Below are positions 1 to 44,640 of a DNA stretch of 44,640 nucleotides, in pieces. The number at the start of each line of letters is the position of its first letter. Positions within the stretch are counted from its first letter, which is position 1. A model generated the notes under the pieces. The model was not told where the DNA came from. It did no database searches and worked only from the letters and a program-made list of their open reading frames with translations. The position numbers and the translations under genes were made by a program. Source of the DNA: Deltaproteobacteria bacterium (GTDB taxonomy: Bacteria; Myxococcota_A; Polyangia; JAAYKL01); contig JAFGQN010000063.1 in assembly GCA_016935665.1 (NCBI GenBank), positions 1-44,640 of the forward strand, given 5' to 3'.

Positions 1-322
1 CAAGGCGGCAGATAAACTACCGCCCTACAATATTTTTCTAAAAATCTAGTATCTTGCGATAACCCTGTTGCATCCTCAGGCATAATTGAAATCGGTTATG
101 CCATTATGGTATAAGAAAACGATGATTGTATGCATTCAAAAGGGCTTTACCATATTTGCCGGGGTCATCAGGCATTTTTATGTGGGTGCATAAACAATTT
201 TGAAGGATTTTTCACCATACGGCCCAATCGGAATAAGGGGGAGGGGGAGCGGTTCACCTTTCAAAGACAACTGTTGCAGAGCAAAGCTGCGTGATTATTG
301 ATGGCTGAAACCCTCCGCCGGG
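1..322. other. Non-coding left edge, mostly featureless
   Basis: No convincing gene is visible on either strand. The first 40 bases carry a REP-like repeat, listed separately. The rest lies downstream of the FHA-phosphatase gene, which ends at 323 on the minus strand. I looked for a hairpin plus T-run that would end that operon and found no convincing one. The stretch includes a purine-rich run near 235-252. Confidence 0.5.
10..40. repeat. REP-like repeat, family 2, copy 1
   Basis: This 31-bp stretch matches 40454-40484 with only two differences, at the sixth base from 21 and at 32 (C/T and A/G). Copy 1 forms a small dyad: GGCGG at 4-8 pairs with CCGCC at 20-24. Read on the minus strand it begins TTGTAGGGCGG and has TTTATC between the arms. 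This resembles the layout of the REP palindromes that flank the tyrosine transposase near 39.9 kb, but the stem sequence is different. Confidence 0.7.
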
Positions 323-2008
323 CTATTGCAGCGTTTTCCACTTTAATGCGATTAACGTGGTGTCATCACCCGCAGGCAGATATGCCCGGAAATCCAGCAT
401 GGAGCTCACCACATTGTCGGCAATATTCTGGCAGGTTCCGCCGGCCCGGGTGGTCACGGCGTCCAGGAGCCTGTCGTAACCATATTTTTCATTGTCCGGT
501 GAGAACGTATCGGTAATGCCATCGCTAAAAATAAACAGGCCGTCACCTGGCGCCAACGCAACGGTTTGAGTTATAAATTTGTTTGGAAGAATTCCCAATG
601 GCATGTTGACCGGGCATCCCAACACATCCACATTTCCTGCGGAGCTGATTTTTAACGGAAGTTCATGCCCGGCATTTACGTATTCCACTGTTCCTGTATG
701 GGGGTCGAGAAATCCTAAAATGAGTGTTATGAACATACCGTCCAGCAGGGTGTCGCACAGCATTGTATTCATTTTTTCAACGATTTGCGTGGGGGTGGTG
801 CTGAACAGAAGCATTGAGCGAATCATTGAATGCAGATTGGCCATGATCATGGCCGCAGGCATTCCTTTGCCCGAAACGTCACCCACCGCAAACATCAGTC
901 TGCCATCGCTTGAACGGAACAGATCGCAATAGTCTCCGCCCACCCATCCGGCAGGTTTATAGTACAACGCCACCTGGACCTCATCAAACAGCTTCAGGTT
1001 TTTGGGCATCAGGTTGGATTGGATTTCGAGGGCGGTATTGAGCTGCTTATTTAATGCGGTCCGCTCGGCCTTGTACTCCGCCATAATCAGGCTTTTGCGA
1101 CTGAGACTGATCATACGGGCGACCACTGCGAAAAAACCCAACGCATCGGAACGAAACGTCAGGGTCGGCTGGTCAATGTACAACATGTCAATGCCGGTGG
1201 GCGTTTCGGCAATGGGGGCGGCCAGTACCATTCGCGGACTCATATCGCCAATAAATGACAATCTGACATCCTCTGACGCATCTCTGTCCAACGCAGATGT
1301 CGCCATGAACGCGACCCGTTTTTCACGCACCGCTTCCAGCACCGTTTTGGATAAGTGGATATTTTGCAACCCGTGTGGATTGGGCGTGGTTTCGGCCTGA
1401 TATGGTTGTACCAGTTTGCCGCGTTGGCATAGAACCCGTGAATTTTCAACGGAAACAGTTGCTGCCTTTGGCACTTTTACAATGAGCGCCACTGTATCTG
1501 CCGGTTCACTCAAATGATCGCACACGTCGGGATAGAGTGATTGCGCGTCTGTTAATTTTGCCAGACACTCCGCCACGCGATCCAGTTCCTCAAGACGATT
1601 TCTCGAAAATTCCACATAGCAGTCGGATTCGTTAACGAGCGTTTGCGGTTCACTGTATTGTGCCAGCTTCACAGGGGTGGAGATGACGGCATTGGGGATA
1701 ATGCTGGCATCGGGTTTGTCTAAAATACGGATTGTGCTTTCACCGATTCGGATGCGGTCGCCTGCCTGAACAGAAAACGTGTTTCCGACAGTGCCGTTTA
1801 CGTTTATGGGCACCGTTTTGTGAATGGACTCGATAACCCATCTACCAAACGGATCTTTGTATAACCGAGCGTGTTCAGGAAGTACTCGGTCATCCTGGAG
1901 ACATAGACCGCTATTTTTTGAACTGCCGATAATAAGCCCATTGGATGGTGGCGCAATGTGCCGTGTCCTGTTTGCACTTTCCACTGCTAAAACCGCTGCA
2001 GATTTCAT
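323..2008 (-). CDS. FHA-like / GAF-like / PP2C (SpoIIE-type) phosphatase, RsbU analogue
   Basis: Probable output phosphatase of the stressosome operon, which would dephosphorylate an anti-sigma-factor antagonist. Residues about 1-100 read as an FHA fold ending in a GDRIRIG strand. About 150-330 look like a GAF-type sensor region. The C-terminal 230 residues are a SpoIIE/PP2C domain with GGDYCDL, VGDVSGKG, FSDGITDTF and GDDTTLIAL metal-site motifs. I chose ATG at 2008 because AAGGTGAG lies about 7 nt before it. A GTG at 2020 would add four residues. The canonical phosphothreonine-binding residues of FHA (GR, SxxH, SxNG) are largely replaced (GSS, LPEH, no SxNG). It lies 122 bp after the RsbT-like gene on the same strand. 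The PP2C assignment is firm; the FHA and GAF parts and the target are inferred. Confidence 0.85.
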   Translation of the reverse strand: MKSAAVLAVESANRTRHIAPPSNGLIIGSSKNSGLCLQDDRVLPEHARLYKDPFGRWVIESIHKTVPINVNGTVGNTFSVQAGDRIRIGESTIRILDKPDASIIPNAVISTPVKLAQYSEPQTLVNESDCYVEFSRNRLEELDRVAECLAKLTDAQSLYPDVCDHLSEPADTVALIVKVPKAATVSVENSRVLCQRGKLVQPYQAETTPNPHGLQNIHLSKTVLEAVREKRVAFMATSALDRDASEDVRLSFIGDMSPRMVLAAPIAETPTGIDMLYIDQPTLTFRSDALGFFAVVARMISLSRKSLIMAEYKAERTALNKQLNTALEIQSNLMPKNLKLFDEVQVALYYKPAGWVGGDYCDLFRSSDGRLMFAVGDVSGKGMPAAMIMANLHSMIRSMLLFSTTPTQIVEKMNTMLCDTLLDGMFITLILGFLDPHTGTVEYVNAGHELPLKISSAGNVDVLGCPVNMPLGILPNKFITQTVALAPGDGLFIFSDGITDTFSPDNEKYGYDRLLDAVTTRAGGTCQNIADNVVSSMLDFRAYLPAGDDTTLIALKWKTLQ

Positions 2009-2130
2009 TTTTTTTCTCACCTTGCGAAAAATTTTTTTTAGCCTACATCGTCATTTCGGGGAAAGCAACCCGCCAGAGAGCGAATTCCAATTCCGGCCTG
2101 GTGCGGGGGTCTCGCCCATAAAGATGCGGC

Positions 2131-2571
2131 TCATCTGTCGGGGAGCCACTTCCAAATGGTTGCGCGCGCTCCCCCTTCCGATGCATTGCAAATGGACATT
2201 TGGTCGGTGAGTCGTTTCACCGCCCCTAAACCATATCCGAGCCCGTGTCGGTCCCGTATTGCGTCATCTTCTGACAGAAACCGTCCCTCGGAGTAGCCAT
2301 CCTGAAGTGCCAGTTCAACGTTGTCAAATCCCGGACCGTTATCGGCCACCGTAATTTGCAGGCATCTTCTGGGAGATTCCAGATACTGGATTGTGAGGTG
2401 CGCCTTTGTGCCAAACTTTAATGCGTTGGTGAGCAGTTCCGTAATGGCGATGGATAATTCCACCTCCCGCTTGTGGGGGCAACCAAAATGGCAGGCGAAC
2501 AAGGCGCATTGTTTACGGACATATGCGAATTCATTGCGAGATTTGATAGTCCACGATTTTTCGGGCGGCAT
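2131..2571 (-). CDS. Second RsbT-like / anti-sigma-type HATPase kinase
   Basis: A 146-residue stand-alone GHKL ATPase domain. The N box is ELLTNALKFG, the G1 box DNGPGF and the G2 box GLGYGLGAVKRLTD. The GxxxVKRLxD ending of G2 is closer to RsbT than to RsbW, but kinase and anti-sigma roles cannot be separated by eye. It starts at ATG 2571, nine bases after the rsbX stop, and is followed by the FHA-phosphatase gene. Likely jobs are phosphorylating a STAS protein, or being released from the stressosome to activate the downstream phosphatase, as RsbT does for RsbU. The Shine-Dalgarno signal is weak, so translation may be coupled to rsbX. Confidence 0.85.
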   Translation of the reverse strand: MPPEKSWTIKSRNEFAYVRKQCALFACHFGCPHKREVELSIAITELLTNALKFGTKAHLTIQYLESPRRCLQITVADNGPGFDNVELALQDGYSEGRFLSEDDAIRDRHGLGYGLGAVKRLTDQMSICNASEGGARATIWKWLPDR

Positions 2572-2580
2572 TGCAGAAGC

Positions 2581-3162
2581 CTACTCGCAGCGGATCGCGA
2601 GAACAGTGGCGTCGTCGTGATTTTTGCCCCATCCAGAGAGGATTTCCCTGCAGATTTGTTTTGGGTTCAAGTCTCGAAAGGATTCCAGTTTGAACCTTGA
2701 GGATATCCCATCTGTGAATACCGTCAGCACATCCCCCGAATGAAGCGGATATTCAAATGCAACTATCCGCCCCAAACGACGTCCCACAATACCGGGTTTT
2801 GATATGGGGCGAATGGGTGTTGCACTCAGAGCACTCATTTCCACATTTCCAACTCCCGCATATTTGATTATCTGCTCGTGGGCATAGAGTCGCATGACCG
2901 AGGCGGCAACACCACGGGTTCTGGCAATCACTCCTGTTGCTTTTTGCAGCAAATCGGGCAATGGCAAATTCGCCGAAACCTCGTTGTTGAAAAAGTCCAC
3001 AAATGCCATTGCCGCCACATTCGCTGCCGGGCCATGGCCCAGTCCGTCAATCACCGCGATATGAGTGATGCCCGATGCCTCGTCCTCGCAAACGGCGACC
3101 GCATCGCCGCAAATGGTTTCGCCCCTGCAGATTGTTTGTTCATATGCTATATTAAATTTCAT
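2581..3162 (-). CDS. rsbX: RsbX-type PP2C phosphatase (stressosome reset)
   Basis: A small, single-domain SpoIIE/PP2C phosphatase of 193 residues. Conserved metal-site motifs are VIDGLGHG (Asp39), VFTDGISS and HDDATVLAI at the C-terminus. In Bacillus, RsbX removes the phosphates that RsbT places on RsbR and RsbS and so resets the stressosome. Length and lack of a sensor domain fit that role. I chose ATG 3162 because it overlaps the rsbT stop as ATGA, a typical coupling arrangement. A GTG at 3171 is also possible and adds three residues. Position directly after rsbT supports the call. Confidence 0.88.
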   Translation of the reverse strand: MKFNIAYEQTICRGETICGDAVAVCEDEASGITHIAVIDGLGHGPAANVAAMAFVDFFNNEVSANLPLPDLLQKATGVIARTRGVAASVMRLYAHEQIIKYAGVGNVEMSALSATPIRPISKPGIVGRRLGRIVAFEYPLHSGDVLTVFTDGISSRFKLESFRDLNPKQICREILSGWGKNHDDATVLAIRCE

Positions 3163-3821
3163 TTGACCCACTTGCGAATAACAACCAATGTCCCGGAATT
3201 GGGACTGCTGCGAATATCAAACTCATCGACCATGTTGCGTGTTCCGGTCAATCCTTTGCCCATACCGCTTTTGGATACGTATCGCCCCGATAGTATGGAG
3301 TCCAGATTGGGAATCCCCGGTCCATGGTCCTCGGCTGTGACCTGCAGATACGGGCGCCCGTTTTCGTGTGACGCGTGAAGCGTGATTGAGCCTTCACCTG
3401 CGTACTGAACGATATTTCGGGCCAGTTCCGAAATGGCGGTTGCCAGCTTTACCTGGAGGAGTGATGTAAACCCAAGTGTCTTGCACATCTGACGGCCGGC
3501 GCCTCTGGCCACAACAATGTCCCCTTCAGAGCGAATTGATATTTTCTGATGTTCCGTTGCTGCCGGTGCAGAAACGGAGTTTCTGGAATTCAGCAATGAC
3601 TCCAGTTGATTCATGCAATCTTTCGCCTGTTGTGGTTTCAGGTAGCGTCCGAGCCCCTTCTGGAGTGACAATAAGAGCCTTTGTCGATCACCGATGCGCA
3701 ATCGGCGAAGACTGATTCCAGAAGCTGCAATCCGCGACGATAGCACTGTTTCAGCAACAATGGGGCTGAGGTATTTTGAAAGTATGTTTTTTATTTCTGT
3801 TTCAAGTGGTGACATGAGCAT
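3159..3821 (-). CDS. rsbT: RsbT switch kinase with N-terminal extension
   Basis: Residues about 92-220 form the RsbT kinase: N box SELARNIVQYA (131-141), G1 DHGPGI (165-170) and G2 GMGKGLTGTRNMVDEF (186-201). RsbT binds the RsbR/RsbS stressosome, phosphorylates both STAS proteins on stress, and is then released to activate a phosphatase. B. subtilis RsbT is only about 133 residues. Here some 90 extra N-terminal residues are predicted helical and end in a Ser/Ala-rich linker; this extension is unusual and I do not recognise it. The gene begins one base after the rsbS stop and overlaps rsbX. A second ATG at 3815 is an alternative start. Confidence 0.9.
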   Translation of the reverse strand: MLMSPLETEIKNILSKYLSPIVAETVLSSRIAASGISLRRLRIGDRQRLLLSLQKGLGRYLKPQQAKDCMNQLESLLNSRNSVSAPAATEHQKISIRSEGDIVVARGAGRQMCKTLGFTSLLQVKLATAISELARNIVQYAGEGSITLHASHENGRPYLQVTAEDHGPGIPNLDSILSGRYVSKSGMGKGLTGTRNMVDEFDIRSSPNSGTLVVIRKWVK

Positions 3822-3822
3822 T

Positions 3823-4251
3823 TCAATCGGCTGTTCTGGAATTCACCCCCGCCAAAATGAATTCAGAAAAAGCAGCGTCATCCGCTTCAACGCGTTCCAT
3901 TCCCAAAAGATCAATCGCATCTTCAAGAGTAAGCGCTGTACGAACGTCATTCATCTCAAGGCCCATTTCCACCAGCGTCATTGCCACCAGGGGATCCATG
4001 CCAGAGATGACGGTTTGGGCCCCCATTAACTTGGAAATAAGCGCTATGTCCCGGATAGATCTCGAAATGTAACTGTCCATGAGGTCAATGCCGGAGAGAT
4101 CGATAATCAATCCCCGGGCACCATAATCTCCGATATTCTGAGTAATATCTTCTTTCAGCGCCACCACCAAATCATCGCTAAGCGACACCTGGATGGACAC
4201 AATCAAATTTCCATACAGGCGGATGATGGGGATACGTGTGGCAATGGTCAT
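3823..4251 (-). CDS. rsbS: RsbS, stressosome scaffold STAS protein
   Basis: A 142-residue single STAS domain. The RsbS phosphorylation motif is clear: IIDLSGIDLMDSYI, with Ser60 in the position of Bacillus Ser59. RsbS forms the icosahedral core of the stressosome together with RsbR and sequesters RsbT until phosphorylated. The gene starts at ATG 4251, overlapping the rsbR stop by 4 bp (ATGA), and is followed one base later by rsbT. About 25 residues beyond the usual STAS end have no recognised role. Confidence 0.92.
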   Translation of the reverse strand: MTIATRIPIIRLYGNLIVSIQVSLSDDLVVALKEDITQNIGDYGARGLIIDLSGIDLMDSYISRSIRDIALISKLMGAQTVISGMDPLVAMTLVEMGLEMNDVRTALTLEDAIDLLGMERVEADDAAFSEFILAGVNSRTAD

Positions 4252-4904
4252 TGGATTTTCTCCATTTTCCGTTTACCAAGACTAATGCGGCGAAGACAAT
4301 CGGTTAGACCGTCCTTCAGGGTCGCCAGTGTGATGATACTTGACAAATCCACGCCGATTTCCACAAGCGTCTGGGCGACCGCTGGCCGGATACCGGTGAG
4401 TACGCAATTGGTTCCCAGCAATTGTGCGGCTTTGATAATTTTAATAAAATGGTCTGCTGTTTTCGTATCCACAATTTCAACGCCGGTAATATCCATTATA
4501 ACGTAACGCGCCTGCTTCTGACTGACTTCTGTCAAAAGCCGTTCCATAATGTCTGCGCTGCGTTGCGTATCCACCACGCCGATAATCGGCATGACCAGAA
4601 TGTCTTCCCAGATTTGCATCACCGGTGTGGACAGTTCCTGAATCGCACTGGCCTGCATTTCAATGGTGACCAGTTTGTCTTCCAGCTCGCGTTTCTGCGC
4701 TTCCATTTTGCGCTGGGTATTGCGCTGGTATTCGAACACGTCTCCCAAATCCCTAAGCATAAGATTCAGTCCCTCTTCAACCACGGAGAGACTGTCTTTC
4801 TCGGTGATTTGAAGCGCATATTTCTCATCAAAGTCACCAGTGGTGATGGTCGCCAGCAATTTTTTTATTTGTTCGAGACGTTCTTCGATATTTTTAATGG
4901 TCAT
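4248..4904 (-). CDS. rsbR: RsbR-type stressosome sensor/scaffold
   Basis: A 218-residue protein with a C-terminal STAS domain (about 95-210) and an N-terminal helical part. Both RsbR phospho-threonines of Bacillus are present in their motifs: Thr147 in EIVDTKTADHF (Thr171) and Thr179 in PAVAQTLVEIG (Thr205). The N-terminus lacks the non-heme globin fold of B. subtilis RsbRA. Residues 1-55 look like a short HAMP-like helical pair, and 56-92 like a linker helix (QRKMEAQKRELEDK). The sensory input is therefore not obvious and may come from the two SpoIIAA-like proteins encoded just upstream. It lies 24 bp after that pair and overlaps rsbS. Confidence 0.9.
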   Translation of the reverse strand: MTIKNIEERLEQIKKLLATITTGDFDEKYALQITEKDSLSVVEEGLNLMLRDLGDVFEYQRNTQRKMEAQKRELEDKLVTIEMQASAIQELSTPVMQIWEDILVMPIIGVVDTQRSADIMERLLTEVSQKQARYVIMDITGVEIVDTKTADHFIKIIKAAQLLGTNCVLTGIRPAVAQTLVEIGVDLSSIITLATLKDGLTDCLRRISLGKRKMEKIQ

Positions 4905-4928
4905 TGCGTTATCCCTATTCTGGTTTCA

Positions 4929-5333
4929 TCATGATTGATTCTGTGCCTTAAGCCAGGCCAGCCCGTCTTCGTAGGATTTAAACACCTCAACAGTGACGCC
5001 CTTTTCTTTGTATCGCTGAATAATGGCGCGCATAGCCATTTTGCCAAATATTTTTTCCGGAACCACAAGGGCCCAATACTTCCAGCCCGCTTCCAGGATC
5101 TGTGGCTCCCATTCGGCCTGCGCCCAGATCAGATCTTCCTGATTTACCATGGGGTTTAACGAGTCATCAGAGAGCCATGCTGTGCAATTGTGTTTTATAT
5201 AGGCATCCCTGCCCGCGCGAAACATGGCCTTAAAATCGTCCCCCTCCACAAAGCCATGCATTTGATGGGTTACGATTTTGTCTTCAGGAAAGACCTTTAC
5301 TGTGTACTTTTTGTTTGATTCTACAGTCCTCAT
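4929..5333 (-). CDS. SpoIIAA/STAS-like protein, paralogue B
   Basis: A 134-residue protein about 60% identical by hand alignment to its neighbour at 5436-5831, without gaps over 131 residues. The fold looks like the SpoIIAA-like/CRAL-TRIO-related STAS family: an early strand with HQMHGFVEG, LSDDSLNPM in the middle, and ALVVPEKIFGKMAM. The conserved tryptophans and the ALVVPEKIF segment are shared with the paralogue. No classical STAS phospho-acceptor motif (DxSG...DS/T) is seen. The start ATG 5333 has GAGGAT 5 nt upstream. Its place at the head of the stressosome operon suggests a sensor or adaptor role, which is inference. Confidence 0.75.
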   Translation of the reverse strand: MRTVESNKKYTVKVFPEDKIVTHQMHGFVEGDDFKAMFRAGRDAYIKHNCTAWLSDDSLNPMVNQEDLIWAQAEWEPQILEAGWKYWALVVPEKIFGKMAMRAIIQRYKEKGVTVEVFKSYEDGLAWLKAQNQS

Positions 5334-5435
5334 ATATCCTCTGTATCTCCTGGCCTGACCTGCAAAATGCAGCGATCTTTTAAAGAATTATATGTTCAGG
5401 TATAACGGCAATAGTATTGAAATTTTTAATGACCG

Positions 5436-5831
5436 TTACTGCTTTTCCAGCCAGTCTAATGCCTCGTCGTACTCTTTAAAGACTTTTACCGATACCCCCA
5501 TATCCTCATATCGCTGCATCACACCCCGCATGGCCATTTTAGCAAATATTTTTTCCGGAACCACAAGGGCCCAGAATTTCCATCCAGCCTTCAGTATTTT
5601 CGGTTCCCAGACCTCGCGTCCCCATTTCAGGTCTTCCTGATTCATCATTGGGTTCATGGAATCGTCGGAGAGGTATTTGGTACAGCCGTGCTCTTCATAC
5701 GCCGCCACACCTGTCAGCATCATGTCCTGGAAATCGGCTCCTTCGACAAAACCATTCATCTGATGAGACACAATTCCCAATTCCGGATAAACTCGCAACG
5801 TAAACAGCTTTGTTTTTTTTACGATTTTCAC
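5436..5831 (-). CDS. SpoIIAA/STAS-like protein, paralogue A
   Basis: A 131-residue paralogue of the next gene (about 60% identity by eye), apparently the first gene of the stressosome operon. It shares SHQMNGFVEG, YLSDDSMNPMMNQEDL and WALVVPEKIFAKMAMR with its partner. GTG at 5831 is the start: AGGAGG lies 6 nt upstream, and no better ATG exists. The duplication is recent enough to keep length and register but old enough for distinct surfaces, so the two may work as a heterodimer or sense different signals. Function is inferred only from family and position. Confidence 0.75.
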   Translation of the reverse strand: MKIVKKTKLFTLRVYPELGIVSHQMNGFVEGADFQDMMLTGVAAYEEHGCTKYLSDDSMNPMMNQEDLKWGREVWEPKILKAGWKFWALVVPEKIFAKMAMRGVMQRYEDMGVSVKVFKEYDEALDWLEKQ

Positions 5832-6019
5832 TGTTGCCTCCTGTGGATTTTCCTTGTGTGATTCATTATTTTCTCTGTTTTAAACCTGATTCATCTCCAG
5901 TTGTTTTTCTTTGCGAGATAAATATACGTCGAAATTTTCAAACATGCACATCGATTTAATAAATAAACGAATATTTTTGCGCACATGGAAAGAAGAGAGG
6001 GGGATTCAACTGGACGGGG

Positions 6020-7747
6020 CTAGTCGGCAGCAACGAACGCAGCTTTGTTTAGGTCTTGAGATAATGGTGTAATTTCAGATACTTCAAAGATCTTCAAGGG
6101 GGTCTTCCCCGCTTCGCGATCGGCGACTTTAAATTCTGTGAAAATCGTTTTGGGCTGGATGACATCGCCTTTGTATTTAAGACGCAAATTCCAGTAGGCA
6201 CTCAATGCCATCGCACCAGCTCTCAGCAGCCGCCCCTTTACATCGGGTTTTCCAATAAGTGCGGTAATTCGTTCATCCAAATCCGATGCCCGCTGATATT
6301 CGAGGTCGTTTACGGCGTTTGCCTTAATTACAGGCAGCATGGTGGCGTACTCGAGCATTCGCGCGCGCAATTGGCGGGCGCGGACTTTATAGTTTTCAGA
6401 ATCTGACGCTCTTCTACGAATGGTTTCGTATCCGCGAACAGAAGTTTCAACAATGCGATAAATGGTGCTGGAGTTCACTTCGAACTCTTTTTTAAAGGCC
6501 CCTTTTAACGTGTGTTCCGCCAAATCGCCGGGAAATGCGTGGTGATCCCAATTGAGCATTTTTTGACCGTGCCATTCCTCAAAGGGCAAATCCTCACGAA
6601 GCAAACCCTTTTTTTTGAGGCGACTGTACAGACCGGTGACGGGTAAGGGCGTAAACAACATGAACTGAACGGTGTCCGCTTCAATATCAATCATAAAATC
6701 AATATCTTCCTGGATGTTTTCGGGAGTGTGGTGCTCCATGCACAAAATGCCGGAACCCAGAACCGAAATGCCCACGTCACGCAACTGGCGCACCAGTTCT
6801 TTGGGTTTGATTCCGTTGTTTTTTTCAAAGGCGCCCTGGTCTGTTTTGGATTCAAACCCAATCCAGGCGAATGTAATCCCCATGCGCACCATATTTTCAA
6901 TGCCAAACGCGGTGATGGCTTCGCATGATGAGAACACATGGAAATTGAAGAACCGGCTGTGTTTCTCCATTTCATCGATGAGCTCCATGGCGCGCTCGCG
7001 ATCTTTAAGGAAGTTTTCATCCATTACAAAGAACGCATCGGTGCCGCGCGCGTCGGCGATTTGACGGCACGTATTGAAAATCTCTTTGCCGGAGCCCAGA
7101 TATGATGTGTATTTCTTTCCAAAGAAATGGGATGTACTGCAAAAACTGCAGGCATTTACACAGCCCACACCCGGAACCAGCAGACTGGCCGTGGGACCAG
7201 GGACTGGAACACCAAAGATGCGCTGCATTTCCGTGGATGGCAGAGCAGGGTGCACAATGGGATCGAGGAGGCTTTGACCAATATACTTTCGCATCCAGTA
7301 AATGCCTTCGCCTTTTACGACATGGTCACATTCGATGATTTCTTCCACCCCTTCAATTGCAGCGCCGTGACCGCCAAGGATAATTTCGGCACTGGGACAG
7401 TGCTCCCGAACCAGACTGGCCATTTCCCGGGCTTTGACAAAGTTGGGCGTGATAAAGGAAATGCCCACCGCATCATAACCCTTTTTGATCTCTTCAATAA
7501 ATCGCTCTCTGGACGGAAAATCCAGAACGTTCACGTCGGTTTTCATATTGGCGGCCATGAAATAGAGGCCGAAACTGCGGTGATGAAAACGAAACGAAGC
7601 GGCGCCCTGCGCCTTGGTCACCTGATTGTGAAACAACTCCATTATGTTTTCTTTTCGTCCCCATTGGTCGTCAACACCAAAGGGGCCGAATACACCACTT
7701 AATAGAATTTTTTTTCTGGGGGTATCTGTTACAATCGCCTGAGTCAT
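6020..7747 (-). CDS. B12-binding-domain radical SAM protein
   Basis: A 575-residue protein of the class with an N-terminal cobalamin-binding Rossmann domain (about 15-155, with VGISFITPNF and IILGGHGA) followed by a radical SAM TIM barrel. The iron-sulfur motif is CVNACSFC (Cys196, Cys200, Cys203), the expected CxxxCxxC. The SAM region continues through FFVMDENFLKDR, and the C-terminal 150 residues are a helical accessory domain. Such enzymes do methylations or ring rearrangements on varied substrates; the substrate here is unknown and no biosynthetic partner is adjacent. ATG 7747 is preferred (AAGGTGAGG upstream) over GTG 7756. The gene stands alone, with a possible PhoB-type operator upstream. 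Confidence 0.85.
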   Translation of the reverse strand: MTQAIVTDTPRKKILLSGVFGPFGVDDQWGRKENIMELFHNQVTKAQGAASFRFHHRSFGLYFMAANMKTDVNVLDFPSRERFIEEIKKGYDAVGISFITPNFVKAREMASLVREHCPSAEIILGGHGAAIEGVEEIIECDHVVKGEGIYWMRKYIGQSLLDPIVHPALPSTEMQRIFGVPVPGPTASLLVPGVGCVNACSFCSTSHFFGKKYTSYLGSGKEIFNTCRQIADARGTDAFFVMDENFLKDRERAMELIDEMEKHSRFFNFHVFSSCEAITAFGIENMVRMGITFAWIGFESKTDQGAFEKNNGIKPKELVRQLRDVGISVLGSGILCMEHHTPENIQEDIDFMIDIEADTVQFMLFTPLPVTGLYSRLKKKGLLREDLPFEEWHGQKMLNWDHHAFPGDLAEHTLKGAFKKEFEVNSSTIYRIVETSVRGYETIRRRASDSENYKVRARQLRARMLEYATMLPVIKANAVNDLEYQRASDLDERITALIGKPDVKGRLLRAGAMALSAYWNLRLKYKGDVIQPKTIFTEFKVADREAGKTPLKIFEVSEITPLSQDLNKAAFVAAD

Positions 7748-7815
7748 AATCCTCACCTTGGTTGAAAATTCACAGCCTTACTACAAGCCCGCGATGATAG
7801 TATTTAGCACCCGCG

Positions 7816-7854
7816 AGTCACCAGGAAGTCATCCGTGTGTCATCGTTGTGTCAT
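7816..7854. promoter_or_regulatory. Four 11-bp-phased GTCA direct repeats (OmpR/PhoB-type operator-like)
   Basis: On the plus strand GTCA occurs at 7817, 7828, 7839 and 7850, exactly 11 bp apart. The last three are GTCAT and the last two GTGTCAT. Winged-helix response regulators of the PhoB/OmpR class bind such 11-bp phased direct repeats. On the minus strand a -10-like TACTAT follows at about 7787-7792, so the array would cover the -35 region of the radical SAM gene. The half-sites point away from that gene, opposite to E. coli pho boxes. Confidence 0.55.
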
Positions 7855-7879
7855 GAAACAAAGAAAATGCTGAAAAACG

Positions 7880-8347
7880 CTATTTCTTTAATCTTTTCAG
7901 TATTTTGGGGCCAAGCCAGGCAAGCAGGACGGCAAGACCGATGATGATTGCATGCCGTGGAGAACGGATAAAACGGAGTAAAAAGGGCAGGGCCGCCAGC
8001 ACGACGACGAGAATGACCAGTTTGCGCATGGCGCCAACGCTCTGCCGTTGAGGTTGCCGGGGCGCACAATAGTTGCCCCCGCCATACGGTGGAACGTGGG
8101 GCCCCATTTTCGCAGCGATGCGGGCGGCATCGTATTCCGCTCGCAATTGGCTCTTCGAAAGCACTTCATACGCCTCGTTCACTTCAATCAGTTTTTCTTT
8201 GGCCAGCTCCTCAAGGTCATTTCCCTGGTGCCGGTCCGGATGATAACGAGACACCATTTCCCTATACCCCCTGTGGATGGTGTTGGCGTCAGCGCTTTGG
8301 GATATTCCCAAAATGGCGTAATAATCTTTGTGCGGATTAAATTTCAT
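7880..8347 (-). CDS. Membrane-anchored J-domain protein
   Basis: Residues 8-76 are a J domain with HPD at 36-38 in RYHPDRH and a clear helix IV region (EAYEVLSKSQLRAEYD). A short Gly/Pro linker follows, then two hydrophobic segments (about 109-125 and 132-146) and a basic tail KRLKK. The J domain would face the cytoplasm and recruit DnaK to the membrane. There is no Gly/Phe-rich, zinc-finger or client-binding DnaJ C-domain, so this is a specialised co-chaperone. It starts 36 bp after hflC on the same strand, which suggests a joint role with HflKC in membrane-protein quality control. An AT-rich imperfect hairpin covers its stop codon. Confidence 0.85.
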   Translation of the reverse strand: MKFNPHKDYYAILGISQSADANTIHRGYREMVSRYHPDRHQGNDLEELAKEKLIEVNEAYEVLSKSQLRAEYDAARIAAKMGPHVPPYGGGNYCAPRQPQRQSVGAMRKLVILVVVLAALPFLLRFIRSPRHAIIIGLAVLLAWLGPKILKRLKK

Positions 8348-8383
8348 GGGGCCAATATAGAGACGGTTGAATTGTGAGCAAGG

Positions 8384-9619
8384 TTATTTGGCCGATTTAA
8401 GGTAGGTGCCGTAATCTGAATTTGTGGTGATGAGCAGCCAGGTTCGTTCACCCAGTGTCAGTCGGTAACTTTCAAGTGTTTTAAGGAATCGGTACAACTC
8501 CGGATCTCTTTTGTACGCCTCGGCATAGATGCGCGCTGCGGCGGCATCTGCATTACCTCTGATTTCCTCTGCTTTTCGATATGCCTCGGAGCTGATTCGT
8601 TTTAAATCACGGTCTTTGCGCCCGAGGATTTTTGCGGACAGACCTTCACCCTGCGACCTGAGCCGTGACGCCACTTTGGTTCTTTCAGAAATCATTCGTT
8701 TAAAAACGGATTCCTGCACGCTGGGAATGTAGTCAATACGTTTCAACCGCACGTCTTTAAGCTCAATGCCCAATTCCATGGCTTTTTGAGATGCCTTCTC
8801 AATAATTTGCTCCGTCAATTCATGACGGCCCATACCGATGCTGTAATTATTGCTCACGCCGTCTGCGTTTTCCACGCTGTCCATTTCCGGTATCTCCGCT
8901 TTGGGAGTATTATTGTTCACCACCGCGGGTGAGTTCGTTTCGTCAGCGTCCTGCGCAACAGCATCGTCCGAACCATCGGCGTTTTCCCCATCGTCCGAGT
9001 CTGCATCATTGTCTGAATCCGTTTCTGTTGCCGCAGGCGCAGCTTCGCCGGAGCTGTCCGCTGCGGCTGTCACCGTTGCCAGAACGTCAATAGCCTTCGC
9101 CTGAGGGGCCGCCATTTGCGCCAGCTCTTCATCCACATCGCCAGCTGCACTCATCTGGTTTTCCCGCTCTTCGTTGGAAATTACAAAAGTACGGTTGGTG
9201 CTCCGAATCGCCTCAATGAGATTGTGGTTGGCAATCACGTTTCGTGTCGCAGAATCGAGAATATCATCCAATCGTCCCTGGGCGCTTTCCTCATCCCTCA
9301 GCTTTTCAATAAAAATGAGAGGATCTGCGATTTTCCACCGGGCAAACACATCAATAAGAATATAACGTTTGTCCAGCGTTGTAATTTGATTGGGATCGCC
9401 GTCCCACGCCAGCCAGCGCTTGTCAAACTTGCGGGCTTCATACCATGGCACTTTAAAGTGAAGTCCAGGCTCTGTGACAGGTTTGCCCTGAACCTCACCA
9501 AAGGCGAGGATTACCGCCTGTTCGTGTTGTTTTACAGTATACGCACACGTGTAGACCGCCACTGCCAACAACGCGGTAATGACAAGTACAATCAGCAATA
9601 CGTTGGATGATCTGCTCAT
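8384..9619 (-). CDS. hflC: HflC, SPFH/stomatin protein of the FtsH-modulating complex
   Basis: An N-terminal membrane segment (about 7-27) is followed by the SPFH/Band-7 domain (EPGLHFKVPW, DVFARWKI) and a C-terminal helical part (RSQGEGLSAKILGRKDRDLKRI). HflC and HflK form a large membrane cage around the protease FtsH. At 411 residues it is longer than E. coli HflC (334). The excess is an expanded, strongly acidic Ala/Asp/Ser-rich insert at about 160-262, at the place where E. coli HflC also has a loop. The start overlaps the hflK stop as ATGA. Confidence 0.93.
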   Translation of the reverse strand: MSRSSNVLLIVLVITALLAVAVYTCAYTVKQHEQAVILAFGEVQGKPVTEPGLHFKVPWYEARKFDKRWLAWDGDPNQITTLDKRYILIDVFARWKIADPLIFIEKLRDEESAQGRLDDILDSATRNVIANHNLIEAIRSTNRTFVISNEERENQMSAAGDVDEELAQMAAPQAKAIDVLATVTAAADSSGEAAPAATETDSDNDADSDDGENADGSDDAVAQDADETNSPAVVNNNTPKAEIPEMDSVENADGVSNNYSIGMGRHELTEQIIEKASQKAMELGIELKDVRLKRIDYIPSVQESVFKRMISERTKVASRLRSQGEGLSAKILGRKDRDLKRISSEAYRKAEEIRGNADAAAARIYAEAYKRDPELYRFLKTLESYRLTLGERTWLLITTNSDYGTYLKSAK

Positions 9620-10671
9620 TGGGCGCCTCCTTTTACCGTGCCGGTTAACCCGCCGGGCCGCTGCGCGCCCTGGCCCATGGGAAACAACATGGGCACAACG
9701 CCTTTGGCGTCATCGTCCACCACAATTTTCTTTTCGATGCCCGACAATACTTCATCCATGGTTTCCAAATACAGTCGCGTCCGAGTTACCCTGGGAGAGT
9801 CCGCATACTCTTTTTGCAGAGCAACAAACTTGGCCACATCACCTTTGGCGCGGTTGACACGCTCAATGGCGTATCCCTGAGCCTCTTCCAGCATCTGATC
9901 CGCCTGACCTTCCGCCCGCGGTATTTCCTTGTTGTATTGTGCCAGCGCTTCATTCTTTTTCTGATCCCGTTCCTGTTCCGCCTGGTTTACTTCGTTAAAA
10001 GACGGCTTCACCGGATCAGGTGGCGCAGAGTCTTTTAATTCCACCCGTTGTACGGAAATACCCGTTTCGTAATCTTTACACAGTTGCGACAGGCGTTTTT
10101 TGGCTTTTTGCAAAATGTCTTCACGACCGCTGGTCAGCACCTCCGTTACCGAATAGTCGCCCACCACTTCACGCATGGTGGATTCCGACAGGTCGCGCAA
10201 CGTATCTTCGCCATTTCGAATCTTGAATAAAAACTGTACGGGGTCTGAAATCTGGTAATGCACAATCCATTCAATAATGGCCACGTTCAAATCGCCGGTC
10301 AGCATCAGGGATTCACGCAACGTACTGTCTCCACGAGTGTATTGGGACTGAATCCCGGAAGAGGTGGTTCGAAAGCCAAACTCCTGTTTCAATTGTCGTT
10401 TGGCCTGCAGCTTCTGCACATCCTGTACAAATGGAAATTTAAAATGCAGTCCGGGCTCGTCCGTCCGGGTGTACTTGCCAAACGTGGTGACAACGGCCAC
10501 TTCCTCTGCCGACACCGTGTAGTACGACATGGCAGCCAAAACGATGGCCACCCCAAGCAGCACCACCAGCTTGATAACGAAGGAATTTTTCTTCAATGCG
10601 CGTTTAATATCGTCGGGACTCGGTCCATCATCACCGAACGGTCCGTCTCCAAATGGGGATCTGTTACTCAT
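9616..10671 (-). CDS. hflK: HflK, SPFH protein of the FtsH-modulating complex
   Basis: Partner of HflC in the HflKC membrane complex that restrains FtsH. The cytoplasmic N-terminus is short and Gly/Pro-rich (GDGPFGDDGPSPDD), followed by one membrane segment (about 33-52), then the SPFH domain with DEPGLHFKFPFVQD and VQRVELKDSAPPDPVKP, and a coiled helical region. At 351 residues it is shorter than E. coli HflK. ATG 10671 has GAGGAGAG about 6 nt upstream. It is the first gene of hflK-hflC-dnaJ-like. Confidence 0.94.
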   Translation of the reverse strand: MSNRSPFGDGPFGDDGPSPDDIKRALKKNSFVIKLVVLLGVAIVLAAMSYYTVSAEEVAVVTTFGKYTRTDEPGLHFKFPFVQDVQKLQAKRQLKQEFGFRTTSSGIQSQYTRGDSTLRESLMLTGDLNVAIIEWIVHYQISDPVQFLFKIRNGEDTLRDLSESTMREVVGDYSVTEVLTSGREDILQKAKKRLSQLCKDYETGISVQRVELKDSAPPDPVKPSFNEVNQAEQERDQKKNEALAQYNKEIPRAEGQADQMLEEAQGYAIERVNRAKGDVAKFVALQKEYADSPRVTRTRLYLETMDEVLSGIEKKIVVDDDAKGVVPMLFPMGQGAQRPGGLTGTVKGGAQ

Positions 10672-10745
10672 GCAGCTCTCCTCAGGGCTAATTGTTCAGG
10701 TGGCAACATAACACAGGAAAGCGGAACGTAAAGTATAAGTTGAGA

Positions 10746-10774
10746 ATAGTATGATATCGGGAGGTTATCGGCAA
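10746..10774 (-). promoter_or_regulatory. Possible sigma-70-type promoter for hflK
   Basis: On the minus strand TTGCCG and TACTAT are spaced by 17 bp, about 75 bp upstream of the hflK start. Spacing is ideal, but both boxes have mismatches, and other AT-rich -10-like words lie nearby. Confidence 0.35.
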
Positions 10775-10855
10775 TGCAGGATGCTGTTGGAATGACAAAG
10801 AGCAGTAACGCGCGTCAACCAGAGGGTAGGACGGAACTCTGGAACTATCTGCCGG

Positions 10856-11380
10856 CTACAGATTCTGGTCGGCGTATTCCACCCAGCCGCCGGCGCGGAC
10901 CAGGGCTTCGTCGAAAGGGGCCACGGTGAAGGGAATCGTCTGGGTCTGACCGGAGGATTTGAATGTCAGCATTTTCTGGTCGATGTCCACGCTGCATTCC
11001 ACGTCCAAAGCCGCCATCTTGAAGATAGTATCTATCTCATCTTCACCCAGTTCAATGGCCAGCATACCGCAGTTAAACATATTCTGCCTGAAAATGCGGG
11101 CGTAATTATTGGCAATCACTAATGTGATCCCGTTTACTTCAAGCGCCCAGGGCGCATGTTCCCTGGACGAACCGCAGCCAAAATTGGCGCGTGTTACAAT
11201 AACAGACGCATTTTGGGTTTTGTCTCCCAGCGGATCAAAACCATCGAGTTTCAAATCTTCCAGCATGTGCGGGCCGAGAGCTTCTTTTTTTACTTCAGTT
11301 AAATATTTGGCCGGGATGATTTCATCAGTGTTGATGTCAGAACGGTCCAAAAACAATACTTTTCCACCAAATGTTTTCAT
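10856..11380 (-). CDS. leuD: 3-Isopropylmalate dehydratase small subunit
   Basis: The swivel domain of the aconitase-type isomerase that converts 2-isopropylmalate to 3-isopropylmalate in leucine synthesis. The family signature RANFGCGSSREHAPWAL is present near residue 65, with NNYARIFRQNMFNCGML after it. At 174 residues it fits the short archaeal/HACN-type LeuD. ATG 11380 has GAGGTGAG upstream, and it follows leuC by 10 bp. Homoaconitase or a related hydro-lyase specificity cannot be excluded by sequence alone, since leuA and leuB are not in the window. Confidence 0.9.
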   Translation of the reverse strand: MKTFGGKVLFLDRSDINTDEIIPAKYLTEVKKEALGPHMLEDLKLDGFDPLGDKTQNASVIVTRANFGCGSSREHAPWALEVNGITLVIANNYARIFRQNMFNCGMLAIELGEDEIDTIFKMAALDVECSVDIDQKMLTFKSSGQTQTIPFTVAPFDEALVRAGGWVEYADQNL

Positions 11381-11390
11381 TGTCTCACCT

Positions 11391-12689
11391 CTACTCCATC
11401 ATTGTTCTGGGATCGCACAGGGTTCCCTGAATACCAGATGCCACCGCCGCTGCCGGGCTCATCAGGTGGACCATGCCCCCTTTGCCCATGCGGCCGTTAA
11501 AGTTGCGGTTCGTCGTGGCAGCACAGGCTTCATCCGGCGCCAGAACGCCATTGGACATTCCCAGACAGGCGCCGCAGGTGGCGTTGGTCACACAGAATCC
11601 CGCGTCCATCAGCGTTTCGAGCAATCCCTCCTGCATCGCCTGTTTATAAATCTCAGTCGTTGCCGGAGAAACAATACCCCTTACTGTGGGGGCCAGTTTG
11701 CGGCCTTTGGCCATGGCGGCGGCTTCGCGCAAGTCGCTGATGCGACCGTTGGTGCAGCTGCCAATGTAGACCTGGTCAATTTTCATGTCGCAAAGTTCAC
11801 TCAGCTTTTTCACCTGGTCGGGTTTGTATCCCACTGTGGCCACCGGTTCCAAATCGGATACATTGATGTCCACTATTTTGGCATATGTCGCGTCGTCATC
11901 CGACCACCACGCTTTAAATGCTTTCAGCGCTTTGGCTTTGTCATTGCCGTATTCTTCGGCAATAAATGGCCAGAGGTATTCCAGCGTCACTTCATCGGGC
12001 ATGCATACACCAGATGTGCCCCCCGCTTCAATGGCCATGTTGGTAATGGTCATGCGCTGTTCCATGTCCATTGCGTCAATCACCTCACCGCGAAACTCGA
12101 TGACGTGATCGGTGGCGCCATTTACTGTTAACTGGCGGATCACCTCCAACGCCACATCCTTGGCAAATACGCCTTTGCCCAGTTTCCCGGTCAGATTTAC
12201 GCGAATGGTGTTGGGCTGACGGAATGCGCAAACCCCTTTGAGAATCCCCACTTCCAGGTCCGTGGTGCCCACACCGGCGGCAAATGCGCCAAACGCGCCA
12301 TGGGTGCAGGTGTGACTGTCGCCCATGATGATGGTGTATCCCGGCCGGATAAATCCCTTTTCGGGAAAGAGCGCATGACAAACGCCATTTTCCCCAATAT
12401 CAAAGAAATCCTTAATATTGTGGCGTCTGGCCCATTCCCGCAATATTTTCGCCTGAACGGCGCTTTTGGTGTCCTTGGATGGCGTGACGTGATCTATTAC
12501 CACTTTTATTTTAGCGGCATCGAATACACGATCCTTTTCTCTCCATTCCAAATCGGCAATGGCGATTGGGGTGGTAATTTCGTGGCACATCACAACGTCA
12601 AGGTTCAACACTTTTGTGCCTTCGAACGGTTCCGCTTTTAAATGTGAATCAAAAATCTTTTGTACTAATGTTTTTCCCATAATGATCAC
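11391..12689 (-). CDS. leuC: 3-Isopropylmalate dehydratase large subunit
   Basis: The catalytic [4Fe-4S] subunit. Cluster ligands lie in YIGSCTNGRISDL and in ATCGACLGMSNG. MGDSHTCTHGAFGAFAAGVG is the typical active-site segment. With 432 residues it belongs to the HACN/archaeal-type group with separate small subunit rather than the 470-residue enteric form. GTG 12689 is preferred because GGAGGAG is 4-5 nt before it; ATG 12680 would sit about 13 nt away. It forms an operon with leuD and has a hairpin in its leader. Confidence 0.92.
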   Translation of the reverse strand: MIIMGKTLVQKIFDSHLKAEPFEGTKVLNLDVVMCHEITTPIAIADLEWREKDRVFDAAKIKVVIDHVTPSKDTKSAVQAKILREWARRHNIKDFFDIGENGVCHALFPEKGFIRPGYTIIMGDSHTCTHGAFGAFAAGVGTTDLEVGILKGVCAFRQPNTIRVNLTGKLGKGVFAKDVALEVIRQLTVNGATDHVIEFRGEVIDAMDMEQRMTITNMAIEAGGTSGVCMPDEVTLEYLWPFIAEEYGNDKAKALKAFKAWWSDDDATYAKIVDINVSDLEPVATVGYKPDQVKKLSELCDMKIDQVYIGSCTNGRISDLREAAAMAKGRKLAPTVRGIVSPATTEIYKQAMQEGLLETLMDAGFCVTNATCGACLGMSNGVLAPDEACAATTNRNFNGRMGKGGMVHLMSPAAAVASGIQGTLCDPRTMME

Positions 12690-12700
12690 TTACTCCTCCT

Positions 12701-12732
12701 GCATTCAGTGTCTGTGTCGCACACCGAATCGC
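12701..12732 (-). promoter_or_regulatory. Leader hairpin just upstream of the leuC ribosome site
   Basis: GCATTCAGTGT (12701-12711) pairs with ACACCGAATCGC (12721-12732) with one bulge and one mismatch, leaving a 9-base loop. It abuts the GGAGGAG ribosome site of leuC, so it could control translation. No T-run follows and no Leu-codon-rich leader peptide was found. Confidence 0.35.
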
Positions 12733-12847
12733 ATGGTGGTTCGAAACAGACTGTTTAGCAGCTTTACGGATTAAGTGCATCATTATTTCCAATTTTCCCA
12801 AAAAAATTGATTTTCGAAATTTTGGACAAATATTAAAGTGACTGAAA

Positions 12848-14023
12848 TTATTGCGTATCTTCTGATTCCTGATTGGAAGTGTCAAGCTCGGCTTCCGAAA
12901 TGGCGGGCAGATAAAACGTGAATGCCACGCCTAATCCGTCATTGGCTACATCGATGAATCCATCGTGTTGCTGTGCGATGCGCGATGAGATGGACAGGCC
13001 AAGCCCAGTGCTGTCGGTACCGCTGTAAAACGGGTCGAAAATATCTTCCACATGGCCAACGTCCACCGGCGGGCCGTTGTTTTCGATGCGTAAAAAAGCC
13101 TGAATACTATCGTCTCGCAATGTGGCGCCCACAGTGAATCGAATAATACCCTGACGATTTTGGGTGTGCGCCAGCGCGCGCTCAGCATTGATGAATATGT
13201 TTATCGCCAGTTGTGCAAGAAGATCTCTGTCTCCGCGCACCGCAACAGGAGATGAGGAAATCTCGGATTGCAGTTCAATATCGGTCTGTCTGGCCTGTGC
13301 ACCGTATAGCGACTGAACCCTGCCGGCCACTTCCCTTAAATCCAGTGGTTGCATTTGAGCGTCGGAAGGTCTGGCAAATGACAGAAATCGCTCCGCCACA
13401 TTTTGAAGACGCTTTATTTCAGATACGTGAATCTCCCACAGTTTGCGCTCTTCACAGTCTTTGGGGATCACAGGGTCCACAATTTCCGATGTGCCAAGAA
13501 GCGAGTGCAGTGGGTTTTTGATTTCGTGGGCGATGCCCGCAACCGTCTGTCCCAGCGCGCTGAGACGACCCGCCCTCACCAGTTGCGTTTGCAGTGCTTC
13601 CCGTTCGCCAAGGGCCACTTCCAGACGTTGGCGTTGTTTTCGCTCTTTATCGGCGAGGTATCCGGCGATGGCGCCCAGCAGCAGGTAGATGCCAATTTCC
13701 AGAATTTTTTCGATGCCTTTGGCGGGATCCAGGTGGTGAGGCATGAAAAACGCATGGGGAATATAGGCGAGAGTGACCACCGCCGCAAAAAAAATGCCGC
13801 CCCGAAGGCCACCCTGGACGGCGCCAACCACAATCGGGAGATAGTACAGACGCCGCAACACATCGTGAGCTTCAATCCACTCATGACTTGTCAGATAGTG
13901 AAACAGTGTAACTGAAAAGAGGGGCATCCAGGCGGCCAGCAACGTTGTCGGAGAGTATAACGTCACCAAGAATCGTTTTTTTGATGACATTTGTGGGCCG
14001 CTGTGCCTTTGGAGATGGCTCAT
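12848..14023 (-). CDS. Membrane histidine kinase of a sigma-54 two-component system
   Basis: A 391-residue sensor kinase. It has about three to four hydrophobic segments (26-45, 60-95, 107-125) with little periplasmic loop, then a helix, the HisKA domain with His166 in GIAHEIKNPLHS, and HATPase_c with N box NIFINAERALAH and FDPFYSGTDSTGLGLSIS. The G1 box is ENNGPPV rather than the usual DNGPG. ATG 14023 overlaps the response-regulator stop as ATGA, so I reject a longer frame to 14296 that runs through the regulator gene. It pairs with the regulator just upstream. The signal is unknown; the neighbouring metal-site lipoprotein hints at metal or envelope stress. Confidence 0.92.
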   Translation of the reverse strand: MSHLQRHSGPQMSSKKRFLVTLYSPTTLLAAWMPLFSVTLFHYLTSHEWIEAHDVLRRLYYLPIVVGAVQGGLRGGIFFAAVVTLAYIPHAFFMPHHLDPAKGIEKILEIGIYLLLGAIAGYLADKERKQRQRLEVALGEREALQTQLVRAGRLSALGQTVAGIAHEIKNPLHSLLGTSEIVDPVIPKDCEERKLWEIHVSEIKRLQNVAERFLSFARPSDAQMQPLDLREVAGRVQSLYGAQARQTDIELQSEISSSPVAVRGDRDLLAQLAINIFINAERALAHTQNRQGIIRFTVGATLRDDSIQAFLRIENNGPPVDVGHVEDIFDPFYSGTDSTGLGLSISSRIAQQHDGFIDVANDGLGVAFTFYLPAISEAELDTSNQESEDTQ

Positions 14024-15378
14024 TTCTGTATTCCAAATTTTTCCATGCGATACGCGAGTACATGCCTTGGAATTTTTAAAAATGCGGCCGTTTGGGACAC
14101 ATTGCCGCTTTGCAGCCTGAGCGCTTTTTCGATAATGGCTTTTTCGATGTCGAGCAATGATACACCGTCGGCGGGAAACGTAATTTTGTCCGCCAGTGTG
14201 TCGCCATGGGTTTCGCAATTCGTGCCCGTCATGGCCGGCGGGAGATCGTCGATCTGCACAGTCTCCTCCCGCGCCAGCAACACCAGTCTCTGACATATAT
14301 TTTCAAGCTCGCGGATATTCCCGGACCAGGGGTGCCGGCACATGATGTCCATTACCGGGTCGGGAATCTCCAGTGTTCGGCCCATGGAAAACACCGATAT
14401 AAAATGGCGTACCAGCATCGGAATATCATCCCGCCGTTCTCTCAGCGCCGGCACCGGGATGTCCACCACGTTAATCCGGTAATATAAATCTTCTCTAAAT
14501 CGCCCCTCCGCAACTTCGTGGGTTAGATGGCGATTGGTGGCCGCCACCACTCGGACATCCACCTTTTCGGGTGCGTCGCTGCCAAGGGGATCCACTGTTT
14601 TTTCCTGTAGCACGCGCAACAGTTTTCCCTGCAGCGCCAAAGGGAGCTCCGCAATCTCATCCAGGAAGATGGTCCCGCCATGGGCCTGGCGAAATCGTCC
14701 CTGGCGGTTGGATGTCGCACCGGTGAAGGCGCCTTTCTGATGGCCAAAGAGTTCTGATTCGATGAGATTTTCGGGCATGGCCGCAAGGTTCACTGCTACA
14801 AAAGGACCGTTGGCCCTTTGACTTCGGGCGTGAATGCGTCTGGCGATCAGCTCCTTTCCCGTTCCACTTTCGCCACTGATAAGCACCGATGCTTCCGAAG
14901 CGGCAAAACGGTCCGTGGTTTCCACTGTTTTAGCCATTTTTTCCGAATGAAACAAAATAGGGCGCTCCACACCACCTGCCCTGGCGCGAAGGCGCGTTAT
15001 TTCGCTGGTCAGTTCCCTGTGCCGCAGTGCTTTTTCCACCACCAGTAACAGATGATCCCGACTAAACGGTTTTCCCAGAAAATCCTCGGCGCCCAGCTTC
15101 ATCGCTTCCACTGCCAGTTCCACATTGGCAAAGGCGGTAATAATGATGACCGGTAACGCCGGGTGGTTTTTTTTGATTTGTTTCAGCACATCAATGCCGC
15201 TCATGCCCGGCATTTTTACATCGGTTACCACCAAATCGAATGTGTCGGCAGCGAGAGTCGCCATGCCTTCATCGCCATCGGCCGCGGACTGGACATCGTA
15301 TCCGGCTTTTTTCAGGTTGAAGACAGCCAGCTCCCGCCCCGACGGATCGTCCTCCATAATCAGGATTCGTGTACTCAT
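14020..15378 (-). CDS. NtrC/ZraR-type sigma-54-dependent response regulator
   Basis: A 452-residue regulator. The receiver has phospho-acceptor Asp53 in VVTDVKMPG. The AAA+ domain has Walker A GESGTGKE (169-176), the sigma-54 contact loop GAFTGA (216-221) and Walker B GGTIFLDE (234-241). A Fis-type helix-turn-helix ends the protein (GNVSQTAAFLKIPRHVLAYRM). It acts on sigma-54 promoters, one of which lies 480 bp upstream in front of the lipoprotein gene. It is co-transcribed with the kinase through an ATGA overlap. Confidence 0.95.
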   Translation of the reverse strand: MSTRILIMEDDPSGRELAVFNLKKAGYDVQSAADGDEGMATLAADTFDLVVTDVKMPGMSGIDVLKQIKKNHPALPVIIITAFANVELAVEAMKLGAEDFLGKPFSRDHLLLVVEKALRHRELTSEITRLRARAGGVERPILFHSEKMAKTVETTDRFAASEASVLISGESGTGKELIARRIHARSQRANGPFVAVNLAAMPENLIESELFGHQKGAFTGATSNRQGRFRQAHGGTIFLDEIAELPLALQGKLLRVLQEKTVDPLGSDAPEKVDVRVVAATNRHLTHEVAEGRFREDLYYRINVVDIPVPALRERRDDIPMLVRHFISVFSMGRTLEIPDPVMDIMCRHPWSGNIRELENICQRLVLLAREETVQIDDLPPAMTGTNCETHGDTLADKITFPADGVSLLDIEKAIIEKALRLQSGNVSQTAAFLKIPRHVLAYRMEKFGIQK

Positions 15379-15446
15379 TAGATGAACTTATCCTTTTTCC
15401 GATAAATATCAACCTGGCAGCTGAAGGGGTCACCGTTTCGGGCAAC

Positions 15447-15460
15447 TTCTGTTAACAGAA
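15447..15460. promoter_or_regulatory. Perfect 14-bp palindrome upstream of the response regulator
   Basis: TTCTGTTAACAGAA is a perfect palindrome, and outer arms GGGCA and TGCCC extend it to about 27 bp with one base of asymmetry. It lies about 70-85 bp before the regulator start and just after the lipoprotein stop. It could be an operator for autoregulation or a terminator stem; no T-run follows. Confidence 0.4.
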
Positions 15461-15485
15461 ATGCCCCTCTCATTCACAACGCCCT

Positions 15486-15824
15486 CTACAGGTATTTTTC
15501 GGGGTCCGCGTCAAACTGCGGTTTACAGCCAGGGCAGCAGAACACATAGAATTTTCCCTTGTATTCCGAAAACTGGGTGCTGTCGCTCACGGCGAATTCG
15601 TTTTTCATCACCGGGCAAACGGCCTTCGTTCCCACGGGAGGTTTGGTGTCAAACCCATTTTTCACATCTGATGCAGCTGGACTGGCGGCCAAAGGTGCGG
15701 CGGCAGTTACCGGCTTATCCTGAGGGGTTGGTTCGCCGGCAGTCGCATCTGATTTTCTACAGGCAACAAGGACAAACCCCACGGCAAGCAGTACGGTGAT
15801 GAGACGGATATTTACTTTTTTCAT
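15486..15824 (-). CDS. Lipoprotein with C-terminal YHS-type metal-binding domain
   Basis: A 112-residue lipoprotein: signal peptide with lipobox VLVAC, an Ala/Pro-rich linker, and a C-terminal YHS/TRASH-like domain with CPVMKNEF, YKGKFYVFCCPGC and a final DPEKYL. YHS-type domains bind metals through such Cys residues. ATG 15824 has AAGGAG at 6-7 nt; an upstream frame to 15965 has no ribosome site and lacks a signal peptide. A sigma-54 promoter lies 37 bp upstream, so it is probably the target of the adjacent kinase-regulator pair, in the way zraP is for ZraSR. That role is inference. Confidence 0.82.
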   Translation of the reverse strand: MKKVNIRLITVLLAVGFVLVACRKSDATAGEPTPQDKPVTAAAPLAASPAASDVKNGFDTKPPVGTKAVCPVMKNEFAVSDSTQFSEYKGKFYVFCCPGCKPQFDADPEKYL

Positions 15825-15860
15825 TTTTGGCTCCTTTGCAGTTGGTTCCACGCCAGGAAT

Positions 15861-15876
15861 AGCAACCAACATGCCA
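15861..15876 (-). promoter_or_regulatory. Sigma-54 promoter for the YHS lipoprotein
   Basis: On the minus strand TGGCATGTTGGTTGCT matches the TGGCACG-N4-TTGCW consensus at all but one base, with the required 10 bp between GG and GC. It predicts a start of transcription near 15850, about 26 nt before the lipoprotein start. Confidence 0.75.
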
Positions 15877-15940
15877 TCGCCTTTGAGAACCGAATTTTCT
15901 GGTCTATTTTGCGCAATCCCTTTGTGTTCAACTGTTTGTG

Positions 15941-15954
15941 TGAGACATTTCTCA
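15941..15954. promoter_or_regulatory. Possible enhancer site for the sigma-54 regulator
   Basis: TGAGA and TCTCA flank a 4-bp centre, and outer TTG/CAA bases extend the dyad. It lies about 65-80 bp upstream of the -24 element, the usual zone for NtrC-type activator binding. Confidence 0.35.
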
Positions 15955-16011
15955 ACAATCAGCACATGGGATTCACAATATTGTTAAGTTCCTTCCAGAT
16001 GGACAGATTTT

Positions 16012-16060
16012 GGGTCGCAACAGATAACTTTAATAAAAACGGGTCCGATTGTTGCAACCC
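16012..16060 (+). promoter_or_regulatory. Long-range hairpin upstream of metY
   Basis: GGGTCGCAACA (16012-16022) pairs with TGTTGCAACCC (16050-16060) at 10 of 11 positions around a 27-base loop, about 90-138 bp before metY. I could not fit it to SAM-I, SAM-II or SAM/SAH riboswitch cores. It may be a leader structure or a widely spaced operator. Confidence 0.35.
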
Positions 16061-16149
16061 TGGCATGCGATGATCATCATTTCATCTCATTTGGGAAAGT
16101 CGGCCCATATTGATTCACGCCGCACGTTTAAGGAAGGACGTAGAGAACG

Positions 16150-17415
16150 ATGAAATTGGAAACACTGGCACTCCATGCTGGAAATGTGATTGATGAGACA
16201 GGTGCGAGACAGAACCCCGTGTATCGAACGGCATCGTATGTGTTTCGAGATACCGAACACGCGGCCAATCTGTTTTCGCTCAAGGAACTGGGTAACATTT
16301 ACACCCGTTTGATGAATCCCACCCATGATGTCCTCGAAAAACGCATGGCAGCTCTGGAAGGTGGCGTTGCCGGACTGGCGATTGCATCGGGAACATCCGC
16401 CATATTTTATTCCGTCATTAATATTTGCGCCCTGGGTGACGAAGTGGTTGCGGCCAACAATCTGTATGGCGGCACCTACACCATGTTCAACGACATTCTG
16501 CCAGGCATGGGCATCAAGGTAAACTTTGTGCCGCCCACGGATTTGGACAAAGTGGAAGCGGCGATTACCGATAAAACGCGCATGCTGTACTGTGAAACCA
16601 TCGGAAATCCGGCATTGGATGTGGTGAATCTAAAAGCCTTCGCGGCGATTGCCAATCGGCACGAAATTCCGCTGGTGGTGGATTCCACCTTTACAACACC
16701 ATATCTCGTTCGGCCAATTGAGCATGGCGCCCACGTGGTGGTGCATTCGCTCACCAAGTGGCTGGGCGGACATGGCGCCGGTATTGGCGGCGTGGTGGTG
16801 GACAGTGGCACGTTCAATTGGGCCAATCCCAAATTCACCCTGTACAATGAACCGGATAATTCCTACCACGGGCTGCGGTACGCGCACGATTTGGGAGATC
16901 TTGGCCCCCTGGCGTTTATTCTGCGCATGCGTCTGGTGCCGTTGCGCAATCTGGGCGCATGTCTCAGTCCCGATAACGCCTGGCTGGCCCTTCAGGGTAT
17001 TGAGACTCTGGCCCTGCGCATGCAGCGTCACTGTGACAACGCAATGGCCGTGGCCAAACATCTCCAGCAGCACCCCAAAGTGGACTGGGTGCGATATCCG
17101 GGATTGCCGGAAGATCCCGCGTTTGGCGAAGCATCTTCCCAGTTTGACAACGGTTTTGGCGGCATGGTGGTATTTGGCATCAAGGGCGGTTTGGAGCCAG
17201 GAAAAAAATTCATCAACAGCCTGCAGCTGATTTCCCACCTGGCCAACGTGGGAGATGCCAAAAGTCTGGCGATTCATCCGGCCAGCACCACTCATTCGCA
17301 ATTAAGCGAGGCCCAGCAGGCGGAAGGCGGCATTACGCCCGAACTGATTCGACTATCCATTGGCATAGAGCATATTGATGATATATTGGCCGACATTGAT
17401 CAGGCCCTGGGGTAA
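16150..17415 (+). CDS. metY: O-acetylhomoserine sulfhydrylase (Cys/Met PLP enzyme)
   Basis: A 421-residue PLP enzyme of the Cys/Met metabolism family. It makes homocysteine from O-acetylhomoserine and sulfide. The PLP lysine is Lys203 in VVHSLTKWLGGHGAG. Other family marks are YTRLMNPTHDVLEKRMAALEG, SGTSAIFYSV and NLYGGTYTMF, where the phosphate-binding loop and ring-stacking Tyr lie. Length fits MetY (about 420-430) better than MetB/MetC/MetZ (about 390). It lies 54 bp before metA on the same strand, giving acylation plus sulfhydrylation in one operon. Confidence 0.92.
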   Translation: MKLETLALHAGNVIDETGARQNPVYRTASYVFRDTEHAANLFSLKELGNIYTRLMNPTHDVLEKRMAALEGGVAGLAIASGTSAIFYSVINICALGDEVVAANNLYGGTYTMFNDILPGMGIKVNFVPPTDLDKVEAAITDKTRMLYCETIGNPALDVVNLKAFAAIANRHEIPLVVDSTFTTPYLVRPIEHGAHVVVHSLTKWLGGHGAGIGGVVVDSGTFNWANPKFTLYNEPDNSYHGLRYAHDLGDLGPLAFILRMRLVPLRNLGACLSPDNAWLALQGIETLALRMQRHCDNAMAVAKHLQQHPKVDWVRYPGLPEDPAFGEASSQFDNGFGGMVVFGIKGGLEPGKKFINSLQLISHLANVGDAKSLAIHPASTTHSQLSEAQQAEGGITPELIRLSIGIEHIDDILADIDQALG

Positions 17416-17469
17416 GCGGCGGGGGATGGCGCCAATGACCACGTTCGATTTGAAACGGAAAGGCTACCG

Positions 17470-18363
17470 ATGACCATTGTTTTATCCGACGACTACCACG
17501 CGCGCGAATCTCTGCAGAAGCTGGGTATTTACTGTATTTCCGATGAAAAGGCGTTGCATCAGGACATTCGCGGTCTACGCATCGGCATCTTAAACGTGAT
17601 GCCGGAGGTCGATAAGTATGAGGTGTCGGTGTTGTATCCACTGGGACGAACACTGATTCATATCCACCCGGTTTGGATTCGTCTGGAAAGTCAGCGATAC
17701 CGTGAATCCAAAGCCAAACATGTGGAACGGCAATACGTAACGTTTCACGAAGCCATTGCCGACCGTCATCTGGATGGACTGATTCTCACAGGGGCGCCGG
17801 TGGAAACCATTCCATTCGAAGAGGTGCGATACTGGGAGGAGGTAAGGGAAATTCTCAAGTACGCACGAGAACATGTGGCGTCCACATTGGGACTTTGCTG
17901 GGGAGGACTGGCGCTGGCCAAACTTCTGGGTATCGAAAAAACACCCTACCGGGAAAAGCTGTTTGGCGTGTTTGAAAACAGAAACATCGATACGCATCAT
18001 CGCATTACGGGGCGAATGGATGATTTATTCTGGTGTCCCCAGAGCCGTCACTCCGGCATTCCGGATGCGGAAATGGAACAGGCGGAACGGGCGGGACTCG
18101 TGCGACTTTTGGCGCATTCCGTTGACGCGGGCTATATTATTTTCGAAAGTTCGGATATGCGATATATGATGCATCTCGGTCATCCAGAATACGAAGCCCT
18201 GCGACTGGTGGAAGAGTATCTGCGAGACAGAGACAAAGGCCTTCGGGATGTGGTGCGTCCGGTCAATGTGAATATCAACAATCCCATCAACATCTGGCGC
18301 GGCCACTGTCACGAGTTTTACAATCAGTGGATTAAGTTTGTGTACGAAACCACACCTTTTTAG
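17470..18363 (+). CDS. metA: Homoserine O-acetyltransferase, MetA family
   Basis: A 297-residue MetA-family acyltransferase. The acyl-cysteine is Cys143 in TLGLCWGG; His in MHLGHPEY completes the site with a Glu nearby. The residue after LTGAPV is Glu112, equivalent to B. cereus Glu111, which is known to direct acetyl-CoA rather than succinyl-CoA use (enteric enzymes have Gly). This matches the partner metY, which needs O-acetylhomoserine. AAAGG about 7 nt before ATG 17470 supports the start. Confidence 0.92.
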   Translation: MTIVLSDDYHARESLQKLGIYCISDEKALHQDIRGLRIGILNVMPEVDKYEVSVLYPLGRTLIHIHPVWIRLESQRYRESKAKHVERQYVTFHEAIADRHLDGLILTGAPVETIPFEEVRYWEEVREILKYAREHVASTLGLCWGGLALAKLLGIEKTPYREKLFGVFENRNIDTHHRITGRMDDLFWCPQSRHSGIPDAEMEQAERAGLVRLLAHSVDAGYIIFESSDMRYMMHLGHPEYEALRLVEEYLRDRDKGLRDVVRPVNVNINNPINIWRGHCHEFYNQWIKFVYETTPF

Positions 18364-18483
18364 ATAATCTCTCTGATATCATAATCACACTTTGAAAACG
18401 CCTCGAAAGGGAGTACTAATCGATGCGGATCGCGGGTTAAACGCAGTCCGTTTACGTTTTGAATAACTGTCAGGGAGGGCGCC

Positions 18484-19158
18484 ATGCGTTTGTTGATTTT
18501 CACGATAATCTGGATAAATATTGTTGGTATTGGGGTTGTTCTGACGGGTTGCAGAGACCATCGGGAAATACATTGTTTAAACGGTGCATGTGAGTGTCTT
18601 CATGGAGACGATTGTGACATCGAATGTGTTTCGCCTCCCTGTCATGTGCTCTGCAGTGGAAGCGGCACTCAATGCAACGGACAATGTGCCAACGGTGCGT
18701 GTACATGCGGGTCAGGCGCGGAGTGCGCGTTTGACTGCAAGAGCGGTCCCTGTCATGTCAATTGCCAGGGCAATGACTTTTGCGCGGGGATTTGCTGGAA
18801 CGGCAACTGCAGCTGCAGCAGTGGCAGCAACTGTTATTTCGAGTGCGCCAGTGGTCCCTGCCATGTGACCTGCGCAGGCAACAATCGAGAATGCAAAGGC
18901 GAGTGCGCCAACGGCACCTGTCAGTGCGGGCCAGGCAGCAACTGCACGTTTCGCTGCAATGACAATAACTGTAAAACCAATTGCGATCCTGGCAGCGCCT
19001 GTGCTCTGGCCTGTCCCAACGGAAATGTGGGTGTTCCCGAAAGATGCTGGATTTCCAGTTGTGCCGCCGGGGATGTTAAAATCTGCAACGATGGCCTGTA
19101 CACCGTATGCGGGATGGAATGCTCGGATGTACCGGAATTTGTCAATCTGCATCAATAA
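18484..19158 (+). CDS. Cysteine-rich repeat lipoprotein (39 Cys)
   Basis: A 224-residue lipoprotein with lipobox VLTGC at about 19-23. The mature part has 39 cysteines counting the lipid-bearing one. Four units of about 32-36 residues each carry eight Cys in the order C-x4-C-x-C-x5-C-x3-C-x4-C-x3-C-x6-C; the units are marked by ANGxC, GSNC, SGPCHVxC. The regular pattern suggests stacked disulfide-bonded repeats displayed on the surface. The repeats resemble Cys-rich lipoproteins common in Myxococcota, but I recognise no specific family. GGGAGGG precedes ATG 18484. Confidence 0.8.
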   Translation: MRLLIFTIIWINIVGIGVVLTGCRDHREIHCLNGACECLHGDDCDIECVSPPCHVLCSGSGTQCNGQCANGACTCGSGAECAFDCKSGPCHVNCQGNDFCAGICWNGNCSCSSGSNCYFECASGPCHVTCAGNNRECKGECANGTCQCGPGSNCTFRCNDNNCKTNCDPGSACALACPNGNVGVPERCWISSCAAGDVKICNDGLYTVCGMECSDVPEFVNLHQ

Positions 19159-19303
19159 AGGCGTTCGGAATCGCTTTGCTGCACGCTATTCCACCACAAT
19201 GGTGATTACATCTGAATTTGCACAACATCCCCAGCAGTCACATCCGTATTATGGGATATAGGAGAAATAGGGATGGATATTTTTGTGGGGTTCGCCGCGC
19301 CGC

Positions 19304-20938
19304 CTACTGATTCATTTCCAATTTGAGATCTCCACCCAGACCGGGGCGATTGTTGCCACTGCCCAACCTCAGTTTTCCGCCACCCAGTGTTGTACTGTCC
19401 GTTTTTAGGTTCAACTTGAGATCTCCTGCGGCTGGTGCGGCTGGCGTGGCGGGGAGATCCAACGCAAGGTCGGCCTTGTCACTGTCGGTCATGTCTTCAT
19501 CGGCGTCTTCGCTTGCCTCTTTATCGGCCTCAGTCAGCTGAAACAGCTGCCGTAATTCGTCTTTCACGGCCTCTGATGGCGCCTTTTCAATTGCCTTGCG
19601 GGCGACGTCACGCATTTCGTCGAATCGAGCAGTGGCTCGGTATATCTGAGCGAGAATCATCAGTGACTGAAAATTTTCCTTCGATAGACGAACGGCTTTC
19701 TGGCCATACTCAATGGCTTTATCTGTTTCGGACTGCATGGCGTACAGCTGCGCATAAGTAGCGGCAATTTCCGGAGATGCGGGCGCGATTTTCTCCGCAA
19801 TTTTCAGCTCCTGCAATGCGCCGTCCGTGTCTCCTCGCATCATGAACAGGGCCGCCAGTAAAGCGTGGGCCTGATGGTAATCCGGAAATTCGGTAAGCGT
19901 TTCCCGAATGGCGGATTCTGCATCTGTAAGATTGCTTTGAGTCATCAGATAAATTTGCGCGAGAGCCACTCGAGTCACCGCCCAATCCCGTGTTTTTTTG
20001 GCTTTTTCAAATTCCGCCAGCGCTTCCTGTACTGCAGAACTGCTCAGAAAAATTTTGCCCCGGTGAATTTTGAACGTGGCATTTTCCGGATCCAGTTCCA
20101 CGGCCACCTGATTGTCCTTAAGTGCCTCCGACAAATCCAGTTTGGCAAATTTGCTCAATCCGCGATGGGCGTAAAATGGCGCAGTTGCCGCAGCAGCGTC
20201 CAGTTTTACCAGATTGACGTCCGCCTCATTTTCCTCGCGTCCAGCAAAAATATCGAACAGTTTTCCTTCGGTCACTACTGCATAACGGGAGTATATTGCC
20301 GAGGGATCGGCAGGGGCTTTTTCCTTTTTATAGTTGAGGATTTCCACCATCTCAACTCTGTCCACATCCGCACTCTGGGATGCGGCCAGCAATAGACTGG
20401 TTATTTCGTAACTGGTCGCCTCGAAGCCATCCCCGCCTTCGATTTTTTTCAGGAGCTCAGCAGCAGTGAGTGGTTCTTCATTTCTGGGGGCCATCTGAGA
20501 GTACGACTTCCACTGGCCTTTTGCTTTTAATTTGTTCAATTTGCTGAAAATTGCTTTTACCGCATCGACGCCGGATTTGCCGTCACTGGCCGTGTCAGCA
20601 AATTTCTTAATGCTGTCTGTGGACTCGAACGGGACCACCGCATCTGCCATATCAATACCCAGTGTCGCCATTTGATCCTTAACACCGTTGGTGGACATTT
20701 GCAAAGGTGCGTCCGATGGCTGTTTGCTTTTCTGGACACCATAATAAATAATCGCACCAGCCAGAGCCACGAGCACAATCAACGAAGGAACAAAGTATTT
20801 GGTTTTTGCTTTATCGTTCGGTCCGCTTTTTTGATTTTGCGGCTCCACATCATGGATGCCCATGCATTCGGGGCAGCGCACTTTTTCTTTTTTTTCGGAT
20901 TCAAAAGTAATATCGCAGTGATTACATCGGTATTTCAT
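19304..20938 (-). CDS. Zinc-ribbon, single-pass, TPR-repeat protein
   Basis: A 544-residue protein beginning with a zinc ribbon (CNHC and CPEC, about residues 5-29). A transmembrane helix (about 50-68, FVPSLIVLVALAGAIIYYG) follows, then a long domain with TPR-like helical pairs (about 250-450: HRGLSKFAKLDLSEALKDN, AEFEKAKKTRDWAVTRVA, HALLAALFMMRGDTDGAL). The C-terminus is low-complexity Ala/Pro then Gly/Leu/Lys. The ribbon faces the cytoplasm. ATG 20938 starts exactly at the ribbon; an upstream TTG at 20974 adds 12 residues. Its role is unknown; it is not in an obvious operon and is convergent with the Cys-rich lipoprotein gene. Confidence 0.8.
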   Translation of the reverse strand: MKYRCNHCDITFESEKKEKVRCPECMGIHDVEPQNQKSGPNDKAKTKYFVPSLIVLVALAGAIIYYGVQKSKQPSDAPLQMSTNGVKDQMATLGIDMADAVVPFESTDSIKKFADTASDGKSGVDAVKAIFSKLNKLKAKGQWKSYSQMAPRNEEPLTAAELLKKIEGGDGFEATSYEITSLLLAASQSADVDRVEMVEILNYKKEKAPADPSAIYSRYAVVTEGKLFDIFAGREENEADVNLVKLDAAAATAPFYAHRGLSKFAKLDLSEALKDNQVAVELDPENATFKIHRGKIFLSSSAVQEALAEFEKAKKTRDWAVTRVALAQIYLMTQSNLTDAESAIRETLTEFPDYHQAHALLAALFMMRGDTDGALQELKIAEKIAPASPEIAATYAQLYAMQSETDKAIEYGQKAVRLSKENFQSLMILAQIYRATARFDEMRDVARKAIEKAPSEAVKDELRQLFQLTEADKEASEDADEDMTDSDKADLALDLPATPAAPAAGDLKLNLKTDSTTLGGGKLRLGSGNNRPGLGGDLKLEMNQ

Positions 20939-21022
20939 AGTGTTTTTGCTCCAGTCGCATAGAAGTTTTGCCAAGGTGTATGGTTCAAGATGATTTATGT
21001 CAATACCGGCGAAGTGGGTTTT

Positions 21023-21443
21023 TTATTCCCAGCGAAATGGCAGTGGATGCAGCGGGTTCATCTGACGAATGGAAATCGGCCTATTGCTGGCAGGCGGCAA
21101 TGCGGGAACGACCGCCATCTGCCCGGCGAACTTTTCGAGCGGAACAGCGTCCCAAATCGATGCAGATTCAGGATTGAGCACAGTCCGCGTCGTTGCTGAC
21201 GACACAAAATCCATCTGAACCCGGTGTGCATTTGCCGTATGCTGCGCAGACTTCAGATGTGGAACATCCATCTGCGCTGGCAACGCATCGGCCAATGCGT
21301 GATTTTCCTTTACCCTCAACCGACAAATCACATTCTCCAGGCTGTATGCAATTTTTAGACTGTTTGCAATCTACTCGTCGTGTGGCGACGGCACGTAAGA
21401 TCTTCAACACAATTTCCGGCGTTGGCCCGTCGATATCCTATCG
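21023..21443 (-). pseudogene. Decayed Cys-repeat protein fragment
   Basis: On the minus strand the frame reads a Cys-repeat of the type C-x2-S-x2-C-x3-G-x-C with residues CKQSKNC...GEC, CSTSEVC...YGKC and DCAQS, then stops at a TGA near 21168. After the stop the same frame continues the pattern (ICIDLGRC). Upstream the reading continues from DIDGPTPEIVLKILRAVAT but meets a TAG and has no ribosome site. So this is the remains of a repeat protein with at least two nonsense codons. Its relation to the intact Cys-rich lipoprotein at 18.5 kb is general, not clear homology. Confidence 0.55.
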
Positions 21444-21504
21444 GACATTCATTTGAACCCTACCGGTGCGCGACGATTAAGGCATAGATCTGATTTGGTG
21501 ATGG

Positions 21505-21533
21505 TTGATTTGTGTCGGATGCGTGTCTATATT
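21505..21533 (+). promoter_or_regulatory. Possible sigma-70 promoter for the small wHTH gene
   Basis: TTGATT and TATATT are spaced by exactly 17 bp. The predicted leader would be about 110 nt before the 58-residue gene, with one weak TTCC/GGGAA dyad inside. Confidence 0.45.
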
Positions 21534-21651
21534 GTTCCATCCCCTAATGGGAAGACAAAACAGGGACCCCGAAAGGCACGAAAAACGGACGTGATTTAAA
21601 CAAATAAACGGTTTATTTTTGGTGAAACGATCAACAGATGGAGAGCTGAAT

Positions 21652-21828
21652 ATGGACAATGAAACAAAGGTTCTTGAGACGATGAAGAAGGCGGCAGAGC
21701 CATTGAATGCAGGAAAGATTGCCGAACTGTCCGGTATGGATCGCAAGGCCGTGGACAACGCGATGAAGAAGCTGAAAGCCAGTGGCGAAATTGTGTCGCC
21801 CAAACGGTGTTATTGGCAACCGAAGTAA
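21652..21828 (+). CDS. Small winged-helix DNA-binding protein
   Basis: A 58-residue protein that reads as a minimal winged helix: helix 1 KVLETMKKA, helix 2 AGKIAELSG, recognition helix [17 protein letters not shown], and a short wing [11 protein letters not shown]. It resembles tiny MarR/ArsR-like regulators found in anaerobic bacteria and archaea. GGAGAG about 7 nt before ATG 21652 decides the start over an upstream TTG. It could be a stand-alone repressor; targets are not evident. Confidence 0.7.
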
Positions 21829-21879
21829 ATTCGACTTATCTGATCAACTGCCGCAAAAACATCCGCCTTGTACCACCAA

Positions 21880-21909
21880 TTGGTTAAAGTATATTGGAAA
21901 AAGTATAAT
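21880..21909 (+). promoter_or_regulatory. Sigma-70-type promoter for the Asp/Thr-repeat lipoprotein
   Basis: TTGGTT and a consensus TATAAT are spaced by 18 bp, giving a leader of about 90 nt to the gene at 22009. The region is AT-rich. Confidence 0.5.
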
Positions 21910-21958
21910 ATTTGTCGTATAAATAGTGCGTGTCTGGTATCAAATAATACAGATACAC

Positions 21959-21980
21959 TTAACCACGTGAATCTGGTTAA
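21959..21980. promoter_or_regulatory. Dyad TTAACC-N10-GGTTAA in the lipoprotein leader
   Basis: Perfect 6-bp arms around a 10-bp centre, between the promoter and the start at 22009. This spacing places the arms about one and a half helical turns apart, as in operators of dimeric repressors. It could equally be a leader hairpin. Confidence 0.35.
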
Positions 21981-22008
21981 CTTGGGATTTTTGTTTTTTG
22001 AGGGATAT

Positions 22009-22620
22009 ATGATGAGAAAAGCGTGTTTACTTTGGGTTTTATTTGCAGCAATCAGTGTATATGGGTGTGTTGGGACAGAATTTCTGTATCCCGATAAGAT
22101 AGAAGATACCGGAGGTCAATCGGATGGTGATTCAGATACGGATGGTGACACTGATACGGACGGCGATGCAGATACTGATGGGGACACGGACACCGACGGC
22201 GATACCGATACAGATACCGATACCGATACCGATACCGATACCGATACGGACTCAGAGTCCGGATCCGATTCAGGCAGCGATGATTCCGACTCTGAAGACA
22301 GTGATACCGCAGATTCGGATACGACAGACTCAGAAACTGCGGACTCGGAAACTGCAGATTCGGAATCAGATACATCCGGTTATGTGTTGATGAATATTGC
22401 AGCGAATGCGGGAAAAATTGAACTGGAAGAAGGAATCGAATACCTGATAACTCCAGATTGTCCAGGGCATGCGGGCAATCTGTCCGCGTCAGCCAAAGGA
22501 ACTATAACTGTCGATGGTACTGAATATGATTTTACCTATAGCAAGTCTGGCATCTCCATTCCTTCCGGAGAGTTTTTGGCCATCGTTACAGCGGGGCCAG
22601 TCGAGATGGAATGTTGGTAG
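22009..22620 (+). CDS. Lipoprotein with long Asp/Thr/Ser repeat stalk
   Basis: A 203-residue lipoprotein: signal with lipobox SVYGC, a stalk of about 90 residues made of DTD/DGD units and then DSD/ADSE units, and a C-terminal compact part of about 75 residues (from SGYVLMN to ECW). The stalk would hold the C-terminal domain off the membrane and may bind calcium. Start ATG 22009 (or 22012) follows GAGGGA; an upstream frame to 21868 lacks a ribosome site. Function unknown. Confidence 0.8.
   Translation: MMRKACLLWVLFAAISVYGCVGTEFLYPDKIEDTGGQSDGDSDTDGDTDTDGDADTDGDTDTDGDTDTDTDTDTDTDTDTDSESGSDSGSDDSDSEDSDTADSDTTDSETADSETADSESDTSGYVLMNIAANAGKIELEEGIEYLITPDCPGHAGNLSASAKGTITVDGTEYDFTYSKSGISIPSGEFLAIVTAGPVEMECW
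22124..22250. repeat. Hexanucleotide repeat tract in the lipoprotein stalk
   Basis: The DNA is built from degenerate 6- and 12-bp units, becoming a pure GATACC hexamer run at about 22212-22247. Multiples of three keep frame, so slippage would change stalk length rather than switch the gene off. Confidence 0.8.
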
Positions 22621-22667
22621 ACTCCATATTGTTTTATATTTAATTACTCCCAACACCGCTGAAGGAC

Positions 22668-22702
22668 GCAAAAAAAGAGGCAGGAAGAATTTCCTGCCCC
22701 TT
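22668..22702 (-). terminator. Intrinsic terminator after flgE
   Basis: GGCAGGAA (22679-22686) pairs with TTCCTGCC (22691-22698) around GAAT, and the stem extends outward with one mismatch. On the minus strand the stem is followed by a run of seven to eight T. It lies 33 bp beyond the flgE stop and closes the flagellar operon. On the other strand only a short CCTTT follows. Confidence 0.8.
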
Positions 22703-22734
22703 TAAGGTGATGAGGTGCTTACCGGAGAGTCTGT

Positions 22735-24027
22735 TTACCGTTTCAGGTTCACTATCTCCTGATAAAGCTGATCCGCGGTAGTGATGGTTCGGCTGTTGGC
22801 CTGGAATCCGCGCTGATACGCAATCAGGTCTACAAATTCTGCAGCCAAATCCACATTGGACTGCTCCAGCGCATTAGATGTGATGGAACCGGCAGACCCT
22901 TCGCCTGCGCCGCCCACGCGTGCTGCGCCAGATGCTTGCGTTTCCGTCCACAGATTGCCACCCGCACGTGCCAGTTCGCCCTCCGCTTCAAAAGTCGCCA
23001 ATGCCACCTGACCAACCAGTCGCTGTTCACCGTTGGAGTAAATCGCCATTACGCCACCGTTGCCCTGGACACCGACGCCATTGAGTTCGCCAGTGCCGTA
23101 TCCATCCTGCTCCTGACTGCGGATAATGCTGGATGCCGCATACTGCGTCACGCCGTCAAGACCGGTGCCGCCCTCGACAATACTGTCGCCGAAGTCCATC
23201 TGGATATCCTGCGGGCTGGCGCCATCGAATGTGACTGCAAACGGTGCACTGGTGTCATCATTCAGGAATCCATCGGTAGTAAAACTCAGAGTCCCATTGC
23301 CCACCTGAGCGTAGGCGCCGGGGGTGCCCCCCAAATCTCCGTCATCCACCAGCGCAGCCCATGACCATGCGTTGGCGCCGGTTTTGGTGAAATAGACGTC
23401 CATCCGATGAGATTCTCCCAGCGAATCATATACAGTAATCGCAGTGGAAAAATTGGATGCCACCCCGGGGTCAAACGCCGGATCTGCCAGATTCCAGGGG
23501 GCGGTTGGAATACTCGCGCCAGAATCCAGATTCGCCGTGATATCAACGTTCCTGGTTTCCTCCGGAGGCAAAATCGTATTGGCAATTCGCAAATCCGTTA
23601 GCTGATTACTGATTTGACCGCTGGAATTTACCAGATACCCCTGCAGCGTTAAACCGTCCGGATTGACCAGTGCACCGGTATTGTCCAGCGTGAACTGGCC
23701 CGCTCGGGTATAGAAGTTGTCATTCCACCCCCCGATGTTTCCATTCACCACAAAGAATCCGGTGCCGTTAATGGCCAGATCTGTTGGAGACTCGGTGGTG
23801 ATGAATGTCCCCTGTGAAAAGATGCGCGTGATTCCAGAAACGGTGGAACCGCTTCCGGGCGCATCCGTGGCCAGGATGGAATGCCCGAGCACGTCGGCAA
23901 AGACCACAGACTCCGCCTTGTACCCTGTGGTGTTGACATTGGCGATGTTGTCACCCACCACGCCAAGCGCTTTGCCATGGGATGTAAGCCCGGCGACGCC
24001 TGTGTATAGGGTTTTGATGATACTCAT
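22735..24027 (-). CDS. flgE: Flagellar hook protein
   Basis: A 430-residue hook subunit. The N-terminal rod/hook motif is TGVAGLTSHGKALGVVGDNIANVNTTGYK split over residues 10-38, and the C-terminus is the coiled-coil segment SNVDLAAEFVDLIAYQRGFQANSRTI. The middle is the variable D1/D2 region with GESHRMDVYF. The hook is the universal joint between rod and filament. It is the last gene of the operon. A GGCAC-N6-GTGCC hairpin lies in the 54-bp gap before it, and it has its own ribosome site AAGGAGAG. Confidence 0.95.
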   Translation of the reverse strand: MSIIKTLYTGVAGLTSHGKALGVVGDNIANVNTTGYKAESVVFADVLGHSILATDAPGSGSTVSGITRIFSQGTFITTESPTDLAINGTGFFVVNGNIGGWNDNFYTRAGQFTLDNTGALVNPDGLTLQGYLVNSSGQISNQLTDLRIANTILPPEETRNVDITANLDSGASIPTAPWNLADPAFDPGVASNFSTAITVYDSLGESHRMDVYFTKTGANAWSWAALVDDGDLGGTPGAYAQVGNGTLSFTTDGFLNDDTSAPFAVTFDGASPQDIQMDFGDSIVEGGTGLDGVTQYAASSIIRSQEQDGYGTGELNGVGVQGNGGVMAIYSNGEQRLVGQVALATFEAEGELARAGGNLWTETQASGAARVGGAGEGSAGSITSNALEQSNVDLAAEFVDLIAYQRGFQANSRTITTADQLYQEIVNLKR

Positions 24028-24081
24028 TCGAACTCTCCTTAAACTGTTGGCACTGCTGCGTGCCGCATTCCTAACACCTCA

Positions 24082-24759
24082 TCAGTTAGTCTTGCTGGGA
24101 TACACTCCCACTATATTCGCTACAGTCGCCTGTAGATCACCCAATTGAAGTACTGCTGTGCCGGTATCGTAACTGACGCCATCCACTTTGCCGCGAACTC
24201 GCGCTTCATACTGCACCGGATTCCCATCGCTGTCAGCGGCGTGTACTTCCATCGAGTACACTCCTTTGGCAACCGGCTCGCCATTGTTGTTCAAAGTGTT
24301 CCATTCTATATCCACTGGCCCCATGTTTTTGGCGCCAAGATGAATGCTGCGTACCACTTCTCCTGAACTGTTGGAGAAATCCACCACCACATTGTCCGCG
24401 TGTTTGGTTAAAACAAATCCGGTTTGTATCGGCTCTCCGGTTCCATTCACGGTCATCTGTCTGCTGATAACCTCCACTTCCTTTCCAATGTAGGAAGCTG
24501 CGGAACTCTCATAGGCCGCCGACTGGATATTTCCAAGACTGGCAATACCCTCATTCACGGAAACGAGCTGTTCCACATTGGAAAACGTTGCCAGTTGTGC
24601 CACAAACTCGTGGTTTTTCATGGGCTCCAAAGGATCCTGATGCTGCATTTGACTAATCAGCAATTTCAGAAAATCCTCTTTGCCCATAAAGGCGTTGTCA
24701 CCTTTTTGACTGCTTTGCGTCTGGGCGGCGGCACTCCCCGCAATGGTTCCGATGCTCAT
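24082..24759 (-). CDS. flgD: Hook-capping protein
   Basis: A 225-residue FlgD. The conserved N-terminal block MGKEDFLKLLISQMQHQDPLEP is visible around residues 25-46, followed by FVAQLATFSNVEQL. The C-terminus has the FlgD Ig-like part with WNTLNNNGEPVAKGVYSMEV. FlgD caps the growing hook and is discarded later. Lies between fliK and flgE. Confidence 0.95.
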   Translation of the reverse strand: MSIGTIAGSAAAQTQSSQKGDNAFMGKEDFLKLLISQMQHQDPLEPMKNHEFVAQLATFSNVEQLVSVNEGIASLGNIQSAAYESSAASYIGKEVEVISRQMTVNGTGEPIQTGFVLTKHADNVVVDFSNSSGEVVRSIHLGAKNMGPVDIEWNTLNNNGEPVAKGVYSMEVHAADSDGNPVQYEARVRGKVDGVSYDTGTAVLQLGDLQATVANIVGVYPSKTN

Positions 24760-24784
24760 GATTCATTCCTTGCAACTGATGCGC

Positions 24785-25630
24785 TCATCGACGTTTTCCT
24801 TTGCCTCGTGATAAAATAATCGCGTCCGGTGTCGGTGAACTGGCAGCGCTGGCGATGGACCTTTTCCCTGTGGTGATTTCAAACTTTTCCAGGGTAAGGT
24901 CAATCGTATCCAATTGTTTTTTAAGCTCTCCAACGGCATATGAAAGTGCTGCTGCGGCGCGTCGATCCATGATATGCGCAGTGATGAATACTTTTTTTGC
25001 CTTAAGAGTGACATCTAGTTTAACTTCTCCAAATTCATTCAAATCCAGCGTCAATAAGACGTTGGTTCTTTTGCTCAGACTGGTATCACGCAAGACGCGT
25101 ACCAACTTCTTCATCTCTTTGTTGGGGAGCATCATTGATGATACAGATGCCACTTGAACCATCCTCAAAGGAGCTGCCGCAACTGTGGTTCCAACACCAA
25201 TTATCTCATTGTTTCGGTGGTTTATATCGTGAATTCTCTGTTGGCCGGACCGATGTTGCGGTGAATCATGCTGGAAATCGGATGGGTTCCCACCTGGCCG
25301 TTGTTCACTGGCGTCATTTTTCCTGGAGGTTGCGGCGCCAGCATCATGACGATTTTCTGACGGCCCCCCAATGGAATTGACACTCTCATCTGAGTCCGTC
25401 AGCCGCGGATGTTGATGATTGTATAGATGTCGATAATAGCGCCTGTGATTGTCATCTCCGGATGCTGCGGCCGTATACAGACCTGTGCTGTCCGTATGGA
25501 CCGCGTGTTTACAGTCCTCAAGAACCGCCGCAAAGACGCCGTTTTCAAACGTACCGGATAAAGGTGAATTGGTGTTGGATGTACTGGATGCAACTGTCAA
25601 CAGATGCCCAGTTATACCGTCCGGCGTCAT
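24785..25630 (-). CDS. fliK: Hook-length control protein, FliK type
   Basis: A 281-residue protein with a low-complexity His/Asn/Ser-rich N-terminal two thirds and a C-terminal FliK switch domain: LTLDLNEFGEVKLDV, then ITAHIMDRRAAAALSYAVGELKKQL. FliK acts as molecular ruler and makes the export gate switch to filament substrates. It overlaps the preceding gene by 4 bp and precedes flgD, the usual place. The linker is short compared with many FliK proteins (about 400 residues). Confidence 0.82.
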   Translation of the reverse strand: MTPDGITGHLLTVASSTSNTNSPLSGTFENGVFAAVLEDCKHAVHTDSTGLYTAAASGDDNHRRYYRHLYNHQHPRLTDSDESVNSIGGPSENRHDAGAATSRKNDASEQRPGGNPSDFQHDSPQHRSGQQRIHDINHRNNEIIGVGTTVAAAPLRMVQVASVSSMMLPNKEMKKLVRVLRDTSLSKRTNVLLTLDLNEFGEVKLDVTLKAKKVFITAHIMDRRAAAALSYAVGELKKQLDTIDLTLEKFEITTGKRSIASAASSPTPDAIILSRGKGKRR

Positions 25631-26535
25631 TTCGCTCCTCCGTTTTCTGGATTGTCCTGACTTGCGTTTTTATTGGTTTTTTGTGCTTTTTTGTTCGTCT
25701 TTCGTTTCTTTTTTGTTTCTTTAATCGAACCCTCGGGAGGCGCCGGAAGCGGCACATCGTCAAGAGAGGGGACTGTGGGCACCTCGGGTCCCATGAGTCC
25801 CTTCGCAAGCTCTGCCGCCTTTTGTGGCGCCATATTACTCAGTATCTCAGCAGATTTGGTGTTGCTTAGACCGCTCAATACTTCCACCGCATCAGCCGCA
25901 TCCATTGATGTCATCATCATGGCGCACGACTGCGGGTTCATTCCTTCGATGGTTTTCAGCAACTGGGCAATGCGTTGTTCACGCTCTTTTTTTAGTCTCC
26001 TGATTTCAGCTTCAAGGTTTTCTTTGTCTGCTGCTTCGCTGTATTTCAGGTATTTTACAATGAATTCTTTATGTTTTACTTTAATATTTTCCCAGCGCTG
26101 CAACAACTTATCGTATTCCTCTTTGTACTTGTTTTGAATAGTGCCGGCAGCGTCATTTATTGCGGTTTTCGTTTCTTTTTGCAGGCGAATTAATTCATCT
26201 TTCTGGTTGAGTGCTTCCGTTTCCAGGCGGGTAACCATCTGCTCTCTCTGGATAATGTCCCGTTCCCTTTTTTCCAGTTCCAGCCGTTTCGCCTCCAATG
26301 CGGACGCCAACTCGGCAAGTTCATTTCCCTCTACCTGAATTGGCGGAATGGTCTGAAGTTCAGTAATGTTTCGTGTTTTCTCGATCGCAGTCAAGGTGTC
26401 GGTGTCGGCGGATTGACTGTCTGAAGCAACGTCGTTCCCTGTGTCCGCTTTTTTATCCCGGCTGTCCGATTTTTTTAAGGTTTCACAACCGGCCAGAACC
26501 AACAGGACTGCGCTCCATACATACAGATGTTTCAC
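25627..26535 (-). CDS. MotE/MgtE-N-like flagellar protein, predicted lipoprotein
   Basis: A 302-residue protein between fliJ and fliK. The N-terminus is a lipoprotein signal with lipobox LAGC (Cys17). A long coiled coil follows (about 80-195), then the helical MgtE_N/MotE-like domain MNPQSCAMMMTSMDAADAVEVL with ILSNMAPQKAAELAKGL, then a Pro and Lys-rich tail. MotE-family proteins are periplasmic chaperones of stator components, usually anchored by a membrane helix. The lipid anchor is an inference from sequence. Confidence 0.75.
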   Translation of the reverse strand: MKHLYVWSAVLLVLAGCETLKKSDSRDKKADTGNDVASDSQSADTDTLTAIEKTRNITELQTIPPIQVEGNELAELASALEAKRLELEKRERDIIQREQMVTRLETEALNQKDELIRLQKETKTAINDAAGTIQNKYKEEYDKLLQRWENIKVKHKEFIVKYLKYSEAADKENLEAEIRRLKKEREQRIAQLLKTIEGMNPQSCAMMMTSMDAADAVEVLSGLSNTKSAEILSNMAPQKAAELAKGLMGPEVPTVPSLDDVPLPAPPEGSIKETKKKRKTNKKAQKTNKNASQDNPENGGAK

Positions 26536-26975
26536 TGATGCACCTCCCGAATGGCCGCCAAATCATCCAGTTCCGCCTGCTGGGCGTGCTGTTCTTCCCG
26601 TTGTTTTTCCTGCTTGCGCTGTTTGTGCAGCGTTTCCATCTGCTTTACTTTTTTGTGCGATTCCAACAGTTTATCGCGTTGGATATCTGTTTGTTGATGT
26701 TTTTGGATCAGATTTTTTTCCTTTTTCTGCAATGAAATCTGAGCCCATTTGGCGCATTCCACCGCCAGCTCCAAATCCAGAGGATTCACCGTTTCGCCCA
26801 CCGCGTCCCGAAATATTTGCAGTTCCTCATTAAGGGTCTGCTCCGCCTCGTTACGCTGCTCAAGCGCCTCGTTCTCCTGCCGATGCGCCTCTTCCATATC
26901 GGCCACAGCCCTGTCGCGCTGCCGTTCCCGAAACGCAATGAGTCGCTTTAGTTTTTCGAGGTCTCCCGGAGTCAT
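26532..26975 (-). CDS. fliJ: FliJ-like export chaperone
   Basis: A 147-residue protein that is almost entirely coiled coil with high Glu/Gln/Lys content (RLIAFRERQRDRAVADMEEA, KKEKNLIQKHQQTDIQRDKL). This is the FliJ antiparallel coil, which sits in the FliI hexamer like the gamma subunit of F1 and helps export. Sequence is poorly conserved, so the call leans on size, composition and place right after fliI. It overlaps the next gene by 4 bp. Confidence 0.82.
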   Translation of the reverse strand: MTPGDLEKLKRLIAFRERQRDRAVADMEEAHRQENEALEQRNEAEQTLNEELQIFRDAVGETVNPLDLELAVECAKWAQISLQKKEKNLIQKHQQTDIQRDKLLESHKKVKQMETLHKQRKQEKQREEQHAQQAELDDLAAIREVHQ

Positions 26976-26977
26976 GT

Positions 26978-28327
26978 CTATCTCCGTTTCCGCTGTCTGG
27001 CGCCCTGTGCCATATTGCTTTGCACAATCGCCGCCAGCATTTTTATCGCTTCAGCGTAGCTGGATTTCGTGTGTTGCGCCTGGGCAGCAAACTGCACAAA
27101 CTGAGGCACAAATTGAATTGCGCGATCCACCATTTCATCACTGCCTCTCTGATACGCGCCAATACGAATTAAATCTTCTGCCTGTTTATAATCCGCCAGC
27201 ATGCCACTGGCCTGTCTGGCCACATCCAGGTGATGATCTTCGGCCAGCTGTGTAATCAATCGGGATTTGCTGGCCAGTACATCCACGGCGGGATAGATGC
27301 CCCGGTTGGCATAATCTCTCGATAGAATTATATGGCCATCCAGCAGCGCTCGGGTACTGTCCGCAACGGGATCCACCATGTCGTCTCCTTCCACCAGAAC
27401 CGTGTAAATGCCGGTGATACTTCCCACCTGACTGTTTCCAGCCCGCTCCAGCAGTCTGGCCAACTCCACAAATACGGATGGCGGATATCCCTTGGTTGCC
27501 GGAAGTTCGCCACCGGCCAGTCCCACCTCCCGCAGTGCCATGGCGTATCGCGTAAGCGAATCGAGCAGGAGCACCACACTTCGCCCCTTGTCTCTGAAAT
27601 ACTCGGCGATTGCGGTGGCATACAGTGCGCCTCTGGCTCGGGTGAGTGGGGCCTGATCTCCCGTGACCGCCACCACACAGGTGCGGGCCCGGTTGTGTTC
27701 GGTCACCGCATCTTCAACGAATTCACGTACTTCACGACCACGTTCGCCCACAAGCGCAATCACACATATGTCAAACGTACCATGCATGGTAAGCATGGAG
27801 AGCAAGGTGGTTTTACCCACACCCGCGCCGGCGTAAATGCCCACGCGCTGTCCCTGGCCCAGAGTCAGCATGGCGTCGATAACCCGAACGCCGGTTTCCA
27901 GAATCTGATTGATTCGATTGCGTGTCATGGGACCTGGGGGAATGCCGCGCAGGGATTGACGACTGTTTAAGGAAAGGGGCATGTCATCCAGTGGATGACC
28001 GTGGGCATCCACGATGCGGCCCAATAATTCGTCGCCCACGGGTACAAGTGTGTCGGCGCTGCGCAATGTGGCGATACATCCTGTGGAAACCCCTTCAAGA
28101 GAATCGTACGCCATACAAAGTATATGGTTTTCTTCGATGCCTATTGCTTCTGCGCACAATGGTCGAGTCACTCCCCTGGGCCACAAATCCACCACCTGTC
28201 CCACCGAAGCCCGCAATCCTCTGATTTTCAACACCGGGCCCACAATCGATATGACCTGACCTTCCATGCGCAGACCCACCAGTTCCTGCAGGTGAGAAAT
28301 CAGCTGATTGTCGTGTACCGTCAGCAT
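26978..28327 (-). CDS. fliI: Flagellar export ATPase
   Basis: A 449-residue F1-beta-like ATPase. Walker A is GAGVGKTTLL, Walker B VVLLLDSLTRYA, with GERGREVREF between. It powers and primes export of flagellar subunits. The start ATG 28327 shares one base with the fliH stop (TGATG). All core motifs are intact. Confidence 0.96.
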   Translation of the reverse strand: MLTVHDNQLISHLQELVGLRMEGQVISIVGPVLKIRGLRASVGQVVDLWPRGVTRPLCAEAIGIEENHILCMAYDSLEGVSTGCIATLRSADTLVPVGDELLGRIVDAHGHPLDDMPLSLNSRQSLRGIPPGPMTRNRINQILETGVRVIDAMLTLGQGQRVGIYAGAGVGKTTLLSMLTMHGTFDICVIALVGERGREVREFVEDAVTEHNRARTCVVAVTGDQAPLTRARGALYATAIAEYFRDKGRSVVLLLDSLTRYAMALREVGLAGGELPATKGYPPSVFVELARLLERAGNSQVGSITGIYTVLVEGDDMVDPVADSTRALLDGHIILSRDYANRGIYPAVDVLASKSRLITQLAEDHHLDVARQASGMLADYKQAEDLIRIGAYQRGSDEMVDRAIQFVPQFVQFAAQAQHTKSSYAEAIKMLAAIVQSNMAQGARQRKRR

Positions 28328-29004
28328 CAGTCGGCGCCTCCCGTATCATGGATACCCTGCTCAATGGCAAACAGCGTTTTCAGTCGGTCCAGACGCGATG
28401 GAATCTCACCGTTGACGGTTTTTCGATCGGCGGTGACCCTGCAACCCAATTGCGATACGGCCGCATCGGGTTTTATGGCGACATTTTCCATTGCCGTCAG
28501 CGTATCCATCAGCTTGAATTCCTCAAAAGCCGCCACAATATCGGGATGGAGGTGTACAATCGTCACATCATCCTCGTCAAACATCCCCAACGCTTCTTTT
28601 ACAATTTCAAAGACTTTCTCCGGATGCACGTTTAATGCACCACAGGCCAGCTGCTCACCAATGGCCAATCCCAGTTCCACACAAAACTGAAGATCTCTAC
28701 CCTCCAGCTCCTGTTTCTTTTTCGCCAGCTCACTGATGGATGCCGCCAGCAGTTTCAGATTGTTTTCCACCCGCGGATCCGGTTGTGGTTTCGGTGGCGG
28801 TGGCGGCGGTTCCGGTTCCAGAGGGGGGGGCTGCTGTGGTTTCGGCATTGCCTTCACTTTGACTATCGGCTTTGGCGTTGGAATTTCTCCTCCAATAATA
28901 ATGTTGGAAACCTTCTCGTTATCCGGTACTTTAGCGGCGGCGCCACTCCAATCGGGGGTGCCCAAATCGAATCCGCCTTTTTTTTCCGATTCAAACCAAA
29001 TCAT
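28327..29004 (-). CDS. fliH: FliH, regulator of the export ATPase
   Basis: A 225-residue protein. A proline-rich stretch (about 56-78, PPLEPEPPPPPPKPQPDP) is followed by a helical region and a C-terminal domain resembling the V/F-ATPase delta/E fold (VHLHPDIVAAF, GCRVTADRKTVNGEIPSRLDRL). FliH holds FliI as a heterotrimer. It overlaps fliG by 4 bp and fliI by 1 bp. The poly-Pro segment replaces the usual Gln-rich or GxxxG region. Confidence 0.88.
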   Translation of the reverse strand: MIWFESEKKGGFDLGTPDWSGAAAKVPDNEKVSNIIIGGEIPTPKPIVKVKAMPKPQQPPPLEPEPPPPPPKPQPDPRVENNLKLLAASISELAKKKQELEGRDLQFCVELGLAIGEQLACGALNVHPEKVFEIVKEALGMFDEDDVTIVHLHPDIVAAFEEFKLMDTLTAMENVAIKPDAAVSQLGCRVTADRKTVNGEIPSRLDRLKTLFAIEQGIHDTGGAD

Positions 29005-30008
29005 ACGATTTCTTCTCCGCCACGTCCGGACACCACGATGGCGCCTTCGGATTCAAGCCGCAATGCCGTGTCCACGATTTCCTGTTGTGCCCGCTCCACG
29101 TCGGACAGTTTGACCGGTCCCATGGCCGCGAGATCGTCGAGCAGGATTTCGGCCGCGCGGCTGGAGACCGACGACAAAATTTTGTCCCGCAGCGTATCGC
29201 TGGCGGTTTTGAGTGCCAGAACCAGCTGATCGTTGCTTATCTCCTTGATTACCGATTGCATACCGCGCCCCTGAACATTGACAAGATCCTCGAATCCAAA
29301 CATGGCCCGGCGCAGTTTGAGCACCATGCCAGGGTCTTCGTCGCCAATGTTGGTGAGGAGATCTTCGGTTTCGTCAATGGACATGTTGGACAATATTCCA
29401 GCCACGCGCGCCACTCCGTCCACCTGGATGCTGTCACCGGAATCCACTTCGGACAGCTGATCTTCCACCGCATTGAACAACGCTGTAACCGTTGTATTGG
29501 GGATGGATTCAAGGGTGGCCATTTTGGCGAGAACTCGTGCCTGAATTTCCGATTCCATCAGGCTGAGTACTTTGGCCGCAAAGGCCGGCGACAGCTCTGA
29601 CAATATTGCCGCGATGACCTGGGGATTCTCCGGGGCAAGAACAGCCACCACTTCGTCCGGCGTCCGTTTTTCGATGGATGAATACGGTTTATCGTGGTCG
29701 CTTTCCCTAAACAGACTGCGACTCTTATCGCTTCCCAGGGAACGCTGTGCCAGTCGTTCAATATATGCCGTACCGGCGCCGGCCGGAAGGATAGGCGTCT
29801 TCGCGTCGTTGAGGAAATCGCGGTATGTGCGCGCCAGAGCAGTGGAATCCGTTTTGTATTCCCGGCCCGCGAGAGTGTGCAGCATACGAATATCTTCCGG
29901 CGTCATGTGACGCAGCACACGGGATACCGTATCTTCTTCCAGGGACATGATCAGCAGCACGGCCTGGGTGGGCCTGTCGAGGGTTATCAGGGCGTTTTCA
30001 GTCGCCAT
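29001..30008 (-). CDS. fliG: Flagellar motor switch protein FliG
   Basis: A 335-residue rotor protein. It carries the N domain, the armadillo-like middle domain with PENPQVIAAILSELSPAFAAKVL, and the C-terminal torque helix with VLKLRRAMFGFEDL and LALKTASDTLRDKILSSVSSRAAEIL, where the charged residues face the stator. Start ATG 30008 overlaps the fliF stop by one base. Confidence 0.95.
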   Translation of the reverse strand: MATENALITLDRPTQAVLLIMSLEEDTVSRVLRHMTPEDIRMLHTLAGREYKTDSTALARTYRDFLNDAKTPILPAGAGTAYIERLAQRSLGSDKSRSLFRESDHDKPYSSIEKRTPDEVVAVLAPENPQVIAAILSELSPAFAAKVLSLMESEIQARVLAKMATLESIPNTTVTALFNAVEDQLSEVDSGDSIQVDGVARVAGILSNMSIDETEDLLTNIGDEDPGMVLKLRRAMFGFEDLVNVQGRGMQSVIKEISNDQLVLALKTASDTLRDKILSSVSSRAAEILLDDLAAMGPVKLSDVERAQQEIVDTALRLESEGAIVVSGRGGEEIV

Positions 30009-31729
30009 CAGCTGTTCTCCTTAGCCTCGGGTTTCTGGTGAATCCAGTTTCTCAAGATGCGTGCAGCGGTTTCGCTGTCTTCCTCGAATACATTTTTCAC
30101 CTGCGCCATCATCTCCGATGTGCGATTCGCGTATTCCTCCATGCCAGGGGGCATGTTGAACACCGACATATCCGGCAGCTGACCCTGGGGGATCTTCGCC
30201 TGCTCACCTGGCAACTGGCGGTTTTGCTCCGTCAGCATGGATTCGAGTTCATGCACTGGACGGGGAAAGGGGAGGGCGCCAGTGCCCGGAGACGCTCCCA
30301 GAAGTTGCGCATGGGCGGTTGACAATTGGGCCGGCGGTTGACGCTTGCGAAATGTGGCCAATGCTAAAAAAGCGAAAAGAATCACCAGACCACCCACAAT
30401 CATGGGGAGATACTGCTTCCAGGGGAACGGCGGTTTGATGGCTTCAGCATCCAATTCCACAGGTTTGTGGAACGAGATGGACTGCACCGTCACGAGGTCG
30501 CCGCGTTTTTTGCTGTACCCGATGGCGCCCTGGACTGCCAGCTCGATTTTCTTCAGCTCCTGCGCACTCCTGGGTTTAAATTTTTCACCTTCTTTGTTGA
30601 TGCCATCCACCAGCACCGATATGGACACCCGTTCCAAATCGCTGCCGAGGCCCACGGTTTTTTTGACCACTTTATCGATTTCCCAGTTTTTGGTTTCCAG
30701 CTCCTTGCGAGAATTTTTCTGGGAATTGTTGGCCCCGGGATCTTCTCCTCCCGGCAGATTGGATCGTGTGCCCGGAATTCCCTGACCGCCGCCCGATTGA
30801 CTACCGATGACTTCCATCTCCTTGCGCTCGCTGCGCACCGCGGTTCTGGCCGGATCGTAGTGCTCTTCCTGGGTTTCACTGCGGCTGAAATCGAAATCCG
30901 CGGCAACGCGGGTGATGGATTTTCCAGGCCCCAACAGCTGATCCAGCATTTGCTGAACACTCCGCTGCACGTTTTGCTCAAACCGGTCTTTAAATTCCAT
31001 TCCCTCGCCCCCTTTGCCGCCGATACCGGACTGGGCCGACAGCAGCTTGCCGTGAGTGTCCACGATGGTCACCTGATCCGGCGCCAGACCTTCCACACTG
31101 GAGGATACCAGGTGAATGATGGCGCTGATGGTCTCCTGAGGCAGTTCACGTCCCCGATGCAGTTCCAGGATGACCGAGGCCTGCGCCGCCGAAGATTCCT
31201 TGCCCAGCAGCGTCTTTTTGGGCAGCACCAGATTGGCTTTGGCGTTTTTAACCACATTGATTCGGGTGATGGTGCGGGACAGTTCGCCTTCCAATGCTCG
31301 CCGCATGGCGATTCGTTCTTCAAATTCGGTCATGCCAAACTGTTGCCTGTCGAACAATTCGAATCCCACGCCGCCACCGGTGGGCAACCCTTCAGTGGCC
31401 AGCTCCAACCGCAATTCGTGCATATTTTCTTCGGGAACCAGAATACGCGTGCCACCTTCTTCAAGCTGGTACGGTATTTTTTTGCCCTTCACAAATTCAA
31501 TTATGGCGGCCGCATCCTCCGGGGTCAGATTGTTGTAAAGTGTCCGATAGCTAGTGTTCTCAACGGTTACCAGCATGGCCACAGCGCCCAGCATCAGCAC
31601 GCCAATGATAACCACCGATGCCTTGAGTGCGCGCGGTTGACGTTGCCAAAATCCTTTGATCTGCGTCAATTTTTCTTTGGCGATGTCCGAAGGCGTCTTT
31701 GTGTCGGTGTCGTTTTGGTTGTCTGCCAT
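30008..31729 (-). CDS. fliF: Flagellar MS-ring protein FliF
   Basis: A 573-residue inner-membrane ring protein with transmembrane helices near residues 38-58 and 450-472. The YscJ/FliF ring-building region lies between them (EGELSRTITRINVVKNAKANL split over about 135-155). A Gly/Ser/Asn-rich loop at about 310-340 is typical. The C-terminal ILRNWIHQKP is the FliG-binding tail. About 47 bp separate it from fliE upstream. Confidence 0.95.
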   Translation of the reverse strand: MADNQNDTDTKTPSDIAKEKLTQIKGFWQRQPRALKASVVIIGVLMLGAVAMLVTVENTSYRTLYNNLTPEDAAAIIEFVKGKKIPYQLEEGGTRILVPEENMHELRLELATEGLPTGGGVGFELFDRQQFGMTEFEERIAMRRALEGELSRTITRINVVKNAKANLVLPKKTLLGKESSAAQASVILELHRGRELPQETISAIIHLVSSSVEGLAPDQVTIVDTHGKLLSAQSGIGGKGGEGMEFKDRFEQNVQRSVQQMLDQLLGPGKSITRVAADFDFSRSETQEEHYDPARTAVRSERKEMEVIGSQSGGGQGIPGTRSNLPGGEDPGANNSQKNSRKELETKNWEIDKVVKKTVGLGSDLERVSISVLVDGINKEGEKFKPRSAQELKKIELAVQGAIGYSKKRGDLVTVQSISFHKPVELDAEAIKPPFPWKQYLPMIVGGLVILFAFLALATFRKRQPPAQLSTAHAQLLGASPGTGALPFPRPVHELESMLTEQNRQLPGEQAKIPQGQLPDMSVFNMPPGMEEYANRTSEMMAQVKNVFEEDSETAARILRNWIHQKPEAKENS

Positions 31730-31776
31730 TGGTTTTCCTCTGTGCTGTGTTGTTGATTCTCAACTCCTAAAACGGA

Positions 31777-32064
31777 TTACAGCCGCATATTCATCACTTC
31801 CTGATACGCCATCATCATGCGATTTCGCACCGAGCCCACCAGTTTAAATGTAATCGTCGCCCGTTCGTTGGCGATAAGGGTCTCGTGGATATTGTTGTGT
31901 TTACCTGCAGCGAAATCCTCCCCCATCTGTTCTGCCTCCTTCATTACCGCATTCGCTTTCGACAGGAATTCACCGAACTGTTCCCCAATGTCGGGCTTCT
32001 TTAATGTTCCCTCGGTGAGGAGAACTCCCTGAATGGATGTTGATTCGATTGGTCCTACCGGCAT
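31777..32064 (-). CDS. fliE: Hook-basal body protein FliE
   Basis: A 95-residue FliE. The C-terminal block LIANERATITFKLVGSVRNRMMMAYQEVMNMRL is split over residues 63-95 and is the family signature. FliE joins the MS ring to the rod. Start ATG 32064 overlaps the flgC stop by one base. Confidence 0.93.
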   Translation of the reverse strand: MPVGPIESTSIQGVLLTEGTLKKPDIGEQFGEFLSKANAVMKEAEQMGEDFAAGKHNNIHETLIANERATITFKLVGSVRNRMMMAYQEVMNMRL

Positions 32065-32507
32065 CAGATATTACCTCCAATCCCCAGCGCGGATCGCCCA
32101 ATTCGCCCCATGGCTTTCATGGCGGTGGCGCCCGCGTCATACGCACGGGACGCCATGATCATGTTCACCATTTCTTCAGTTACATTTATATTGGGGTACG
32201 CTACAAACCCCGAAGCATCCGCGTCGGGATGTGTGGGATCGTATACCTGCTGTGGCGGCGTCTGATCCTGAACGATCTCCGTCACCTGAACCCCATGGGC
32301 CTGCTGGGCCAGACGATCTCCCAGTAATTCGTCAAATCTGTTTTGTACGGGTTCCGATTGAAAGACCGGATCCCGGCGCCGATACGGGCCGCCTTCTTCG
32401 GTACGCGTCGTCTGAGCGTTGGCCAGATTGGACGCAACGATATTCAGCCGGGTCCGCTGGGCGGTGAGTGACGATGAGATAATTTCCATAGCACTAAATA
32501 CATTCAT
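32064..32507 (-). CDS. flgC: Flagellar proximal rod protein FlgC
   Basis: A 147-residue rod protein. N-terminal AQRTRLNIVASNLANAQTTR is the rod signature and the C-terminal NINVTEEMVNMIMASRAYDAG the matching coil. It forms the rod with FlgB, FlgF and FlgG. It follows flgB by 10 bp. Confidence 0.95.
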   Translation of the reverse strand: MNVFSAMEIISSSLTAQRTRLNIVASNLANAQTTRTEEGGPYRRRDPVFQSEPVQNRFDELLGDRLAQQAHGVQVTEIVQDQTPPQQVYDPTHPDADASGFVAYPNINVTEEMVNMIMASRAYDAGATAMKAMGRIGRSALGIGGNI

Positions 32508-32517
32508 GGTTCACACC

Positions 32518-32919
32518 TTATTTGCCGTCTTGAGCGGCATACTTCAAAACACCCAGCTGGTGACTGACCACTTTGCTCACTGTCTCGTATCGCAGGGTAT
32601 TTGCATTCAGTTTGGCCATTTCCTTATCCAGACTGACATAGTTCAAATCGTTGCCAGGCACGTGATCGCGGACTTCAAATACGTCGTAATTGTCGTCGGC
32701 GCCCTGTGATGCGGTTTTGAAATGTGCGTCGTTGGTTCGTTGCAATTCCAAAGCGAATTCACTGCCGCCATTGAAATCCCCACGCAGAATCTCCTTCGAC
32801 GCATATCCGGGGGTATCCACATTCGCGATATTGGCGGATATCAGATTCTGGCGTTCAATATGAAAATTCAACGCACTCGCCATTCCGTTCACTTCTGAAA
32901 AAATACTCATTCGTGTCAC
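32518..32919 (-). CDS. flgB: Flagellar proximal rod protein FlgB
   Basis: A 133-residue rod protein with HIERQNLISANIANVDTPGYA near the N-terminus and LDKEMAKLNANTLRYETVSKV at the end. GTG 32919 has GGAAGG upstream and overlaps the previous stop as GTGA; ATG 32910 is the alternative. Confidence 0.95.
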   Translation of the reverse strand: MTRMSIFSEVNGMASALNFHIERQNLISANIANVDTPGYASKEILRGDFNGGSEFALELQRTNDAHFKTASQGADDNYDVFEVRDHVPGNDLNYVSLDKEMAKLNANTLRYETVSKVVSHQLGVLKYAAQDGK

Positions 32920-34472
32920 CAGGCCTTCCGCAGCTTTTTCAGTTGCATCGCCATTTGCTTTATCTCGGTTTCCGTTGTCGCCAGCGTAGCCCAGCTGCCT
33001 TCCCGCTGATTCAACACGGACTGAATCCGATTGGCCAGTGCGTCCTGATTGCTCTCTACGGCGGTGCGCATGGCGAAATAGAGTGCGTGATCCGGCAGGG
33101 TTGCCATCTCGTCGTCTGAAATGGTTTTCCCCTGACGTAAACGACTCTCCGCTTTCAACCGTTTAGCGAGCCGCATATAAAACCGGTCCACCGGCGTCGG
33201 GTCTCCCTGGGGCGGGATATATTTGGTTTGCGCGGTTTGTTCTGCCCGGACATAGGCTTCCATGACAGATACTTCGTCCGACGGCTTAAATGAAATCAGT
33301 TGCTTCGCCTGTTCGAAATCGGACACAGCCGCCCTCCAGTTTCCTTCCTGCAGATGAACCTGTGCCCGAACTTTGAGCAATCTGCCCCGGGCCCAGTCGG
33401 GCAGCTTTTTTTGCAGGAAGAATGATGCCGCATCCTGGGCACGCACATATTGTTCCGCATTCAAATACGTTTCCGCGATGACGGGAGCGCTTTGCTGCAA
33501 TTCCTCATTGCCAAGCCGTGCCAGAATTTTATCGGAATACCCGGTGAGCATCGATCCCAGCCCAAGACGTATCAAATTCGAAGCAACGATTTCCAGTATG
33601 TTTACCGAAAAGAGTTGCCCCAAAATCGAATTTGCGAATTTCGCAAACATATTGGTGAGTTGCGGGGTATCGTTCTGCCTTTCAAAGTTTAGCAGCGTAA
33701 ACACAATAATGCGTCGTCGATGCTGACTGATACGCTCCTCAATACCAATGTATTCCTTTTTAATAGAAGGAAACTCGGCCAGATAGCCGTCCAGGCGATC
33801 GAGCACTTTGTTGGCTTTTTCCAGGTTGCCTCTGGAAAACCAGCACCACGAGACGAGGAACGCCGATTCCACCTGCTCCTTTTTCTCGAAAAACGCGGGG
33901 TCCGGATTGCATTCCGCGGCAACACTGTCGCGCAGCGCCGCGTCTGCCACGTTGATGCGGTTCAGGATTAGCGCTTTCTCGGCCGGGGTTTGGGCTTCCA
34001 TGGTATAAAGCTCTTTTCGTGCGCCGGCGATGTCGCCCACCTGAATACGCTCCACCACACTCTGTGGCAGTGGCGTCAGAGAGTCGGGGTCCATCAACAC
34101 ATTCAATGCCCGTAATTCCGGCCTGGAGTTGCCAATGATAATCTGTACTGTGCGCCGCTGAACTTTTGTGTTGAATTTCAAGGATGCGTTGCTGGAAAAT
34201 AATTCCACCGTCATCCGCGCCTGTCGGTTCGGCAGCAATTGATATTGCATATCACTGGTTGCCACGGTGGACTGTATCTGGGCTTCGATTTGCGGCGTCC
34301 ATTCGTTAAAAAGCATCCGGATGCCAAATCCATCTTCATCTTCAAGCACCGTAACGAGATCTCTGTCAAACGCCAGCACCGAGAGTTCTTTCATGGACCA
34401 GAGATCGTCGGCCTGCACCCGCAATGGCAACAACAGGAAAAGAGCAGTTAAAATGTTTTTCAAACACTTCAT
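32916..34472 (-). CDS. Unknown exported TPR-like protein heading the flagellar operon
   Basis: A 518-residue protein with a signal peptide (MKCLKNILTALFLLLPLRVQA, split here at residues 1-21). The first 120 residues are strand-rich (VLAFDRDLVTVLEDED, GIRMLFNEWTPQIEAQI), similar in feel to AMIN-type domains. The rest is helical with TPR-like pairs (FSRGNLEKANKVLDRLDGYL, WRAAVSDFEQAKQLI). I do not recognise a named family. A longer start at 34496 is ruled out because a sigma-54 promoter covers it. ATG 34472 would leave a leader of only about 4 nt; TTG 34463 is another option. Its overlap with flgB suggests a periplasmic or outer-membrane assembly role, as inference. Confidence 0.7.
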   Translation of the reverse strand: MKCLKNILTALFLLLPLRVQADDLWSMKELSVLAFDRDLVTVLEDEDGFGIRMLFNEWTPQIEAQIQSTVATSDMQYQLLPNRQARMTVELFSSNASLKFNTKVQRRTVQIIIGNSRPELRALNVLMDPDSLTPLPQSVVERIQVGDIAGARKELYTMEAQTPAEKALILNRINVADAALRDSVAAECNPDPAFFEKKEQVESAFLVSWCWFSRGNLEKANKVLDRLDGYLAEFPSIKKEYIGIEERISQHRRRIIVFTLLNFERQNDTPQLTNMFAKFANSILGQLFSVNILEIVASNLIRLGLGSMLTGYSDKILARLGNEELQQSAPVIAETYLNAEQYVRAQDAASFFLQKKLPDWARGRLLKVRAQVHLQEGNWRAAVSDFEQAKQLISFKPSDEVSVMEAYVRAEQTAQTKYIPPQGDPTPVDRFYMRLAKRLKAESRLRQGKTISDDEMATLPDHALYFAMRTAVESNQDALANRIQSVLNQREGSWATLATTETEIKQMAMQLKKLRKAW

Positions 34473-34486
34473 ACCCGAAACGGGGT

Positions 34487-34502
34487 TGCAATCCATATGC
34501 CA
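34487..34502 (-). promoter_or_regulatory. Sigma-54 promoter of the flagellar operon
   Basis: On the minus strand TGGCATATGGATTGCA has the GG and GC doublets with exact 10-bp spacing and a good TTGCA -12 element. It predicts transcription start near 34476. Sigma-54 control of basal-body operons is usual in deltaproteobacterial relatives. It overlaps an in-frame ATG at 34496, so that ATG cannot be the start. Confidence 0.75.
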
Positions 34503-34532
34503 CGGTTAGTTGTTTGAAATTATTCGTTTTTT

Positions 34533-34579
34533 TGACACTGGTGTCAGAATATTGAACTTGTTGCGGTCAGAATGCTGAC
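34533..34579. promoter_or_regulatory. Two adjacent dyads upstream of the flagellar operon
   Basis: TGACAC-TG-GTGTCA at 34533-34546 and GTCAG-AATG-CTGAC at 34566-34579. Both lie 30-80 bp upstream of the -24 element, where a sigma-54 activator such as FleQ/FlrC could bind. The region is also the divergent gap to holB. Confidence 0.4.
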
Positions 34580-34671
34580 TAAGGCGTTTGGGATTTGACA
34601 CCTCGACGCCAATCGGAATTGAAGCATCGGTTGTAAAGATTGTTTTTCGCATCGCGAAGCCACACCTTTGA

Positions 34672-34700
34672 TTGACCTGTTTATCCGCGCGTGATAACTC
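34672..34700 (+). promoter_or_regulatory. Weak promoter candidate for holB
   Basis: TTGACC is a good -35 and a poor TAACTC follows at 17 bp, about 30 bp before the holB start. Only the -35 is convincing. Confidence 0.2.
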
Positions 34701-34728
34701 GTTTTTTCGGTTTGTTTGGAGGATACAA

Positions 34729-35748
34729 TTGAGCCCCCGTTTAGCACAGATTAAGGATCAGGACGCCGCAGTATCCATGCTGCGTCGCGCATTGCAGCAC
34801 GACAAACTGCATCATGCGTACCTTTTCGAAGGTCCCAAAGGAGTGGGAAAGCTGTCCTGTGCCCGCGCATTGGCCATGGCCATCAACTGTTCAGCGGGTG
34901 ACGAAGGGTGCGGCGAATGTATCCATTGTCGCAAGCTGCAAAAGGGAAATCATCCGGATTTTCTTGAGCTGGGTCCGCCAGAGGGAAAGCGAAATATCCT
35001 GATTGACGGCGTGCGTCAGGCGGAGGACTGGATTCGCATGCGTCCACACGAAGGCGCCGCGCGGATACTGGTAATCTCCCCCGCGGATGCGATGACCGAA
35101 TCCGCCGCCAATGCGCTTTTGAAAACACTGGAAGAACCCCGCAAAGGGAATTACATCATCCTGGTCTCGGCGGCATCATCATCGCTGTTGCCCACAGTGC
35201 GAAGCCGGTGTCAGTCGGTGCGTTTCAGGGCTCTGTCCAGGGACACGGTGCGGCAACTCCTTTGCGCAATGGGCATGGATGCCAATGAGGCGGAATTACT
35301 GGCATCGTTTGGGCGCGGATCGATGGAAATGGCGTTGCAGCATCGCAGCGAAGAAGTGGCGGGGCGAATTCAACTGGGTGTGGAAATCCTTGAAGGCGCT
35401 TCCAGCCGGCTTCCGGTTAAGGCGCTGGATGCTGCCGCCCGATTACGGGATCGGGGTGAGGCCATTGCCGTGCTGGAGCTGCTGCTGATGATGATGGAGG
35501 AACTGCTGCACGCGCGGGCCGGCATGGCAGCGCAAAGTGGTTTGGCCCACAAAATGGGCGATATATTTTTGAGATTGCAGCAGGGGGGCACTGTATCCAG
35601 CGCGGCCTCACATGTGGCTGCGATTAATCGGGCATTGACAAGTATACAACGGAACAACATGAACCCTCAGCTGGCTGTGGAAGGCATGATTATGAGCATG
35701 CGCAGCCGGCAGAAGGCAGATTTTTGGAGCAGGATTGGTGCGAAATGA
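34729..35748 (+). CDS. holB: DNA polymerase III delta-prime subunit
   Basis: A 339-residue clamp-loader subunit. The start is TTG 34729: GGAGG lies 6 nt upstream, and a longer frame has none. The protein shows HAYLFEGPKGVGKLSCARALA, a zinc-binding group CGECIHC preceded by a further Cys, and the SRC motif VRSRCQSVRF. ATP-site Thr/Ser after the Walker Lys is Leu here (GVGKL), consistent with delta-prime not needing to hydrolyse ATP. It overlaps ricT by 4 bp, the same order as holB-yaaT in Bacillus. Confidence 0.9.
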   Translation: MSPRLAQIKDQDAAVSMLRRALQHDKLHHAYLFEGPKGVGKLSCARALAMAINCSAGDEGCGECIHCRKLQKGNHPDFLELGPPEGKRNILIDGVRQAEDWIRMRPHEGAARILVISPADAMTESAANALLKTLEEPRKGNYIILVSAASSSLLPTVRSRCQSVRFRALSRDTVRQLLCAMGMDANEAELLASFGRGSMEMALQHRSEEVAGRIQLGVEILEGASSRLPVKALDAAARLRDRGEAIAVLELLLMMMEELLHARAGMAAQSGLAHKMGDIFLRLQQGGTVSSAASHVAAINRALTSIQRNNMNPQLAVEGMIMSMRSRQKADFWSRIGAK

Positions 35749-37592
35749 GTACTGACGAAAAACAGGGGACCGGTGGTCCTCCTTCTGATAGCGGGAATAA
35801 CGCTGGCCACAGTGGCGCCAGTGGAGACGGGCAGCGCACGAGTCGAGCGCCAGTGGCGCGTAAAAAGCGACGGCGTCCCTCGCGAACGTCGCGTATCCCC
35901 AGACCCCCCGCGCCGGATGACAACGGTCGCGAGGTTGAAGAACAGACATTGGGGCCTGGCCGCAAAAAGCGCATATTCAAGCGTCGCAAAAAAAAGACCG
36001 ACAAACCCGAGACCGCGGCGGTGGACGCGGGCGCCCAGAGCGCCGGGACATCCGACCGGGAGCAGGGCCAGCGAAACTCGAATCGTCGGAGCCGCTCGGG
36101 GAGAACTCGTGGACGCGACGGGGGTGACGATGCAGGACGTGAGGCCAGACGCGGTAAACGGCGGGGGCGAAATGACGGTGGCACGTCGAAGGATGGGGCC
36201 ACAGAGCGGCAAAATTCCGGTCGTCGCAACAGCAGATCCCAGGAGGGAAAAGAGCGGAAGGAACGCCGGGAAGAAGAAATTGCGGCGTTGAGTGTGAGGG
36301 TAAGCTCCGCACCGGATGGCGCCTTCTCCAATGATGATTACGCGGACCTCGATCCTATGGCCGCTCATCGCAATGTGCCGGCGTATGCCCAGATGGACTC
36401 AGATAACGTCGAGAGTTCGGAAAGTTTCTTTTCAGGGAGAAAGGGGCACGATTTTGCTTCGATGACCGATGCTGAACTGGATTTCCTCAAACCCCACGAT
36501 GCGAATGAAGCGGAGTTTTACGACGATTTGCCTGTGCTGGATTTTAAACGACCGCAAAAGGGCAAATTGATGGATATAGTGGGCGTCAAAACGCACCAGA
36601 GCGGGGTTATTGAGCCGTACGATTGTGAAGATCTTATTCTCGCACGGGGCGACGAAGTGATTGTGGAAACGGACCGCGGGCTGGCCATAGGCGAGGTGAT
36701 GGTACCCACTACCAGACGCTGGGTTAAAAAAGAAGTACTCAGGGTGTTTCGGGCAGCCACCCCCAATGACATGCGGCAGCGGGATCGCAACCGGCAAAAA
36801 GCGGCAGAGGCATTTGACCTCTGTCAGAAATCCATTGTTCGGCTGAAGCTTGATATGAAGCTTGTAGAAGTGACATATCTGCATGGGGGCAATAAGGCAG
36901 TTTTTTATTTTATGGCGGAAGGTCGTGTGGATTTCAGACAATTGGTCAAGGATTTGGCCAGAGAGCTGCATATTCGCGTGGAAATGCGGCAAATCGGCGT
37001 TCGGGATGCCTCGCGAATGATAGGCGGTCTTGGAACCTGTGGTCTGAAACTGTGTTGCTCCCGCTACATTCGGGAGTTTGCACCGGTGTCCATCCGCATG
37101 GCCAAAGATCAGGACCTGGTGCTCAATCCGGAAAAAGTGTCCGGACAATGCGGTCGACTGATGTGTTGCCTTGCGTACGAAGAAGAAGTTTACAAAGAAA
37201 AAGGGAAAGCCATGCCCCGCGTGGGTAAAATCGTGGAAACCCCCGAGGGATGTGGGCGTGTGCGCGATCGCGATATTCTGCGCGGTCTGGTGCGTGTGGA
37301 GCTGGAAACGGAACACGGTTTAAAATCATACAATGTGACCGATATTCGGCCTGCCGCTTCAACCGGGGATTGTGGCAGGAAGCGGCGTAAAGATGGAGGT
37401 CGTCCCGACAACCGACGTGATGAGTCGTCCTCCACTGATTCCGAGGCGCCAAAGAACGGTGGCGACGACCAACCGTCCAAAGACAGTCGTCCCGAACGTG
37501 ACAGCGATGCGGCGCCCCCAAATGATGCGACACCCCAAAGTGATGCGTCGAATAATGGGATGGGGAATGGGGAACCCTCGTCCGGTCAGTGA
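35745..37592 (+). CDS. ricT: PSP1-domain protein RicT/YaaT with long basic N-terminal tail
   Basis: A 615-residue protein; the PSP1 core is at about 278-535. The Fe-S-type cysteines of RicT are present: GTCGLKLCCSRY (Cys432, 437, 438) and SGQCGRLMCCL (Cys469, 474, 475). In Bacillus RicT partners RicA and RicF to steer RNase Y and mRNA decay. Typical RicT is about 275 residues. Here about 200 N-terminal residues are a disordered, Arg/Gly/Ser-rich tail (KKRRRPSRTS, NRRSRSGRTRGRDGG) and about 80 C-terminal residues are Ser/Asp/Pro-rich. The tail looks RNA-binding, which is an inference. ATG 35745 overlaps the holB stop. Confidence 0.9.
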   Translation: MSTDEKQGTGGPPSDSGNNAGHSGASGDGQRTSRAPVARKKRRRPSRTSRIPRPPAPDDNGREVEEQTLGPGRKKRIFKRRKKKTDKPETAAVDAGAQSAGTSDREQGQRNSNRRSRSGRTRGRDGGDDAGREARRGKRRGRNDGGTSKDGATERQNSGRRNSRSQEGKERKERREEEIAALSVRVSSAPDGAFSNDDYADLDPMAAHRNVPAYAQMDSDNVESSESFFSGRKGHDFASMTDAELDFLKPHDANEAEFYDDLPVLDFKRPQKGKLMDIVGVKTHQSGVIEPYDCEDLILARGDEVIVETDRGLAIGEVMVPTTRRWVKKEVLRVFRAATPNDMRQRDRNRQKAAEAFDLCQKSIVRLKLDMKLVEVTYLHGGNKAVFYFMAEGRVDFRQLVKDLARELHIRVEMRQIGVRDASRMIGGLGTCGLKLCCSRYIREFAPVSIRMAKDQDLVLNPEKVSGQCGRLMCCLAYEEEVYKEKGKAMPRVGKIVETPEGCGRVRDRDILRGLVRVELETEHGLKSYNVTDIRPAASTGDCGRKRRKDGGRPDNRRDESSSTDSEAPKNGGDDQPSKDSRPERDSDAAPPNDATPQSDASNNGMGNGEPSSGQ

Positions 37593-37601
37593 AAAACAGA
37601 C

Positions 37602-38582
37602 ATGAGTAATTTTGCCCTGCCAATGGAATTGCCGAAATTTTCCGCGGCGGTCAAAGATGTCATGAGTGAATTTGCCCCCGCCAGGCTGGCTGCGTGTGTA
37701 TCGTTTTCTCTGGTGGATGATGATCTTCTGGCGGACGCAGTGACGCTACTCCTTTCGCGGCTGAACGATCCCGTGGATGAAATCCGGGCGCAGGCGGTGG
37801 AAAGTCTGGCGGTATTGTCTGAGAGAGGCGCTCACGTGGAATATGATTTGCTGGCGCCTCTCCTTGATGATCCGTGCGACGAAGTGCGCGCGGCGCTCCT
37901 GCAATCGGGTCAATTGCTTTTGGCTGAACCGATGACTGCGGCATTGACGGCATCTCGCGATGAATCCGAGTTGATACGCTACAGCGCTGCGGTGTTACTT
38001 GGCGAATTTTCTTCAAAGGACGCCGCTGTCTCCCGTCTTTTTGAACTCCTCGACGACAAATCGTCTGAAATTCGTGTCGCTGCTGCACTTCAGCTTGGAA
38101 AAAACGGAAATGACAAATCCGCGGCGATACTTGAGCAGCTGGTTCAAAATGGGCATGGCCAGCTTTTTGAAGCCGCTGCCATTCTATGTGATTTGGCGCT
38201 GCCGCGAAGCCGTGCCGTGTTTTTGCACATGGCACAAAAACGGATAGTCACTGGCGAAGCCAAAGCGTTAGCCATTGTGGCATTGGCCCATTTTGACGAC
38301 GAAAACGCAGTCCACGCTGCCCAAAAATTTTTAGGCAGCTGGCGCAAATCCCGACGCATGGCCGTGTTGCACGCCTGTGCCGCAGTGCCCCATGCGCAGT
38401 TCGCAAAGATGCTGGCGACCCACGTCACCTATTCATCCGCAGAAGACGAACAATCGGCGGCGTTGTGGGCTCTGTGGCAAACTGTTGAACGCTTTGCCGA
38501 ATGCGCTGAAATTTTAAAACCGCTTAGAGCAGCGCTTTCGCCATCACAAATTATGGAACTCAACGATTATGCCAACGGATAA
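37602..38582 (+). CDS. HEAT-repeat protein
   Basis: A 326-residue protein built of helical pairs of HEAT type: LLSRLNDPVDEIRAQAVESL, APLLDDPCDEVRAALLQSG, LLDDKSSEIRVAAALQLG. No catalytic motif or signal peptide is seen, so it is a cytoplasmic binding scaffold. It follows ricT by 9 bp and overlaps tatD by 14 bp. In many genomes metG sits between ricT and tatD; here this gene takes that place. Its partner is unknown. Confidence 0.8.
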   Translation: MSNFALPMELPKFSAAVKDVMSEFAPARLAACVSFSLVDDDLLADAVTLLLSRLNDPVDEIRAQAVESLAVLSERGAHVEYDLLAPLLDDPCDEVRAALLQSGQLLLAEPMTAALTASRDESELIRYSAAVLLGEFSSKDAAVSRLFELLDDKSSEIRVAAALQLGKNGNDKSAAILEQLVQNGHGQLFEAAAILCDLALPRSRAVFLHMAQKRIVTGEAKALAIVALAHFDDENAVHAAQKFLGSWRKSRRMAVLHACAAVPHAQFAKMLATHVTYSSAEDEQSAALWALWQTVERFAECAEILKPLRAALSPSQIMELNDYANG

Positions 38583-39393
38583 CCCAATGCAAACTATCAA
38601 ACCACCATACATTGATTCTCACGCCCACCTCGATATGCTGACACATCGCGGGCTGCAACTGGAAGAGGTGCTTAAAGATGCCTTCGACAATGGCCTTGAA
38701 GGCATCATCGCCATCGCCTGTGCCGACAAAAATGGACAGTTCGAACAGGGTATCGCCCCTGCACGGATGCATCGTCGCATCTGGAGCGCGGCCGGTGTCC
38801 ATCCTCATGCCGCATCGATTTATAACGACACAGTGGCCGCCACCCTGCGCACCGCGCTCATTGACGCCAACGCTGTGGCCCTGGGTGAAATAGGGTTGGA
38901 CTATCACTATAATTACAGCGAGCCCAAAGCGCAGCGTCAGGCGTTTATTGCACAAATCAATCTGGCCCGTGAGTTGAATCTGCCTGTGGTTATTCACACG
39001 CGAAATGCGGATGACGATACCATCTCCATATTAAAGGGGGAGGGCGTTCAGGAATTGGGGGGCGTGATACATTGTTTTTCGTCTGGCGAGACCCTGGCGC
39101 GAGAAGCACTGGACATGGGACTGTACCTGTCTTTTTCGGGCATTGTGACGTTTCCCAAATCCACCGACGTCCAGGATGTGGTTCGATGGGCGCCGGAAAA
39201 CCGAATTCTGTGTGAAACGGATTCACCGTTTTTGAGTCCGGCGCCACACAGGGGAAAAATCAACATTCCCGGGCAGGTGCAGTTTGTGACGCAAAAAGTG
39301 GCGGCGCTTCGAAATTCAGATTTGATGGCGCTGGCCACCACCGTGTGGGAGAATACCCGGCGCTGTTTCAAATTGCCAGTAAAGGAGAAATGA
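38569..39393 (+). CDS. tatD: TatD-family metal-dependent DNase
   Basis: A 274-residue TIM-barrel hydrolase. Metal ligands are visible: DSHAHLDM, GVHPH, LGEIGLDYHYN, VIHTRNA, IHCFSSG and CETDSPFL. TatD proteins are 3'-5' DNases and also act on D-Tyr-tRNA-like substrates in some lineages. The ATG at 38569 overlaps the preceding gene; ATG 38587 is an alternative. The CETDSPFL end is complete. Confidence 0.93.
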   Translation: MPTDNPMQTIKPPYIDSHAHLDMLTHRGLQLEEVLKDAFDNGLEGIIAIACADKNGQFEQGIAPARMHRRIWSAAGVHPHAASIYNDTVAATLRTALIDANAVALGEIGLDYHYNYSEPKAQRQAFIAQINLARELNLPVVIHTRNADDDTISILKGEGVQELGGVIHCFSSGETLAREALDMGLYLSFSGIVTFPKSTDVQDVVRWAPENRILCETDSPFLSPAPHRGKINIPGQVQFVTQKVAALRNSDLMALATTVWENTRRCFKLPVKEK

Positions 39394-39397
39394 GCCA

Positions 39398-39754
39398 ATG
39401 AACCCCACCGAATGTTTGGCGTTGCTGTTTGACGCCATGAACCAAAAATCGCTGGATGCACTTGGCGATATTCTGGCCGATGATGCCGTCTTTCATTTTC
39501 CCAAAACAGCGCCGCTGAAAGGCAAAAAGCGCATTGTCACCTTCATGAAATTACTCTTCCGCAAGTACCCCAATCTCACCTTTCAGGTGGGGCGTATCAC
39601 CGGCGACCCGGTATGCGCCGCCGCCGAATGGACCAACTCTGGCGACACCAAAACCGGTGACCACTACGAAAACGCGGGCGTGACTTTCCTTGAAATGAAC
39701 AATGGTAAAATAATTTACCTCAGCGATACGTTCAAAGACACTGACAGGTTTTAA
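39398..39754 (+). CDS. SnoaL-like / NTF2-fold small protein
   Basis: A 118-residue protein with the alpha+beta cone pattern of SnoaL-like proteins: N-terminal helix CLALLFDAMNQKSLDAL, VFHFPKTAPLKGKKRIVTFM, then paired strands ending GVTFLEMNNGKIIYLSDTF. Ligand and reaction cannot be told. It begins 4 bp after tatD and is probably the last gene of that operon, since repeats follow. Confidence 0.8.
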   Translation: MNPTECLALLFDAMNQKSLDALGDILADDAVFHFPKTAPLKGKKRIVTFMKLLFRKYPNLTFQVGRITGDPVCAAAEWTNSGDTKTGDHYENAGVTFLEMNNGKIIYLSDTFKDTDRF

Positions 39755-39784
39755 TTGAGTTAATTGCAATGTTGTCGCTGCACC

Positions 39785-39815
39785 ATAAAAAATGTAGGAA
39801 CCGGGGTTAATCCCT
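39785..39815 (+). repeat. REP palindrome family 1, imperfect outer copy
   Basis: The sequence has ATGTAGGAACCGGGGTTAATCCC, a weaker relative of the copy 60 bp downstream (two to three changes, one arm shortened). Same orientation as the inner left copy, so the left side carries two tandem REP units. Confidence 0.65.
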
Positions 39816-39818
39816 GAA

Positions 39819-39880
39819 CATTGATCACATTTTGTAATGTATACCAAAAAATGTAGGGACCGGGGTTTATCCCCGGCCGA
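39819..39880 (+). repeat. REP palindrome family 1, left inverted copy
   Basis: About 62 bp that is nearly identical (about 5 differences and one indel) to the reverse complement of 40388-40449. Its core is the stem CCGGGG-TTTAT-CCCCGG (39860-39876) preceded by TGTAGGGA. The two copies bracket the tyrosine transposase in inverted orientation. Confidence 0.85.
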
Positions 39881-39900
39881 AATTGTGGCAAAGTCTTCCA

Positions 39901-40401
39901 ATGTCAGGAAACGCTGTACGGAAACATCCCAGGCTCCCGTTGCCGGAGTATAAAAAGGGGCACATTTTTTTTCTTACATGCTCCACATTTAAGAAATACC
40001 CATGGTTTGAGCTTTATCCGGAATTGGCATCAACGGCGACAGAGTTGCTTAAAACCCTGTCAGAAAATAGAGGAGCAGAACTATTCGCATGGTGCATAAT
40101 GCCCGACCATTGTCATCTGGTGCTTCGAGATAACGATGTCATCGAATTCATGCGGCTTTTCAAAGGGGCTTTAACACCGAAAGCACGGCAGTTTGAGAAT
40201 GGCCGCTCCCTGTGGCAGCGCAGTTTTCACGATCACGCACTCAGGAACACGGAATCTGTACTGGAGGCTGCGGGCTACGCTTTTGAAAATCCAGTAAAAG
40301 CTGGACTTGTCGATTCTCCAGAATCCTATCCGTTATCAGGGTCACTGGTCTGGCAGGATTGGCAGTCAGCTTACACTAAACATTCAATCGGCCGGGGATA
40401 A
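39901..40401 (+). CDS. REP-associated tyrosine transposase (Y1/HUH)
   Basis: A 166-residue single-domain HUH enzyme. The metal motif is His-Cys-His in MPDHCHLVL and the catalytic tyrosine lies in GYAFENPVKAGLVD. ATG 39901 is preferred; a TTG at 39883 is possible but has no ribosome site. The stop codon TAA is formed inside the right REP palindrome, so coding and repeat are interlocked. These enzymes cleave REP single-strand hairpins. Confidence 0.9.
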   Translation: MSGNAVRKHPRLPLPEYKKGHIFFLTCSTFKKYPWFELYPELASTATELLKTLSENRGAELFAWCIMPDHCHLVLRDNDVIEFMRLFKGALTPKARQFENGRSLWQRSFHDHALRNTESVLEAAGYAFENPVKAGLVDSPESYPLSGSLVWQDWQSAYTKHSIGRG

Positions 40402-40449
40402 ACCCCGGACCCTACATTTTTGGTATACATTTAAAATTGTGATCAATGA
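40388..40449 (-). repeat. REP palindrome family 1, right inverted copy
   Basis: Inverted partner of 39819-39880 with the stem CCGGGG-ATAAA-CCCCGG (40392-40408). The last codons of the transposase run into it. Confidence 0.85.
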
Positions 40450-40453
40450 TCAA

Positions 40454-40484
40454 AGATAAACTACCGCCCCACAATGTTTTTCTA
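40454..40484. repeat. REP-like repeat, family 2, copy 2 (truncated)
   Basis: Matches 10-40 with two differences over 31 bp. The second stem arm (GGCGG in copy 1) is missing and replaced by the outer end of the right family-1 repeat, as though the transposase unit inserted at this point. Confidence 0.65.
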
Positions 40485-40521
40485 TTAGTTGCGAATGCCC
40501 TGGGGGCATAAGGATAATGAG

Positions 40522-41202
40522 ATGACATATTTGAACTGGATATTAAGCGTTATTTTTTTGCTGGGCCTTTATAGTTGTACGTCTGATGGCGGACACGACA
40601 CAAAGGACACTGCCAGCAACACGGAAATGACAATCCCAACCGATACGCACACTGCCAGCCTGGATACCAATGATTCAGAAACGGACGAAGACACCGGGTT
40701 GGACACGGCGGATGGTTTTGGCGCCATTGGCGAGGAATGCTATAGTGGCATTCAAAACGAAACCCTCCTGGTATGGTGTGATACCCCCGAACTGATTGCG
40801 CAACAGTGCGATGACTATGCCAGTGGATGCTGTTGTCGCGCCCCCTGCCAGCCCACCATGTGCGAAGGCGCCGATGAAACGCTGCCGTGCACGGTTTTTG
40901 ACGCACAGCCTGGGTTGGGCTATTGCGACTACAGCGCTGACAATGTTCCTGTGTTGTATGAATGTGTGGATAGTTGCGTACCACAGAGTGAATGCATGCA
41001 GGTGGACACCGACGGTTCCTGTCTGGATAGTGACCCGGAAATGAACGGCGTTTGTCTTGTGGCGGGAGCAGATTCAGATGCGACCGTTTTTTGTCAGCCG
41101 TCCTGCACTGTGGCAAAATGTGACGATAGTCATTACTGTTCTCCCATCTATATAGACGGTTATTTCCAGGGAACCGGCGCCTGCCTGCCATTCACGAACT
41201 GA
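40522..41202 (+). CDS. Lipoprotein with Asp/Thr linker and Cys-rich C-terminal part
   Basis: A 226-residue lipoprotein: lipobox LYSC at the end of the signal, a linker rich in Asp, Thr and Ser (TDTHTASLDTNDSETDEDTG), and a C-terminal region with about 20 cysteines (GCCCRAPC, CVDSCVPQSEC, CQPSCTVAKC). No known family was recognised. AAGGAT 7 nt before ATG 40522 decides the start over a TTG at 40489. It follows the REP block directly. Confidence 0.78.
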   Translation: MTYLNWILSVIFLLGLYSCTSDGGHDTKDTASNTEMTIPTDTHTASLDTNDSETDEDTGLDTADGFGAIGEECYSGIQNETLLVWCDTPELIAQQCDDYASGCCCRAPCQPTMCEGADETLPCTVFDAQPGLGYCDYSADNVPVLYECVDSCVPQSECMQVDTDGSCLDSDPEMNGVCLVAGADSDATVFCQPSCTVAKCDDSHYCSPIYIDGYFQGTGACLPFTN

Positions 41203-41223
41203 TGCATCAAAAAAAGATGCATC
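41201..41223 (+). terminator. Possible hairpin at the lipoprotein stop
   Basis: GATGCATC, seven A, GATGCATC: an 8-bp stem starting in the stop codon. The next T-runs are 20-40 bp downstream, so it is a weak terminator candidate. Confidence 0.3.
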
Positions 41224-41491
41224 GTTCGTAAAAAGTCCTTGTCAATTTTTTTGCGTTTTTTTATAAAAGCCCTGGCAATAAAAACATCACTTTCGTTTTC
41301 ATTTGGTTGTATCTGAATTTCAGTCGCGATTTGTATGACCCATACTCTGCGCGGCTGTTATCGGTTGTTCTATCTGAACACGGGGTATTGGCTTTTCGGG
41401 AACAAGATGCTGCGCAACATTTCTGGAGTTTTCAATCATTCAAATTTGGGTCACCCCGTTTTCCTTTGGCGAGTTGTCTTGACTCATCTGC
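41224..41491. other. Non-coding gap left of the IS66 element
   Basis: T-rich runs near 41240-41262 and no convincing gene. The adjoining short frames lack ribosome sites and similarity to the gene tail on the other side of the insertion element, so this does not look like the missing 5' part of that gene. Confidence 0.45.
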
Positions 41492-41507
41492 GTATCCGTT
41501 CAGCCGG
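41492..41507 (+). repeat. IS66 terminal inverted repeat, left
   Basis: GTATCCGTTCAGCCGG, a perfect match to the complement of the other end; tnpC stops 38 bp inside. Confidence 0.9.
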
Positions 41508-41544
41508 AGATCCATTTATCAAATTTGAAAAATGTGGATGATGA

Positions 41545-43161
41545 TTATCGTGGAGGGGCCTGTGCCCAGTTCCAGGGCAGCAAAGGTTCAATCTCTTTGG
41601 TCTCGGTCATCTGCAATTTGATAATCACATCCCTGATGTAATCATACGGATTAATGTTGTGCAGCTTGCAGGTGGCCACTATTGTCTGGAGAATGGCCAG
41701 ATTCTTGCCACCTTCTTCATGTCCGGCGAAGAGATAATTTTTTCGTCCCAGTGCGACAATTCGCAGCGCGTTTTCTGAAAAGTTATTGTCTAATCTGAGC
41801 TTGGGATCGTTTGTGAATTCGGTTAAGGATTCCCACTGGTTTTGGGCATAGGCTATGGCTTTGCCCATTTTTGATTTTGGTGTGAATTTTGGCTTTTGCT
41901 CAGTGAGCCATTTTTCCATGCGATCGAGGATGTCGCGGCTTTCTGTCTGGCGCAGATGCAGATGGTCGGGTGTTCCCAGTATGCCACGTTCTGCCGCAAG
42001 GTATTCGACCAGATATAAATCCAGGATCATGTCGATTATCTCTTTTGCGACATCATTGTCTTTCAGGGCCTTGAAAAACATTCGCCTGGCATGAGACAGG
42101 CAACCGACTCTTTTGCGCCCATTCTTCTTTTTCTTCTTGTCTTCACAAACGGCATTGTACGCGGAATAGCCATCAATCTGCAAATGCCCGGTGGTGCCTT
42201 TCAGCAGTTCCTCTGCGACTCTTTTGCTTCTGGATTCACTGAAATGATAGGCAATTACCTGTTTGGTTACCAGTGTCCATATCCATTCGTTTTTACACTT
42301 GTCTGGTTTCTGCACCGGCAGCCTTGTTTCGTCTGCGCTCACATATTCGTCACAGCGGGCAAGTTCAATCAGACGATCGTAAATTGGACCAAAGATTTCA
42401 GCAGTGCGGTGAAACAGGGCGCACAGCGTACTGCGGCAAATTGGAAATCCTGCCCGCTCCAGACGTCGTTCAATTCTGTACAATGGCAGGCTGTCCACAC
42501 ATTTATTCACCACCACATCTGCATAAATGCCCGGGCCGTAATGGCCACCTTCCACTACCGAGGGTGGTGCTTTGGCGGTGACAATCACCTCGCCATCCTT
42601 TGAAGCCATTGTCTGCAAAATATATTTTACCTGGACCAGGTGCTCACGGACATGGTCGATGCGTGTCACCACGTTGGCCTCACCGCCCTGGGCCACTTCC
42701 CCAAACATGTCCAGCGTGTAGCCTTCCGGCAAATCATCTGCTGTTACCAGTACTTCTTCTTTGATTACCGGCAGATTTTTCTTTAATCCGCGTTTCTTCT
42801 TTCTGGCGGGCTCACTTTTCCTGCGGGCAACCTTGCGCCTGATTTTTTTCTTCTCTTCTTCATCCAGATCTGCCTCCGGGCTCCCGGGAGGAAAGAGTTC
42901 GTCTTCGGTCACCGCACGGCGCACTGCCGATTTCATCGACGGCATCTTTTCGCTTTTGCGATTAAATAGCATGTTGCGCAAATCTTCGATTTGCTCGGTA
43001 AGGTGGGTTATTTGATCGGTTTGTTTTTTGTTCTGTTTAAGCTGTTCTTTATTGGCGGCAAGCAGCTCCGCATTCTGTTTGCGCAACAGTTGAATGACGA
43101 CTTTAACAATCGGGTCGAGGTTTTTCTCCAGGTCGTCATAATCGATGTCGTCAAGACTCAT
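41545..43161 (-). CDS. tnpC: IS66 transposase TnpC (DDE)
   Basis: A 538-residue IS66 transposase. A leucine-zipper-like N-terminus (KQNKKQTDQITHLTEQIEDL) and a basic stretch precede the catalytic domain with VSADETR, LQIDGYSAYN and RLDNNFSENALR, the DDE triad positions. IS66 transposases usually have a CxxC zinc finger between zipper and catalytic part. That position here (VKYIL) has no cysteines, so this belongs to a finger-less subgroup. It lies 42 bp after tnpB. Confidence 0.93.
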   Translation of the reverse strand: MSLDDIDYDDLEKNLDPIVKVVIQLLRKQNAELLAANKEQLKQNKKQTDQITHLTEQIEDLRNMLFNRKSEKMPSMKSAVRRAVTEDELFPPGSPEADLDEEEKKKIRRKVARRKSEPARKKKRGLKKNLPVIKEEVLVTADDLPEGYTLDMFGEVAQGGEANVVTRIDHVREHLVQVKYILQTMASKDGEVIVTAKAPPSVVEGGHYGPGIYADVVVNKCVDSLPLYRIERRLERAGFPICRSTLCALFHRTAEIFGPIYDRLIELARCDEYVSADETRLPVQKPDKCKNEWIWTLVTKQVIAYHFSESRSKRVAEELLKGTTGHLQIDGYSAYNAVCEDKKKKKNGRKRVGCLSHARRMFFKALKDNDVAKEIIDMILDLYLVEYLAAERGILGTPDHLHLRQTESRDILDRMEKWLTEQKPKFTPKSKMGKAIAYAQNQWESLTEFTNDPKLRLDNNFSENALRIVALGRKNYLFAGHEEGGKNLAILQTIVATCKLHNINPYDYIRDVIIKLQMTETKEIEPLLPWNWAQAPPR

Positions 43162-43203
43162 GCCTTTTTCACATCATACTCTGATGACTTTGTCGATCCT
43201 GGA

Positions 43204-43593
43204 TCAGACGTGATCTGCAACGGGTTTCAGGACAGTTGCGTTTTTTTGGGGCGGTCGCCACTTTTTACTGCGTCGCACACGAGAAAAGTCGATACCATCA
43301 AGCAGCATACTTAACTCAGCTGCATCAAGACTGATTGTCTTTTGCTCTTTTGAAACGCGAGACAATTTGAAGCAGCCTGCCTCGAGGCGCTTGTAAAATA
43401 GTATGTACCCTCCCGTATCCCATGTTAAAATTTTTATCCGATCCCGCCGTTTTGAATAAAAAACAAACAGATGACCACTGAAAACATCCTGCCCATTTCG
43501 AGTGACCATCCCCGATAATCCGTCATGGCCGTTCCTCATATCGACGGGCTCACTGAACAGAAATATTTTTACGGATGAAGGCAATCCAATCAT
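43204..43593 (-). CDS. tnpB: IS66 accessory protein TnpB
   Basis: A 129-residue IS66 Orf2. The signature VDMRNGHDGLSGMV, FVFYSKRRDRIKILTWDTGGYILFYKRLEAG is split here over residues 17-70. ATG 43593 overlaps the tnpA stop as ATGA and begins with IGLPSSVKIFLF, so the longer frame is not used. Required for transposition, exact role unknown. Confidence 0.92.
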   Translation of the reverse strand: MIGLPSSVKIFLFSEPVDMRNGHDGLSGMVTRNGQDVFSGHLFVFYSKRRDRIKILTWDTGGYILFYKRLEAGCFKLSRVSKEQKTISLDAAELSMLLDGIDFSRVRRSKKWRPPQKNATVLKPVADHV

Positions 43594-43910
43594 GAGTACC
43601 TGTTTACTGTCACTACAAATTCCGACATCCATGATGCTTCCGGTAATGACAAAAATGATATCTCCGCACTACCGACCTGCACCTTTGCCGCCGCCACAGC
43701 CGTTGCCGATTTCGTCTGTTTCACTTCTATGAACTGTGCCTCGTTTACGATTGCTCCCGAAGGTTCGTTTCTTGAGAGTTGCTTCTGCCAATACTGAACA
43801 GAACATTCTGTCACACCATGTCTTTGGGAAAATTCGCGGCGCCCCAACCCACTATTCTGATAGGCTCGCGCAAGGGCCAATCCTTCATGCCTGCTTCGCT
43901 TCTTTTTCAT
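43590..43910 (-). CDS. tnpA: IS66 accessory protein TnpA (HTH)
   Basis: A 106-residue IS66 Orf1 with a helix-turn-helix in YQNSGLGRREFSQRHGVTECS followed by VQYWQKQL (split over residues 17-46). AAGGAGGT lies 6 nt upstream of ATG 43910. It is the first gene of the element and ends in an ATGA overlap with tnpB. Confidence 0.88.
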   Translation of the reverse strand: MKKKRSRHEGLALARAYQNSGLGRREFSQRHGVTECSVQYWQKQLSRNEPSGAIVNEAQFIEVKQTKSATAVAAAKVQVGSAEISFLSLPEASWMSEFVVTVNRYS

Positions 43911-43973
43911 TTTCGTACCTCCTTGAAATCAAGAGGCAAATTTATGAAATTAACGGCCTCAAATCAAAGGTGA

Positions 43974-43989
43974 CCGGCTGAACGGATAC
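43974..43989 (-). repeat. IS66 terminal inverted repeat, right
   Basis: CCGGCTGAACGGATAC, the complement of the left end. Confidence 0.9.
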
Positions 43990-44557
43990 ACACTCGCAGC
44001 GTTGAAGGGAGGCATCACTGGCGCAATCACTGGCGGTGCCGCTGCGGCTAATGCGGGGCAAAGCGCTTTCGTATATGTCGGGGCTGGCGATGGCCTATGG
44101 TGCTGTTGCACTTACGGGCGGTGTGAACGATGAGAATTGGGATGATATTCTGAAGGATTACTCCATTAATTTTGCGGTGAGCGTTGCGGTACCAATTGCG
44201 ACTAATGCTATTGGCATAGCCGCAGAAGCTTTGGCTACTGCGATACAGAAAAAGATTGAGGAGAGGGCTGGGATGGGGAATGGATACGAACACGGCTACG
44301 GTGAGAAGGAGGGGGATAGAATACCAAGTAAACCGACGGATCTTGATGACCCTATATATAAGACAAATGTGCAGAGTATCAGTTATTATGATGCCGAAGG
44401 AAAATTGATTCGCAGAGAAACACCGTCTACACCAACGGCTGTGTTATCAGTCCTGGATAAAGCGGTCGATGAATCATATGTTGATGCTGAAGGGAATATT
44501 GGCGCATGTAGTAATCCTGCACAAAAAAGAGAGGTGCATGTCGCTGTTGTAAGGTAA
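43990..44557 (+). pseudogene. C-terminal tail of a large, Rhs/polymorphic-type protein, cut by IS66 and frameshifted
   Basis: Directly at the IS66 edge one frame reads YTLAALKGGITGAITGGA (a Gly/Ala-rich hydrophobic motif as in pretoxin regions of Rhs proteins), then degrades. From about 44055 the next frame continues with LSYMSGLAMAYGAVALTGG, and ends with QSISYYDAEGKLIRRETP and a stop at 44557. No ribosome site or ATG fits the 172-residue frame that starts at a GTG at 44036. The simplest reading is a 5'-truncated gene with one frameshift around 44050-44080. The Rhs link is tentative. Confidence 0.5.
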
Positions 44558-44599
44558 GCGGTAACAGAACGGCGTCATATTAAATCTCGCCTGGTCCAG

Positions 44600-44640
44600 T
44601 ATAATTGCTTCGAAATGAACCTGCAAACAAACAGGAGGAG
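44600..44640 (+). promoter_or_regulatory. Promoter and ribosome site of a gene beyond the window
   Basis: A consensus TATAAT lies at 44600-44605 and AGGAGGAG at 44633-44640, about 30 bp apart. A gene on the plus strand probably starts just past the end. No clear -35 was found. Confidence 0.45.

Follow-up and report, generated by a model that had tools for sequence, protein, structure and literature searches.

A sigma-free stressosome locus with a five-gene R-S-T-X-T2 cassette in a deltaproteobacterial genome

We analyzed a 44,640-nucleotide stretch of DNA (hereafter, the window) that makes up contig C118 of an 8.16 Mb genome in 249 contigs (coded G000; statements about this genome rest on profile searches of its contigs). 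ORF and domain searches found eight ORFs at positions 323–5831, all on the minus strand, and all eight genes named in the original prediction, with their domains, were present. The gene order begins with two SpoIIAA-like proteins, A (5436–5831; PF11964, 27.1 bits against a cut-off of 25) and B (4929–5333; ~60% identical to A, with no Pfam match of its own). RsbR follows (4248–4904; 218 aa, STAS domain at residues 94–187, phospho-sites T113 and T147 by alignment), then RsbS (3823–4251; 142 aa, STAS domain, phospho-site S60), the RsbT switch kinase (3159–3821; 220 aa, with an N-terminal four-helix domain at residues 5–79 and a C-terminal HATPase domain at ~88–220), an RsbX-type PP2C phosphatase (2581–3171; 196 aa, SpoIIE/PP2C domain), and a second ATPase of the RsbT/RsbW superfamily that we call T2 (2131–2571; 146 aa, HATPase domain). 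The last gene (323–2008) encodes a phosphatase of RsbU-like output type composed of an FHA domain, an unassigned middle region, a coiled linker, and a SpoIIE/PP2C domain. From RsbR to T2, neighboring genes overlap or are separated by gaps of at most 9 nt. Protein B lies 24 nt upstream of RsbR and protein A ~100 nt from B, and the phosphatase is found downstream of T2 on the same strand, across a gap of 110+ nt. Its start is more likely the ATG at 2008, preceded by AAGGTGAG, than the GTG at 2020. A foreign origin of the block was dropped as an explanation because its GC content and codon use are ordinary relative to the rest of the window, and promoter and terminator scans of the locus gave results at chance level. 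Close to the far end of the contig is a transposase-like ORF, IS66-type by eye (41545–43161, minus strand).

Profile comparisons with solved structures identified the locus as a stressosome, as predicted, with sequence matches for R, S, and X that place their orthology to stressosome proteins far beyond chance. RsbS matched the PDB RsbS 6jhk at E = 6e-40, and RsbR was closest, among solved structures, to the Vibrio RsbR 7o0i (E = 3e-36); the RsbR relative identified among named genomes came from a Myxococcota MAG. The best PDB matches of RsbX were Moorella 3zt9 (E = 6e-39) and B. subtilis RsbX 3w40 (E = 6e-28), and all others were far weaker, indicating an enzyme related to RsbX and not to RsbU. 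RsbS also matched 2vy9, and we take 3zt9 and 2vy9 to be Moorella entries. The alignment of RsbR with Listeria 7b0u had no gaps and an offset of 62, so that T113 and T147 fall on T175 and T209, which are published phosphorylation sites of Listeria RsbR according to excerpts of PMC6614362, and the D59-S60 pair of RsbS was invariant across 15 homologs; the predicted conservation of both RsbR phospho-threonines and of the RsbS phospho-serine was thereby borne out. The HATPase domain of RsbT scored 41.5 bits, with E132/N136, D165/G167, and G188/G190 of the N and G boxes invariant; the active-site boxes of T2 were also intact (N-box E45/N49 and the G boxes), and the metal-site aspartates of RsbX were conserved (D23, D42, D154, and D187). 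Matches to solved structures related both T and T2 to SpoIIAB/RsbW-type ATPases. The N-terminus of RsbR (residues 1–78) is HAMP-like/coiled, and a Pfam search recognized no sensor domain in these ~78 residues; a short RsbR also occurs at locus L085, and RsbR N-termini in relatives consist of GAF, PAS, protoglobin, or XylR_N-V4R domains.

RsbS-like genes were found in 25 of the 96 genomes of our relatives sample, the source genome included, and none was detected in the congeners G001 and G002 of that sample. Since the comparison genomes are incomplete MAGs, each absence is a non-detection, and single absences carry little weight. Searches with profiles of the five proteins recovered the order R-S-T-X-T2 in seven other genomes (loci L077, L079, L081, L082, L083, L084, and L086), the same five genes with T in last position at L026, and R-S-T-T2 with no X at L078 and L080. 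This version of the cassette recurs over several families of one Myxococcota-type class, and the conserved unit is the five genes R-S-T-X-T2. A XylR_N-V4R sensor is encoded by a separate gene before RsbR at L078 (7436–8101), L080 (6596–7261), and L082 (217–972) and is fused to RsbR at L084 and L086 (V4R not scored in L086). The same three loci with the detached sensor belong to one genus (genomes G012, G013, and G003), within which L082 has RsbX between RsbT and T2 and the other two loci lack it.

Two features set the cassette's ATPases apart. RsbT carries an extra N-terminal helical domain of ~80 residues that is conserved in 11 relatives, and T2 occupies a part of the tree separate from that of T. 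An RsbU_N identity for the extension gained no clear support: none of 15 members gave an RsbU_N match in Pfam, a weak test given that the domain is helical, and a fold comparison returned nothing clear beyond common helical arrangements, from a list of solved folds that does not include RsbU and whose lack of it proves nothing. Genomes G059 and G015 encode an X-type phosphatase joined in one protein with an RsbT-family ATPase. These fusions may have arisen by an independent duplication, because their ATPase domains score higher with the T profile than with the T2 profile and lie nearer T in the tree. The presence of T2 at L078 and L080, where RsbX was not found, indicates that T2 does more than carry RsbX. 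An RsbX-type phosphatase at L091 (8625–9599, G047) has an N-terminal stretch that matches a T2-type ATPase over its first half only and looks like a decayed remnant. Excerpts from published accounts of stressosomes contain no description of T2 or of the RsbT extension, which does not establish that both are new to the literature.

Neither flank of the cassette recurs with it in the relatives examined. The FHA phosphatase has a full-length ortholog (71%) in G001, where it adjoins CheB, CheX, and HDOD genes and where no stressosome was detected, and it has no close ortholog in the stressosome-bearing relatives; because the two distributions differ, the pairing of this enzyme with a stressosome at one locus is not conserved. 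On visual inspection, the FHA motif is degenerate in both the window and G001, with IGS and LPEH in place of the usual Gly-Arg and Ser-x-x-His. The loss of these residues makes phospho-threonine binding doubtful, and docking of the FHA domain on phospho-RsbR was rejected as an output link for the same reason. The SpoIIAA-like proteins A and B are, judging from homology searches, members of a lineage-specific paralogue family that has six almost complete copies in the source genome, together with two partial matches; congeners have few, and the family turned up in 13 of the 379 genomes of a phylum sample. They lie beside STAS genes in only two of those 13, the source genome and G080, and a role as general stressosome partners was discarded accordingly. 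At locus L135 of G080 (C24, 6013–7010), the sole SpoIIAA-like gene found in that genome is followed after 2 nt by an RsbR-like gene, in which both phospho-threonine motifs are lost. Both G001 and G002 keep the run radical SAM–DnaJ–HflC–HflK–leuD–leuC, and the 323–5831 block is missing at its end; the presence of the block at this position is therefore peculiar to this lineage. The phosphatase and the SpoIIAA-like genes are lineage-specific neighbors and not part of the conserved cassette, with an unproven link to the stressosome. These results do not bear out the original description of a self-contained operon, and the co-occurrence in related genomes that it raised holds for these five genes but not for the phosphatase or the SpoIIAA-like genes.

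No SigB/F/G sigma factor scored above the TIGR02980 cut-off anywhere in the source genome, which agrees with the predicted lack of sigma-B. The five best sigma candidates were RpoD, a group-2 RpoD/RpoS-like protein, two RpoH-like proteins, and FliA, and other sigma-70 region-2 matches were mostly short, ECF-sized frames. RsbU_N gave no match in the genome at E ≤ 1 in a search that scored above its cut-off in 1 of 14 named control genomes; in G072, the same search gave a weak match (22 bits, below cut-off) on a histidine kinase directly behind RSTX. With neither a SigB-type sigma factor nor an RsbU_N target in the genome, the suggestion that the output differs from that of Bacillus is probably right. 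RsbV and a typical RsbW are missing from the operon, as predicted; elsewhere in the genome, STAS and HATPase searches located an RsbV/RsbW-like pair on contig C58 behind sugar-transferase genes; the best NCBIfam match of its RsbW-like member is RsbW, at 54.7 bits and below the cut-off of 145. No sigma gene adjoins this pair and it is not linked to the stressosome, so that half of a sigma/RsbV/RsbW cluster, of the kind that would mark a plain sigma-B-type system, was found. The pair also occurs in G001, and the RsbW ortholog is present in both G001 and G002, where no stressosome was detected; none turned up in family members that carry a stressosome. RsbW therefore tracks the genus and not the stressosome. 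Further matches in the source genome included a STAS gene on C180 and a receiver-phosphatase on C233 (STAS and SpoIIE searches), and a second partner-switch set at L021 (G000:C176:19640–23221) encodes a SiaA-like phosphatase, an slr1658-type regulator, and a STAS protein.

A stressosome without a sigma factor is not unusual, as published work describes sigma-free rsbRSTX as the widespread form. As stated in excerpts of Heinz et al. 2022 (PMC9237108), the eight-gene SigB operon is apparently restricted to the Bacillales, and a module of four genes, rsbRSTX, is conserved widely in the absence of sigB and its cascade, followed by various kinds of downstream module, among them PP2C phosphatases that in some cases have RsbU_N; excerpts of Jia et al. 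2016 (PMC4976288) make the same point on sigma-free modules for Vibrio. Like the modules of Vibrio vulnificus and V. brasiliensis in these excerpts, the locus has an R-S-T-X core without SigB, RsbV, or RsbW, encodes RsbX directly after RsbT, and has a Vibrio-like RsbR. Unlike them, it encodes T2, its RsbT bears an N-terminal domain, its RsbR lacks a globin sensor, and no two-component/cyclic-di-GMP output module follows the cassette. With B. subtilis and Listeria it shares the RsbR threonines (T171/T205 in B. subtilis numbering), the RsbS serine, and orthologs of RsbT and RsbX, whereas the operon has no RsbU_N phosphatase, RsbV, RsbW, or SigB. The system of Moorella thermoacetica (MtR/MtS/MtT/MtX) is similar in its RsbX and RsbS, as the structural matches indicate, and in an output other than SigB (in Moorella a diguanylate cyclase, as cited in the excerpts of Jia et al.); it differs in that no RsbU_N-GGDEF target was found in our genome. 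What this lineage adds to the known and widespread sigma-free type is a conserved T2 and the extended RsbT.

We propose, with a probability of roughly 0.7, that the locus encodes a sigma-free RSTX-type stressosome in a five-gene R-S-T-X-T2 version that runs the standard cycle, acts on an unlinked target other than SigB, and has T2 working in or beside the cycle. The proposal starts from observed gene content, conserved residues, conservation of the cassette, and the lack of a SigB-type sigma factor; each catalytic and binding step is inferred from stressosomes that have been studied. RsbR and RsbS would form a scaffold that holds the kinase RsbT; upon a signal, RsbT would phosphorylate RsbR at T113 and T147 and RsbS at S60 and then leave, and RsbX would strip the phosphates and reset the complex. 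The STAS proteins are most likely a docking site for T2 as well, whether it stands beside RsbX or is fused to it, and T2 would there modulate the reset or compete with RsbT. Released RsbT would act on a target other than SigB or an RsbU_N protein, and the leading candidate for selecting that target is its helical N-terminal domain. The separation of T and T2 in the tree, the RsbT extension in 11 relatives, the ATPase-RsbX fusions, the absence of SigB/F/G and RsbU_N, and the G001 and G002 site without the block count in favor of this explanation. Against it count the persistence of T2 without RsbX at L078 and L080, the T-like character of the fusion ATPases, and the phosphatase, which lies ~110 nt downstream on the same strand and could be co-transcribed with the cassette.

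That phosphatase is central to an explanation we consider unlikely, in which RsbT or T2 would activate the FHA-SpoIIE enzyme, which would dephosphorylate the RsbV-like protein on C58 so that it binds the RsbW-like kinase and frees a non-SigB partner. The enzyme is of RsbU-type SpoIIE class and just downstream, C58 encodes a genuine RsbV/RsbW-like pair, some published RSTX modules precede PP2C phosphatases as described above, and a linker-dimer model in excerpts of PMC12143880 has coiled linkers that let varied N-terminal domains control such phosphatases. Yet this phosphatase lacks an RsbU_N domain, the pair sits behind sugar-transferase genes and not a sigma gene, and the distributions run the wrong way, with phosphatase ortholog and pair together in G001, RsbW in G002, and a stressosome detected in neither. 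It is quite improbable that all eight genes form one system, with SpoIIAA-like input, a stressosome hub, and the phosphatase as a non-transcriptional output: the shared strand, the proximity of SpoIIAA-like genes to RsbR here and in G080, and the existence in relatives of a detached sensor gene before RsbR, elsewhere fused, alongside a window RsbR without a sensor of its own, fit such an arrangement, but the flanks do not travel with the cassette and the SpoIIAA-like family has several further copies elsewhere in the genome and contacts STAS genes in so few others. We are similarly doubtful that T2 rather than T is the output, freed to act in RsbW-like manner as an anti-effector kinase on an unlinked protein. 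T2 is kept where RsbX is lost, its active-site boxes are intact, and its nearest solved relatives include SpoIIAB and RsbW; however, no separate STAS antagonist or sigma gene lies beside T2 in the loci examined, and the fusion of a similar ATPase to RsbX points to a role inside the phosphorylation cycle.

Beyond the five-gene stressosome proposed here, a stronger reading, which we consider unlikely, is a distinct subtype in which T2 and the extended RsbT replace the RsbU branch, the target is unlinked and not a sigma factor, and separate inputs (XylR_N-V4R or SpoIIAA-like) stand before a sensor-less RsbR, with the hub in some relatives possibly targeting a [NiFe]-hydrogenase/HdrA redox system. 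Sigma-free stressosomes are common, and the five-gene version offers a clean comparative system: T2 and the extension of RsbT are well-delimited components that could be removed individually, and hydrogenase-linked loci provide a concrete candidate target. A link between stressosome and redox/hydrogenase functions is suggested because such genes (FlpD/MvhD, NiFe-hydrogenase, HdrA-like flavoprotein, and TusA) adjoin stressosome genes in three relatives; a literature search on this link returned nothing relevant. The stressosome genes are interleaved with, or lie beside, the hydrogenase-type genes at L094 (G064:C125, 9662–17493), L026 (6940–12632), and L077 (655–6862), and inspection of translations by eye revealed a HypA-like gene at these loci as well.

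Follow-up and report, generated by a model that had tools for sequence, protein, structure and literature searches.

What reads four evenly phased repeats in front of a gene for an uncharacterised B12 radical SAM enzyme, and what does the gene answer to? We pursued this question in a stretch of 44,640 nucleotides (hereafter the window), starting from a first-pass annotation that had proposed phased 11-bp GTCA repeats upstream of the gene, binding by a regulator of the PhoB/OmpR class and, possibly, phosphate as the signal.

The array and its promoter

All four repeats are present where they had been placed, with GTCA on the plus strand at 7817, 7828, 7839 and 7850 and a phasing of exactly 11 bp. 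Read on the coding strand of the B12-binding/radical SAM gene, the array is TGAC four times (TGACACAACGA-TGACACACGGA-TGACTTCCTGG-TGACTCGCGGG-TGCTAAATA), and the sequence between the units is not identical. The array sits between a J-domain gene, whose stop is at 7880, and the radical SAM gene (Table 1). Control of a divergent gene was rejected, as this upstream neighbour lies on the same strand, and a known RNA element was rejected after Rfam returned zero matches in the window. A GTG at 7756 offers an alternative start for the radical SAM gene.

Table 1. Features of the array and its flanking genes, in window coordinates.
Feature	Position	Strand	Remarks
Array unit 1, TGAC on coding strand, most upstream	7850..7853	-	
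Array unit 2, TGAC	7839..7842	-	
Array unit 3, TGAC	7828..7831	-	
Array unit 4, TGAC, promoter-proximal	7817..7820	-	best -35-like hexamer at spacer 16-18 matches 2/6
Probable -10 element TAAATA, 10 nt past unit 4	7801..7806	-	conserved TA at offset 14 in relatives
TACTAT, overlapping TAAATA	7802-7797	minus	
Probable ribosome-binding site AAGGTGAGG	7751..7759	-	predicted from sequence
B12-binding/radical SAM gene, likely ATG at 7747	6020..7747	-	PF02310 and PF04055 over cut-off
J-domain membrane protein gene, upstream neighbour, outside the control unit	7880..8347	-	PF00226

With up to two mismatches, the four-unit pattern has two matches in the window, namely the array and the array displaced by one unit; at this tolerance, dinucleotide-shuffled versions of the window (n = 100) gave 0.05 matches on average. 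The exact four-unit pattern has 2 occurrences in the whole 8,161,753-base assembly, the window array and a near-perfect simple tandem repeat at C149:2433.

We fetched 80 homologues with named records from many phyla and counted TGAC spacings in 82 upstreams (78 of the 80 named homologues, the window, its genome's two paralogues and G010; L116 and L155, having no upstream sequence, were left out), divided into close homologues of at least 54% identity (n = 39) and distant ones (n = 43). Pairs of TGAC exactly 11 bp apart precede 23 of the 39 close homologues and 3 of the 43 distant ones. In the close set the other spacings (4-10, 12-21 and 23) were seen 0-2 times each and spacing 22, twice the unit, 8 times; the exact pair is absent from 16 of the 39. 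The most frequent bases at and around the pair give RTGACA-N3-CCRTGAC. A search for orthologues in 14 family genomes likewise found the array upstream of, for example, those in G005 (86% identity), G004 (85%), G003 (74%) and G006 (84%, partial). The array thus recurs in relatives and so survives the refuting condition set for it beforehand, non-recurrence; the earlier proposal of a link between this B12 radical SAM gene and a specific signal is supported.

The promoter downstream of the array is equally regular in its geometry. A -10-like TACTAT had been pointed out and is indeed present on the minus strand, but relatives favour the overlapping TAAATA, which stands at offset 14 from the last TGAC. 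Of 22 anchored sites in close homologues (L108, one of the 23, was omitted because its stretch is too short), 12 have TA precisely 14 nt downstream from the T that opens the last TGAC; taken singly, the T is present in 16 and the A in 16, and L086 and L109 are scored as misses though their arrays extend past the anchor. Elsewhere between offsets 6 and 23, TA is found in 0-3 of the 22 per offset. No good -35 element was found, the best hexamer at spacer 16-18 matching TTGACA at 3/6 positions or fewer in 23/23 sites. To judge from PhoB-class promoters, which are built in this way, transcription here probably depends on an activator, with the boxes standing in for the -35.

To what extent does this pattern single out particular genes? 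A strict version comprising three units and the TA (TGAN8TGACN7TGACN10TA) matched 8 times in the 14 family genomes versus 1 match for the reversed control; the matches are five radical SAM promoters (G003-G006 and the window's own genome, G000), one TrhA promoter (G007) and two simple repeats (G013). The shorter TGAC-N7-TGAC-N10-TA is found in 3 of 340 ORF upstreams of family loci, all three belonging to radical SAM genes; these upstreams came from 39 sequences (38 fetched and the window), several of them picked for holding the radical SAM gene, with the remaining upstreams serving as background. Extending the search to three exact units plus TA in 317 genomes of the class gave 15 matches (control, 1), of which 7 fall outside the family. 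Five of these seven look like chance matches. The other two precede a desaturase gene (L271) and a B12-binding-domain gene, cut by a contig end, that is divergent from a two-TM kinase and a regulator 51% identical to that at C10 (L269).

A two-unit pattern, TGACA-N6-TGACA, was tried and rejected as a genome-wide regulon marker (23 matches versus 16 for the reversed control; too weak alone), and its scan of the window's own genome nonetheless pointed to a desaturase. Isolated pattern matches were also seen at G006:C41, G009:C60 and G012:C177.

The two-component system at C10

The whole genome encodes 5 OmpR-family regulators. We looked for their relatives among ORFs at 96 homologue loci, of which 80 are named and 16 come from the family set, in flanks of up to 4 kb that were often ended by contig ends. 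Of the 80 named loci, 15 have a full-length relative of one of the genome's OmpR-type regulators in their flanks; 7 are of the type encoded at C10 (57-65% identity) and adjoin the radical SAM gene (L089, L099, L101, L106, L108, L114 and L155). The PhoB-like protein at C12 is never the best match at these seven loci. The order radical SAM - kinase - regulator on one strand is found in L099, L106, L114 and L155, and in L108 as well if a tblastn match is used instead of an antisense ORF; in L101 the regulator is divergent. In a tree of 44 regulators (in which the own C10 protein is L198 and the split G007 regulator is omitted), one clade with 100/99 support unites the 7 linked regulators with 11 C10 orthologues from the family, that of the window's genome among them; neither the PhoB-like C12 protein nor the regulators found close to distant homologues fall within this 18-row clade. 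Assignment of the sites to the OmpR/PhoB class is borne out, with 11-bp head-to-tail sites at the promoter and an OmpR-type regulator linked to the gene in relatives. The description of the gene as an orphan holds for the window's genome but not for several relatives from other phyla, in which it forms an operon with a two-component system.

The C10 regulator carries PF00072 and PF00486, both over cut-off; its best NCBIfam model is PhoB, below cut-off (208.2 of 296.2 bits). Regulators of this type (at least 67% identity) occur in 12 of the 14 family genomes, the G007 copy being split in two pieces, and radical SAM homologues of at least 49% identity in 11 of the 14. In G008 a box-like site accompanies a radical SAM homologue (49%), and no regulator exceeds 44% identity; G012 and G013 encode the regulator but no close radical SAM gene. 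No genome of the window's family was seen to have the kinase-regulator pair next to the radical SAM gene; the pair adjoins sucC/sucD-like genes in G000, G004, G003 and others, and no convincing array was seen in front of it.

At genes with TGAC-type boxes, the linked regulators belong to the C10 clade, with the exception of L100, where another OmpR-type regulator lies ~3 kb upstream. Distant homologues (40-52% identity) include 7 of 43 with TTTTACA-type repeats at 11 bp by a strict pattern, 3 of the 7 with TA at offset 26; L158 has a similar site by eye, outside this count. Among the distant homologues, L159 and L160 again have an enzyme-kinase-regulator operon, and their regulators lie outside the C10 clade. 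In these small numbers box type and regulator type appear to change together, a pattern that fits recognition of the box by the linked regulator.

The partner kinases are also alike. By hydropathy, the C10 kinase, five linked kinases and the L269 kinase each show two hydrophobic stretches ahead of the histidine box, joined by a very short loop; in the L159 and L160 kinases the loop is longer. In the C10 kinase Pfam detects HisKA and HATPase_c alone, with no recognisable sensor domain. The C10 kinase is 51% identical to the L114 kinase over 311 residues and 34% identical to the L269 kinase over 302.

Candidate co-regulated genes and the radical SAM enzyme

The TrhA/PAQR gene of G007 to which the strict scan led scores 262 bits against NF011669 (cut-off 80), and PF03006 is over cut-off for all 9 family genes. 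An 11-bp TGAC pair lies upstream of 6 of the 9, and each of those six also has TAnnnn at offset 14 from its best four-unit register: TAAGAG in G007 (after four exact units), TACTTT in G001, TACAGT in G006, TATATT in both G005 and G004, and TATAAA in G000. These arrays are strong in G007, G001 and G006 (score reached in 0/300 shuffles), moderate in G004 and G005 (1/300 each) and weak in the own genome, G000 (11/16 letters, reached in 31/300). TGAC pairs spaced 9 or 20 apart (3 cases each) or 22 apart (4) were present in this set of nine as well, which gives the three g1 genomes a mixed layout. No array was found at the PF03006 genes of G008, which lacks the regulator, or of G012 and G013, whose protein is divergent. 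In E. coli, trhA is described as part of the unsaturated-fatty-acid regulon and as affecting membrane energetics, and the mechanism of TrhA is given there as still unknown (PMC9017321).

The fatty-acid desaturase gene (PF00487) that surfaced in the own-genome scan has a promoter with two TGAC pairs and a TA-initial hexamer at offset 14, and the same holds for its orthologue in G005, which is 69% identical across the compared part; the hexamers are TACCTG/TACATG. A relative in G003 (52%) shows no matching -10, so box and -10 occur together at 2 of 3 desaturases in the family and at the one outside it (L271). The two radical SAM paralogues of the own genome have two-unit boxes, one of them imperfect (TGAC, TGAT). 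The regulon may also include, on the strength of a single case, a FabH-like gene of G007 (C276), where TA lies at offset 14 from a two-unit box.

The radical SAM protein itself carries PF02310 and PF04055 over cut-off, and its C199-x3-C203-x2-C206 motif (CxxxCxxC) is invariant in 13 homologues. These features are those of B12-binding radical SAM enzymes such as HpnJ, BchE, TsrM, MgmA and AprD4. A structure model of modest confidence (pLDDT 72, built on a 13-row alignment and weak around the active site) suggests AprD4, TsrM and MgmA as the closest folds; the nearest solved structure by sequence is only a biotin synthase (E 4e-4). Unlike HpnJ and the other NCBIfam equivalogs, however, the enzyme scores far below every cut-off, so that no equivalog fits (best HpnJ, 81.3 of 577.6 bits). 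MAGs carrying the enzyme family are labelled Deltaproteobacteria, Myxococcales, Acidobacteria, Lentisphaerae, Nitrospirae and others. Predicted co-regulation with TrhA and the desaturase, the sole basis for assigning a role, suggests that the enzyme may act on membrane lipids.

Competing readings, a proposed circuit and known systems

Could the array be a PhoB operator after all, consisting of inverted pho boxes through which the radical SAM gene answers to phosphate starvation? Its complement, TGTCATCGTTGTGTCA, resembles the E. coli pho box, its spacing and -10 geometry match those of the family's pst-region promoters, and a Na/Pi-cotransporter-like gene of the own genome (C21, L175) is preceded by a TGTGACA-type box in coding orientation. 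The pst-region boxes themselves tell against this reading. Eight distinct boxes at pst/phoU regions of 7 family genomes follow YGTCAY-N5-TGTCAC in the direction of transcription, the opposite sense to the array; two G007 boxes in the set face a contig end, with the served gene outside the contig, and the gene calls at the G008 box are doubtful. The second half is TGTCAC in 8/8 and the first half YGTCAY in 7 and TATCAC in 1; measured from the T of that second-half TGTCAC, a TA lies 16 nt on in 6/8. Counted from the -10, the TCACA of the pho box and the TGACA of the array share one place (14 nt) on the same strand, indicating that the array is a different box and not a reversed pho box. The half-sites had been called reversed relative to standard pho boxes; this is probably an illusion created by TGACA being the complement of TGTCA, with TGACA in the register of TCACA within TGTCACA. 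When the proposed scan for the array before pho genes was run in 14 genomes, the array recurred at radical SAM and TrhA genes instead, the strict form being absent at pho genes. The regulator linked to the radical SAM gene belongs to a clade separate from the C12 protein, which we call PhoB-like because of its higher PhoB score (237.7 bits, cut-off 296.2) and its PhoR/PnpS-like partner (also below cut-off), and the other candidate targets are membrane genes. The suggestion of phosphate as the signal consequently finds little footing, and we regard a PhoB operator as unlikely.

It is also distinctly improbable that the array is read by another OmpR-family regulator of the genome (C90, C218 or C82), with the C10-type linkage elsewhere reflecting a different circuit. 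Such a reading would accommodate the C10 pair being unlinked to the radical SAM gene in the window's genome, and a change of partner is evidently feasible, as homologues of 40-52% identity have TTTTACA repeats with other OmpR-type regulators nearby; against it stands the membership of the C10 clade among regulators linked at TGAC-type-box genes, L100 excepted. A B12-dependent MerR-family photoreceptor of the CarH/LitR type, occupying the four 11-bp repeats and repressing a B12-enzyme gene in the dark, would suit the B12-binding domain of the gene product. CarH operators are described as three to four tandem 11-bp direct repeats with the consensus nnnnTnnACAn that, like the array, overlap the promoter, at the -35 or -10 (PMC9304148). 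Unlike in those operators, the core TnnACA is absent from the array and unmatched in the 80 nt around it, and the regulators linked to the gene are OmpR-type (in a flank comparison that used OmpR-type queries only), leaving a CarH-type operator very improbable. Finally, the array might be due to chance or be a functionless simple tandem repeat, given that the four-unit GTCA pattern also occurs in the unrelated repeat at C149:2433. Here the units differ in the sequence between them, and spacing and -10 offset are kept across phyla; conservation refutes this reading, and we give it practically no credence.

We thus favour, as the likely reading, an operator of a dedicated two-component system formed by the OmpR-family regulator at C10 and its two-TM kinase and devoted to control of membrane state, with binding, activation and signal all predicted from sequence. 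The array and -10 would together constitute a conserved operator-promoter module of an OmpR-type system whose regulator is very probably that at C10. In the circuit we propose, the kinase, which has two TM segments and almost no external loop, would sense the state of the membrane. The phosphorylated regulator would then bind in head-to-tail fashion, each 11-bp unit taking one subunit, as far as the -35 position and recruit RNA polymerase to a promoter with a -10 and without a -35, presumably activating rather than repressing it. Its targets in the own genome would be the B12 radical SAM gene of the window, as the main one, together with the TrhA/PAQR gene, the fatty-acid desaturase gene and probably the two radical SAM paralogues, so that the system would sense membrane state and then adjust the membrane.

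More tentatively, this could be a widespread membrane-adaptation system of uncultured bacteria in which the B12 radical SAM enzyme modifies membrane lipids, for example by methylating or cross-linking acyl chains, alongside the desaturase and TrhA. If so, membrane state would directly control a lipid-remodelling enzyme of a new kind. An uncharacterised B12 radical SAM family in any case gains a candidate regulator, a promoter architecture and candidate co-regulated genes, which makes its function testable. We found no description of such a module in the open-access literature of PubMed Central.

Each component of the proposed circuit has known counterparts from which it departs. With the Pho regulon it shares 11-bp head-to-tail tandem boxes, a fixed distance to the -10 and a regulator of the OmpR/PhoB type; it differs in its array unit (RTGACA versus pho TGTCACA in the same register), in its regulator clade and in its membrane-gene targets. 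The C10 kinase resembles intramembrane-sensing histidine kinases such as SaeS, which is presented as an example of the class (PMC4388633), and LiaS in having two TM segments, a very short loop and no Pfam sensor domain. Unlike SaeS and LiaS, it matches no known system at NCBIfam cut-offs, and its relatives are linked to a B12 radical SAM gene. A functional parallel is DesK/DesR, a known case of two-component control of membrane genes; DesR is a NarL-type regulator. DesK of Bacillus subtilis is reported to act through its membrane part and to control a fatty-acid desaturase (PMC6879721, PMC3996569, PMC8301901), with five transmembrane helices (PMC8301901). The C10 kinase has two hydrophobic stretches rather than five TM helices. 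Control of a desaturase by a membrane kinase would be a common trait, predicted here from box and -10 at 2 of 3 family desaturases and one outside, whereas the OmpR-type regulator, the tandem 11-bp boxes, the B12 radical SAM gene as main target and the addition of TrhA set the present system apart. Regulator class, box and B12-dependent output would be what is new, and together they suggest an OmpR-type counterpart of DesK/DesR membrane-state sensing.

Repeats of other sense and sequence

By eye, extra GTCA[GC]G repeats with an 11-bp period and the opposite sense lie 5' of the TGAC pair in the upstream regions of two loci, L100 and L101, and stand alone in that of a third, L112; perhaps these are the sites of a second regulator. 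Upstream of distant radical SAM homologues (L159, L160, L161, L118 and L140), the TGAC type is replaced by TTTTACA direct repeats, 11 bp apart, with OmpR-type regulators from other clades in the vicinity. In three of seven upstream regions of the TTTTACA type, a TA is found at offset 26.

Kinase and regulator genes

Elsewhere in the window, the gene for a histidine kinase (HisKA and HATPase_c domains, with DUF4118 slightly under cut-off) overlaps one for a receiver-domain product; as far as we have seen, this pair bears no relation to the array. In several family genomes, sucC/sucD-like genes lie 3' of the C10 kinase-regulator pair, the proposed controller of the array, and a secreted thrombospondin-3-repeat gene is often 5' of it.

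Repeats and boxes at other loci

Positions of the features
Position	Locus	Feature
12848-15378	window	kinase and receiver genes
L168:4752-9555	L168; orthologues in L228-L236	C10 pair surroundings
G000:C149:2433-2469	L002	near-perfect tandem repeat, GTCACATRCCA
G007:C276:1340-1371	L246	two-unit box, TA at offset 14
G000:C21:27508	L175	TGTGACA-N4-TGTGACA box

Apart from the array, the L002 repeat is the only four-unit GTCA match in its own genome. The L246 box lies 82 nt 5' of a FabH-like (3-oxoacyl-ACP synthase III) gene, a possible further lipid target. Immediately 5' of a Na/Pi-cotransporter-like gene, the L175 box is reversed in orientation relative to the other pho boxes.
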